Source of the DNA: Verpa conica
Lineage: Eukaryota; Ascomycota; Pezizomycetes; Pezizales; Morchellaceae
Length of the DNA: 64,000 nt
Direction of reading: 5' to 3'
Assembly: GCA_033030425.1 (NCBI GenBank)
Contig: JAUFSD010000008.1
Coordinates: 1,798,001-1,862,000 of the forward strand
Shown: positions 1 through 64,000 of the stretch, piece after piece
Layout of the letters: each line of letters begins with the position of its first letter
How positions within the stretch are numbered: position 1 is the stretch's first letter
Notes under the pieces: generated by a model
The model's input: only the letters and a program-made list of their open reading frames with translations
The model's database searches: none
What the model was told of the DNA's origin: nothing
Made by a program: the position numbers and the translations under genes

Positions 1-1034
1 TACTTCTATACCCGCACCATGCCTTACCCGGTACTATTGTAGAAGCTTCCTAATAGAGGTAGCACGTAGTCTATGTCTAGGAAACTAAGTGGATAAAGAA
101 AGTAGGTTTAGGGGTTTCTTCTTTAATATATACTTTCTAATTTTTTAGACACTAATCTGCTTATAAGGACCCTTGGCGCTTGTCGAGCCACCCAGTGAGC
201 CTATGTATGTACAACCAGTGGTTGGCATGCCAGCCGGCCCAAAAGCTAGCCTGCCCCTGACCAGACCACTACTTACTGCGGTGCAGATCGGCCCGGTCCG
301 TCTAGAAGGGAGTTGGCAGGCCCAAGTCAAGCTCTACCTATGTATATTCAAGTGAAACCACGGACTCACTATAATTAGTAGTATTACGATAGTAGCGAAG
401 TTCCAGTAAGTATACATTTCTAATAAAGTACTTGGGCATTAACTAAATACCCGTGATATCACAACCGCGGATAAGTATATTACACGAAGAACTCCAAATG
501 CAACTACAACCCTAGCACTACCACTACAACCATAAGGTAAAATAGGGACAATGAATACGCAGCAGATTATCTTTAAATATATTACATCCTTGAGAGAGAT
601 TATTCGCATCGCGTCAAGCTTCGGCATCCACCCTTGACCGCGATGCGACGGGTATTCAATTAATGGCTAAGTGAATTAAAATAAAATGTAACTCGGGCCC
701 GGATATGTAAGAATTTTACACTCAGTAAACTCGACCATTGCCCTAGCAGACCTCTAGAATACATAACCTATACAGAACGTGGGTACCCAAAGGTGACAGC
801 GATGAAGCAGATAATAAAAGATACCTCTACGCTATTGTCTACTTGCTCTAATAAAAAACAGGAATAAGCTAAACTAAACTAACAGAAGAAAAGTGAAAAC
901 AATCAAATCCCATATATAGGTACCCAGAGAGTATTCTCCTAAATGACAACAAAGTCTTACCCATAGCTCAAGAGAAAAACCTAAACCCAAGCTATCTTCT
1001 AAGACCACAGACCTAAATCAACAAACTACCATGC
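1..1034. other. Intergenic, no gene seen
   Basis: Only short overlapping open frames without recognisable motifs are present. The sequence is AT-rich with scattered stops in all frames. It lies downstream of the minus-strand zinc-finger gene, so part of it is probably that gene's 3' flank. No tRNA, repeat or element end was recognised. Confidence 0.5.
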
Positions 1035-3257
1035 TCACTCATGCACCGATCCCCCACTTATAAATAATGAAATATTCCCATTCTGCTCCCGTATCCTGAC
1101 CTGCTCTTCAACCCATTCTCTCAGTCCACGATAAGCCCTTGTAGGACTTTGCTTCTTCAACCTATCAGTAGGGACATTCCCAGAATCTCTAGTATTCATA
1201 GTGGCCACTATTCTGCAGTGCCGTTTCCCAGATCTATGAGACTCTCTAAATACCACGTCCATCGTGATATCGCATACTGTACAAGTCCAGGTTTGCGTAC
1301 CAGACCCTTCCGGGTAGTCTTTGTCTACACAGGACTCCCCTCGTTCGACAGCGCCCGGGAGTGTGCCATCGGGTAGTTGGAATACGGGCTCAACGATGGA
1401 AGGCGGCATACTAGGTGAGATCGCTGCCACGGTTTCTTTCCGAGTGACTTCCGCGCGGTGTTTTTTGCCGGCTTCATGTGACTCTTTGGATCCTACAGTG
1501 AGGGTGATGCTGCAGATTATGCAAGTCCATGGTTGCGCTCTAGCCTTCGCTAAGTGTTTTTTTGACTTTTCATGATTCTCTTGAAGTTCTACGGGTACCG
1601 TGACATTACAGATTTTGCAAATCCAAGGTTGGTTAGAACTTTCCACATGTCTCTTTCCGGAATGAGGCTCTTTGCGGTCTATATTTGCCACGGAACCGGA
1701 AGTGGGGATCCTCGGTGCGGTGTGAGTCTTGATAGGCTGGGGTACTGCAATATGGGGTAGCTTGGTTGTATCTTTCCGGCGCTCCTCTAGTGCGCGAAGA
1801 CCCTCCTGGTGTTTTTTGCCAGCTTCGTGCGGCGCTTGTGTATCTAAGCAGATCATGGCATCACAGGTTTCACAAGGCCTGAGGGCCCGTCGGTGGCTTT
1901 TACTAGCTTCATGAGGCCCCCGGGAGCTTGTATCGATCGTGATATTGCAGAGTGTGCAAGTCCAGGTTCCCTGTGCACGTGTGGTAGAGGATGATTGAGG
2001 TATAGGCGCTGCGGCGGTGGGTGTAACAATTTCTTCCTCTTTCCCGAGCTGTATTAAAGCGGCCTCTTTTTTATGGTGCCGTTTTCCAGCTAGATGAGAT
2101 TCACGCGAGTCTATGGCGATTGTGATCTCACAAATCTTGCAAGTCCAGGTCCTCGGCGCGGTAGAGAGTTTTTCTAGTGACAGCGATGTAACTATAGGTG
2201 TATTGACTACTGTAGTTTCCTTTGCCTGAGTTAAGGCAGCTATTTTTGCACGATGTCGCTTCCCGGCTTGATGATACCTCTCTGAGACTACGTCGACGAG
2301 AGTGACGTCGCAGACTTCACACCTCCAGGTTTGCGGATTTACCCTCTCTTGGTGCCATTTACTAGCTTCATGGCGCCCCTTAAACTCCACACCCACCGTG
2401 ACGTTGCAGCTTATGCAGGTCCAGGTTAGCGGGCTAGCCATTACCTGATGAGCATCCGTAGCTTCGTGGGCCGCTTGCGATGCGACGGTGAGCGTGACAT
2501 TGCAGGTTGCGCAAGTCCAAGGTTGCAGGCTAACCATTCCCTGGTGGCGTTTTCCGGCTTCATGAGACACTCGGCATCCTACCGTGAGCGTAACCTGGCA
2601 GATTGTGCAGATCCAGACTTGCTGGTTAAGTTTTGTTTTGTGGGCTTTACTAGCTTCGTGTGATCCCTGATCCTCGGCGATGACCGTGACGCTACAGATA
2701 CTGCAGGTCCAAACATCGATTGCGGTGGGGAGAAACTCGCGTGCGGGAAATAGAAAATCGGGGTGGTTTGTTGCTGTGGTGAACCCGAACTCTGCTGAGG
2801 CGGCAACTCTAACACGGTGTCGTCTTCCAGCTTCGTGGGACTCTTTGAGTTCTGCTGCAACCGTGACGTTGCAGACTGTACAGGTCTGATATTGCGCTTC
2901 TACGGCATCGTAGAACAAGGTCTGCTCTGGAGGTGGCTTGTGTTGGGCTTTGAGGTTGTTTGCATGGAGCTCGCTAGATAGGTGTATCTGTTGGGCCTCG
3001 AGCTCTATGATTGTGTTACAGATCTCGCATGCCCAGAGCCGCAGGCTAGATGTTGGATCGATCTTGAAGGGGAGCATTGGTTCAAGCGTGGGGTTGGGGC
3101 GGGACTGAGGTGTTAGTCTTGTGATAGCTATTTCGCATAGGATTGAGATTTCTGCTGTCCTTGTCCGACCATACGTGGGATGCCTGAAACTGGATTTGCC
3201 TATCACCCGACCCTGCCAAAACTGGCGAGTATCATATTCAGGGACATAGCCGCTCAC
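1035..3257 (-). CDS. Poly-zinc-finger protein (13 intact U1/matrin-like C2H2 fingers)
   Basis: A single uninterrupted frame of 740 residues built almost wholly from a tandem finger of the form W-x-C-x2-C-x11(12)-H-x5-H, usually reading WTCxxCNVT then HEAGKRH or HEASK.H. Thirteen copies keep both Cys and both His. One copy near the C-terminal third (around IDRKEPHSGKRH) keeps the His half but has lost the Cys pair. The spacing matches U1-type/JAZ-like C2H2 fingers, a family that binds double-stranded or structured RNA, sometimes DNA or protein, so a nucleic-acid-binding role is inferred from family only. Short linkers hold basic and Thr/Pro-rich stretches. The start could be residue 1 or Met61 (base 3077), which lies just before the first finger; the 60 residues before it have no recognised domain. 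No introns are needed. Confidence 0.75.
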   Translation of the reverse strand: MSGYVPEYDTRQFWQGRVIGKSSFRHPTYGRTRTAEISILCEIAITRLTPQSRPNPTLEPMLPFKIDPTSSLRLWACEICNTIIELEAQQIHLSSELHANNLKAQHKPPPEQTLFYDAVEAQYQTCTVCNVTVAAELKESHEAGRRHRVRVAASAEFGFTTATNHPDFLFPAREFLPTAIDVWTCSICSVTVIAEDQGSHEASKAHKTKLNQQVWICTICQVTLTVGCRVSHEAGKRHQGMVSLQPWTCATCNVTLTVASQAAHEATDAHQVMASPLTWTCISCNVTVGVEFKGRHEASKWHQERVNPQTWRCEVCDVTLVDVVSERYHQAGKRHRAKIAALTQAKETTVVNTPIVTSLSLEKLSTAPRTWTCKICEITIAIDSRESHLAGKRHHKKEAALIQLGKEEEIVTPTAAAPIPQSSSTTRAQGTWTCTLCNITIDTSSRGPHEASKSHRRALRPCETCDAMICLDTQAPHEAGKKHQEGLRALEERRKDTTKLPHIAVPQPIKTHTAPRIPTSGSVANIDRKEPHSGKRHVESSNQPWICKICNVTVPVELQENHEKSKKHLAKARAQPWTCIICSITLTVGSKESHEAGKKHRAEVTRKETVAAISPSMPPSIVEPVFQLPDGTLPGAVERGESCVDKDYPEGSGTQTWTCTVCDITMDVVFRESHRSGKRHCRIVATMNTRDSGNVPTDRLKKQSPTRAYRGLREWVEEQVRIREQNGNISLFISGGSVHE

Positions 3258-6244
3258 TCGATATTTTACTCTACGTGGGGCTTAGAATTCATAGTCATCC
3301 AGGGGAATATGTCCGTATAAGATATCAGCTCTGTTGTGAGGGTTCAAGAAGTAACCCTAACCCTGGAACCGCATGCCCCAGCAGGTGAGGCTCAACTGGT
3401 CTACCAAACAACTCTACGCGGCGAAGAGGGGAGCAGTGAATGATTACTCTGATGACGCGGTGTTGATCCTCACTAGATAAGCTTTTCGGCCCATGCCGAG
3501 TATAAACGAGGCTTGGCGTCATGGGTGAGTGAGTTGGTGTTAGTAATCATCCACCTATGTAGGGCCGAGCGTGCTTAAAAACAGAGACCCCAGCCGAAAT
3601 TAGGATAATTGTACCTGCAGATACCTTCAGCGGTGAAATAATATCAGAAATCTACCGAGGTTAGATTAAAGTATTGGGGCTGAGTTTCAGGCTTTAATTC
3701 TGTCGATTACTTGACCTAAAGTCGTGTACTCTGGGTTTGCCTAGGTAGGTGGCAGCCAGTTTACCTCACCAAGTTGATAACTTCACAACGTAATTCTACG
3801 CAGCGCTTGAGCAGGATAATTCTCTTAAAACTCAACTCGCTATCTCTAGAAGTTTCTTTCTTGTGTTGGGGTTTGTTGTTGCTACTATTCAGACTCAGTA
3901 GATGAGGTAAATCGGTTGCTATCCACCTGGGTGCAGAACTTATTTTTTAGTAAGTAAATTGGGTGGACCAGGTGACGTCTTACTAATTTAATTTAGTCCA
4001 TGTGAGGTGTCTCATAGCAGGACCGCAATACCATGGGATTCCTGGTCAATGATTCACTTATCCTTATTCTATTTAGATAAAAAGATTTAGCCCGACTACG
4101 TATAGGAATTTTTCACGAGTCCGCTTAACCATGAATCCCTTATCTCGGCCGCATGGTACCCGAGACCGCACCCCGCCAGTGACTCTTTCTTAACCACCTC
4201 GCGGCTCATATATTTCTTCCAAAGTTAGCACACCCCTGAATCTAGCCCTATCATCACACTGTTACGTTATATTTCCCCGCAGATTTCTACGCTAACTTTG
4301 GACGCATCTCGGGTGTACCTAGCCTTGTACTTAAATACGTATGTAATATAGGTAGTTTTGCTACAAGTCGTACGTTTTACGCCTGATTAGACATCAATAA
4401 GGCTATATATGTACTCTATCGAGAAGTGCTACTGAGATCGGCATCAGCAGGCACCATACTGGCAGGGAAATCATTGCGTTGGTAAGGGGCTGTCAACCAC
4501 AAAGTGGTTGCAGTCTTGCAGATGGGGGCCCCCAAAAAGCTTAGGGCCACCTACCTGCAGGGGAACCTCAGTTTTCGTAGAGTGCCGACAAGTACGGTTA
4601 ACACGGACTGTACCTGCCTAGGACTACTATACTGTAAGCAGAGTTATAAGCGCCAAGCCATGTTGCCGAGTGACTCTAAAACCCCTGCTACATAGTACTC
4701 GTTGTCACCCCCGAAGGACTTGTCGCCCCTGTACATTATCTGTGCTTACTCTGCTTACATTATGCTACATGTAGTACTGTATAATGTCCTCGGCCCCTTT
4801 TACCGCCGGGCGTTACATGTCAGCAAGCCGAGAGTGACTGTACCCGAGAATGGAAGTTTTATTCCTACGTAATACTAAAAGGGATTTTTGGTAGCCCTTA
4901 ATAGCCCTCCCATAATCTGATTAAAGGAGTCGGATAAATAATCCCTACGATTGGAGCTAGGATAGCTCACATAGAAAAGCACTTCTCTACTAAGTAACCA
5001 TTAATAAGGTGTACAACATAGAGTATATACCTACTGCTAGTAGAAACTCTAGCCCTTAGGTCTCATGTCCGCGAATGTTTTTTTACCCCGATAGTCCGAC
5101 GGAAAATACTGACCGTATGAGGCGGCTCAACTCCTCATGTTAATACTAACTTGATAGAGCAGGTATTGTCGGATGACAAAAATAACCGACACCCATAAGC
5201 TGTGAGTGCAAGTAATGTTTACACAAATTTATTACACCACTCTTTAACCAGAAACAGGGTTCTGGGGGATTTTTTAGAAGCCTTAGAGTGCTCACAGAGC
5301 ACTCTAGGTGGTACTTGGGTCTATCCACTACATGTGTTACCTATCCAAGTGTCTTTGTTGTAACCACCGTATACTCATCAGTTTAGGGTGTCGGTTATCT
5401 CTGTCTCCTGACCATATGACGTGTTGAACACTGATAATGTAGATTGCGGTCTTGGGCGAGTGTTACCAGGACCCTTCGTTCTCCAAGTCCACATGTCATA
5501 AATACTTACTAATGCGGTTAGCAGTCTATGCTTCGCTTACTCGATTTCAGTAGAGTAAAAAGTATTTATTTGGTCCCACTTCGGGGGCTCAAGTTGCCGG
5601 ACCAGGATAGAGCCCTAGTTAGTAGCCGTTACATAAACCACAATAGCATAAGCCGTGAATAAGCATACTATACGTCCATCCATCTAGTTACAGCTGTAGC
5701 TTGTTATAAGGGACCTCGGTGTAAGAAATGCCTTGCTATAATGAACGGTTCTCGGCTAGCACTTAAATTCCCTCACTAAAATCCCTAAATAAATAGAAAA
5801 AACTTGCTATAAGGAATAACCTACTGTAAAGGAAAAATGGGCCTGGAAGTGTACGCTCCTTATCGCGGGGTGTAACCATATAATTAAAGAAACAGCGATT
5901 CACAACCACATAGGTTTCTTTAATTATGCGGTGATATTTTTTTGTAGACACCGCTTGTTCGGCCGCGGCCGCTCAGAAGGAAATTTGTAGGGGTACCCCG
6001 GCCAAACTGCCAACGATTGTGGGCTTCATGCAAGGGCTTTAACAAGGCTAGTGGGTTATTGGTTAAGGGTGTTGAATTTTGTAGAGTTTCCCCCTCCCTA
6101 CCTCATCTCCCGTGAGACAGTGCTATTTAGGGTTTATTACGGCACTTTCAAATCTGGTAAGGCTGAAACCTTGTCGCTTGCTGAAGATACTACAATCGTA
6201 TCTCCAGAAGGAGAAATAGGCGGGGCTATTTAGCAGTCTTCAAG
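3258..6244. other. Intergenic, AT-rich, no gene seen
   Basis: About 3 kb upstream of both flanking genes without an open frame that looks coding; the frames present are 60-65 codons and overlap on both strands. Apart from the hairpin at 5880-5927 no structured repeat was recognised. Confidence 0.5.
5880..5927. repeat. Perfect 14-bp inverted repeat (hairpin)
   Basis: The arms at 5880-5893 (ataattaaagaaac) and 5914-5927 (gtttctttaattat) are exact reverse complements around a 20-base loop. No target-site duplication was found. It could be a short transposon relic or a cruciform-forming sequence; function unknown. Confidence 0.6.
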
Positions 6245-6252
6245 TATAAATA
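6245..6252 (+). promoter_or_regulatory. TATA box of the crystallin-like gene
   Basis: The motif tataaata lies 100 bases before the ATG at 6352 and is followed by a C/T- and A-rich leader, the usual arrangement for a strongly expressed fungal gene. Inferred from position and sequence only. Confidence 0.5.
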
Positions 6253-6351
6253 CCAGAGGTCCCCACGGCATTAGATCTTCACCCAGCAGCCTTCAATCCC
6301 TCAATCAACAAGCTTCAAGTACAATCACCGCCTTCTACTCCAATCGCAAAT

Positions 6352-7019
6352 ATGAAGTTCTCTGTCGCCGCCATCTCTGCGTTCGTTTCTCTTGTTGCTG
6401 GAGCTGCTATCCCAGAAGCACAGCCAGTCGCATCCAACCTCGAGGAGCGCACTGTCGGTGGTGTAAGTATCTACTTCACCCAGAGCCCTCAAAGTTCATG
6501 AGTCTAATTCTCCTTTTCATAGATCTATCTCTGCGATGATATCAACTGGGGCGGTAACTGCGGATACGCTGTGCAGCCAACCTACAGCTGTATCAACCTT
6601 GGCAGCGACTGGTACATTCCTCTTCTCCTCCCTTCATAATCAAAATGCTAACCGCTCGTAACTATCAGGAACGACAAGATCTCCTCATTCGGCCCGGATG
6701 AAGGCACAACCTGCATGCTCTTCACCAACTCCGGATGCAGCGGCCAAGGCTTCACATTCCTAAGCAACCCTGGATCAGCTGATTTGCGCAACCAAGGAAT
6801 CAACGATCTCGTTTCTTCCTTCTGGTGCTACCCTACTGGCTCTGGTTCTGGAAAGTCTTGCACCTACTGCGCACCTTACCAGTCCTACTGCTCTACCATT
6901 GACTGCGTGAGTATTCCTTTTTTTTCCTCTCGATTTTTGCTTTAGAATGATACTAATGGTCTTTTTAGAATGCCTGCCCTACTGGGAGCGGAACCATTGG
7001 AAGCTGCACTGTCCAGTAA
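6352..7019 (+). CDS. Secreted beta/gamma-crystallin-fold protein, probable Ca2+ binder
   Basis: Four exons (6352-6462, 6523-6611, 6669-6906, 6969-7019) join in frame to give 162 residues. All introns have GT-AG ends (gtaagt, gtacat, gtgagt donors). Residues 1-19 form a signal peptide ending near AGAA, followed by a short propeptide-like stretch with EER. The mature protein holds two Greek-key-like motifs: IYLCDDINWGGNCGY ... NDKISS and CMLFTNSGCSGQGF ... NDLVSS. Both end in the N/D-N/D-x-x-S/T-S double-clamp calcium signature of microbial beta/gamma-crystallins. A Cys-rich tail (SCTYCAPYQSYC ... DCNACP) follows. The protein is therefore predicted to be extracellular, disulphide-bonded and calcium-binding. 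Similar folds occur in metalloprotease inhibitors and yeast killer proteins, so the activity is open. A TATA box precedes the gene and aataaa lies near 7119. Confidence 0.8.
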
Positions 7020-9784
7020 ACTAGTTGCTTTGGTGGGCTTTAATTATAGCTTATAATATGTAAGGCGGATGTGCGAGAAGTTGGGCTGTTGTTTGTTGTT
7101 TGAACCCTCTAGAGGGTGAATAAATAAACTATCTATAATTATAAATATGTGTTCTCACTACCTAAATCTTCGTGACTGCAATGTGTGCGTGAAAACTATA
7201 AGAATTTGACTTTTGCCAGCCAGTCAGATATTTCCATGGGTAATTTATCAGGGAAAGTTAGGAATTATGTGCTTTTAAAGCATCTATAATGTTGTAATTA
7301 GCGGGGAACGATGCTTCCTGGTTACTTTTTTATTATGAAAAAATCAACAAGAAATAAGACTAAAATTCGTATGGTTATCTATATGATGGTGATTGTATCC
7401 TCTAGATAGTTGAACTCTAAGTGCCTATTATACCTAATGCAACTATATTTCTTCACTTCAAGTCGCATGATATATTCTAGATTAATAGGCATTGGATGAA
7501 AAATAGTGCTGAAATAATATAGGAATACGAGAATTAGACGATGTGAGAAAGCGACTGATATGACATCGGAGAAGAGAATAGAGGGTAACAGTAGCTAAAG
7601 TGGGATGGGAGTGGGGAAGTGGTGTAAAGGTTGGGTAAATTAGATTAGAATAATTATGTTTACACTGTCCCACCACACACCACCAATAAGCACAAGCTTT
7701 CTTCTTCTCATTTTGATGGGTAATTGATTTGTTTGCTCACCCCGTAGATATCGGTGGTTTTACTCATATGAGCTTTTTGCGCACCCGTAACCTGGCGTCT
7801 AATGCTGACGGCGGTTTATGCGATAAGAAATCATGTACTATAGGCCCTTGATGAGATTTGAGGGTAAAGTTGGTTTTTTTTTTGTGTTACAGAAGCCTGC
7901 GGATTAGTATTTACGATTAGTTTGTTCATTGCCGACGGATTAGTTAACTCGGGATAAGATATTATGATACCCGACCAAGAACCAGAATCAGGATTAGAAT
8001 CATAGCCAACCCAATAACGTAAAATATGATAACGGATAGATTTTACTGAGAGGGTAGTAAAGACCATCAGCTCATTTAAGGTAAATATATGGTAACATGC
8101 CCGTTTCTACGTTGCGTCAATACAGGCTGAGTCAGCAGCATGAGTTGTACCATGGTACAGCCTCTGATGGAGAAACAGGGGTAATTGGCAGGGGTCCTTG
8201 GCCAATACTCCTACTACAGCCTCAAATGCGGAGGTACGCCGCCCACGATTTAGAAATCTAATTGGCCTTTTGACATCATCAACAAAGACTCTGGTAATGA
8301 GTATGACCACAGAACCCTTACTCACTGACCCCTATTCCCACCAGAGACAATAGAATTTTCGACAAGAATGTTAAGTGCCAATCATAGCACTCAATCTGTA
8401 TATTGTTTCACGTTTCTTATGCTTCATTGAATCAATTTCATCAGTAACGCTCACCTTCTACTAGCACTACCAGTAACCTCTGTTAACGCGGTGGAATCTC
8501 GATGTAGGTAGGCACCTGACCCAAGGATGACCGCATGATAATGATAGGAGCTGGCGGTCCTATCTTCCCACAATAATCTACAGCTACTGCCATTCATATC
8601 TATTAAATTAAGCCAATATCAATATAATCACAGTTGTAATCATTGTATAAGCATAAAATCTCAATCTCCGGCCGTTCACTAATATGTGTAGCTACAGTTA
8701 CGTATACTAATTACGTTCAATACCCGTATAACCATAATAGTAATCTATAAGCATACATTGATTCATGTGCTTTTAAGTAATCTAACTCGTACCAAAAGGG
8801 CCTCCCATGTCTTTCCTTTAGGTCGAAGACGTCCGAGAATTAATTAGTAATAGAGTCCCACTAGTCTACTCGTACACCCAACTACCGTATTAACTCGATA
8901 AATTCGCTATCTCCGTAATATCCGACTACGGCGTAAGCCACGCATTTTATCTAGATCTAATGTGGCTAAACAGGTGACTTACGCCGTAGTCGGAGATTGC
9001 GGGGATAGTGAATTTATCGAGTTACTACGGTAGTTGCTTCATCGTCGTGGGTATGATTCTCTGGTGGGTAAAGCCATAATAGCTTCCGTGTTGAAGGTTG
9101 AGGGAATTTATTATTACAGGGGTTTGGCTTACTCCAGGCGGTGGCCGTTAAAATTTTATCACCATAAGTTGTCACTCGCTCGCATTCCGAGTGATTATAC
9201 ATGACTGCAATTACACCTGGGATAATGCATAGATCTTAGTTAGCACTCACTAGAGTGCACACGGTAGTAGGGACGAGTCTATTGCTTATTATTGCGTCAA
9301 ATATAGTAGTTACGAGCGTATTAGACCTGATTTACCCAAGCTTTATTGGGACATGTTGAGCCTCAAACTATTGCCACAGCCACAGCCACAGCCCCATTAG
9401 CCACAAAGAGCAGGCAAGTCTAGCGCCACTATAGAACTGGCTTGGCACTCATTAGGTAATCCCCCTGATCCTGATCTCCCTTCGCCCTCACCCTCACTTT
9501 CACCCTCATCACCTTCTCACAACCCCCCCCGCTCCAGCACCATACCAGCATCTATCCACCCTACTGTCTTTCGCATCTTACAGCTCCCCGGTCAGTCTAC
9601 AAGATGTCGCTCTACAGGAACTCCGACGATTCTAAGAGTTTGGATCCCTCCCCCGGTTAGCGAGCGGCGGGGGTCATCGGTGCCAAGACTTTCTCGACGC
9701 GTTCCCAGCCATCTCCTTTTACCAGCGCTATACTACGACACGACTTGACCCCTCCCTTCCATCTTCACTCACTACCACATCCTT
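7020..9784. other. Intergenic with one long inverted repeat
   Basis: No coding frame with recognisable motifs was found; a 78-codon minus frame at 7831-8067 and a 72-codon one at 8107-8325 show nothing familiar. A long imperfect inverted repeat sits at 8879-9036. The last 400 bases (9370-9780) are C/T-rich with a short ccacag microsatellite and probably form the promoter and leader of the next gene. Confidence 0.5.
8879..9036. repeat. MITE-like long inverted repeat (63-bp arms)
   Basis: The left arm (8879-8941, beginning caactaccgtat) and right arm (8974-9036, ending ctacggtagttg) are imperfect reverse complements over their full length around a loop of about 32 bases. The arms include matching blocks aactcgataaatt/aatttatcgagtt and ccgactacggcgtaag/cttacgccgtagtcgg. 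The size and symmetry suggest a foldback or miniature inverted-repeat element. No clear target-site duplication was found, so the class is not assigned. Confidence 0.65.
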
Positions 9785-11979
9785 ATGGAGGCTCCACCCA
9801 ACTCCCCGCCTATTGAAAATACAAAGTATTTCTCTCAAAATGCTCACGACGACTGGGACCTAGTCGACTATCTGGAATGGTGCAGGGAACAACAGCGGCG
9901 GGATTACGAGCATGATGTCGCTTTATCTCGATGGGTTAAATCGCTCGAGTCCATCGCAAAAGACCCGGAGGAGAGCCAGGGAAGGAGAGCCAAAGCACAG
10001 CTCCTTCGCGACAAATACAATCGTCGCTGTGTAAGTATTCCCCCCCACTTCGTTGTATTCCTATTAGACCAGCGTTGGGACCTAGATTTGGTTACTAGCC
10101 TTATCTAGAGTTCAAGTTACTAGCTTGCTTATCCAAAGGTCAAGTTATTAGCTTGACCATCGGATCAGGTTATTAGCCTGCAAAAGCCAGCGCTGGTCCC
10201 CCTAGGTTGCAGATTGGATGACTTACTAGGTTGTCTGTCTCCGCCCTGGTGGGGTTGCTAATTGTTTCTTTGACTGCATAGGAAAAAGATCGTGCTCGGC
10301 AGTGGTATGACCCGGGCAACAAGCGAAAAGGTTCCAAAACGACAATTTATCAAGGGCCCGTCATCAATGCGGGTAATGATGTTCACATCAACCGTCTACA
10401 AACCGGTAATACTGGGAAGAGACCGCTCGATGATGAAAGCTCTGAAGATGAAAGCACTGTTGACAATAAGCGCCCCAAGAGCAATAGTCCCTCTGATGAT
10501 GTAAGTTGGGCCTATCCTTCTTATTTTGTCCCTCCATTAACTCGTATAGGGAGAAAACGTTGTGGAAGGATCTTCTGTTGAGAGGGGTTACAAACTCTTC
10601 AAGTCAAACTATGAAAATATGAAAAAGAAAACCCACTTCACCTCTTCTAGCAATGTCCTGGAGGACTCGGTCTATCGGAATGTCACCAGCCTGTTCTTGG
10701 GGAGGTCCAGCTGGTTGACGAAGGACAACTCGATTCTTTTGTGGGTAATTGATCTTCAAGATCCCACCGTAACCGGTTGGTTCTTGGATGAAGAATTGAG
10801 CGAGTTGCAAAGCTGGACCATATCCTTGCCAAATCCTGATAAACACTTTGCCTTTTCCGTTAGTAGGTTTTCTGAAGTAAGTAAATTCTATTTCTCTCCT
10901 TACGCCGATGCATGTTCTCACCTCTAGAAGGCAAAAACGGCCGAAGAGTACCAAGAGATTCTTGAAACGATCCATTGCCGATTACCTGGTGAGCTTTATG
11001 ATCGGTTAAAATATTTTGATGCTGGATGGGTCAATTTTGTTATCCAGGCCATGTGTGTTCCATTCTACTTTTTTCTATTAGCAATAATGTGGGGACTTAT
11101 GTTAGCCGATTGCAGGCTCGCACTTTTTGGTTCCTACGGCAACTTGCTTTCATGCGCTACCTTTCGCGAAGGCTGGTTCGACTCCAATATATGGTCTCCT
11201 CTCATCGATCACTGCCTATTGGGTCTCGATGGGGTTGTAGTGCAGCGGTATATCCTACTTTACCATGTTATGCGCTCTTCATGTCTCCCAATTCTAATAA
11301 TTCATCCTTGTTTGTCACATAGAAAAGAAATAAAATGCTATGCACTTAAACTTATCGGAAATAATGCTCCACGTTACGATGCAATCATTCACACATCTAG
11401 AGATTTTGCGCCTGTTGAGTACGCTGCGATCGAGGTATCGAGGAGTTGTGAGAGCGAGGAAATTCTCCCATCGAAGAAATATGTGGCCGATAGTACCAAA
11501 CTAGTGACTGGTCTCCATTCTATGCTACGTCGCCTTCACATTCTTGTGAACCACGATACAGACACAGTAAAGAAATTACAAGTGGTTGGAATGCTGAATG
11601 CGGGTAAGTGGTGTTGACGTTTTACTCACCCCATATGTGTTGTACTAAGCACCAACATTAACTGTCTCTGTCGAAGGTCTTAATATGCAGATCATTCGAA
11701 TGAACGGCCTTAGTTCTGATGTGTTTCTTGTTACGCGGGGTACCGTGCGGAGCGTCCCCACGGCTATCGAAACCTTGGGAAGTATTTTCCCATTGATGAA
11801 CAGTATAGTCATGTTTAAGGTGAGCGTTTCCTCCTTGCGATCTTACTCTCAGATTTCTCACAAATTCTTAGGCCATGATACGGAACTCGATGGCTGTTGT
11901 GGCGGACTACAACTCTCGCAAAGTATCCCGGGTAGACGGAGATTTGTATAAACAGTTGATGGAGCAAACAGAACTTTAA
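9785..11979 (+). CDS. Multi-exon protein with probable PD-(D/E)XK-like nuclease fold
   Basis: Eight exons join in frame: 9785-10030, 10282-10500, 10550-10876, 10928-11052, 11116-11247, 11323-11603, 11677-11819 and 11872-11979, giving 526 residues. The 11053-11115 and 11248-11322 introns are in-frame; I call them because unspliced they encode an odd hydrophobic insert and because GT-AG ends are present. The N-terminal 155 residues are charged, with a bipartite nuclear signal-like patch (KRPLDDE...NKRPK). The C-terminal half shows REGWFDSNIWSPLI, then PRYDAII (D near 369), AAIEVSRS (E near 387), a Lys-rich helix and a V(V)GMLNAG strand. This layout resembles a widespread fungal family with a PD-(D/E)XK core, but the usual E-x-K reads E-V-S. 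Family membership is inference; nuclease activity is not shown. Confidence 0.6.
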
Positions 11980-12753
11980 ACAGTCAGGAATATGAAGATG
12001 TTGTAATGACTGAAAGCCTAAATACTGTCATAATTAGGAAAAAAGTGCAGAAGCCGGGGGTGCCTCGGGTAGAATATCGAGGTTTATGGGCCAATGTACT
12101 ATAGCTACTGGCATATGTATTATTAATATAATAAACTTACATTTCCATAAACTAAAGAACGGTTAGAGACTTGTTCTAGGGGTCTCCGTGGGTTGGTCGC
12201 CGTATGGAGCATAGGTAAACTAGGGGTAAACTTTGGAGATACTAAGGGTTGAGGAAAGTAGGGAGTTCAAAAGTGAGGGAGAGGGCTGAGTGTAATTAAT
12301 GATGGTAGGCAGTTATTGCGCTAGCTTCTTTTACTAGTATTCAAAGGGACATGATATAGATGTTTAATGGGTGTTTGTGGGGGTGGGAGGTAGCACACTT
12401 TAATTTGGGTAAAAGCTACGAGGCTCAGAAATCAATAGCGCAATGTATTTACATTAGTAGCCTTTGGATTGATTTGAGGAATGTAATATATATATATCTA
12501 TTTCTTAAGCTGAAGGAGTATAATTATTTAAGTCCTCGACTCTTCGAATCGGCGCTATACTAAAGTGGTCTATTCCCTTTGATAACCATGAAACCCTCTT
12601 TTATATTCTCTGCCAAAAGAGCTAGATAGGTTTTAAGATGAAAAAATTAATGATAGATAGGCTCTATAATCTTATGGTCTATTAAGAAACTACTGAATTA
12701 AAACCACCAAATCCCTTACAAAAAATAATAATAATACTTGAAGCTCCAAATCT
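11980..12753. other. Intergenic, AT-rich
   Basis: This lies between two convergent genes and probably holds both 3' ends. Candidate polyadenylation signals (aataaa-like) occur on both sides. No other structure was seen. Confidence 0.5.
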
Positions 12754-13686
12754 TTAGTTTATTCTTTTAATAACATGACCAGGCCGTCCTTCCTGCGTCG
12801 GTGGCCACGTCAGTATTATCCGGTGTTTATTTTTGTCTACCTCTCCCCTCTTGTTTGCCCAAAAGTGGATGGCGCTGACGTTCCGGTAGTACCCAACATC
12901 GTTATAAAGGGGGTTCTCCTTAAACCATTTCCTGACCTCTTCCTTATTCTCGTTGATTTCCTTGATTATCCTGTCCCATATTGCCTTGTCGTTTGTCTCG
13001 ATGCGCGTGTGTGCTGGTTCAATTGGCGTTCCTTGTCGTGCTGGAGGTGTTTGTGCCGGTTGCGTGTCTTTCTTATGGGTGAGGGGTTGGCTAGTTTCCC
13101 CTCGTTCGCGTAGTGGTGGTGGTGTTGGTGTTGATTGTGGCTGTGACTGTTTTAGGCTTGAGTTTTGTAAGATTCTACTGTTTGATGGTTCTCCGTGGCA
13201 CTCTGAGGATGTTTTATCTTCTATGGGTGAAGAGGGCGGGTGCGGTGGTGGTAGTTCTGTTGGTAGAATTTGCGGGACTGATATTCCTGCCTTTTCCCCG
13301 CTTATTGCCATGTTCATGCCCTCCTTCCCCTCCCCCTCTTCCTCCTCTTCCTCCACGTTTTCTTGTCTTTCTATCCCTTCATTCTCTCCTATTACTCCGT
13401 CTTTGGCTTTCACAACCACAAAACCTGGCCTAGTACAGTGCGGTATTGTCGGTGGTGGTTGACTCTGAAGTTTAGTGACAAGTTCGTTGATCTGCCGCTG
13501 AGAATTCTCGTTCCTTCTTGCAAGCAGGTCCACCTCCCTTCTCAGCCCTTTCGTCTTTCTTAACAAATTGGCCATCTCCCGGTGCCAATGTTCTGCCTCA
13601 GCCAAACGTAGGTACTCTACAGTGGCTATATGGCTCAACCCTTTTAATTTTTCTGACGGTCGCTTCATCTGGAGTGTGTAGCTCAT
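12754..13686 (-). CDS. Coiled-coil/low-complexity protein of unknown function
   Basis: An intronless frame of 310 residues that I do not recognise. Residues about 20-75 form an amphipathic, probably coiled-coil helix rich in E, R, L and N. Then comes an acidic run around residues 112-122, and a long Pro/Ser/Thr/Gln-rich disordered linker (about 125-230). The C-terminal 80 residues look folded, with a basic/aromatic pattern (AIWDRIIKEINENKEEVRKW, then NVSAIHFWANKRGEVDKNKH). The overlapping plus-strand frames are hydrophobic artefacts of the Pro- and Glu-rich codons and were not called. It could be a diverged gene or a degraded transposon-derived gene; the absence of stops over 930 bases supports a real gene. 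Confidence 0.5.
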   Translation of the reverse strand: MSYTLQMKRPSEKLKGLSHIATVEYLRLAEAEHWHREMANLLRKTKGLRREVDLLARRNENSQRQINELVTKLQSQPPPTIPHCTRPGFVVVKAKDGVIGENEGIERQENVEEEEEEGEGKEGMNMAISGEKAGISVPQILPTELPPPHPPSSPIEDKTSSECHGEPSNSRILQNSSLKQSQPQSTPTPPPLRERGETSQPLTHKKDTQPAQTPPARQGTPIEPAHTRIETNDKAIWDRIIKEINENKEEVRKWFKENPLYNDVGYYRNVSAIHFWANKRGEVDKNKHRIILTWPPTQEGRPGHVIKRIN

Positions 13687-16600
13687 GGTGATGAGAGAAG
13701 AGCGGTTTTGGGAGTTCTGTTTTTGGGGGAAATGCGGAGGTGGAGATATCTCGTGGTGTTGAGAAAAATTTGTGGCGAGCTCTGATTAGTCACTTCATCC
13801 TACACGATTGTTGTCGGGGGTTGAGGGGATTTTTCCATGAGTGCCGTTTGGGTGTGACTTAGTGTCCACCGAAATGTTTCTGTGTCCTTTACACCACTAG
13901 AAACAATATACCAAGTGATATCGGGATTCATTGATCTTGGATAATGGGGCTTACCTTCGCTAGATCTGGGGAAGCCCTGTACTATAGAGTGGGGATATAT
14001 GCAAAGTTACCTTTACTTGTAGTCATGTAGTTTCCTGAGAAGAGCGATTCATGATCTTATAACATGCCTACGTAGGCCACTATAGAAGAGCATAGCACTA
14101 GCCACGGAAAATAAGTAAACTAGACAAAACTGGTGAGTACTATGATTAGTGGTGTATAGCGCTTCCTAAGAACAAAACAAGAAATTTTCACCCAACTTGC
14201 TACTCATTCTATAAGGATTTACCTGAAAGAACCGTAAATACATCCACATTGTGGGAAACAAGAGAGTGCTTTCTTATCAATCATATGTTATCACTCGTGT
14301 ATAACAAGCTAGGCTATAATGTGTCATTTTACACCTAGTAAAGCTTAGGAGAAAGTTGACTAGTCACCTGAGACACTTCTAACCTATTCTCATTCTTTAT
14401 TGGCTACATTTAGGATTAGAGACAGATAGAAATCGTCTTGTGACATAGAATACTCTATAAAAAATATCTCAGAACGGTAATAGCGGGTTTCCGCAAACGG
14501 TCATCCGGTAGCATAATTATTATCCAATGTTATGGCAGATAGGTAAGCAATATATATACCGTTCTTGTGGGGGCCAAAGGGTTTATCTTTCAAGTCGCTG
14601 ATGCCCTTCTCAGATGCACTAAGTATATATAAGGACAATGCCACTTCACGGTGAATTTCTGGATTATGAAAAGGTAAGCCATCTAGAAAAAGAGGTAGGC
14701 CACCCTACGGGGGGTCTCTAGAATGACAACAATGCCTATAATACACTTAGGGTCGGGGGCTATCACTTTTGGGGAATTGGGGAATTAAAAAGTAAAATAG
14801 CATGTAAGTATTGAAATGTAAAGAGTACGTTATAGTAGCTTTTAGTAAAAGGCATAGTACTTCTAGCACGTGGGGGAGGCTCAGTAGTGCTCTTCTAATG
14901 GTATTTTAATTAGAGGTGCGTTCTTTAATGAAACTAGGCGTTGGACACTCTTTGGCCTGGATCGTAGGATCGACTTTAAAATACTTGATATAAGAAAAAC
15001 CCAGGCCACTAGCTCACAGGATAACAAAGCGATCTCTTTATTACTAACTGGTGAGTGATTGTAACCAATTTACTAATCAGAATAATAGGCGTGAAGGGTT
15101 CTCGAGAAAAGTCACGTGATGAATGGCAATATAGGATTGATATAACTATAAAATGCAGAGAAGGTCTCTAATTCCCTGTAGTGAAAATAACTATAACCCA
15201 TATATTCTCAGTATATAACTCAGGTCTGTGATTATCCGACTAATGATAGAGTTTGTGCATAATGAGGACTTGTATCGATTCTGTATAAGAAAAAGGCGTT
15301 AAAGTAAGTGAGCTGACTTTGTATAAGTATTGAGAAGTACTCTAGGGATTTTATGGTTTACGGTAGCTTACGAGATCTGTATGAAAAGTTATCAAAACTT
15401 TATGTTCAGTTTCTCGGCCTCCTAAATCCTCAGGATACTTGGGTTTTCAACTCCTAGGAGAAATATTTGGTACCCAGTACTCCCAGCCTTGAAGGCCCAG
15501 GCTAGGTAGCCGACCTGTTAGTTTATGGGAATGAGCTGATAATCCCAAGAAGGGACTAGGATGCAGGGGGTATAGGAAGCTGATATTGCGTGGTGATGAG
15601 CTGTCCTGATATTTACAACAATTACAAGGGAGTTTAATTGAGGTATCTGCCTGTATGCGAGCGGGAATGCTAGAGAGCTGAAAACCGTGGGATAGGTGAG
15701 ATTGCACTATATTCCTAGAGGTAAAAAACTATGAAGAAAAGAAGGGAGGAGAGCACCGGGATGGATGTATACGTGTGTATAGTGTAAAAAGGAAGGAATG
15801 CCGAGTAATAAACTCGATAATCCTAATGAGATAATGAGAAAAGTAATTGTGACTGAGTAGGATAGGATGGTCGATAATGGATGAAGATGGAGGGATAGTG
15901 GATGACCGGGGATGGATAAGAGGAGGGGGAGGAACTATAGCGAGACAGGAGGGGAGAACAGGGGTGTGTCGTTCTGCCGGACGTCCAGTGGATCAGATCA
16001 CCGTGGGACGGCCCGGTATCACAGATGCGTACAGCTAAGCGAGATTAGAGTACGGAGTCCTTCTCGATCCTGTCAAGCTGCACACCTTATCAAACAAGTA
16101 ATCTTACGGCCTTGTATATGGTATATATGGTCTGCTACTGTGGTTATGTTTGCACCCCCACACTGGAGGTAGTCCTCCCTGCTTAAGTTTCATAGTTCTC
16201 TACCTCCACATAGCTTTCTCTAGGTCTCCTTTACGCCAATCACTCAAAGGACTCATATCCCACATTACCCCTTTCACCCTGAATAGCCCTCTACCCGCCG
16301 TACCAAACTTCTTAATATGTAAGTTCAACGCAATATGATCCATACTCTGTATACAATCTTTACCGCTGTCACATATGCCTCTCGGCCTAGCCAACTTAGC
16401 CCAGCACTTATACAGCTCGATTCACACCCTAGAATCGATCTGTACTCCCTGGAACCCTTATTCGACGCCCCTTCCGCCGTGATGGAGTGGGACGTTAAGC
16501 GAGAACCTGCGGCTATACCAGTATGACGGTTCCGATCTGCGTGTTACCGTGCCCCGCACCCGACAGTGCTCGCGTGGCATGCATGCACACTCCCGCTTCC

Positions 16601-17651
16601 CGTCACTTGCAGGGGTGGTTCTGATGACGTGCATACTGGAGATAAAAACCAACAACTTATTCTAGAGAAAAGCGTTGGCCCCATTAATCTCCTCACACTA
16701 TGGTGTTGGTGGGGCCACCTTGATCCTTTCCTTCATCTAACCTTCTCTCTTCACTACCGGCCTGTCTTCATTAATCTCTACCTATTATCATGCTGACTGC
16801 TCATACACTCCGGCACATGACATCCTCATCTGCCCACTCCCCCGCGGAGACGGTTTAGGGGAAGTATCTATCGGAGTAGTACTTGAGGAAGCAAGAAGCA
16901 CCTTACAATATATAACTCGGACAGGGTCGGTTTATTCCAGGGAACAGCTCTAGTGGGCGGGGTGCAGCAATCGATTTGCGAGAACATTTTCGTGTACTTC
17001 TTGCCTGCCCCGGGTATATAGAGAACGTCCGCGGAGAACGAGTTGCAATATCCTTAGTCCTAGTAGTCCCTAGTATAGGACAATCTATATTCTAGCAAAC
17101 AAGATAAATTGAGGTGTCAATACGTGATTAGTTCAGTAATACTTGAGATAACGGCCACAAAAGGTGTCGATGTCAGGTGGCTGGCCCTGGAGATTTTGAG
17201 ACATTTCTTTGTCTCAGCTAACTAATGGCTGTCAAGAATGGAAGAACCTTTAGTTCATGTGGTATGCATAAGAGAGTTGGCTAGAAACTCCCTAGAGCCT
17301 TATGGAACCTGAAGAAGCGGGCCTGGATCTATGGCGTGGGTTTCCTGATAGGGGCGAGGGTTAAGAGATGGAGCACCAAGGATGTGGAACGTGCATAAAG
17401 TAGGTATAGGGTTAATATGGGACTAGTACTACTTGAGAATATTCCTATTATAAATTGCACAATTACACACGAAACGTTAGTTAGATTATTTCAGTAAAAG
17501 AATAAAATAAAAAAAGTATATTAAATGAGTTTGAAGTTTATACTTGGGAAAGTCACCGGAATAGGCACTGGGACATGGATTGTCCGAGAAGTTGTAGTGC
17601 AAATTCAATTCGAGACAGACATGTAGCATATAAATACAAAGTTGGCTTTCT
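13687..17651. other. Long intergenic region without recognisable genes
   Basis: About 4 kb of AT-rich sequence. An 86-codon minus frame (15447-15707) and a 64-codon minus frame (16200-16394) exist but show no domain or neighbouring exon. A short sequence near 17540-17575 (acttgggaaag, then caccgg) recurs near 25138. Nothing else could be supported. Confidence 0.45.
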
Positions 17652-19172
17652 TCAGCTAGAAAAAACACTTAATACGTCTAAAATATATCTCAACCGTATA
17701 TTGTTATTTTCCTCCTCTTCATCAATAACGAATTGCCCTCCAAAGCCGTCCTCAAGACAGGTGAGACAATTTATAACAAGCTCTGTCATCTTGTCTCCGG
17801 CAGTAGCAGGTAACTCTGTTCTCGCTATATCTACTAGAACTTTTTGGACATTCTTGGGAATTTTCACCATCGCTTGGGTATTTCCCATGAAATCCCGTTG
17901 GACAAGCCGAAGGCTGACGGCTCTGTCTTGGTAAAGTTGACTGATTTGGGTAGCACCATCGGTTTCATCTACAAAACTTGCCCAGAGAAGGATTTCCAGC
18001 ATACACACGCCGAGGCTATACATATCATGGCCCATGACGTATTCCGCGCTTGCTCTGTATCCTTGCCGTTGGGGGTGTTGGTAAATGCCATGTTGCCAAT
18101 CCTTTGAACCCACAAGCGTTGTAGCATGCCCAACTTCTCGGGACGACTCCCAGTTCGTCAGGAAGAGTGTGCCAAGAGGTAGAGATCTTATTGTTTGCGT
18201 ATCACTACGATCATCTTCGGGCGATAAGATAAGGAGGTTCTGGGGGCGGATATTCTTGTGGACGATCTCGATGTCATATGTGAACAGTACAGCCTTAGCT
18301 AACTGATGACAGAGATTTAATCGAGCGGTCAACGAAGGTGATCGCACTGCTGGGTTTCGGTAGAGTAGGAGATCGTGAAGGGTACTCGGAGAGCCACGGT
18401 CAGATGGGATAGCGAAAACTAACTCATGAGACCGTTGTGAAGGGACATGTCGATACCCGATAATCCTCGGGATCCCATGCGAAATCTCGGCTTTGTAAAG
18501 CTTTGACGCAAGCACAAGGGCTGCCTCGGCTGCCACCTTCTGTTCTTCAGAATCATATATCATGGGTTCCAGTATAAAAGTTCCTCGACCGGAAACATCC
18601 CTTGCATGATCGCATTTGGCGAGGAACCCTTCGCGAAGGAATATCTCGGAATGTGCAAGTGGAGTGCCCCGTTTTTCATCGTCTTCCTCACCGATAACCT
18701 TAAACTGGGAGGCCGATAGAAAAAGTCGAGATGGAACTGTCTTTTTATGACGCCATATACCGTTTAATGCGGTGTCCACATCCTGCCCAAGCTTCCGGAG
18801 ATCCTTAACCAGCTTTAGGATTTCCTTTTTTCCGCCGAGCCAAGCATATGTGATGGACCGCTTCTTATACTTCTCAAGTAAATTATCGGTTTTTACAAGC
18901 CGATCCTTGATGTCCGACAAACACCTGCCCAAGTAGGTCTTTAGACCGTCGTTGACATCTGGGTACTTTATGACGACCTTGGCGCTCTCGAGCTGGGCCG
19001 TTAGCTGGCTGCTGACGAGCTCAACCTCCATCGCTTTTATCTCCTCCAAAGATTTCGGCGCATCTTTGTAGTCATGGATCTTTTCGACGAGGTAATTGCA
19101 AGCTGTGATGAGAACGTCGATCAGTCCGGGGACCCCGATTGCCAGCCCAGCTACGCCAACAATAGCCTCCAT
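17652..19172 (-). CDS. HeLo-like domain + pseudokinase (MLKL-like architecture)
   Basis: An intronless frame of 506 residues. The N-terminus starts with a hydrophobic helix (VGVAGLAIGVPGLIDVLITA) and continues as an all-helical bundle to about residue 150, typical of fungal HeLo/HeLo-like N-terminal domains; in the HET-S family this domain permeabilises membranes. Residues about 180-480 follow a protein-kinase fold with late landmarks such as GHDMYSLGVCMLEILLW (subdomain IX), but the catalytic residues are gone. The HRDxKxxN loop reads HKNIRPQN (305-312), the DFG position reads TNWES (339-343), and the segment where the beta-3 lysine is expected reads ILEPMIY. It is thus a pseudokinase behind a HeLo-type bundle, the layout of animal and plant MLKL. 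It is divergently arranged with the kinase-ankyrin gene at 20756. Cell-death function is inference from the family. Confidence 0.8.
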   Translation of the reverse strand: MEAIVGVAGLAIGVPGLIDVLITACNYLVEKIHDYKDAPKSLEEIKAMEVELVSSQLTAQLESAKVVIKYPDVNDGLKTYLGRCLSDIKDRLVKTDNLLEKYKKRSITYAWLGGKKEILKLVKDLRKLGQDVDTALNGIWRHKKTVPSRLFLSASQFKVIGEEDDEKRGTPLAHSEIFLREGFLAKCDHARDVSGRGTFILEPMIYDSEEQKVAAEAALVLASKLYKAEISHGIPRIIGYRHVPSQRSHELVFAIPSDRGSPSTLHDLLLYRNPAVRSPSLTARLNLCHQLAKAVLFTYDIEIVHKNIRPQNLLILSPEDDRSDTQTIRSLPLGTLFLTNWESSREVGHATTLVGSKDWQHGIYQHPQRQGYRASAEYVMGHDMYSLGVCMLEILLWASFVDETDGATQISQLYQDRAVSLRLVQRDFMGNTQAMVKIPKNVQKVLVDIARTELPATAGDKMTELVINCLTCLEDGFGGQFVIDEEEENNNIRLRYILDVLSVFSS

Positions 19173-20755
19173 TCTGTTTTGAAATCTTAGTAAAGTAGGA
19201 GTACAAGTTGGCGGAAAGCTTGAGGGCCATTACTTCTATCGGCTTTGCCGGCTGCTGTTCTTGGGGTGTTTGGATCTCCGGGGGTTTGATCTATTGCACA
19301 CATAGTAAGCTACTAGACTGCAAGGCTATTATCGATATCGGAAACTTACGATATGGGTTTGCTAGAATATAAGTAATGGTGAAGGTAGGTAATTGTTAAC
19401 CTAACGATTATTGAACATAATAGTAGCAGAGGAGACAAAGCGACAGGAAGATCTCTGTACTCCTCTTATTTCAGGAGGGCTTGATTGCGGGATTGCCCAT
19501 ATTTATCCCTATGTCTGGCGCTAAATTCAGCCGCAACTGATTTAGTTATAGATATCGCTAGCGGCGCCAACAGCTTCCTAAAGTTACATGCGATGGGCTT
19601 CGGCCTGGCCTTTACCAGGGCTAAAGTCCCCTGACTCTTATGTCACATGTGAGGACCGTTAACCCTGGCCTGGATACGATTAATCTGGGGTGGTAATACT
19701 CTAACTTCCGTTTCAGGGATGCGGTGAGAAGGGGGGCACAAGATCTAAGAATGAATGTAATGCCGCATAAAACTTGCACTATACAAAGGTGTTGTACGGG
19801 ATGAAATTTGAACGATTGAGTACCAGCATAAGTTCTTTCGAATCGCAGGTAGCTCTCCTATACTGTTTTTTAGACATTGACTCACAGTGCCGGTTCAATG
19901 TGCCCCTCAATTTGACCCCGCTCAAGTTTTATGAGGGATTGGGTTAGGGTTTTGCCTTCAGAGGCCACAACTAAATGCTATTGGCTGTCTAGCAACTGCA
20001 ATTCGCCAGAAGCAGGGGATTGGTGCCGAGCGCTTACTAGCAGATAGAACAACCAATTGATAAGTGCACTTCGTTTGGGGTTCCCAGGTCAGCAGTTAAA
20101 TCTATCTCACTTCTCACAATTATGTTACGTTACTCGTATGTGGTAAAAAACCACTACTGTCCATAATTCTGCACCGGACAGCGTATCCTGCGAACAGTTC
20201 CCCTGCTAAAAATAAAGTCCTGGGCTAAAAAATAACGCTCCGGTTATATCAGAATTTCTTATCGTGAAACGGAAGCAGAAGCAGGGGACAATGACGTTTC
20301 TGGGATAGATTGGGTTCTGTGTACCATATGAAATGTGCAAAGCACGGGCCTCATCTCGGAGATGTCGAGTATGGCGATCTGGTCAACCCTGTTCAGGTTC
20401 GAACCATTTGTCCAGTAATTTAAATGGAGTCCTGGTGTGGTTCTCCGCATACCATATGCGCAATGTATCCTTTAAGAGGGTTGACTAGGTCACCCATGCC
20501 TTCCCGCAGGAATCCTTGGAGTTGGTGTGTTCGTGCAACTGACACCTGTTGGTTGCCTGACGTTAAAGACGCCTCTTGTTCGGAATCGGACACCGTAACA
20601 AGGCCATTCTTGGAAGTAACTTCGTTACTGGAATGCCTATATACATCGATTCGTAACCTCGCTCGAATCCAGAGACCCAAGTGCAGCGTCCGGTACTTCG
20701 GAGGCTAAAAATTCACACCAATAGGCTTATTTGGAGTAGTGGACGAGCGAAAAGA
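19173..20755. other. Spacer between divergent HeLo-pseudokinase and kinase-ankyrin genes
   Basis: This 1.6-kb region should hold both promoters. Two minus frames (20420-20680 and 20259-20450) look weakly protein-like but have no recognised motif and may be remnants. The sequence at 20385-20410 contains a tRNA B-box-like string, but no tRNA fold fits. Confidence 0.45.
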
Positions 20756-22934
20756 ATGGTGGGACTCTGACATCGATTCTAGAGTTTTGCTTTTGCTGAC
20801 CGATTTGTCTAGGTATTTAACAAGGTAATCGTCGGAGATAAAACCTTCGAGTTGGTTGGTTCGGCAGGACACGGAAGATTTGGCACTGCATTCTTGTATC
20901 AACATGAATCTGGGGAAAAACTCATCTGCAAATTGATCTCTCCAATTTCTGGAACCGACGATATAACGCACTTGATCAAGCGAGAAATCACAATACTCCA
21001 GACATTGATCCACCCAAACATTGTCCGATACATTTCGTCTGAATTTGGACCATCTCATGGACAACAGGCTCGTATTTGCATGGAGTACTGCGAAGGTGGC
21101 GATTTATCAAGGTTTTTAGCACTTTCAATTCTTTCCTTGTTATGCTCACCTAAAATCTGGGAATTAACGGAAGAAAAAGGGTAGATAAAGCTCTATTCAC
21201 TCCCGAATTTGTATGGAAAGTGTTTTTCCAGCTGGCTCTAGCCCTCGCCTACTGCCACCATGGGTTAAAAGTCATAGGGTCCACAGGTGGCGTTCAGAAA
21301 TTTGAGGTAGAGGAGCGTTGGACAACAATTCTTCATAGAGATATCAAACCAAGCAATGGTAGGGCCCTTTGTCACAATTGCTATATAATCTGGTGTTTTG
21401 TGTTAATTATAATAATTTCTCTCTAGTTCTGCTTTGGAATTCAGATTCTGAGGTTGTTAAACTGTGTGACTTTGGTATTGGAAAGGTGATCAGGTCGGAA
21501 ATGTCGGGAACTTATACTGGAACCTCCGCTTTTAGGCCACCCGTATGTTTACATATTCAGTATAAAGGAAAAGCTGAACTCTAACCCGATCTAGGAAATC
21601 ACTCGTGAGAAACCACACTGGACTACAAAATCCGATATATACTCTCTTGGGTGTATGTATTTCTTCCTTAAATTTCTATTGTCCTTTTAGGACTAAATTG
21701 TTTTTTGGTAAACTGACGATAATCCGTTGGAGCTGAAGGTACAATGCTATATCTGATATCTCGAACACTCCCGCCTAATAGTAGGCGACAGCGCCTTTCC
21801 GGGAACGCCTTGCTCAGAGCTATCCGGACTGAAGCCCCTAGCTTTGAGGATATATTTATGATTATCGAAAGATGTTTGGACACCACCATCGGTAGGAATG
21901 GTAGGGAGCGGCCTAGTAGTCTCACACTGCTGAAGTTGACTGGGCCCCACGCTTCTCAATCAGCTCCTGAAAATAGCCCATGTAGTGTTAAGGGATGGGA
22001 AAACTGCTTCAATTACCTTTTTGAATTAAGCGGAAAATTTAACCGCGAATCTTTTGATGAGGACCATGAAGATGAGCTGGTTCTAAGGCTATGCTTCCTC
22101 ATTAGAGATGGAGGGGACGAGCAACTGCTGGCCATGCGGGAACGACTACTGCGAAGCGCGCAAATGGGGACGATACTATCAAAGAGACTCCGAAGGGCGA
22201 TATCGATCTTAGACGCGGAAGCCAAGTTTGACGAGATAGTCCGGATAGCCGAAACTCTAACTTCTACAATGCCCCCAATTCAGAAAGATGGACTGGTGAA
22301 ACGACTATTATTGCTCATGAAGGATGGGGGAGATAAGGTGACAAAGGGGGAGGCAAAAGAAACACCATTGCATAGGAGCACGCGAAGGGGGGAAGTAGAT
22401 CAAATCTCTGTATTACTACATGCCGGGGCAAATATCAACGCAATAATGTTGAAAGGGAGGACGGCGCTACAACTCGCAGCTGATCTAGGGTTTCAGCATC
22501 TGGCAAAATTTTTATTGTCGAATGGAGCGGATATCAATGGCCGGGATGGCAATGGAAATACAGCGCTACACCTCGCCGCACAAAACGGACATGATAAGAT
22601 GATACCGCTCCTACTAGAGAAAGGAGCAGATATCAACGGGAAAAATGAAGATGGAGACACAGGGCTACATCTCGCGGCTCGGGATGGGCATGAGAAAGTA
22701 ATGTTGTGTCTATTAGAGCGGGAGGCAGCGGTTGGCGGTGGAAATAGAACGGGAGATACAGCCCTGCACTTAGCGGCGAGGAACGGGTACCGGGGGGCTG
22801 TGCAGATTCTGCTAGAGAGCGGAGCAGAAGTCAAACCGAGAAATAGTGTTGGGGATACCGCACGAGATATAGCAGCTAAGGAAGGGTACCAGGAGATAGC
22901 GGAGCTTTTAGATCGTTGGCTACTGCTTGGTTAA
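20756..22934 (+). CDS. NEK-like Ser/Thr protein kinase with C-terminal ankyrin repeats
   Basis: Exons 20813-21111, 21174-21358, 21427-21542, 21595-21652 and 21739-22934 join in frame. A putative first exon supplies only the ATG at 20756-20758, spliced at gtggga; this start is the weak point. The kinase domain is complete: GSAGHGRFG loop, LICKLIS lysine, REITIL glutamate, ILHRDIKPSN, LCDFGIGK, GTSAFRPPEI and SDIYSLGC, so it should be active. It resembles fungal NIMA-related kinases. A helical linker (about 22010-22340) with two IRDGGDE/MKDGGDK-type repeats leads to six ankyrin repeats (22360-22925; repeated TALHLAA, GAD-N). The total is about 618 residues. Kinase-ankyrin fusions recall animal RIPK4/ANKK1. 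The neighbouring divergent gene encodes a HeLo-like pseudokinase, suggesting a kinase-executor pair; that link is inference. Confidence 0.75.
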
Positions 22935-23837
22935 GCTTTAGTCTTTCTATTATTCTTCCCTTTTTTAGAAATTTCCTGGTTTACGCTTTTACCTTCTGTT
23001 TTCTTAGTTTAATTCAGTGTACAGTCTTATTTTTTATTAAGAACTATTGACTTAAGTTGTAGGCCGAAAATCCTGAAGCCGCATAGAAACATTGGGAGGG
23101 AAGCCACTCAGGTTAGAGGTTTTTTACAAGAAATTTAGCTACTAGAAATCCCCCGGTATCCCAGGAAATGACCCCCACTTAATTCAGAATTGTGATCAGA
23201 CCTCGATTTCTTAGTATCCCTCCCGGAAGAGATACTCAAGCTACGCATGCATGTATAGCTTTGGTTCAAGCATTGTTTCTGGGTAGTAGCCTCGTCTAAA
23301 AAAGATAGCATGTATTATAGCTAAATAGAATTGCTATGGGAACATAATTGTTAAGGGAAGCACAAAAAGCCAGACAAATATTCCAGATCTCTAGCTATAA
23401 GAATTTGTGGTATACATCGGGCTATAGAAAGAGTTCTAGCTAGGAACATAAGAGGTGCCACGGAAGGGTCAAGGGAATGAGGAAAAGCAAAACCATTACT
23501 AATGAAAAGCTTCACAGTTTAAAGTACATATCAACGAATAAAAGTGCAACAGAGGTATCCTAGTCGGCCTTTGATAGCTTTTATTGGATTAATTATGTGG
23601 CTCTAGTTCAACAAACAAAACTATTTATGACTAGTAACTATAGGTAATTCGGAGGCAGATCATTTCTAATAAACTAGCCAGAATCTCGCCAAGTCAGATG
23701 ACCGGATATTGATATACTAGTCGCCCTCAAGTGACCTAACGGGATTCTAGCTGCATTAGTTCTCTGTGGCCAGTGAATATAGTTATATACCTCTGGGTAT
23801 ATCAGTGAAGTATAGAGGTTTGGATTAACCCTCAGTA
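22935..23837. other. Intergenic
   Basis: This is the 3' flank of the kinase-ankyrin gene followed by AT-rich sequence. No open frame or repeat was supported before the transposon end at 23838. Confidence 0.5.
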
Positions 23838-24456
23838 CAGTGCCGTGACAAATGTCTTCGGTCGCGCGCAACGCAACCACGGCCGCAACCCCACTACCCG
23901 CTTCGCGCAACCATGCCCCCCCCATACCTCCAAGCAAAGCCAGAAGGGTATAAGGCCTATCTACATGCAAGATAATGCTAGGGTTCATACAGCAGACTAC
24001 TCAATGGATTTTTTTGTGGATAATGGGGTGGGGTTGTTGGAGGACTGGCCTGTCTACTCTCTAGATCTCAACCCTATTGAGCATGTTTGGGCACACCTCA
24101 AGAAGCTCTACCACCTACACTATTCCAAGTTGGCTGACTATTCTAATAACCCTAATGTCTTAAAGCTACTAATGGAAGAAGCTCTTATTCACTGCTGGGA
24201 ATTGATACCTGACTCTCTTTTTGAAAGACTAGTTGATAGCATCCCTAGGAGGATTGAGGCTGTTATAAAGGCAAAGGGTTGGTACACAAGGTATTGGATA
24301 GTATGAATTTATTTATTAGATAGTATATATTACTCCTGTAAAAAACTACATGTCCATAGCAATAGTTGGTGGGGTACGAGGGGTACGTGGTCGGGCGAGC
24401 GAGGCCTCGGGGGCCCGTTGCCATGTGCGCGACCGAAGACATATGTGAGGGCTCTA
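23838..24456 (+). mobile_element. Tc1/mariner-type transposon remnant (deletion derivative)
   Basis: The frame at about 23947-24303 encodes the C-terminal half of a DDE transposase: YMQDNARVHTA (second D), LDLNPIEHVW (the E of D-34-E) and a C-terminal tail. The helix-turn-helix and first Asp are missing, so it cannot transpose itself. The left end begins cagtgccgtgac right after TA (23836-23837) and runs into atgtcttcggtcgcgcgca. The reverse complement of the right end (about 24430-24456) repeats atgtcttcggtcgcgcaca, so terminal inverted repeats of some 30 bp or more are present, with the outermost right bases degraded. The shared cagtgccgtgac start links it to the MITE at 25612. Confidence 0.8.
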
Positions 24457-25335
24457 TAGCAACGGTCACATTCACTTACTGAGATACTAGAATATGTCGA
24501 TGTGTTGCATGGTCTGGCTGTATCGGCGCGATGACGGTGACTACGTGGCCATGATCTATCGCCGATCGAGTAGTTTGTATGAGAGCTCTTAAATCTGGCA
24601 CGAGGTATAAGCTCACACATCCAACTCTACCCGTGGTTCTATCATTGGCCTTCTTTATACTGAACTTTATCTCAAACTATTTGTAATTCTTAATTGAAAT
24701 TTTATAAGGTATGTTGTTTCTACTTGTCCTATGGCGTCAGAAGAGCGATCATGTGCAGCTTTTTCGGGTGTGAAACAAATGTTACATTGTGTGAAGATAC
24801 TGAGGTAGCCTAAACAGCCAGAAGATACAGGCCCCAGGTAGCCACCACTGAATTTGAGATAGATCAAACCTTCAGCAGGGTTCTTCTAACCAATTGCCTA
24901 GTTGAACCCCCCTCGGAACTTTCGAATAATACACCCACCACTAAAATCCTTGCCGTGTCAATAAACCAGTATATTCGTATTTGGTTAACGTAATTGGTAC
25001 CAAGACTCATATATAATAAATCTCTCGTAATACAAGGACCAACAGACTAAGTCATAGTTATATATACCTGGTCATAGCCCCCAAGAAAGAAACCAGCGGT
25101 CATCAATAACCTACTGAGAGGCATTAGTAAATCTGTACTTGGGAAAGGCACCGGGAAAGGCACCGGGAAAGTAGGGCGAGGGGAGAACCTGTACTAGCTG
25201 TACATATTTGTCCTCCCTTTCCTCCATTTTTCCTGGTTTCTTTCGCAATGCTCTTCACAAGCACACATCTCCTAATGCCACCTTAGGTATGCTTGTTTAC
25301 CGCCTAATCAAGGTATAGCTAGGTTCGGTAGTCTT
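24457..25335. other. Intergenic, repeat-flanked
   Basis: No gene seen. Near 25134-25171 a short tandem (gggaaaggcacc, about 2.5 copies) occurs; a diverged relative lies at about 17540. Element ends bound both sides. Confidence 0.45.
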
Positions 25336-25490
25336 GTTACCTTGTCTTTATTATATACTCGTAGATGGCCGACGTTTATGTACCGGGTTGGGCCCGTGCC
25401 CCATACATTTCGTATGGTTCTGTATGATATACGGGCCCAGCCCTGTGCACAACCGTCAGTAATTTGCGAGTATATCAAGGCGAGGTTATT
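25336..25490. repeat. Degenerate palindromic element
   Basis: The two halves are imperfect reverse complements. Blocks gttaccttg..tatactcg, gttgggcccgt and catacattt on the left match cgagtatatcaaggcgaggtta, acgggcccagc and tgtatgat on the right. Arms are about 70 bp with little loop. It is probably an old foldback or MITE copy; no target duplication was identified. Confidence 0.5.
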
Positions 25491-25611
25491 TTGGGTTGAT
25501 CGTACTTTAGGTAATACATGAAAGTTAGTGTTTGGTACACTTTAAGAACAACAAGGGATCATCCAACCTAGAGATGTATGAGAAATTAAGATAAAAATAC
25601 CAGCCTTTATA

Positions 25612-26242
25612 CAATGCCGTGACTTATTTAATCGGTCAAACCCACAAACCACACCAGAAATGCTCAAAAAACCAGAGGTTTAAATGGGCCGGCCCATTAA
25701 TTAATTCGGGCCGGCCCAGCCACCTTATATGTGGCCCGGGCCAGCAATCACCATACTAAATTAATTATTGGGCCAGGCCGGGCCACCCTAGTTTTGAGCC
25801 CGGGCCGGCCCATTTAAACCTCTGCAAAAAACAGTCATATTGTAACTGCCTTCCCAAGTACAACACTCAAGGAATTCCTAACCCTGGATGATGAAACGTA
25901 ACCATATCTAAAATAACTTCATAGAGTTATATAAAAAGCCTACCCATTATAATCTAGACTCTAGGGGTTCTTGTGGGGTGGATCTCAGAAAAGCGCCAAG
26001 ACCCAAAATTTGAGGTCTTGGCATTTTTCGGTCAAATTCATCACCTACCCTAGTCTACACTACAACTCTCATGTTTTATGTATATGACTATTTCTTTGGC
26101 TATGGGGTCTTAGCACTATATCTAGCCTCTATCATAATGAAATTGCAAAATTTAAAGCATAAATTCACGCTCTGTAACCTTGTGAAAACCCCTGCTTTTG
26201 GTGTGTTTAGGCGTTCGACCAATTAAATAAGTTGCGGCACTG
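25612..26242. mobile_element. Mariner-type non-autonomous element (MITE), 631 bp
   Basis: Terminal inverted repeats of about 31 bp: the left starts caatgccgtgacttattt and the reverse complement of the right starts cagtgccgcaacttattt, continuing aat.ggtc.aac. TA dinucleotides flank both sides (25610-25611 and 26243-26244), as expected for Tc1/mariner insertion. The interior has no transposase frame. It carries a small internal hairpin (25995-26022) and has itself been invaded by the hAT-like element at 25673-25824. The first bases match the transposase remnant at 23838. Confidence 0.8.
25673..25824. mobile_element. hAT-type MITE nested inside the mariner-type MITE
   Basis: Perfect 23-bp terminal inverted repeats start cagaggtttaaatgggccgg (left 25673-25695, right 25802-25824). 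They are directly flanked by an exact 8-bp duplication caaaaaac (25665-25672 and 25825-25832). The 8-bp duplication and a CAGAGG-type terminus are hallmarks of hAT transposition. The 152-bp interior is GGGCCGGGC-rich with AT spacers and has no coding capacity. Confidence 0.85.
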
Positions 26243-28006
26243 TAGCAAGAGTTACACTTGTAACAACATCTATCTTCCTAGAAACTATAGAGATGCTTAT
26301 TTTGTAATATTGTTAATCTAATTTAACTAGTGATAATATCTCCGTAGGATGTTTATAAAACTAGAGATAGTGTAGTAGCTAGTTAGTCTACTATATCAAA
26401 TTTATTTTCAACCTGTAGAAGGTCATCCATTGATCCCCTCCTGAGTTTGTGTGAGAGTAGAAACTTGCAATTGAATATACAATTTTTATCACGCTTTTAC
26501 CCCTCTTTCGGCGGATATCTGTAGGGGTGTGCAACCCTTATAATGAGAAGAGTTTAGTGTAGGTGTGTTACGAGCCTGATATATTTCATGACCTATGGGC
26601 ATGAAGTAGTTCTGTTTCATTAGCCGTCTGTAGGTTATCTCCTTAGGTTGGTGACCTGTATAGCGGGTGATCTTCCCGCACGTGGTGCTTCAAGTTAGGC
26701 GGCATTGAGGAAAGTTTTGTTGGCTAGCTGGTGCTTCCAGCGGGTAACATGGCCCATATTAGTATTAACCAGTTATGGGTAAAACCGCACCACCATTTTA
26801 TAATATCTCGACCAATGTACTCTACGTGAATGTAGTTTCATAACTTTTGCGGGGTTAATTTGTGGGCCGAAAATTACCGGGCACATGTCCAGGATCGACA
26901 TTCGAGGACCTTGCGCCCGCTGAGTCTAATATTTTGAAGTTCCCAGGACTATGGACACATTTTTAATATAACAGCAGGGGCAGACGTTGCGCGTAGATTT
27001 AGATTTAGTCAAGGGGTGTAGGTAGGATGTAGCTCAACTTTAGATCATAAATATAACCCTGGTTCTCAATGTCAAACCCCCCTGTAATTCAGACTCGCAA
27101 CCCGGTTATGGTGATTTTTCTCTTCACAATTGCTTTTTTTGGCAAGGCGGGTGACATCTAACTCTACTCTGGTAGCGGAATGTAGGGCTAGGGTTGCGGA
27201 AAGCTTGGCAGAACCTTGAGATTTAGTATCCTGGTATAGCTAGCTCCCAAAGCTCTGTGCCGCGTTTCTAGGTGCCATTTCAGTAAGATATATCTGAAAT
27301 TTAGGGATTAGAGTAGTCCTGCTTAAACAAGCGACTAAACAATGTATGTGCTAACTAGATCCAGGTTAATAAGAAACTTCATACAGTACCGCCAACACTT
27401 AAGGATCCCTTATAAGAATAAGAGTATATCATAACCCTGAAACTTCACTTATATATACAGTCCTAGAAATAATACATATGAAACCGTCCTACAACTGCCA
27501 AGGCCGAGTGATATACCATGACTAATATTTTACCGTGGCATCTAATGTGAATAAATGAATAAATTAATCATAAATAGTGACAGCTATTATATCTAGATTA
27601 CGACAAACCATATTAATAATATCTCCTATAGGTCACCTCCTGTGCCTCTAATTATCTGGTATTATCACATGTTAGTATTATCAGGCAACAATATAACCCT
27701 TACTTACGGTGATACTCTTTTCCCCGAAGGCTATAAATGGCGTACACCCTTCGAACTGGTGGAATAAATCGCGCGGAAATTAGCTACGTGACGACTTGGC
27801 GCAGATATAAGCCTCTTTACGACGATCACCTACTAATACCGGCCCAACATAACTTTCATGGGATGCCTGAAAGCACAGGTAGGCCAAGAATGTATCTAGC
27901 ATATCCACATACCTCTCCTCGTTCCAAAGTACCTTCACCACTCTCTAAAGATTACCCCATTCCTATAAAAACCAAAGCATAGCCTGCAAAAATATTCATT
28001 GACGAC
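26243..28006. other. Intergenic, AT-rich
   Basis: No gene supported. An 81-codon plus frame at 27737-27982 just before the next gene has no recognisable features and probably lies in its promoter or leader. No further repeat ends were recognised. Confidence 0.45.
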
Positions 28007-28987
28007 ATGAGCACCTTTTTCGCAAGTTTTCCTGATTTTCGCTACGACCCCTCAAGCAACAAGGATCAAGAATTTTCTCGTCTCCAAAAAGCCCAGGCGT
28101 GGGACCCATCTAGTCCAGCATTCAGAGAGCAGTATAAAGCTTTTCGGTTGGCCCTTGTTAAAGAAACTGGGATCAACGTGGATAGCTTCTTTCTCAGATA
28201 TCCAGCCTTCGATTATCAAGTCAATGCCTCGCCATGGGTTGAGTTCTCGCGGCTAATGAGCCTTAGAGGAATCCCTGAAAGAAGCAGTGAATACCTACGT
28301 GTAAAGATGCTCTTTAAGAATATATTCGATAATTCATTCAATAGAGATATCGACAAGTTCTTCAGGGGATATCCAGGATTCAACTACAACCCTCGTGCGG
28401 AGCCAAAGGCTGAGTTCGAAAAGCTAAGAAGGCTGAAGGGGTGGTTTTTTCCCGAATGGCAACCACAAAAGTCTCCAGAGCTGCGGGAGTATGAAAGGGC
28501 TCGTGGTAGGTTTTTTGCTGCATTTATCAGTGATTTCAGCTACTTCTTCGGTGTTGGCGAGGACATTCGTGATTGGGAATACCTCTGTGATATTCTACAC
28601 ATTCAACCGACCCCGCGATCTATTGAAGCTTGTAAAGTGGTAATTATTTCTCCTTATAGGTCCTAAATACATAAAATAGTCTCTCATAACATTTTCCCTA
28701 ACTTAATTCTATAGGCACTTGAATCTTACTATGTCAACATCTTTAATTTATACGATCACGTGCAGCGAGGGTCCTCCTTAATTCTCCATGCCAATCAGCA
28801 AGATCTTACCGACTATTCCTACAATAACAGCTTAGTATTTCCTCAGTCACTTGCTAAGAGTACATGCATGAAGGTTTTACTACGAAAGTTCAACGATATG
28901 GATGGGTTGCCTGGGAACTACTCTAGTGGTTGGTCTGGAACCATAACTATCGACAAGAGGAGACGCCCGGGCAACGCCCCGGGATAG
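28007..28987 (+). CDS. YPxF-repeat fungal protein of unknown function
   Basis: Two exons (28007-28639 and 28715-28987) give 301 residues. The N-terminal 200 residues contain three imperfect copies of a unit FF..YP.F.Y.P..... EF.RL... (FFASFPDFRYDP, FFLRYPAFDYQ, FFRGYPGFNYNP), each followed by an amphipathic helix. Then come WEYLCDILHIQPTPRSIEACK and, after the intron, a segment ending FPQSLAKSTCMKVLLRKF. I recognise this as a fungal family common in ascomycete and basidiomycete genomes but with no assigned function. The tail after GLPGNYSSGW is basic. There is no signal peptide or membrane segment, so a cytosolic or nuclear location is likely. Confidence 0.7.
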
Positions 28988-30013
28988 TCTACCATACTTA
29001 AATAGGCTTGTAATATTTAGCTTCCGCTAAGAGGATTCTCCTAATAATTATTTTCTATACCCAGTGACCTTTTCCTTATTCTCTTTGCGTTCTAGTCTCA
29101 CTATATCTCCCTAAAACCATTAATTCGCTACCTCCCTCCCCCCCTACAGCCACAGCCCAGGTCTATCCATGTGTATCCGAAATCCGATCCTCTCTAATGT
29201 ACATTTGCTTCTGTGATTTTTATTTTACCCGAGTACTTTGCTTTTTTCCCTCTAATTGTCAGGTGCGTCGGTTTGGTGTAATCATTTTCTAGCGGAATAT
29301 ATTATAATGCCAACGCAGTCCTTGACCACTTTACCTCCCTGATTACATAGCTTTGTACTGTGGGCTATTTAAGTACTACGTGCCAGGTGGCAATAGTGGC
29401 GCTGATGTTAGGTGCAAAATAAAAGTACCAGGGGCATTAGCTCCACTATTCGCCAACAGGCTTACCCTGGTGCGCGTAGTGGGGTACTACTCTATTCCGC
29501 GTATCCTGCGCTACCTTTAAAATCATGCAGAGTCTTTATTACTGATAGCTGCGGCTTGCCGCATTCTCTCAGCTTGGGGTGTACAAGATTTATTTTACCA
29601 GGGTGTTTACAGGCCAGAGCTAGCCGAATGCAGGAACGCTAGATTGTTAATAGGATATAAGGGACGATGTGTGGGGTAGGGGGTGGATTACCGAGTTGCT
29701 CTTCTACTACCATTGGTTCCTATTGTATGGTTCCTATTACTAGGGCTGACTATTACTCCTGCCTCCCGCCTTCGGCTAATGCTGTTCCCCGCTGCAGCTG
29801 ACGGTACATCGTATATCGTGGTACTACTCTACAATTAAGATTGACCCGGTAGCCCTCAATTAAATACTGTGCCACGAACCACGTATTGCATCCCACTAGC
29901 TCGTAGCTAGGTTTTTTTTGGACGGCGGTGAGGGTTATATCTACCACAATATCTACGACTACATCTCCCCATCGCTCACCAAAGCGAAGACCTTAGTCCT
30001 ACATCCTCACGCT
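28988..30013. other. Intergenic with a small inverted-repeat element
   Basis: No gene was supported; short frames (for example 29412-29642) lie in or near repeat sequence. The only structure seen is the inverted repeat at 29373-29487. The last 100 bases are the FAD oxidoreductase leader. Confidence 0.45.
29373..29487. repeat. Small inverted-repeat element, related to 36366-36508
   Basis: The left end reads gtactacgtgccagg and then caatagtgg. The right end in reverse complement reads gtaccccactacgcgcacca, then gggtaagcctgttgg and gaatagtgg. The block ccagggt(a/g)a(g/a)cctgttg also occurs in the element at 36366-36508, so both seem to be members of one MITE family. Boundaries are approximate. 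Confidence 0.45.
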
Positions 30014-31781
30014 ATGAGAATCTTTACTACTCTTCTTTCCCTCTCCACAGGAGTTGGTGCTCTACTCGCTGATGATTTTAAATTGCATAAGAGGGCGGAT
30101 GCCATTGTCAGCGAGCTAGGCCCATATCTTTCTCCGGGGGCATCAATCGTTTTGCCGACTGGAAATACAACCCTTTTTGCGGAGCTGGCAAAGCGATACG
30201 TCCAATATGTTCATCCTGAGATTACAGCAATTGTCCGAGTAGGCACAGGAGACGACGTTCCCAAGATCGTGCGTGGAACAAATTCTGCTTCGAATATGTC
30301 GTTTTCTAATTAGTCGCTATAGATCAAATACGCGAGACGAAAAAACCGTGCCATCCTAGCCGGAAGCGGTCGACATGGATGGGGTCACTCGTTAAATAAT
30401 GTTCATGATGCTATCATGATAGATATTGCCACATTAACACAAATCACAGTAGATGGCTCTACTAATACTATGACTGTTGGTGGTGGCGTCAAAATTGGGA
30501 ATGTAATGGCTACCGTACAAGCTGCTGGAAAGGAGGCTGGTGAGTGCACCTCACTTATTGCTGTCTCATCTCCTAGCTTTGTTGGCCTCGTGGTCTATTT
30601 GCGGGGGAGAGCGAGTTCTGATATGGTCCAAAAAGGCCAAGATTCAGAGGATGCTAATACTCCCCGATAGCTACCGGAATATGTGACTGCGTCGGCCTTC
30701 TCGGTGCTACTCTCGGCGGAGGTCACGGTCGACTACAAGGATTGCATGGCCTAATGATCGATAATCTCATATCGGTCCGACTTGCCACTGCTACCGGAGA
30801 ACATATCACTGTCTCAAATTCATCTCATCCAGATCTATACTGGGCCCTCCGGGGTGCCGGCCACAACTTTGGAATTGTAACAGAGGCCGTATATAAGGTC
30901 TATGACCAAACCAATGGAGGCACACAGTTCAATGCAAACATCATGTACGCAGCAGAGCAGATCGAAGCGCTATTTGCCGCAGTTGACGCGTTCGACCCAC
31001 CAGCTGAGACAAGCGCGCTAATCTCTTTCGTCTCACGGCCAGCTAATACGGTCAAACCCCTCTCCCCCATTCACTTTCATCCAACTAACGTTTTCCACAG
31101 CCCTTCATTACCCTCAGCTTTGTCTCCTCCTCCCCCGCTGAGGTGGCAATCCCCCAGCTCGACAGCGCCTTTGGACACATCCCATATATCTCCCGGACCC
31201 AGCTCATGGTCCCATGGGCCAGTGTGAACGAGCTTGGTGTTCTAGGCTTAGGAAGATCTGCGTGTGTAGGCGATGCCCGCCGAGACGCATCTGGTGCATC
31301 TATGCGCCACTATGAGATTCCCGCGATGCGTACAATCTATGATAAATTTGTCAATTTCACAACCACCAACCCAAGCGCTAGCTCTACTATGATGCTTTTT
31401 GAAACGTACTCGGTTAAGGGTGTTCAAGCCGTCCCAGCGGTAAATACAGCGTACCCACACCGTGATGAGAGACATGTAGTGTAAGTACTCCCTGACTACT
31501 TTGCCTTATCACCGCTGACAGAGGGCAGACTTTTGATGGCCGGATATCCGAATGCTACACTGGATACTGCTGCGCAAGAGTGGATCGTAGATACTACTTC
31601 TATTCTGCATGCGACAGGTGGGTTTGAGAAGCCGGCGGTGTATATGAATTACGCGCAGGGGATTGAAGGGTTCGGTGCGCTGTATGGGTATGAAGAGTGG
31701 AGGCAGACGAAGTTGAAGTATCTGAAGAAGAAGTACGACCCAGAGGCTGTCTTCAGTGGATATCAACCAATCCCTGTGTAA
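30014..31781 (+). CDS. Secreted FAD-linked oxidoreductase (PCMH/BBE-like)
   Basis: Five exons (30014-30268, 30323-30539, 30671-31050, 31101-31480, 31529-31781) give 494 residues. A signal peptide (MRIFTTLLSLSTGVGALLA) precedes an FAD-binding PCMH-type domain with VRVGTGDDVPKIV, ILAGSGRHGWGHS, GGGVKIGNV, GICDCVGLLGATLGGGHG and the NFGIVTE motif. The C-terminus carries the BBE signature (VYMNYAQGIEGF...ALYG, KKYDPEAVFS). In this family flavin is often held covalently through the His of the first motif and the Cys of the second; both types of residue are present, so covalent FAD is plausible. Members oxidise alcohols, sugars or secondary metabolites with O2, and the substrate cannot be read from sequence. 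The third intron has a weak donor (gtcaaa). No biosynthetic neighbours are visible. Confidence 0.85.
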
Positions 31782-32669
31782 CTAGCTGGTACCTGTAACT
31801 TCTTTATAAGATAATAGATAGGATTTACATACTATGTTTATCCAGTAGAATCCGACTGAGGTTAAGCCGAAAGAATATTTCCTATAGTTGTGATTGTGCT
31901 CCCGCCAGCATAATATAAATAAGTCTGAACCAGGGCTAGGGTTCTATTTGAGGCTCTGCGTAATCTTCAGCAGTGTACTATGCGGCCTAAGTGGGCTAGA
32001 GGGATTTCATGTCATTTCGCTGACAGGTTGTTAAAATGATTTAAACTTAATCGTATCAATAACCGCCTTATGATCTCAGATAAGAATAATAGCAGACCCT
32101 AGGGGCTCTTATACGTGAAGCTAAAAATCTACGCCAAGACACTGTATTTGTATAGATTTTAAGTTGTAGCTACGGTAAGGGACGCAGCTAGTACTCTGAT
32201 AAACTAAATTACCACTCGCCCACAACAATCTTTCGTAATTTACCCTATAAAATTCAGTTATATTATGATATATTTAAATACTCTCTGCTTGTTCGTTTTT
32301 ATGTATTGATTGATTGATTGATCGTAAATACATGGAGTCTTGGGCTGGGGTATATTCGCACCAAATAGTAAAAAAGAATGCATGATAAAACAAGAAAAAT
32401 GAAAAACAAAACATAAGTAAATTAAAAATCCAAGTATCTAAGTTTCCACAAGCAACTTTCATAATGCCATGCACACCCTATTCCAGCCTCTGACCCCTTC
32501 GTCTCTCAAGCTCTCATCCCCATTCTGTTTCCTTGTCTCACATTGTTTTTCCTCTTCTCTCCTTTTCCCTCCGCATCTCTATGTATTAGTAGAATACCCC
32601 TGTTTCTAGATATGAATATAGATACAAAATCGATAGAAACGCTCTAAAGAGTATTAAAGTAGTGTTTGA
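31782..32669. other. Intergenic between convergent genes
   Basis: AT-rich and without a coding frame. It contains a short tgat tandem near 32311. It probably holds the 3' ends of both neighbouring genes. Confidence 0.5.
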
Positions 32670-33443
32670 TTATGAATTGGGGTGTGTCTGCTTTACTCCT
32701 CCCATATCACCAATATTTAACGTACCAAGCAGTGACCTTACTTTTAGAGCAAAAATAACACCAAAAGTAAGGCCTATAAATGCTCCCATCAAAAGTGGTA
32801 AATAATAGTACTGATCAAGTGGAAAGAAGTCTTGGAGCGGGGGTATAGCCATGAGATAAACTACAAGCCCTACCAAACCCCATACCAAAAGGCCAAAAAG
32901 AAAACCAAGACCAAGGCCTATAGTCCTCCACAACGGGATTTGCGTGTGTTTATCTACAGGCAGAAGAAGACTGTGATCGTTACCGCATCTGGTATCGAGT
33001 CTGTACCCCTCTGAGTACATGTAGTTATTTGTAACGCTTTTTACCAGTACCTTAGGCATAGCAAGTATGATTCTCGTAATTGCTGACCGTTCGATGTCGT
33101 TTTCATATTCGATGTCAACAATACCAAGGCTTCCTTCAATCCAAGAACCCAGCCCCAGGCTCAAAAGCCTCGATGCAGTTATCGTTGATACAAAAACAAC
33201 CACAAAACCCAGTGTGAGAAACAATGTCCCACCCCACACACTCCCAAAGAGAAACGTAAAGAAGACTAGTACTAATGCTTGGATGTAACCGCCCAGTACC
33301 AGTAAGGTTGGGTGGGGCTGAGTATGGGATTCTTCGGTGAATCGAACTACAACAATCATCTCATGTGGGGAGAACACCCTTTTCAAGACTCCTTTTAGAT
33401 GGTTGATAAATCTGACGCTGACCACTCGCTGAAAGCTGGCCAT
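32670..33443 (-). CDS. Multi-pass membrane protein of unknown function
   Basis: An intronless frame of 257 residues. Four hydrophobic segments are visible: about 46-66 and 70-91 (LLVLGGYIQALVLVFFTFLF and GTLFLTLGFVVVFVST), about 174-198 (TIGLGLGFLFGLLVWGLVGL) and about 214-235 (YLPLLMGAFIGLTFGVIFAL). The soluble loop between TM2 and TM3 carries acidic and Cys residues (DTRCGNDHS). The N-terminus is basic, consistent with a cytosolic start. I do not recognise the family. It lies 230 bases downstream of another small membrane protein on the same strand, so the two may be functionally linked. Confidence 0.6.
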   Translation of the reverse strand: MASFQRVVSVRFINHLKGVLKRVFSPHEMIVVVRFTEESHTQPHPTLLVLGGYIQALVLVFFTFLFGSVWGGTLFLTLGFVVVFVSTITASRLLSLGLGSWIEGSLGIVDIEYENDIERSAITRIILAMPKVLVKSVTNNYMYSEGYRLDTRCGNDHSLLLPVDKHTQIPLWRTIGLGLGFLFGLLVWGLVGLVVYLMAIPPLQDFFPLDQYYYLPLLMGAFIGLTFGVIFALKVRSLLGTLNIGDMGGVKQTHPNS

Positions 33444-33673
33444 TCTATACAGTATTTAAGTAAGTTTTGACGTCAGAGCATAGTGAATTAGGGGAATAAA
33501 TACCGAAATAAATTACTTATGTCTTCAATAAAGCAATACATATTCTTAAAGCTTCGGCATTCTATGGGTGTCCGAGTAGGAAGTTCCCAGTTCCCCGGGT
33601 CAACTAATGAGCACTTCCGACAGCCATGCTGGCTAAACAGACCCGGTTGGTTAGGTGCGGTATTTAGTGGGCT

Positions 33674-34336
33674 TCAGTGAAAGATCTCCTGTTCAGTAAA
33701 AAAGCGAGATGTGGCCACCGTGCGAAGCATGCCCGAAACTATGGCCGTCACCCCAAGCAGTAAAGTGAAAGAACCTATATCCTCCGAATTGCATGACCAT
33801 ATGAATCTGATATCATCAACCATTGATAGGCCACGAGTAATTATCCCAAATAGCACGCATTGTAGGATGCTAAAGGCTATGATAGCAGCAGTAATCGTAA
33901 GCCGCTTAGGTCGTTTATCATGGTCTTCCAGGACCATCTTACTAATTCCTCCGAGAGTAAGACTAGTAGAGGACCCCATAGGGTCATATAATCTGTAGAG
34001 CTCAGTTAGTTCTATACCTGCGACTGGCGCAGTAGAGCTCCCTAAATTACCCCGTATATTTAGCCCTGCGAGACCTATAAGGACCAAATTGCTTTTATTT
34101 TGAATAGATATAATCTTACCGTATAATGGTATGATGTTTTCGGTACACAAGTCTTTGACTTTTAAGATGTTGCTTTTAGCCAAAGTGATTATACCCTTGT
34201 TATATAACCCTAATGTCATGGCAGCCGTAAAAAAAGCCAACTCAGTATTGATGAGAATCAGGGATCTTATTTTCGCTGTTGGTAAAGGCGTAAAGCTCAA
34301 TAGAGCTGGTACCAAGGTCATAATGGTCGATGCCAC
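33674..34336 (-). CDS. Small membrane protein of unknown function
   Basis: An intronless frame of 220 residues. Hydrophobic stretches lie near residues 24-46, 83-93 (weak), 149-168 (TAAIIAFSILQCVLFGIITR) and 188-208 (GSFTLLLGVTAIVSGML). A loop with charged residues (MVLEDHDKRPKR) precedes the third segment. No family was recognised. It lies just upstream of, and co-oriented with, the membrane protein at 32670-33443; the two share no obvious sequence. The open frame and membrane pattern support a real gene, but coding status is less certain than for its neighbour. Confidence 0.5.
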   Translation of the reverse strand: MASTIMTLVPALLSFTPLPTAKIRSLILINTELAFFTAAMTLGLYNKGIITLAKSNILKVKDLCTENIIPLYGKIISIQNKSNLVLIGLAGLNIRGNLGSSTAPVAGIELTELYRLYDPMGSSTSLTLGGISKMVLEDHDKRPKRLTITAAIIAFSILQCVLFGIITRGLSMVDDIRFIWSCNSEDIGSFTLLLGVTAIVSGMLRTVATSRFFTEQEIFH

Positions 34337-36365
34337 CGCTGATCCCAGCTTGTCGAATTCCGTGGAGTTGGTTAATATATAGTTGTCTTGCTATTAACAA
34401 CTTACGTGCAATCCAATTCCAAGTATTACTCTGTAAAGACTCTCGTCTTGATATGCGAAGGTCGGTTCGGGAGCGTATCAGAGTAATTTATACAACGGTT
34501 TTATGAATTACCTGGCTCTAGGAGAACCTCGATAACTGTTCCAAAGAGCATGTAATTTTAAGCCTCCGAACTTAGAAAGCATTTGGAAAAATTACTACTT
34601 GCCTATTCCAATAATCTTAAATGAAGCTTCCAGGTGCTATCACAAGACCTACTAGCTAAGGTTACATAAACCCCTTTGTGCATACTGAATATAAATTTAG
34701 TATGCGTCATTTAATGAGGGGAAATGCTATATTTAACCATTTACTGGCTCATGAGATAGAGTAAACTCACTTGAATTTATTGCCCTTCCCTTCGTCGACT
34801 TTGGTAGCCCCCTCAAGTGAATGAGGTTTATACCAGTACAATGAGATCTATGCACATACACCTTGAGACGTATCTTGCACTATTCACTTCCCACCTTGCC
34901 AGAGAAGCTGGGATAAATTAAGGGGCCTAGGCTATTATAATATGTATTAAGTGTTGTTGTTTTTAGCGAGGAGTTCTCGGGGATGGAAGAAATAAATCCA
35001 CATCAACCAGCCACGTGGGAAACACACCTGTCACATCGCCAGTTAAAAAACGGTAACCTTCTGTAACAGGGACTTAACGCAGAATAAGCTTCAGGGAAAC
35101 CCTAGTATCCCGATAGGTTGCCCATCACTGGTACAACTGTACCCGGGGCAGGTAAAAAGTGCTCATAATACAAATCTTGGGCAAGAGATCTTTATTTGCG
35201 AAAACGCCTCTAACGGGCAAAGTACGCCTATCGATTGGTACGAATAAACTTCCATTGCCGGGTACTTCTTGCCCCCCCAGTAAATCGGATCGATCGATCG
35301 AAGACGCCAAACCGCGACTACGCCCAAAACAAGTGCACAAATTAAGCTATATGAAATTTAGCTAAGGTGTTTAAAACTTCCCTGGACAATTCTCACTGTT
35401 TCTGTGACTATTATTTTACAGACTATTTCGTGCCAAACCCGTATCACGTGGCGCCAAGGACTGTGCCTCCCGCCACATCACAAGCGTAATTATCAGCCGG
35501 TTACAACAAGCTGGGCACGAAATAGCACCAAGCATTGGTAAAAACATATTAAAAAGAAAACAGTATATTCGGTATAGGAATATGCATCTATGTAAGTGCA
35601 GTATAGCACGTGCCCTGTCCAAAGTCCCAAATTGATTCTGCCAGATCTCATTTGGGCCTAGTTTTACAGCGGTCAGCACTTTTTCGTACTCGTAGCCAGG
35701 TGGTTCTGGAATATGGTAACCCGGAGCGCCCATGCCTCTCCTACGAAGTTACCTCTGTAAGTCTGTGCCGTTGTGTATTCTAAAATTTATTTCTCGGTAG
35801 GATGAATGACCGGCCTTAGATTTTATTTATTCAAGGTAAAACACCCTCTTAGGTATAGAGATATAATGTGACAGTGGGTACAATGCGGCGATCCCTATTA
35901 ACGTATTCAGGGAACGCTTGAAGACTACGAGTAGTCCATATTACTCTTAGCAGAAATCAGTTAACCATTGCCGTACGCCGGTCAGCTGTAACCCAACTTA
36001 CCCTCAACCATAAGCCGTTTACGTAGTCCTCATAATACATTACCTACGCACAATAATCCGCCGGCCAAGGGTGAGGTAGACTATCTACCTATTTATGTTT
36101 AGTGGAGGTGCAGGGCCGCCTCTTACATTACGTATCAACACAAAAGATGACGGAACCGCTAAAAATAACTCTTTATATTATATTACAAATACGGCTAGGC
36201 ATCTTTAATATAGAGGTTTTCGTAAACCTTCAAGCTAATAAGGCTATGGAACATGTAGGAAACAGTAATATAACGTGCAAAATATAGGAAAACAACATAT
36301 CACTTATACTTCCTAACCAAAGTAAACTGTGTCGCAACTGAATCAGCCAGCTAGTATTCCAAATA
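34337..36365. other. Intergenic
   Basis: About 2 kb without a recognisable gene. A 105-codon minus frame at 35416-35733 and a 71-codon one at 35125-35340 have no known motifs and no plausible partner exons. The region ends at an inverted-repeat element. Confidence 0.45.
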
Positions 36366-36508
36366 TTGTACTACGTCTGTCGGGGTAGGTCTGTTGACAG
36401 TAGCAGTGGTGGCACCAATCCCCACTGAAGGTTATTGGCTATTCCCAGGAAAATCCGCCACCACCACAGCCAGGTGTCAACAGGTTCACCCTGGCAGACG
36501 TAGTACAA
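36366..36508. repeat. MITE-like inverted repeat in the promoter of the hydrolase-ankyrin gene
   Basis: The left end reads ttgtactacgtctgtcgggg and ctgttgacag, then gtggtggc. The right end in reverse complement reads ttgtactacgtctgccaggg, cctgttgacac and gtggtggtggc. The 17-base outermost block is exact to a single mismatch. It ends only about 20 bases before the ATG at 36529, so it must overlap the promoter or leader. It shares internal blocks with 29373-29487. Confidence 0.65.
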
Positions 36509-36528
36509 CTCAACCCCGCTAAGTGTAT

Positions 36529-39246
36529 ATGATTCTACCTTCGCTTACTTCCACTTACCGCTTCTCCACCTTATTAAATATACAGGATTTACGAACCCCA
36601 ATGACTAATCAGGGGCCACGGACGAAAGATATAGTGTTCAGGGTCACAGGACTTCCTCCTGAAGCTACAGTGGATGACTTGAGTACCGCACTCTCAGAGC
36701 TTTTGAGTGAGGACAGCGCACTTGACACCAAGCAGACTACCTTACTGCCATCCTGCTACGATGATGGAACTCAAACTGCTCTTGTCCAGTTCAAGCCGTA
36801 CTCACCGAAAGACTTAGATATTCTCCCAAATGGTGAGGGCTACGAAATCGAGTACAACAGCTATGATATTAGCATAGATAAGGACTTTTATGGCCTGACC
36901 CAACTATACCCTACAGCAGGGGGGATAAAAGCAGAGTAAGTTTTACCATGTACGTGTGTTTGGAAAGAGAGAGGATGAAATTTCGGGCGTTTGTTTGTAT
37001 TTTGCCTTACCCGGAGCACCGCTCGATAACCATATTTCGCAAGAGTCACTACTAGGCACTATATATTTCAATATATTTTCGTGACATCAGCTTACTCATG
37101 TTTTGATAGTATTGTGGCTGTATCCGGGCTTAATGGCCATGCGTATGGATCGTGGAGAGGGAGGGGGGGTCTGAGGAGGATGTGGCTTCGACATTTCCTT
37201 GGTCAAGACTTTCCTGATTGTAGGACCATGATATACGGATACAATTCGAAACTCGGTAGCAATGCGGTACACACAACCCTAGATTACACCATGAACTTTC
37301 TAGAGGGGTTGAGAAAGGCAAGAAGATTAGAACAGGTAGATTAGCCCTATTTTCCACTAGCACCCAATCTATGTCGTTAAAGAAACCTAACAACCCCTCT
37401 AGGAGAAGAAAAGACCGATAATATTCATTGGCCACAGTTTTGGGGGACTTATTATCGCTCAGGTACTGTATACAATCAGGGTTTGATCCACTAAAGCTGC
37501 CGAGGTCCAACTTGGTTATGAACCAGTAAGCATGTGGTTCAGTCCATTTCATTACCCAGTCGGAACCCGGCGTGCTACCAGGTACTAATTTGTATCATCT
37601 AGTCAATTGTGAAAGCTAGGGAGAGTGGTGATACAAGTTTTCTACATTCTCTATTTCAGAGCACCCGCGCCATAATATTCTTTGGTACCCCGCATCGCGG
37701 CCTTTTGGTTGATGATATACTTGCCATGCTTGGGGAGGGTTCGCCGAGAGAAGAGCTTGTTAGATCAATCGAAGGCAAATCGGAGAACCTAAAAACAGAA
37801 CTAGATAAGTTCATCCAGTGCTCCTCGAGCTTCAAGATAGTCAGCTTCCATGAGACCGGTCAAACCCGGAAACTAAAACAGGTTTGTACGCCAAGTTCAC
37901 CATCAGCAGAATTTACTTTTATTTGTATCATATTTTTATTTTATTCTGGTAGCTAAAAAAGTAATAAGGGCGAGGATGGTAGATGGTCAAGGAGCGGCGC
38001 CTACTTTAAATCTGTAGAAAGAAAGTCCTCAATACTAGAGCTACCAGGGGTAATCGAGGAAGCCCTGCCTGCCGAAGGGGACCATTCCGATATGGTCAAG
38101 TTCAACCACAGAGTCCGCTCAATGTCGTACACCAGTGTCGTCAGACACTTGAAAATTTTTACGTCGGATGCAATTCTAAATGGTAAGGATGAATCACTTG
38201 AACCCGCCTTTTGGGATTTTTGCGGCTAACATAGAGATGGTATTGTAATAGAAATATACGAGGAGCACAAAGACAATACAAACGCCCCCCAAGACAACAC
38301 TTTTGCTAATGGAGACAAATTAGCGGCACTTATACTACAATCCAAATCCGAAGAGGATTTGAGAATTGAGGAAAGAAGTGTAGAACTCCACACAGCAGTT
38401 TGTAGGGGGGATGAGTCAAGTGCCAAGATGCTGCTTAGCGGAGGTGTAGACATCAACAAACCCTGGGGAGGAAAAACACTGCTGCAGGTTGCAGCCGAGG
38501 CCGGGAATTATAGGATGGTGGACTTGCTTGTACGGAGAGGGGCAGATGTCGCCGCGGTGGATGACAAAGGGGACACGGCACTACACTTTTCAGCTCAGAA
38601 GGGTCATAAGAAGATCACAGAGGTGCTTTTAGCCCATGGAGCTAAAATCAATGCGAAGAATACCTATGGAAGTACGGCCTTACACTTTACTGTTCTCCGT
38701 AGGTATTCAAAGGTGACAGAGGTACTTTTGAAGCACAAGGCGAGCACCTCGGAGTCAGGTTCCGATTGGTACACGCCTTTACACCTTGCAGCAATAGTAG
38801 GGGATAATGAAGCTGTGGAGATGCTTCTGAAGAGTGGGGCAGACATTGAAGCGGTGGATAACAAAGGGGATACGGCACTACACCACGCAGCTCAAAACGG
38901 GCAAAGGAAAGTCACGGAAGTGCTTTTGAGACATGGGGCTAAAATAGATGCAAAGAATACTTATGGTAGCACGGCATTGTACTCCACGCCACTCCGTAGA
39001 TGCCCAAGGGTTACAGAGATCCTTTTGGAGAACGGAGCGAGTACCACGGAGTCAGGTTGTGATTGGTACACGCCATTGCATCTTGCAGCAATGGCAGGAG
39101 ATGAAGAGACGGTAGAGATGCTTTTAAAGGGCGGGACAAATGCTCAGATAACTGATAACCATGGGAAAACGGCACTGGACCTCGCACGTACAGCGGGGCA
39201 TACGAAGGTAGTGGAGGTCTTGACACACAGAACCAGACGGCGGTGA
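36529..39246 (+). CDS. Alpha/beta-hydrolase (PGAP1/DUF676-like) with ankyrin repeats
   Basis: Six exons: 36529-36935, 37110-37335, 37403-37462, 37603-37881, 37969-38182 and 38237-39246; 731 residues (Met at 36601 is an alternative start). Residues about 30-135 form an N-terminal module with VFRVTGLP, a helix, LLPSCYDDG, TALVQFKP and IDKDFYGLTQLYP. Next is a serine-hydrolase fold: IVAVSGLNGHAYGSW, TMIYGYNSK, FIGHSFGG (nucleophile Ser about 223), IIFFGTPHRG and DHSDMVKF with the probable catalytic His. This set is typical of the lipase-like effector domains fused to fungal STAND proteins, but no NB-ARC follows. After a short linker the C-terminal 295 residues are about eight ankyrin repeats, with an internal 99-residue duplication. 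Exons 2 and 3 match the sizes and phases of the paralogue at 52255. Probable cytosolic defence or self/non-self factor, by family. Confidence 0.8.
38557..39150 (+). repeat. Tandem duplication of a three-ankyrin module (2 x 297 bp)
   Basis: Residues starting VDDKGDTALHFSAQKGH (base 38557) recur 297 bases later as VDNKGDTALHHAAQNGQ (38854). The unit is 99 residues, exactly three 33-residue ankyrin repeats, each ending with a copy of DWYTPLHLAA. Differences cluster at a limited set of positions such as HF/HH, ITEV/VTEV and LHFTVL/LYSTPL. Confidence 0.8.
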
Positions 39247-42200
39247 CTTATTATATCCCAAATTAACTGTACATTTCATCGCATAAGATTCTACAGGAGT
39301 ATTTATTGGTAATAAATATTAATATCCTTGGCTCCTTGCTTTTATGAAATTATTCAAACCATGCGCAGGGTATATAACCCACTTCTTTGAGTCATTGGAA
39401 ACACTAAGGCGTAGTTGACCCATCAAAGATCTGCTGGGTTCTATTGCTAGTTCTGTGCAGCTACACAAGAAATTTATCTCTTACGAGTTTTGTCCTTAGG
39501 TCACTGAGCTGAGCAGAGCATAAAGGTTTTCCACTCGGACCGTTGTACATACTGACGGACGTTGTTAAGCCTCAAGGTAACAGCACGACCGTACAGGCAA
39601 GCGGGATCCTCGAGACGTGGTGGCGCGTTGACCACTTTTATTAAATACACGAGATAATTAGTGACGATTCCCAAATTCGTTCAAGATATGGTATTCTAGC
39701 AGTTATTTTGAGTTACAAGTTTGTGATAGTTGATACAGTGGTACATGCGGCTCTGCAGGAGGTTCCAGGTGCAGAGTCCCAAGCACGGTGATAAGCAACC
39801 CCGCTAGCGATAAGAGTGACGTCATGTCTCAGCCGACGCGGCTCTGCGAGAAGCTCTGGCTCAGGGGCGATACAGCTGGCGGCTCTCCTGATCAGAAGGT
39901 TCTACATTTTGGAATGAAAGAGTGCCTCTAAAACGATAAACGCTTTGAATCTCTTCATTGGAAATGCTTAAGTACTTTGCCTTTCACCACTCCATACTGT
40001 GATGACCTTCCACTGTGTTAGTTGTAGGTAGGGCCTCAGCTAAAATCACCCCACCTACCGCAGTCCCCTGTACTTTGGAACTTGGAGCGATGTAGAAGAC
40101 TAAGCTGTATTCCATACCCTTGCCTAATACTGAGACTCACTTTAGAAGTTTTCGGGCGGGAAGGTAAATATTTCGTGGTGTTGTGTAAATATCCCCACTC
40201 ACAATGGGTGTAGGTGTGGAATCCGCCATGAGTAACCCACATATGGCGATTCGATTTAGGGTCTTCCCATACAGCGTCTATAGAATTTGACGGTGTCTCA
40301 GAACACTTGGAATTCCTGGATATCAGCTAGCTGAGAGAGCTTTAAAGGGAGAGTTTCAATATAAAAGCTATAGTATTTCATGATAGTATATCTATTCAAT
40401 TATCTTACCCCCAGTCTAGAGGCGATTTTAAACAGGCGCCTGTTGCTTATTGAGACGACAGTAATCGAGCGCCTTCAGATTTGAGGACCTTCCATAACCG
40501 TAATAGGGACCTGGGAAGGAAGAAATTATCATTTACCTTTGCCTCCTTATTTTTCAGTCGGGTTGTGGATACTTAGTATGGGAAGGTTCTCGCTTCGCGT
40601 CCAAGAGAGCTTGACCATAGCTGTCGCCCCCACACCCCTATTACCAACTACCTAAGAGCACCCTGTCATGTATGTTCCCCGCTTAATTAGCATGTCTCTG
40701 CTATCTCACGGCGTGGATTTTACTGTCATGACGTACCCTTCTACGGGTGAAGATTGGTATAATTGACACTATTATTTGAAATTGCGGGGCTACATTCTTG
40801 AGATCTAAGCAGTATGGAGCTATTTAGATACTTAAAAGGCAAATCCCTTGGAGATTAAGCGAGGGATAGAGTAACGGTCAACTTGAACGGCCTCGCTTCG
40901 GCTATATTCTACCTACCTTCTATAACCCATACCATTGAGATAAAAAGGTCATATCTTTACAGTAGGAAATAGTCTTTTATTAGGTTTAGTCGTTTTTGTT
41001 TCGTCAACTCATGATAATCTGTCTAGGTGATACCACAAGCCTAATGAGTTGGGACTGAACACTGGTGGTGTAGAGAGTCCTTTCCCACTGTGCTTGAGTA
41101 GTCCTACAGTAGTTAGTTGTCTTGTGTTCCCCTTCCCGCGTGCGACATATGTACCCTCGCGACTTTGCCCTTGTTCCTTCTTACAACACAAACCCCTTTC
41201 CGTTATCCACTTTTTATCAACATGCGCATCAGACTCTTTGCTGAGTGGAAGCAGTGAGGTTTCTCACAATTAGTCTACCATCGAAGTATAGAGCTACGTA
41301 TAGCTTTTTTTTGCATCAACAATCACGGTGTCTATTTGTGTCAGACCCTTTGCAGAATAGGGGCAGTGAGGTTTCTCACAGTAAGTCCACTACTGATGCA
41401 AAGGGCTACAGATGGCATTCGTTCTTTACACTGGTAACCTCTCCGATGAAGGCGGTAAGCGAGTCGCCGAGGTCTGAGGAGTCATCGTGTTACCAGTTAC
41501 GGTCCAGCAACCACGATGTCAGTATGCATGTTAGACTTTTTGTTCATGAGGCAGTGAGGTTTCTCGCAGTTAGTCCGCCACTGATACAACTGGCTATGCA
41601 TGATATCTCCTATAGTCATTATAAAAAAACCCCAAACAATTCTTGAATGCATGGTTCTGTTATTTCTTTCTTCCATGGTTCCACGACTATTTTTGGGGTG
41701 TTCTTATCATCGGGCATGCTGGATGCTTTCCCTGGAGCACCGGTTCGCTTAGTAGGATCATGGCTTCATTAAACCATTCTAGCGTATCTTTTTCTTTATC
41801 TCTTTATATGCTTAGGGTGGGTCGCTGATATTTCCAATAGGATATCCCTCTTGCAAATACACGGAAACTGTGCCTCTCAGGCTACATAACCTCCCAACCG
41901 TCTTTCTTCCGGTATTAAGATAACGACTGGTTCATCCGCTCCGCCTTGTCTCTGCTACACCTGGATCGGCTGCTCACCATAAGTCCCTTCCGTTCAATAA
42001 TATCGTCCACAAAATCGAGCCTTCCTGCATCATCATTACTGGAACCCTCTTTGGTTCCCCCGGTTCTCCGCCTTGGATCCGGATACACATGTCGACCAAT
42101 CTGGTGTCTTTCGTGAGAACAGCAAGAGTCACTCCCCAGTTATTAGTTGCTTTTTTCTGTAATCGGCCGATTCAGCCTCAACTACGGCTACCTAATGCAG

Positions 42201-43460
42201 GGTACGTTTTAGATGTGGGATCAGCACTGGCACATGGAGTGAATAGGATTCATTCAAAGATGTTTAAGGCGGCCTCTCCTCTCACTGCATTTATCCAATC
42301 TTATAGTTTAGCGTGTTTGGACTAGCTGGTTTTGCTATTAATTGGCTGCTGATGCGACAAGCAGAAGCGCCCAGATCTGTAGATGCAACCTATACCAGAA
42401 TCCTTTACCTGCGGCTTTGGGTTCAGCGCATACCCTAGATATTTACACTTTTACTATCATGGCTTAGTATCTTGGATATGCTGCCCTATCTCACTGGGAA
42501 TGGCTAGTGGTGGGGTGTATCTCACGATACCAGTCGAATTATGATTTAAACTTTGGTGGGACTGACCATAGGATTTATTCTGCTTTCCCATTAGCCAAAC
42601 TCAACCCAGAGTTTAATCACAGCAATTAAATAAATATATCTAGGGCACTACTTGCTTCAGAATTGGGCGAAATCCGTAGATATCTACAACTACGGTAACG
42701 GATTTATGGTCACCCATAACTGATAGGCCAAGCATTGTGCTCGAGTGTAGTAGTGGTCGATTGGGATATAGATCCTAGATCCTTATTTCTAATTTAGCAC
42801 TTGAGATATTGGTATGTAAAGTGAGGCTTATTGCTCAGGCTTAATACTTCACCTCAATCTAAACTTTGTTGCCAAGGGATCTGCACTATCAAAAGGCGCA
42901 AAACACGGAGAGACTAATGAAAGCCAAAATCTCCTGCTAATCTCCCGCTCTGTACCATGTACGGTGTTTACTAATTCACACTGACCAACTGGCTACATCG
43001 CTCACCTTAGTTGGCTTAAATTCTCGCAATGTGATGGTGGCATGAAGTATAATCTTGTGAACCTCGATTTGGTGTTCGTAAGACATGTACTGGAATATTT
43101 TTGCTTTTCATACAATACATCCATGTATGTTTTACCAATTAGTACCTAGGTAGTCGTTATGATGCAGCAAGGCTAGATGTTCTGAACTGGGCTGCGTACT
43201 CCGATGTGTGTGCCTTGCCCGCTGGTGGCTCTGTTCACTGGTGGGGCGGTGTATTGGGGTTATACCAAACATAAATCTCTGTAATTTCCCCCCTAGAGTG
43301 GAGCTATTCATTGCAAGATCCCACGCACAACTCTTGTCTTACTTAGACTTGTCGCTATCTGAGCACTAGGCCCTTTACTACACGATTATTACAATTCACA
43401 ACCACCCTTTCTCTCGCTGTCATCGCACGCTGTTTAACCAAATCCGAAATACTCCGAAAC
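39247..43460. other. Intergenic between hydrolase-ankyrin and STAND receptor genes
   Basis: About 4.2 kb without a supported gene. The frames at 41245-41646 and 41049-41273 overlap degenerate repeats (41223-41610) and are not called. A 78-codon frame at 42089-42325 has no recognisable motif. Confidence 0.45.
41223..41610 (+). repeat. Three decayed copies of a short repeat
   Basis: The core gcagtgaggtttctc followed by (g/a)cag.tagtc..cca occurs at about 41251, 41367 and 41554. Each is preceded by a variant of agactctttg. Spacing is uneven (about 116 and 187 bases), so these are diverged or interrupted copies. Confidence 0.5.
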
Positions 43461-46400
43461 ATGAGTTCAAAAACAGATCAACCATATGGGGTTAAGGTTC
43501 TAGTTGAGGGAACTGATCCTCTCATTGAGTATGTATTCTCTTGTCATCATACTTATAGGTATACTTATATATGTACACAGCTTAGTCGCAGTACATGGGC
43601 TTGACGGCCATCGAGAGCGTACCTGGACGGCAAAAAACGAAGCTTCATGGCTCCGTGATTACCTCCCAACGATAGTCCCCAATGCCCGTATCCTGGTCTA
43701 TGGTTACGATGGCAGGACACGTAGCTCTGAGCCATTGAGTTGTCAAAAGTTACACGATCATGCAATTAGTCTAGTTACAGATCTCACCCTCCATAGGAAA
43801 GTAACAAAGGTAGGTCCCCATGATGGTCGTAGTGAGGGTCAGTAATACTTACAGCCTATATTGATCTAGACTAGCAAGCGACCAATTATCTTTATTGCGC
43901 ATAGTATAGGAGGCATCATAGTCAAAGATGTAACATCACCTCACCTCTAGGTTCGCAAGATACCATATAGAGTAGTATAGATAGGACAATGGGTGGTGGG
44001 GATGTTGAATTGCGAGATCGTCCATCACCCGATTATCTTACTACGGAATAGTGGTTTCTTTTTACGCTCTGTGCAAATATTCTAACGGGAATTTCAGGCA
44101 CTCATCCACTCGAGTTCCGCCAACAAGAGTAATTTGGAACATCACAACGCGATCAAGACCTCCACCTATGGCATACTCTTTTTTGGCACACCGCACCAAG
44201 GATCGGATATTCTCACATTGACGCGAAGCCTCATGGATACTGCTTCGCGTAAGAAAGCAAATCATGATATTTTTAAGAATTTAGAGAAAGGGTCCGAGTT
44301 GCTCCAGAAGCAGATTGGGCAGTATAATCATATTAGCAGTCATTTTGTCACAAAGTGTTTTTATGAGGCGTATAAGTCATCCTCTGGTAGGGGTACTGTA
44401 AGTTTTACTGCCCCAAGTATAATAACTACGGTTCAGGGGAGCTAATACCCTCAAGACCGTAGCACCAGATTCTGCAATAGTCCCTGGTGCTACTAATGTC
44501 GAAGTCTTTCCGATTTATAGCAACCATGAAGACATGGTAAAGTACGAAGTAGTGGATAATGATGATTTCAGGAGAGTCTCTTCATGTCTTCAGTTGATGG
44601 CAGAGGATGCCCCAGAGAAGGTTTCAGACAACTGGCAGAAATGGGAGAGAGTCAAAGGTAACGAGAGCACCATCCACCCATAATCTCAAATACCTAAGGC
44701 CCACAATCTAAGGGGGATGTCTAAATGTTAACTCAATTTTGATTAAGCTGCCGAGAGTAATGGCATGCAGATCACATTCGATATTCCTTTTGAGCCAGAA
44801 TATCCAAAGAATGAACATTTTACTGGTAGGCAAGGCCTATTAGATAAACTACACCAAACTATCGAGGAGGCACAACCCACTTTAGTCACTATAGTCCTTT
44901 ACGGCACTGGAGGTGTTGGGAAAACCCAAATAGCTTCTGAGTACACTCATACTCACCAGAAGGAGTATCAATCGATATTCTGGATCAACGCAGCCACCAA
45001 AGAGTCGATCGAGCTTGGGTACAGGACAGCAGCTCAACGATTAGTAAGGGAGCATGCAAAGATTGCATATGGCACAGATCCCAACTACTCTTTGATAGCA
45101 AAGAGCCTTGATATGATTGGTGCAGTGGATGAGAACGGTTCTATTTCTCCACAGGACGATCATACTGAATGCATAATCAGGGGGGTGAAGATGTGGCTGG
45201 CTAGAAAAGGGAACGAGAATTGGCTTCTTGTAATTGACAACGCCGACGACCTTGAAGATATGGAACTTGAAACATTTATACCAACAGCCGCATATGGTAC
45301 AATAATCATAACTAGCAGACGCACCAACTGGGCCTCCTTCACGACTGTGTTAGAGGTGGAGGTCATGCAGGAACAGGAGGGGAAGCTTTTACTTTTAAAG
45401 AGCGCAGGATTGGAAGGTGAGTTGGTTCGCAATACTTTACTACTTATGGGCTCCATATAGCCAATAGGTTCCACGATATCTACAATATATATCACTATTG
45501 CTAACGGGCTACAGAGGATCCTATTGCGGAAGACGTTGTCACAACGCTCGGTTCCTTACCTCTTGCTATTGTCCAGGCAGGGGCCTACGTTTTAGTTCAA
45601 CAAATGTCGCTTAAACGATACCTAGAAATCTACGATGAATGCTTCAACACTATATTCGGGGAGCCGCCATCAAAGGCAAATTGGCACTACGGGGATCGCA
45701 CAGTCAAAACAACATGGGAGATATCATATAAAGCAATAGCAGATAAGAACCAACAGGCCGCTGAAATACTATCACTATGTTCATTTATATCTAATGAGAA
45801 TATCTACGATGATATGTTACGCCGTGGCAAGAAGTTGAGAAAAGATGGTACGTTCAAAATCTCGATTATTTAGGGGGTGTGGGCATATACTGATGGACCT
45901 CGTAAATAGATATTACACTAGATACTGCATTAGGACTATTATTTTCATATTCATTAGCGCATCGTAAAGGGCTGAGCGACAGCTTCTACATTCATCCTTT
46001 AGTTCATTTGTGGGCCCAAAAGCGCCTTGTGGAGCCTGAGTGTGTACAGAAGGCGGAGGAAGCTGTAGCGATGATTGCCAACATAATTTATCGGCAAGGA
46101 TATTGGACCACTAAGGATGTGGAAGGCGAAACTAGGATCTTACCACATATACTTACCACGGGGAAAAACTGTATGAAATATTTGAAGGTTAGATCGATCG
46201 GCCCGGAATTGGCTGCTATGATCAGCAAAATAGGCCGTGTATTTCATGAGAGAGGACAGCTAGAGGGGGCAGAGAGGCTGCAGCTGCAAGTACTGCAAGC
46301 GAACCAGAGTACCCTAGGCAAGGAGCACCCAGACACTCTCACGTCAATGAACAATCTAGCATCAACCTACCGGAATCAAGGGCGGCACAAGGAGGCGGAG

Positions 46401-49283
46401 GTGTTGGAACTGCAAGTGCTAGAGAGGAGGCAGAGTACCCTAGGCAAGGAGCACCCAGACACTCTCACGTCAATGAACAATCTAGCATCAACCTACCGGA
46501 ATCAAGGGCGGCACAAGGAGGCGGAGGTGTTGGAACTGCAAGTGCTGGAGGGGATGCAGAGTACCCTAGGCAAGGAGCACCCAGACACTCTCACGTCAAT
46601 GGGCAATCTAGCATCAACCTACCGGAATCAAGGGCGGCACAAGGAGGCGGAGGTGTTGGAACTGCAAGTGCTGGAGGGGATGCAGAGTACCCTAGGCAAG
46701 GAGCACCCAGACACCCTCACGTCAATGAACAATCTAGCATCAACCTACTGGAATCAAGGGCGGCACAAGGAGGCGGAGGTGTTGGAACTGCAAGTGCTGG
46801 AGGGGAGGCAGAGTACCCTAGGCAAGGAGCACCCAGGCACTCTCGCGTCAATGGGCAATCTAGCATCAATCTACCAGAATCAAGGGCGGCACAAGGAGGC
46901 GGAGGTGTTGGAACTGCAAGTGCTGGAGGGGATGCAGAGTACCCTAGGCAAGGAGCACCCAGACACTCTCACGTCAATGAACAATCTAGCATCAACCTAC
47001 CGGAATCAAGGGCGGCACAAGGAGGCGGAGGTGTTGGAACTGCAAGTGCTGGAGGGGATGCAGAGTACCCTAGGCAAGGAGCACCCAGACACTCTCACGT
47101 CAATGGGCAATCTAGCATCAACCTACCGGAATCAAGGGCGGCACAAGGAGGCGGAGGTGTTGGAACTGCAAGTGCTGGAGGGGATGCAGAGTACCCTAGG
47201 CAAGGAGCACCCAGGCACTCTCACGTCAATGAACAATCTAGCATCAACCTACTGGAATCAAGGGCGGCACAAGGAGGCGGAGGTGTTGCAACTGCAAGTG
47301 CTGGAGGGGAGGCAGCGTACCCTAGGCAAGGAGCACCCAGGCACTCTCACGTCAATGGGCAATCTAGCATCAACCTACCGGAATCAAGGGCGGCACAAGG
47401 AGGCGGAGGTGTTGGAACTGCAAGTGCTGGAGGGGATGCAGAGTACCCTAGGCAAGGAGCACCCAGACACCCTCATAGCCATGCACAATCTACAGGCCAT
47501 AACTCGTTCAAGTAACAACGAAAGCATAGAGCACATAGCAAGTGAAGTATGTAGAATGATGGAGATGACTGGTGATCCGAAGTTAGCAGAGTTCCAGATG
47601 GCACTCGAGTACGAAAGACAAGGGCGGTTAACTGAGGCAATGGAGTTGTTACAACAGCTAGCGGAAGATTTGACTAGGCAACGAACCACATCTGCAGAGA
47701 CTGCAGAGGAAATGATGTTCCAGAGGGCTGTCTCAATGAGCCTCCAGCAAGATACCCCGAGTGAATGCAGTGACAGAGAGGGGAATGCGCCAGACGAATT
47801 CGATCCAGACGCCTTCACAACTATCGATGAATTGGCTACAGCCCTAGGCCAAAACCATCCGGAAACTCTCAAAGCTACTCAAGATCTAGCGGCAACCTAC
47901 TGGGAGCAAGGACGGCTGAAGGAAGTAGCTGTACTCGAACTGCGACTAGTTGATTCGATGAAGAGTACCCTAGGTGAAGATCATCCAGGCACTCTCAAAG
48001 CAATATCCAATCTAGTAATGACCTATATCAAGCAAGGGTGGCTAAGAAAAGCGGAAGAGCTGCAGCTACAAGTTGTGGAAAAGATGCAGCGTATCCAAGG
48101 TATAACGCACCCAGACACTCTCCAAGCCAACAAACTCCTTGGCGCGGTCTACTCGAAGCAAGGACGGTGGAAAGAGGCAAAGGAGATAATAGAGCGCATG
48201 AAGGATGCAGATGATGAGATGCTACAGCAAGCTATCAAGATGAGCCTCATTTCGGAGGGTGCTGGTGGAGGTAGCAGCGAAGGAGGGGAGGGGAAATTAG
48301 GAAATAAAAGTGGAGAGACCTTGAAGATCATGGCCAATCAAGCAGCTACCTACTGGGACCTAGGGCAGTGGAGAGAAGCAGGGGGCCTGGAGCTAAAAGT
48401 GATGCGTTCGAGGGATCTGATCCTAGGAAATGAACACCCAAGCACTTTGCTGGCTAAGACCAATCTAGCAGCGACTTATCAAGAACAAGGACGATGGGAA
48501 GAAGCGGAGGCGCTGGAGATAGAGGTAATGGAGGCGAGGAAGGAGAAACTAGGGACCGGACATCAAGACACCCTCATTGCTATTGCAAATCTAGCGGGGA
48601 CCTATTCACATCGAGGAAAGTGGAAAGAGGCGGAGGAGTTGAACCTACACGTAGTGCAGGTAAGGAGGCAGCGCTTAGGCAAGGACCATCCAAGCACTTT
48701 GTCAGCTATGGCAAGTCTAGCAACAAACCATTGGCATCTAGAGGAGCTGGAGAACGCGGAAAAATTAGAGCTGAAAGTGCTGGAGGCAAGGCGCAGAATC
48801 TTAGGAAAGGAGCACCCGGACACACTTACGGCTACCGGAAACCTAGCAGCGACCTATGCGAGCCAAGATCGATACGAAGATGCAGAAGAACTGCAGAAAG
48901 AGGTACTCGAAGTGCTTATGAGGACCCGAGGAAACAATCATTTCGAAACAGTATCTGCTTTAGAGTTGGTCCAAGTATACTATGATGGGAAGATAAGAAA
49001 GCAGAGCAGCGAACACGTACCAGAGGAAGCAGGGCTGGGATTCTTTGAGGAAATCGGAGCTAGAATGAAAGCTTCTGTTCTCATCTCCTGTCTTTTCTTT
49101 TTGTCCTTCTTCATTTCTTTCATTTCCTTTTCCTGTTTATTATTTTCAAATCTCGTCATGTATTTTCTTTTCTTTTTACCATTACGGATTTACGACAGCG
49201 AAGCTATCATACAGAGGTTTAGGGTGTTCATAGATCGAGTTGCTGATTTAACTGGGAGGTTTGAAGATGTACGGGTGAGATGA
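43461..49283 (+). CDS. STAND/NLR-type receptor: hydrolase - NB-ARC - TPR
   Basis: Eight exons (43461-43528, 43581-43809, 43879-43929, 44098-44397, 44456-44657, 44748-45416, 45515-45847, 45922-49283) give 1737 residues in one intact frame. The N-terminal hydrolase has LVAVHGLDGH, ILVYGYDG, FIAHSIGG (Ser about 108), ILFFGTPHQG and NHEDMVKY. The NB-ARC module has FTGRQ, Walker A GTGGVGKT (from 336), Walker B WLLVIDNADD (from 442), TIIITSRR, GSLPLA and an MHD-like HPLVHLWAQ. From about residue 710 kinesin-light-chain-type TPRs follow: nine nearly identical 42-residue units (46347-47480), then about eight diverged ones. Two UIM-like helices interrupt the TPRs, and a very hydrophobic stretch lies near residues 1668-1695. 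By family this is a cytosolic immune/incompatibility receptor: repeats sense, NB-ARC switches, hydrolase executes. Confidence 0.85.
46347..47480 (+). repeat. Nine-copy, nearly identical 126-bp TPR array
   Basis: Nine consecutive units of exactly 126 bp (42 residues), consensus M(N/G)NLASTY(R/W/Q)NQGRHKEAE then VLELQVLE(R/G)(R/M)Q and STLGKEHP(D/G)TLTS. Variation is confined mainly to unit positions 2, 9, 26-27 and 38, and N/G at position 2 roughly alternates. Nucleotide identity between units is far above that of the flanking TPRs, indicating recent expansion or gene conversion. Confidence 0.9.
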
Positions 49284-52254
49284 GGTCTTTCAGGAGACGG
49301 ATCTAGATGAGAGACGGGATTTCTACTATTTCAGGTTCTTTGCTTTCATTTTTTCCATTTAGTTAATCTATTGAACTTCATTACTTAGAACATAAGCTTC
49401 TCTCATATTTTCCTTTAATAAATTAATGTTTTCTTTTAAATTTTTGAGCACAAAACTGGTACGCTAGAGGTATTAGTTGCGCCTTATAAGAACCCAGTGA
49501 CCTAAACCCTACACAAGGATATCCATTTCCCAGGTGTCATGCTTGACTGCTATATTAGCTAACTCCTATAAGGTAAGGACTCTAGCAAATTCTCGCCCCC
49601 CGAAGTTCACTCCTCGTCAAGCATATTAGCGGTCCACTAGGAGTATTTCCACGGTGCCGCAAGGAGCCATTTAGGGATATTTTTAGTAAGACTCTAGGCC
49701 TTTCCCGAGACCTCTATAAGCCTTCTGTTGATTATCTTTTGGCCTCCGACCAGACCTCGAAACAGTAGTGTTTGCCTCTGTATAAGATAATAATTGAGGT
49801 ATTGTTTTGGTGCTGCGTTTGGTCTTTCCAAACGTCGCCTGACCTTTAAACCGGCCGGATCGAGCGGGCGGGGGTCGGGGATGAGAATAGCAAAGGGGGG
49901 AATTGCTGGAGTGTTAAGCGAAACAAAGGATGAGTAGTAGAATGAAGTTAATTGAAGATGCGGGAATTGGACTAACTTTGTTACGTTGAGTTTGGAGTAC
50001 CTCTTGACGATTGTTTTTTTCCCTTCTGGCCTAGGTCCATGTAAGTAATGGGGCAAACAGGCAGGAACAGGTGTAGAATGGGCGCTTATTTTCGTTTCTT
50101 TACTGGCTGTTTCTGTCAGTCCACGTGCACTAGCTCGGTAATGCTCTAACCGAACAATGACCTAAACAGAAAACAGAACGGGGACATGTACTTATGATTA
50201 ATTCATTCATTCAAACAGAACGGGGAACACTCGGGTGGATCATCGGATATCACTCGGCCCTTACCGTCTTCTTTAGGTATAGTGGGGTTGGTGGGAGTGT
50301 TCACGTAGATTGCTTACTATGGGCTTGTCTAGGTCCCAATAAACAATTTAATTCGAGTTATTTGGCGATATGGATTTCGTATGGAGAGAGGTATGGAAAT
50401 ACTCGGTACGCTCTTGCAGTAATACGAACAGCTCCAATAGGCTGCTCCGGGATATTCTTAAATAGGTATTAGTAAGCCGTCTCCGAGAGAACCCCGAGTA
50501 TCCGGATGCTTATATGTCGAGACTCCCGACTGTATAAACACCAATTTCTATCATTATTATATATCGGTGAATTCAAGAACATTGCGTACTTGATTGATTT
50601 CCCTAAGGAGTGCATCTACTATCTTTGGTGTTGCCACCTCACGCCAAGTGCTGTGGGTTAATCCCGGGCGTACCTCTCACCACCTTGTCTCCTTCCATCG
50701 TGACTGTCATACCGTGTATCTATGGTTCTTGCGAGGGTCCTCCCCTCTACCCCCGCACTCCCAAACCCTTCGCTGCCCTGGCCTAAATCAACTTTCCCTA
50801 GATTCGCTATTATAATTTGCATACCTAACGACTGATACACGTCACCGCTAAAGTCGGCTATCACACCGGCACTTAGAGGATACTAGCGGGTGGAGGCTGA
50901 GGGTAAGACGTAGTAGAGAAAGGTACCGATTACCTCAAGCTTCGCGAAATGTCATATAGATGGTCTTTCTCCCCGTTTGTCAGACACAGGCGCTATCCAC
51001 TAAACCTTCTAGGTAAAAATGCAAGGCATTCAGCGATATGTGAGATATGACGACATGGCAACCCGGCGCTGTGGTAGGATACACGCCGCAGGAAGGCCGA
51101 GCCGAACTCGATCACGTTGCACGAGAGGGTCGGGATCTTCATACCTGTTTTAAATGGCATAGGTGGATTAAATTATTCTGTTAAAAATTAGAACCCTCAC
51201 ACAAGACATCGCTTCTGGAGGATCCTTTATCCTCACAAATGGGTAACCTGGGTCCTCGAGATGTGATACTGCCTTTTTTTCTCTACCTTCGATGATCTTC
51301 ACGGCTGAGCTGGGGACGCTGCACGGTGCCGCATAGACAATGTCTCAGGGTGGTGATCGCTCCACCCGAGATACAGTAATATAATGGCTGCCAACTTGGC
51401 TAGCTGTAATACCGTAAGCACTTGTATGCGCGATTATCCGCTTTACGCGCGTGATTATATACATGGAGTGCATTATCCTACCTTGCGCGCCTTGTCATAT
51501 CAGTTTGGATACCAATGTTTGATGGGAAGCCTCGTAGGAAATAACATCTGTCCTACTCTAGCCGAGATCAACCCAGGTTAAAACCCGGAGCCGTAGCCAT
51601 GGTGCGCCTGATCTTGGTAGACAAGGAATGTTTATAGGTAAATAGTAATTAGGTTAATATCCACTCAGAGTATTTTCTTATACTCGTCACAGTCAATAAG
51701 TACCTGGAAATCCTATTAGGGAATATCCATTGGATACAGAGGCCTCATTGTTAAAGATACTTATCCATTGTTGAGAACACTCAGCTACATTTCCGGGTAA
51801 TTATCAGGTAGTAAGTTAGCAAGTGACTTTTGTAAAACTCTTGACCTATATATATACCTGGGATATTGAATTCCGTGGTTGAATACCTACATAACCACTC
51901 AACCAAAAGGGCGACCAGTGTATTCAAATTTGGGCTGTTAGACCTCTACTGGGTTATGAGATATAGTAATGTGTGCCTCATGTAGGCATTGTGGGAAGGT
52001 AGCTACCAATCGATCGAGTCTCCTACCTGAGCGACCGGATTCAAAGCAGGTTTTGGCGCCAGGTAAGGTGGCACAGATATGCTACCCCATCCCTTTCCCC
52101 CCGCAAACCCTCAGCGATTAAATAACATCTGCGGGAGAGGTTAAAGCTCACCCCCGGCCAGTCAAACGGAAAGAAAAGTTGCACTAATATATATCTTCAT
52201 TACCCCCACAAAGCCTGCTTTGTTGCTTGTACTCACAATCTTCCATCCTGCACT
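49284..52254. other. Intergenic
   Basis: About 3 kb. A 120-codon minus frame at 49694-50056 and others show no known motif. A duplicated aaacagaacgggga string occurs near 50163 and 50212. The upstream first exon of the next gene, if it has one, should lie in the last part. Confidence 0.45.
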
Positions 52255-55200
52255 GTGAAGCCCTCCAAGAATGTCTTCCGAGTTCGGGGCCTTCCCCTTA
52301 CAGCTACCACCAGCGACCTGAAAAGATCACTTTGCAATGAGGATGAGGGAATAAGAATCAGAGCAACAACTGCTCCTTCTTGCTATGATAATCAAAGAAA
52401 GACCGCTCTTATACAGTTCGAACCTAGCCCCCCGCCCTGCTTGAATGATGTTTCTGCCGGTACCTCTAAGTTCTATCAGATGGAAATTGAAGTTGGTGAT
52501 TCATTCTTTGACATAACTATCGATAAGGATTTCTACGGCCTTACGCAGCTGTACCCCACACCTGAAAACTCGGAGATCACAGCAGAGTAAGATATCCAAA
52601 AGTCTACACTAGTGACTTATCGCAAGAACTAATTTATTGATTAGTATCGTAGCGGTCACAGGACTTGCTGGTCATGCATTCGGATCATGGCGAGGAAAGG
52701 GTTCGCTGGGAAGGATGTGGCTCCGGGACTTTCTCCCCATTGATCTTCCGAATTGTAGAACCATGACATATGGTTATGATTCGAAGCTCCATAGTGCTGG
52801 AATTCATGAGATTCTAGACTATAATCGTGCTTTTCTGGAGGAATTGAAGAAAGCAAGGGCGTCGAACGAAGTAAGTTGTAGAGATTACACTTCCGTTCTT
52901 AGAATTTCCATACAAACACCACTATTTACCTAATAAGAAAAGTGAGGCACACTGAAGGTATCTTTTTAACGGCTATGTACTTGCAGCTCCTCTATTTGTT
53001 TCTCATTATAACTTCAAGCCGCATATTTAAAGTAGAAAGACTAACGGATGTTGACACTAGGAAAGAGTAAGACCAATAATATTCATTGGCCACAGCTTTG
53101 GAGGGATCATTATTGCTCAGGTAAGCCCTAACAGTTTGCTATCTCTTTTCCTATGCCGGAGGAGTTTTTTTGGGCACTTAGCACATCAACGCTTGCGTAC
53201 ACCTCGGCCCCTTTGATGATATTGAGGGCCGAGGTGATGTAGGATATTCTGTATGAGCTGGTTAATAACACTCCCGTAGCGCTATACATGTTTGAAATAG
53301 GTACTAACATGATACTGAAGTCCTTGGTTAGAAGCAAAGAGTGCGATGAGAATGATGATCCCGCTATACATGCAATATACGAGGCAACCTACGCTGTGAT
53401 CTTCTTTGGCACCCCACACCGTGGACTTGTAGTGGACGATATCCTTGGCATGCTGGACCCAAAAGTTGATGCGGAAAGAGTCAAGCTTATCAATTCGATC
53501 AACAAAAACTCCGACAAACTCCGTCCGGAACTAGAGAGGTTTGTTAATCTTGCAATGCGACTAAAAATCGTGACTTTTTACGAAAGACTTCAGAGCAAGA
53601 GGCCGGTAATGGTATGAAATAAATTATCCGCCTATTATCTATATAAACTCACGATATTTTAGGGAGAGGACGGCTACGCTAGGATCGGGGAATACGTGAC
53701 CTCAGTCTATTCGGACTCGGCGTTGCTGAATCTTGGTGCGGCAGTTGAGCGGAAAATACCCGTTGACGCCGACCACACACAAATCGTGAAGTTTGACAGC
53801 CGAGACGATGAGGCGTACTGGAGCACCCGCTGCTATCTGCAAGAGTTTGAAAAAGAGGCCCCAGAGTATTTCCTTAGGAAATTTTGTAAGTATACTCAAA
53901 TCCAGTATTATGGATTTATGGCTAACCCAAGTATAGCAGGAATAAATAGAATTCCTAGCCCGATCCCTCCCTGGGGTACAGACTTTACACGACCAGCCAT
54001 GACACCGCCACATTTTGACACGACCACTGCGTATGATGCGATAGTCCGTAGAAAATTAGGTGATCTAAAGCGGCTATGCAACGCAAATTTGTTGAACCCA
54101 AGCAACGTTAATTTAAGGCAGGCTGGTGGTACTACGCTGCTCCACATGGCAGCCGAAGCCGGAGAAGAAAGTAAAGAGATGATGACGATGCTCCTCGGAA
54201 AAGGGGCAGATGTAACAGCGAAAGATCACAGTCAAAGGACAGCATTGGACTTGGCAGCTCTTGGTGGACATGAAGATCTGGTTCAGCTGCTGCTCGAGAG
54301 AGATGCAGATATCACAGCAAGCGACGAAAAAGGGTGGACTGTACTGCATGGGACAGCATTCAAGGGACACACGAGTGTAGTGAGAACGCTGCTAGAGCGT
54401 GGTGCAAAGATCTCCTCCACCACAAATGATGGATGCACGGTATTGCACGTAGCGGTTGATGGAGGACACGAGGACACAGTAAAGCTGCTTCTGAGTAAGG
54501 GAGCAGATGTCACGGCAAAAACCTCGGCGGGTGCCACAGCCCTATACTTGGCAGCCGTGAGAGGACGAGGGGACATAGTCGAAGTACTTCTAAAACATGG
54601 TGCTAACGTCACCACTAAAACTGGTGCAGGGTGGACAGTACTGCATGGGGCAGCAAACAAGGGGCACATGAGTGTTGTGAGAGCTCTGCTACAAAATGGT
54701 GCGGAGATTGATGAGAAAGCCGAGGACGGGTCTACTGCTCTCTACCTAGCAACTCTCAATGGGCACAATGATATAGCCAAGCTACTACGGGAATGTAGCC
54801 CTAATACTGTATCGAGAGGCTTGATAGTGACAAACGACGTAGGGAAACTTCGGCAAGCAAGCACACACGCCCCCACCTCTCCCGGAATTGCTTCAGTTTG
54901 CTGGGGTGGGGTACGTATGCGTATTTACTGGCAAGACGACCTTGGTAGAGTTCGTGACACACTGTGGAATGGAACATGGACTGGTGGAACTGAGAGAAAC
55001 ATCATTACTATGGCCAAAAAATCCACACCTTTAGCCGCGGTCCAATGGAACAATGGCACGCAGGTCAGTAAACCTTGAATACTTCACTGTAGACATAGTT
55101 TTACTAATATAGGCTAGATACGTGTGTACTATTTGGATAACAACAATATTATCCAAGAGTATTGCTGGGAAGGTTCAGGTTGGTCCCTGGGATCCTTGGG

Positions 55201-55836
55201 TCAATATTGCATAGCCGCAGCTCCAAGCAGCAAACTTGCTGCTATCGTATGGAATGGACCCAATATCCGCCTTTACTACCAATGCCCCAATGATGCCGCT
55301 ATCCAGGAATACTGCTGCGGCTCCTCCGGGTGGGTTAAGGGTGCAAATCTTCTCACCGATGCTTGCATTGGCTCCAACCTGGCTGCAGTCTACTGGAATG
55401 GTTACCTCCGCATCTACTACCAGAACTTGGAAAACTGTATTCGCGAGCTTTGTTATGATGGAAATTGGACTAAGAGTGAGAACTAACTAATCCATGCTGA
55501 TTTGGGCACAGGAGTTATTGACACTGGGTGATTGTAGGTATATTCAGCCACGATGCCTTGCCTGGAAGCTCATTAGCTGCGATCTGTTGGCCTAGTGAGC
55601 TTAAAATAAGGGTCTATTGGGAAAGTAGTTCTAATGAGCTTACTGAGGCTGTATATCCGGATCGATGGGGAGTCTCGAAGAAAGTCACCAAGATCTACCC
55701 AAAAAGTAGACTCAGTGCTGTGTGTTGGGGAGTTTCTGAAGTTCGTGTGTTCTCACAAGGGAGTGGGGTTTCTGTGAATAAATGGATCCCGGATAACGGA
55801 GGGGGGGCGGGAGGATCACGGATTCCCACTGGTTGA
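52255..55836 (+). CDS. Alpha/beta-hydrolase - ankyrin - fucose-type lectin fusion
   Basis: Seven exons: from at or before 52255 to 52586, 52645-52870, 53061-53120, 53321-53611, 53663-55063, 55118-55475 and 55538-55836; about 988 residues. No in-frame ATG precedes the conserved N-terminal module (FRVRGLP, APSCYD, TALIQFEP, IDKDFYGLTQLYP), so a short upstream exon is expected. The hydrolase has IVAVTGLAGHAFGSW, TMTYGYDSK, FIGHSFGG (Ser about 198), VIFFGTPHRG and DHTQIVKF. Seven ankyrin repeats occupy about residues 457-681. The C-terminal 280 residues show six lectin blades, each with an A(A/V)..W....IR(V/L)YY-like strand (for example AAVQWNNGTQIRVYYL, AAIVWNGPNIRLYYQ), as in the Aleuria aurantia fucose-specific lectin family. 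Branch point tactaac lies just before exon 4. No NB-ARC domain. By family logic the lectin would be the sensor; this is inference. Confidence 0.8.
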
Positions 55837-57061
55837 TTGCTTCGACTATACTTTGTACATGATAATGCCAGTTTATGTGTGATATTAAGTGCTGGACTCT
55901 AGCCTTCGTTAAGCACCAGGCGACGCAGGTACCCGTTCGCTTACCAAGTGTTACCCCGCACAGTTGAGGCTCTGCGGATATACCCGAGTGGGGTAGATGC
56001 CAAGGGTTTGACACGTGACGACTTGGGAGTGGATTGTGTCTTTTCACTGTTTTATTCTTGTTTCCTCATTAATTACATGACGTTAAGGTAAGCCTTGTTG
56101 AAAGCCGGAGGATTTGCTCATCCAATATCGGCGGTGCTTCGGGTACTATAAGCGGGTAGCGGGTCCTTTATTTCATTTTTAATTTTATCCGTTTCTTTGG
56201 CCCTTGCTGCTTTGGTCGGAGGATTTCTATACGGAACGAGTATCTATTTTTAATTAAAGATAGTTAGTTTGGGTTACCTAGGAAGCCCTTTAATATTCTG
56301 TTTGTAGTTCACAGTTTTGTTAGCTGTACCTGCGTTAGGGGTGAAGTATTAGAACCCTGAAAAGGGAAATATATCGATCGCACAGATCCATGACGGAATA
56401 AAACACGGCAAGAGACAGTATCGCATGGTGGTAGCAACAGCGCAAAACTACGACCGCTCAGGTCCGTGACAGCCTGGTCTGCCCCAATACTTCCCCTGAT
56501 GCACAGACCCCGCATTTTGCAGTAGATCCGCTAACCCTATGCTACTCCTAAGCCTTTCCCCGGCCCGGATATAATATGTCTGAGACCAGAGATGGCGAGT
56601 TTCTCGAGTAGGTACGGTATTCCACCTAGAAATAGTATAGAATCCTAAAGCCACACTCTTGGCAACCACCTAAATAAGGAGGAATTATACAGTAGAGGTG
56701 CGCCCCCGGTGATAGTCTTGAATTCCCTACTAGGCAGCGGAGCATCTGGTTGGAAGGAAGAATTATCCGGTACTCCTTTCGGCCTACTTTCCCTATTACG
56801 TTTGTTGGAATTCATCTTCTCGGTTCTTGTCGCCCCAATAAGGGACTACTACCTCTCAGCCGGATTTGTTTTTCGGCGACTATTAAAGCTCAGCCATTTC
56901 CGTCACCCTATCTCTATCATCACCCATTCAACCCACTGTCGCGACTCTCTACTTAAGGCTCTCTATACAAGAAAACTTTCAGCTACTGTACACAGTGAAC
57001 CGCTTCATATTGAACCCTCCTATCTAATCCTTTCGTACCGTCAAAGTCAACTAGGTCCACG
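55837..57061. other. Intergenic, includes duplicated blocks
   Basis: No gene supported. Two blocks recur further on in the same order: 56141-56320 resembles 57488-57680, and 56524-56614 resembles 58496-58582. The last 300 bases are the promoter and pyrimidine-rich leader of the small secreted protein gene. Confidence 0.5.
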
Positions 57062-57456
57062 ATGAAGCTTACTCTTATACTCGTTATTGCCGGCCTTGCT
57101 GCCACTGTCCCCGCTCAAAGCCTTACTAGTTGCATTGTATGTATTTTATGACTGAGTAACATCTGTTGGGGGGGATCTTTATGTTAACATTCTACAGAAT
57201 TCATGCCGTGCCGACGCTACAGAGCTTGCGGCGAGCGGTTACGAGATTGAAGATCGATGCAGAAGTTTAGCCGACTGCATTAGCGAATGTCCGGAGGGTG
57301 AATCCGCAGCGAACTGCGTTCGAGACGTTTGCAATGACCCTGTTGATATAAGTAAGTGGTCCTTGTCTGATTCTTTAGAGATGGTTGTAACAATAATAAT
57401 GAATATTGTTTGTAGATGACAACCTTCTTGCTCTTTGTGAAATCGGGGCAATATAG
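57062..57456 (+). CDS. Small secreted 8-cysteine protein
   Basis: Three exons (57062-57136, 57198-57351, 57416-57456) encode 89 residues. A clear signal peptide MKLTLILVIAGLAATVPAQ leaves a mature domain of about 70 residues with eight Cys spaced C-x3-C-x17-C-x5-C-x3-C-x8-C-x4-C-x13-C. It is acidic and ends with LLALCEIGAI. An even number of Cys suggests four disulphides. It is effector-like, but no family is recognised; the spacing differs from CFEM. A decayed tandem copy follows at 59155. Introns use gtatgt and gtaagt donors. Confidence 0.7.
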
Positions 57457-59154
57457 GGGTAATTTCATTCATAGTGGTAGTCTATACCAAGTACTCGTAA
57501 GCGGGTAACGAGACCTTTTAGTCTTGATTTCTTTGGTGCTTGTTGCCTCGACCGAGGGTGTCTGTAGGGAACGGGCATCTGTTCCGTTTTTGTTTAAAAT
57601 TATTTAATTAGGGTTAGTTATGTTGAAGTAGGAAGTCTCTGAGTATTCGGCTTGTAGTTTTATTTTGGCTCTTTGGCAAGTAGATGTTTATATACACCAA
57701 ATAAAAGAGTGCACAAAAGTCAGCTGAGGCAGTAAGTTCGGCGCTTGGTATTTTATTCCATGTCGTTAGTGGATAAGGACCCCGAGAACCTTTTAAATGC
57801 CCGCACTTTTCCTACAGTACTTCTAGATACCCTCCACTATCAAATAACCCTCAAAATAGAGAAATCAATGCAAAGCATGTGTCTTACAAGAAAATAATAA
57901 AGTTACCTTGAGTTCCATAGGATTGAGTCACGCGTGAATGCAAAGAAAACGCGGCACAAGGGGAAGAGAAAGAGTGGTCTATAGGAGGGGAAAAGGCTAT
58001 ACTAGGAGGGTTTCTTATGGATGATGGAGAGTAGATCTATTTTAGCTACAAATAATTCAACTCCTGGTTTGTTGCTTTAATTAAAGTGGGTTTATCTGAT
58101 CTAAAGAATACATACAGAGGCACGCCGTGGGTAGAGGGGGGGTCTATGTGTGGGAATTGTCTTAGTGGCGGGGGATGGAAAAGTACTGTAGATAAAGCGC
58201 AGGCATTGAAAAGGTTATCCCGAGAGCCTCATCTTTGTATTGAGTTGGAGTTGACCCTAACCAAGGTCAAAAGAGTCTTCTTCTAACGTCGTATAATCCC
58301 ATATTGTCCGGACGGGCTACAGCTTGTACTAGGCCAAAACCAATTCGTTAGGGGCCGTGATCAGAACCCAGCGCAGAGCTCAACTGTGGATCGGGCCTTT
58401 TGAGCGGACACAGGAGAGAGTGTAAGAGTTGGTTAAGTAAAGCCCTAAGAACGAATACTATCACATAAGGAAAAGCACTATGCACCTTCTCAGCAGATCT
58501 GCTAGCCCTATGCCGCTCCAAAGCCACCGGCGAGTCGTGCTCTGTCTCGTCCGGATATATAATGTCTGAGCTTCTCGAGGTACTTGTTCTCCGAGCGAAC
58601 GTTTAATATACCATGAAAGACAGGGGTCCAAGTTTCCTTTACCATGTCGTGCCATGTCTAACTACCAAAACCTGAACATAAATGCATACAAACAGTGCAT
58701 ACTAACTAGCTTGCAGAGTCAGTCTACTGCCACATTCACTCTCAATACTGTTATTAAAATCACCATGATCTCAAGTACTGAACCTGACTAAACTCCTCTC
58801 TCTAATAGGCTGCACCCTAGGGGCTTTATAGAGGCAATTGACTTCCTGAGCGCACATGTTGGCGAATAGTCTATTGCTGCAACGCGTACTTTTGGGGGGG
58901 GGAGGGCTATAGCGTGGTATCTATGGGTCTTTGCAGCTTCAGAAGAGGGAATACGCACAGTTCCTATGCACTTATGTTTGGGTTTTGGTAGAGAGACATA
59001 GTATGACATGGTAAAAGGAACTTAGACCCCTGTCGGTCATGGTATAACAAACGTTCGCTCCCCATCGTCACCACTTACCCACTTGAGAAACATTCTGGTT
59101 GCGCAGGAAAGACATCAACCCGCTTAACCAACAAAATCAACAACCAGGCCCACA
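57457..59154. other. Intergenic, second duplication unit
   Basis: This contains the downstream copies of the duplicated blocks and about 0.7 kb of extra sequence (roughly 57700-58440) absent from the first unit. A 66-codon plus frame at 58086-58286 is not recognisable. A G-run occurs near 58895. Confidence 0.45.
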
Positions 59155-59371
59155 ATGAAGCTTTCTCTTATACTCCTTCTCGCTGGCTTTGCTATCACTG
59201 TCTCTGCTCAAATAGTGGGTATGATGAAACCGGGCACTGACTGTTGTATGAAGCCATTGACCCTTTCGATTGTAATGCATCAGATTTTTTTGTCAGTGCT
59301 TTAATCTAGCCGACTGTATTCAAAGAAACTGCTCGCTTGTTGTAACGGTAAGGCCGAGAGCGTGGAAATAA
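59155..59371 (+). pseudogene. Decayed paralogue of the 8-cysteine secreted protein
   Basis: The signal peptide MKLSLILLLAGFAITVSAQ is conserved with the gene at 57062. Splicing 59215-59296 joins it to CFNLADCIQRNCSLVV, which matches the RSLADCISEC part of the intact copy. The first Cys-containing segment and the C-terminal third are missing, leaving about 44 residues and three Cys before a stop at 59369-59371. It may still be transcribed, but the fold cannot be complete. Confidence 0.55.
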
Positions 59372-59516
59372 GGTTACGTGGCGCTATGAGACCCGTATGT
59401 GTAACCGGGGCAGGAGGAGGCACGCTATAGGTCATTGCTGTATATAACGGTATTCAGGGACTAAGAATAGAACATCATTGGTTTACCGCATATAATAAAG
59501 TACGGTACAATTACAC

Positions 59517-62500
59517 TTGTTGACATCCTCCTTCCCCTCTATTTTCTCAATTTTTGAAATTCAACACCAAAAACTTGCGTGGCAACCGTTTTTCCACACC
59601 AAACTCACAAAAATCCTAGGCTTCAAAATGCCAAGCCTTGACCCCTCCCTCTCTGAAATCTATGACAACCTACAGACTGGTCTCATTGACCACGAAATAG
59701 GCATGCCAGGCTCCTCTCTCATCTCTACTACCGTCGCCAACGCTATGAATGACGACAACACTTCCCCCATGGAAAAGCTTCTCCTCACCCTTCTCTGTTC
59801 CACCTTTAAGGTCGCGGCTCAGGCCAAACATGCCGCCCTCGAACTCTCACATCAACTCGATTCCATCACGGCCGTAGTCGATGACATTCAAACAAAGACT
59901 CGATACGCCTCCAACCACCCTCCCACCAGTGTTTACGACCACTTCGAGAGGCTCGAAGCCATAGTTAAAAACATTAAAAATTCAACCTCTTCCCCTCCTG
60001 CAACCTTTCCCCACCAAAGAACACAATCTACCTCCCCCGCCGGCCCCTCCTACCAGAGTTCTCCCCCTGCCAAATCCCCCCTCAAGTCGGTCACAGTCAC
60101 TGAAAAGATGTCCTATGTTGACGCTGCCAAGTCGGCCGCCAACACTACCCCAAAAAAGGCCACCAACCCTCGCCCCAAGCAGCAAAAAGTCACGGAGGAT
60201 AAGCCCCAGACCTTACCTACTGCTCAGCGAAGGTTCTTTGCAGTCAGACAGACCCCCTCGCCCCTCAAAGATTCCGACTCCCTCGTCCAACGTCTTCCAA
60301 CTCTTCTAGGGCAGTTCCTCGCCAAAGGTGGACAAGTCGCCCCCGTCACCTCCCTCACAGTCTCCATTAACCAACAAGGAGCTGTCTCGGTCACCGCCCC
60401 CCCAACGGTCCCAGCCTCTACGTACGCCCCCTTCTTTGAAGGGCTCACCGCGATTCTCAACCAAACGGTTAATGAGCCTTCGAACCCGTTCCAGCTGTTC
60501 AAGCAAGCCCCTACCACCTGTGACGTCGCTGTCAGAGGCATCCCACTAAACGAGTTCCCCGATCTCGCCCATCTTAAAAAAGCCTTCCCTGAAGCGGTGA
60601 AACTCGCAACAGGGATCACTCCTCTCGACACACGTTTCCTCACCGCGGACGACACCGCCCGAAACGTCCAGAAGTTCTCCACAGTTGTCATCACCGTCAC
60701 TGCTGAGGAAGCAGCCATCATCGGCACCACCATTAGACTCTTTTCGCGCCCCCACCACTGCTCTGTCATGTGGTCAGCCTCCAAAGCCACCCTCTGCTGC
60801 AACTGCTACAAGTTCGGCCACCCAACAAAAGGGTGCAAACAAAAAGAACCCACCTGTCCCATCTGCTCCCTAGGCCACCCTAGGGACAAACACCAGTGCG
60901 CTGTTACTACGTGCCCTGGCCACGTCTGTCCAAAACCCAACTGCTGCGTCGCCACCCCCTCCAAGTGCGTTAACTGTGGTGGTAACCACACGGCAAACTT
61001 CTCGAAATGCCCTCACCGCATTTCCATCATCAACAAACTCAGAGACGGACCTACCCAGGAGGCCCAAACCTCTTCAGACGCCACCGAGGAAGTGGCAATG
61101 AACGACACCATTTAAATGTTTAGTGCGACCACTAAACACAACTCCTCACTTAACATCATTCAACACAACTGCGCCGGGAGCAACAATGTGTTTCTTTCTC
61201 TATTCTCAAATCCAGTAATTCACTCGTCACAGGTCATAGCTGTGCAAGAACCCCCTTTATTTAACCGTTCTCCTTTAGTCGCACCTAACTTCGCTCTTTT
61301 TAAACCCACACCCACACTTCAAACAGACAAGGTGTCGGTGTGCTTTTATGTTAATCTTTCTTTTTTGGATAAGAACTCCGTTACCCAAACCCCCTCGCAC
61401 CGAGGAGATATTATTTTTATTACACTACATTTTGCAACCTCAAGTCACTCTTTTTTATCCTTAACACTTGCCAATGTGTACAACAGACAGGTGTCCGATT
61501 CTGTTAGATCTGTCCCTCCTTACATGGCCTTTCAGGCCTCATCTGTCCCTACCATTGTTGTTGGTGACTTTAATGTTCACTCCCCTGCTGTGGATCCCCT
61601 GCGAAAGCTCTCTACAACGGAACTCAACCTTTCCACTCCCTATTTTAGGCTGGCCAATCAACTTGGCTTCTCTCTCATTAACACCCCTGGGAAATACACC
61701 AGAATTTCCCCTGACCCGAGAAAGCGACATAGTGTTATTGACTTTACCTGGGCAAATCAGTCCGCAACCCAGCTAATCTCAAAGTGGCTTATTCCACCAA
61801 TTTCCTCAGGCTCAGACCACAGGGTCATACTCTGTCAGTTGGTCCCCCCGGACTCTGATTTCACTCCCTACAACACTCCCAATTGGTCCCTCGTTAACTG
61901 GGACCTTCTTACTCCCCATTTAAGCGAGCTCCAGCTCCCCCCTGACTCCTCCGACGTAGATAAGTGGTTTGACGAGTCCTTTAATCAACTTCACAACACA
62001 CTCCTTTTACACACCCCCACAAAGAAAGTTTCATCATGGTCAAAACCCTGGTGGAGCCCTAATCTATCCCAATTAAGGTCCATTTACCACAGCGTTCACA
62101 AGTCCTACCGCAAAGGACTCTCCCCTCCATTTGAGCTTAAAGCGGTCAAAAACGCCTACTTTAACGCTATTAAGAAGGCCAAACGTGACCATTGGAACAC
62201 GTTTGTGTCCAACGCCTCCCCTTCCGATATGTGGCGGCTTAAGAAAATGGCCACCAGATCCGAGGACCGGATCCCTTCCATTCCCAACTCCCCTACTCCC
62301 CAAATTCTAAATGAAAATTTAGTGAATGCATTCTTTCCCCCAAGACCAGACACTGGATCTCCTCTCCCATTACGGCATCATAACGTTCCCGTTATTACAC
62401 CTGAAGAAATTCAGCTCGTTCTTTCCAAAACCTCCAATCTTTCGGCACCAGGGCCCGATTCCATTCCTTACTCAGTATGGAAAGGTGTCCACAGGATTAA

Positions 62501-62790
62501 TCCCACAGTCATTCTCAGAATTCTTACCCCTCTTTTGAAAAGCGGTTATCACCCACTCTCCCTAAAAAAGGCAAATGGTGTAGTCCTAGCCAAACCAGGC
62601 AAAGACGACTACTCAGCCACCTCTTCCTACCGAATAATCGTACTTCTCCAAACCCTTTCAAAAGTTTTAGAGAAAGTCGTCACACTCAGACTGACAAAAA
62701 TAGCGAAAGCCACTGGCCTAGTTCATCCACACCAGTGCGGCTCTGTCGCAGGCCTCTCCACCTCAGACGCCACCTTTCACGGATTGAGCA
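59517..62790 (+). mobile_element. LINE (non-LTR) retrotransposon, 3' portion missing
   Basis: An ORF1 with three zinc knuckles is followed by an ORF2 with EN and the start of RT. The 5' part is well preserved and both frames are open, so the insertion is young. Sequence similarity to RT ends abruptly near 62785-62795, where unrelated sequence begins. The true 5' end lies somewhere in 59372-59627; no target duplication could be identified. Confidence 0.75.
59628..61115 (+). CDS. LINE ORF1 (Gag-like, CCHC zinc knuckles)
   Basis: 495 residues from the first ATG of the frame. The N-terminal half has a helical segment (about residues 40-125) and a Ser/Pro/Thr/Lys-rich linker; the middle shows an RRM-like region (CDVAVRGIPLNEF, then FSTVVITVTAEEA). 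The C-terminal part carries three zinc knuckles: C-x2-C-x4-H-x4-C (CCNCYKFGHPTKGC), CPICSLGHPRDKHQC and CVNCGGNHTANFSKC. The protein should coat the element RNA. The stop codon TAA is immediately followed by the ORF2 ATG in the same frame. Confidence 0.8.
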   Translation: MPSLDPSLSEIYDNLQTGLIDHEIGMPGSSLISTTVANAMNDDNTSPMEKLLLTLLCSTFKVAAQAKHAALELSHQLDSITAVVDDIQTKTRYASNHPPTSVYDHFERLEAIVKNIKNSTSSPPATFPHQRTQSTSPAGPSYQSSPPAKSPLKSVTVTEKMSYVDAAKSAANTTPKKATNPRPKQQKVTEDKPQTLPTAQRRFFAVRQTPSPLKDSDSLVQRLPTLLGQFLAKGGQVAPVTSLTVSINQQGAVSVTAPPTVPASTYAPFFEGLTAILNQTVNEPSNPFQLFKQAPTTCDVAVRGIPLNEFPDLAHLKKAFPEAVKLATGITPLDTRFLTADDTARNVQKFSTVVITVTAEEAAIIGTTIRLFSRPHHCSVMWSASKATLCCNCYKFGHPTKGCKQKEPTCPICSLGHPRDKHQCAVTTCPGHVCPKPNCCVATPSKCVNCGGNHTANFSKCPHRISIINKLRDGPTQEAQTSSDATEEVAMNDTI

Positions 62791-62843
62791 GGGGCGCCAG
62801 GGCTAGTCTCGTTGTGACTCATGCAAGGAGGAAGGCAGGGTAA
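61116..62843 (+). pseudogene. LINE ORF2: endonuclease and truncated reverse transcriptase
   Basis: The frame begins at the ATG abutting the ORF1 stop. Residues about 10-240 are an apurinic-type endonuclease with QHNCAG, AVQEPP, VVGDFNVH, IDFTWAN and SGSDHRVI. The RT begins near residue 430 with APGPDSIPYSVWK, VVLAKPGKDD, SSYRIIVLLQTLSKVLE and GSVAGLSTSDA, then stops matching after about residue 555. The palm motifs (first catalytic Asp and YADD-type box), thumb and 3' end are absent; the last 20 residues come from adjoining sequence. It cannot reverse-transcribe. Confidence 0.75.
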
Positions 62844-64000
62844 CAGACATCGAGGAAGGGAATAAAGGCATTGTATAAATGGGAGTTTTGGGTATAAATA
62901 GGGAGCGTTGCTCCCTCTCTGTAATAGTTTTCTTTCTCTTTTCTTTACGCAACGTTTCTTCCTCGTTATGAGGCATACCCACTCGGAACCCCAACCTCGT
63001 CGACGATAGAGTTACTGGCAAACCTTCGGGCGCGCATAACTTCTTCAGCAAAATACCTCTGTTGTACACGTTGAGCATGAGAATACCGCAAACCTTCGGG
63101 CGCGCTGGTCCCTCTTTGTCGAACTCTACCTTCTTTCTGGTGCCCCCTCGGGGGAGTTGCGTCCACCAGCCCCCATTACCTCCGGACTTCACACTGCCAG
63201 TCTCTGTAAGCCTAGCGCTGGAACCTCTGTCAAAGTCTTCCGGAAACCCTCTCCATTTCATTTGATTTGGATGAGCCCTTACTCGTTGCCCTCGGGCGCT
63301 CATTACAATTTTGGGGATCCCTCAACCGAGGACTATTCCCCACCACTACCAGCGAGCGGGCAGCCCCCCTCAACAACACATTATTTTACCGGACCAGGCA
63401 GACTCGACTCTCCAGGCTCCCTACTATACAACAACACTTTCTCCGACCGGAAAAAGTGTACCAGTCAAGAAGTGGTTGACATCCGGTTCTTACATGGTCA
63501 TCCACCCCCTTACCATCAACGGTATGCCGACTGACAACGGTCTCTACCTCCTCTACCTCGGTTCCACATAGTGGAAACTCAACTCTACTTTACATCCTAT
63601 GCTCCCCTTACCTCTCTGCCAGAGGATTGTCCGTGTCTAGCTTCGGCTAGGGAAAGGGTTACGATGCCGGGAAACGGGAGCTCTCGTCCGTGAGGAACTG
63701 TTCATCATTTGTACCGCGATGTTAGTGAACCTCACTCGGGACCCGATACACCCCCCGGGATTCAAGCCCATCGACATGAAACGCCAGATTGGAAGATGTT
63801 TTTGGAAGAGCAAGAGTTGTTTATTATTTGGTTACATGTTCTTTCTTTGGTGTCGCTTAGTTAGTTCTATGTGTTTTTTTTTTGGTGTGTTCCTCTACGC
63901 GTTTAGTTCGTAGATACATGTACATTCTTTGGCCGGTACCCAGTACCGTTTAGTTAGTTTTGGCGGAAGTTGTTTGGCGGTCTCTTCGGAGACTTACTTA
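62791..64000 (+). other. Unassigned unit, LTR- or element-like
   Basis: Sequence unlike the LINE begins near 62790. It has two tandem TATA boxes, a T/C-rich stretch and two copies of gcaaaccttcgggcgcgc (63018-63035 and 63088-63105). Open frames at 63157-63571 overlap and change frame; a later stretch (about 63665-63835) reads like protein (VREELFIICTAMLVNLTRDP). The organisation suggests the start of another element or a broken gene; I do not recognise the proteins. The window ends inside it. Confidence 0.4.
62874..62900 (+). promoter_or_regulatory. Tandem TATA boxes
   Basis: tataaat at 62874 and tataaata at 62893 sit in a duplicated tataaat(a/-)ggga context 19 bases apart, followed by a pyrimidine-rich stretch. 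This fits a pol II promoter or an LTR U3 region. Inferred from sequence only. Confidence 0.45.

Follow-up and report, generated by a model that had tools for sequence, protein, structure and literature searches.

Linked kinase genes recur beside helical bundle-pseudokinase genes in Verpa conica and hint at a kinase-triggered cell-death switch in fungi

In animal necroptosis a kinase fires a helix bundle that is caged by a pseudokinase, and the best-characterised fungal relatives are fired by NLR amyloid templating, according to the accessible portion of a 2025 review (PMC12881547). Fungal HELL-kinase and HELL-pseudokinase proteins are also treated in that portion, but linked kinase genes, co-divergence and a conserved loop Ser/Thr go unmentioned in it. 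The accessible parts of three further papers concern NLR effectors, including kinase domains inside NLRs (PMC9815663, PMC12258605, PMC10197012). By title or abstract start, we found no description of HeLo-pseudokinase/kinase gene pairs in the open-licence PMC literature.

The window, i.e. the whole stretch of 64,000 nucleotides of V. conica DNA that was analysed, contains such a pair. A gene with a helical bundle and a pseudokinase domain (HeLo-like/4HB-pseudokinase, HPK) lies back to back with a divergent kinase-ankyrin gene (kinase-ANK), 1.6 kb apart. The latter was rebuilt by joining five exons (20813-22934), upstream of which lies a putative 5' exon. The features, with positions in the window, are:

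17652..19172, minus strand: HPK, 506 amino acids in an uninterrupted single open frame
18738..19172, minus strand: predicted N-terminal helical bundle of HPK, residues 1-145 (AlphaFold model, hydrophobicity, fold comparison)
17655..18704, minus strand: predicted pseudokinase fold of HPK, residues 157-506, with substitutions at the lysine, at the HRD Asp and at the DFG Asp
18120..18122, minus strand: Thr351 codon in the pseudo-activation loop of HPK, a predicted phosphosite (family alignment)
19173..20812: the 1.6 kb intergenic region, which may contain the 5' exon of the kinase
20813..21111, plus strand: kinase-ANK exon with the N-lobe and the beta-3 Lys
21180..21358, plus strand: kinase-ANK exon with HRD
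21427..21542, plus strand: kinase-ANK exon with DFG
21595..21652, plus strand: kinase-ANK exon with SDIYSLG
21739..22934, plus strand: last kinase-ANK exon, with the remainder of the kinase domain, followed by a linker and six ankyrin repeats
22365..22931, plus strand: ankyrin repeats of kinase-ANK (six counted by eye; Pfam Ank marks five stretches)

Directly downstream of kinase-ANK there is a match to a DDE_3 transposase domain (23845-24306, plus strand), probably a transposon remnant, and an endonuclease-reverse transcriptase-type domain at 61116-62840 (plus strand) probably belongs to a LINE-like retroelement. An NLR-type gene with an NB-ARC followed by a long TPR_10/TPR_12 array is found about 22 kb from the pair (44747-49280, plus strand). 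Two further open reading frames on the plus strand contain ankyrin repeats (38230-39243 and 53663-55075), and the second of them has a match to a fungal fucose-specific lectin domain as well.

The AlphaFold2 model of the focal HPK, built with 78 alignment rows, has a mean pLDDT of 86 and shows helices at residues 14-33, 40-67, 75-104 and 107-145 and then, starting near residue 157, a kinase fold. The N-terminus is hydrophobic, with a best Kyte-Doolittle mean over 19 residues of 2.27, starting at residue 4; in several other HPKs the N-terminal hydrophobicity is modest. The initial annotation described a HeLo-like bundle joined to a kinase fold, and the order of bundle and kinase fold is supported by the model, whereas the Pfam HeLo model (PF14479) does not match the focal protein at E<=0.1 and matches 2/78 family rows, at best with E 0.0014. 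Neither does DUF7580 (PF24476), which Pfam describes as a domain of unknown function, match the focal HPK at E<=0.1, but it matches part of the family (26/78 rows at the same threshold). In structure comparison the bundle is compatible in fold, but a bundle alone is not diagnostic. HET-S HeLo structures were absent from the matches listed in the fold search with the bundle, and in that with the full-length protein kinases filled the matches listed and MLKL was absent from them. The best full-length profile match of the HPK family is MLKL (4btf, first of 177,635, E 4.1e-14, profile positions 8-408).

That the HRD, DFG and beta-3 lysine positions are all lost from the focal protein, as the initial annotation had it, is borne out by its motifs (HKNIRPQN at HRD, TNWES at DFG, ILEPMIY at beta-3) and by the family columns; the protein scores 27.7 bits against Pfam Pkinase, below the cut-off of 31.7. 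The family alignment (78 rows, catalytic columns assigned by eye) combines the focal protein with 70 homologues, hand-picked for near-full length from the 120 listed, and with 7 of 13 paralogous loci. In it the beta-3 lysine is replaced by Glu or Asp in 73 rows, the HRD Asp by Asn in 70 (Asp in none) and the DFG Asp by Gly in 66 (Asp in two). The column of T351, in the loop between the DFG place and an invariant Tyr364-x-x-Pro367, is on the other hand Ser or Thr in 77/78 rows, while each of the remaining loop columns (343-363) has Ser or Thr in at most 27% of them. The pseudo-activation loop could be extracted for 10 of the 12 additional HPK frames in the same genome (register by eye), and every one of these loops contained at least one Ser or Thr. 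Judged by sequence, this is a pseudokinase family throughout, in which the catalytic residues are gone and one Ser/Thr is kept, and we predict that T351 is a phosphosite.

The full-length profile match, the compatible bundle fold and the conserved phosphorylatable residue also speak for the MLKL-like layout that had been proposed: the alignments support an MLKL-like architecture, with bundle and pseudokinase in one chain, and a sequence relationship to MLKL. A helical bundle with a pseudokinase, a phosphorylatable activation loop and a separate active kinase are shared with MLKL/RIPK3. At the DFG place MLKL has GFE, and the HPK rows have Gly (66/78), Phe (60/78) and Glu (34/78). The systems differ in that the genes are linked here, in that the kinases are NEK-like or LRRK2/IRE1-like and not RIPK, and in that the fungal system is known from sequence alone. 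MLKL has a two-helix brace between bundle and pseudokinase, which is not seen in the focal model, where helix 107-145 is followed by a strand (157-159) with no room between; in the alignment the linker is longer in several members of the family. By eye, no RHIM motif was noticed. With the fungal HeLo and HELL executioners of the HET-S/HELLP type the HPKs share a bundle at the N-terminus whose first helix is hydrophobic, but those have a C-terminal amyloid motif where HPK has a pseudokinase, and an NLR activator where a kinase is found here. The plant MLKL family and the CC-R/RPW8 domains differ in lineage and in the pairing with a linked kinase.

The other gene of the pair had been described as a NEK-like kinase with all catalytic motifs intact and six ankyrin repeats. 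The joined exons agree with this, as they keep the beta-3 Lys (LICKLIS), HRDIKPSN, DFG and PPE, the repeats are six when counted by eye in the translation (five stretches according to Pfam Ank), and the nearest solved kinase is NEK2 (E 7e-26), with NEK1 and MEK1/2 also near. The kinase with C-terminal ankyrin repeats corresponds to RIPK4/ANKK1 in layout only. No RIPK was present among the best 60 of 1,026 solved-structure matches, and we reject a RIPK identity of the focal kinase; the kinases of the eight-pair family described below are nearest to LRRK2, IRE1, SOBIR1 and ULK (best 60 of 73).

Searches of the 45.8 Mb genome, for which the focal HPK and three of its paralogues served as queries, gave 14 HPK loci: C8 (focal), C9, C13, C16, C18, C19 (at 115k, 120k, 133k, 352k and 1250k), C21, C23 (at 233k and 1126k) and C25. 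About 10 kb around each non-focal HPK was scanned with kinase and HPK profiles. A separate kinase gene lies within 3.4 kb at 12 of the 14 loci, at frame-to-frame distances of 3 bp (C19:120k), 76 bp (C16), 307 bp (C25), 558 and 615 bp (C23), 721 bp (C9), 1,261 bp (C19:352k), 1.6 kb (C8), 2,203 bp (C13, or about 1.1 kb when measured from a frame upstream that resembles its bundle), 2,892 bp (C19:1250k), 3,038 bp (C19:133k) and 3,335 bp (C21). The closest kinase to the C19:115k HPK is 5,170 bp away, and no kinase was found within the three adjoining stretches at C18 (L031, L013, L032). The HPK at C19:120723-121879 (L015:2823-3979), 3 bp from its kinase frame, has open frames with a proline-rich start and without a bundle, and is probably truncated.

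In the same scan, none of eight other DUF7580 loci (L023-L030) had a kinase, so that 12/14 stands against 0/8 (one-sided Fisher 1.4e-4). This comparison set is not clean, as one of its loci matches the HPK profile: the one on C6 (L029:4022-5458), a weak relative (62 bits) with HGN at the HRD place and no kinase neighbour in 9.9 kb. Recounted as an HPK it gives 12/15 against 0/7 (7e-4). The background chance of a kinase within 3.5 kb is about 3-8% per locus with 162 to 370 kinase exons in the genome, of which 162 were scored and 370 are candidates, neither a proven total, and about 12% if there are 600. The chance of at least 12/14 linked loci is then 2e-16, 3e-12 and 8e-10 for 162, 370 and 600 exons, values that overstate the case because the HPK loci are paralogous and not independent. 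The linkage of kinases to HPK genes in this genome is non-random. Adjacency above expectation, which the initial annotation had framed for the whole of Pezizomycotina, is thus found far above background, within one genome. Clustering in NLR regions was considered as a cause and rejected, with one kinase (C4:66-70k) within 5 kb of 18 NB-ARC matches; this count, made by eye with 118 of the 370 kinase candidates scored, is indicative.

A genome search with the partner kinase at C23:235k gave eight matches with E values of 4e-15 or lower, every one of them beside an HPK, and the next match had E 3.5e-6. Seven of these pairs are divergent and one is tandem (C21), and all eight kinases keep the aspartates of HxD and DF(G/E) (seven of them are included in the kinase alignment, A3). 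The pairs are strongly diverged among themselves. Similarity among the kinases mirrors that among the HPKs, the true pairing being the best of 40,320 assignments (r 0.68, computed without trees from the local alignment scores between single frames, with the HPKs of C13, C9 and C19:1250k entered as pieces). The simplest reading of these scores is that the pairs have duplicated and diverged as units.

Not all HPK neighbours belong to this family. BLAST of ten neighbouring kinases (five of the eight-pair family, leaving out C25, C19:1250k and C9, four from C19 and the focal one) separated three groups, with about 79-300 bits within and at most 65 between them, and the focal kinase is in another group than the partner kinases compared. 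At C19:127-130k there is a kinase with many ankyrin repeats, which puts a kinase-ankyrin gene near an HPK, 3 kb away, at a second locus. The adjacency of the C19 group counts for less as evidence, because the family to which the group belongs is expanded. Genome-wide, this family, named CAMK-like by eye, has 108 exon matches, and many of them are in frames 500-1500 amino acids long (e.g. L015:9225-9824 with L016:3-2231). Kinases have thus expanded strongly in this morel, in part as kinase-ankyrin genes such as the C19:127k member.

The focal HPK is 78% identical to LAJ45_03725 of M. importuna. The best homologues of the focal pair, P0001 (HPK, 79%) and P0121 (kinase-ANK, 70%, last-exon part only), come from one source, and both are on contigs of size 14,577. 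It is very likely that the pair is linked in this second morel, since source and contig size are shared. This was the one match when 119 contig sizes of HPK homologues were compared with 24 of 120 kinase-ANK and 58 of 120 partner-kinase homologue rows. In Rhizina the two best homologues, whose tags are far apart (RUND412_007992 and RUND412_004785), sit on separate contigs, one of 19,423 and the other of 34,109 bases, and are as far as seen unlinked. Conservation of the focal adjacency is thus indicated by one other morel contig, through its identical size, and not by Rhizina. Viral and prokaryotic contigs gave pattern matches, with no confirmed relative.

The initial annotation drew an analogy to a death switch from a single adjacency, and this is strengthened by a pairing that recurs in the genome and is one-to-one within one kinase family. 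In the described fungal two-gene cell-death clusters an executioner gene lies with its activator gene; here a kinase gene is linked at 12/14 HPK loci, with a putative activator role. The recurrent pairing hints at a kinase-triggered switch, in which the bundle of HPK, of HeLo/4HB type as in MLKL, would be restrained by the catalytically dead kinase domain. The ankyrin repeats of the divergent, active kinase may receive a signal, upon which the kinase would phosphorylate the conserved loop Ser/Thr (T351 in the focal HPK); the pseudokinase would then alter its shape and free the bundle, whose hydrophobic N-terminal helix would enter the membrane and kill the hyphal cell, e.g. in non-self recognition or defence. 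Phosphorylation by a partner, release of the bundle, membrane damage, death, and the focal kinase as the partner of the focal HPK are all what we infer by analogy, and we give the switch somewhat less than an even chance.

Linkage also fits a killer and its antidote, or a regulatory pseudokinase. HPK might be lethal by default and be kept silent by its linked kinase, through phosphorylation or binding, as at selfish or incompatibility loci where losing the pair is penalised. The tight, mostly divergent linkage and the co-divergence would suit such a poison and antidote equally well, and the strong divergence among the eight pairs favours it, but the loop Ser/Thr and the MLKL-like layout point to activation by phosphorylation, and we consider it quite unlikely. 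Pairs of a dead and an active kinase are commonly regulatory, with STRAD/LKB1 and ZED1 as models, and HPK could be a scaffold, allosteric activator or decoy for its kinase, with a bundle that only serves oligomerisation or membrane anchoring. The undiagnostic bundle and the modest N-terminal hydrophobicity of several HPKs would agree with this, though MLKL as the best full-length profile match argues against it, and we consider it unlikely.

All of these readings can coexist with a narrower one, in which true modules are confined to the eight-pair family and chance has placed the focal kinase beside its HPK. The genome is rich in kinase and kinase-ankyrin genes (one family alone has 108 matches), the focal kinase falls outside the group of the compared partners, related morels keep most neighbour genes anyway, and the Rhizina homologues look unlinked. 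Against this stand the low background of kinases within 3.5 kb and the fact that kinases of three groups adjoin HPKs, and we find it on the unlikely side, if less so than the two preceding explanations.

Taken at its widest, the kinase-triggered switch would mean that morels, and perhaps other Pezizomycetes, have a death system in which kinases act on pseudokinases at many loci, and which would be the counterpart of RIPK3-MLKL in a third kingdom. It would comprise at least eight co-diverged pairs, each with an active kinase and its own MLKL-like executioner fired through the conserved loop Ser/Thr, and unrelated kinases (NEK-ankyrin, CAMK-like-ankyrin) recruited elsewhere. We regard this as possible but doubtful. 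If true, the phospho-switch is either older than the animal pathway or convergent with it, and the many natural kinase-effector pairs would be a tractable model for studies of specificity. The loci would also be candidates for still-unmapped vegetative-incompatibility genes of morels. According to the accessible parts of PMC8940278, no het-s homologue was found in M. importuna, its het homologues are of low polymorphism and do not seem to account for incompatibility, and two linked genes have been mapped, for a CorA-like protein and for a protein without known domains; neither is described there as HPK-like, and further loci remain.

The kinase-ANK homologue of Rhizina undulata (P0122, RUND412_004785) starts, by eye, with what appears to be the end of the TPR_10/12 repeats of an NLR, and a second Rhizina match (P0124) joins a kinase to TPRs, which suggests a possible origin of this type of kinase from NLR-like receptors. 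A fusion to ankyrin repeats is also seen in a Uncinocarpus reesii relative (P0278) of the partner kinases in the eight-pair family.
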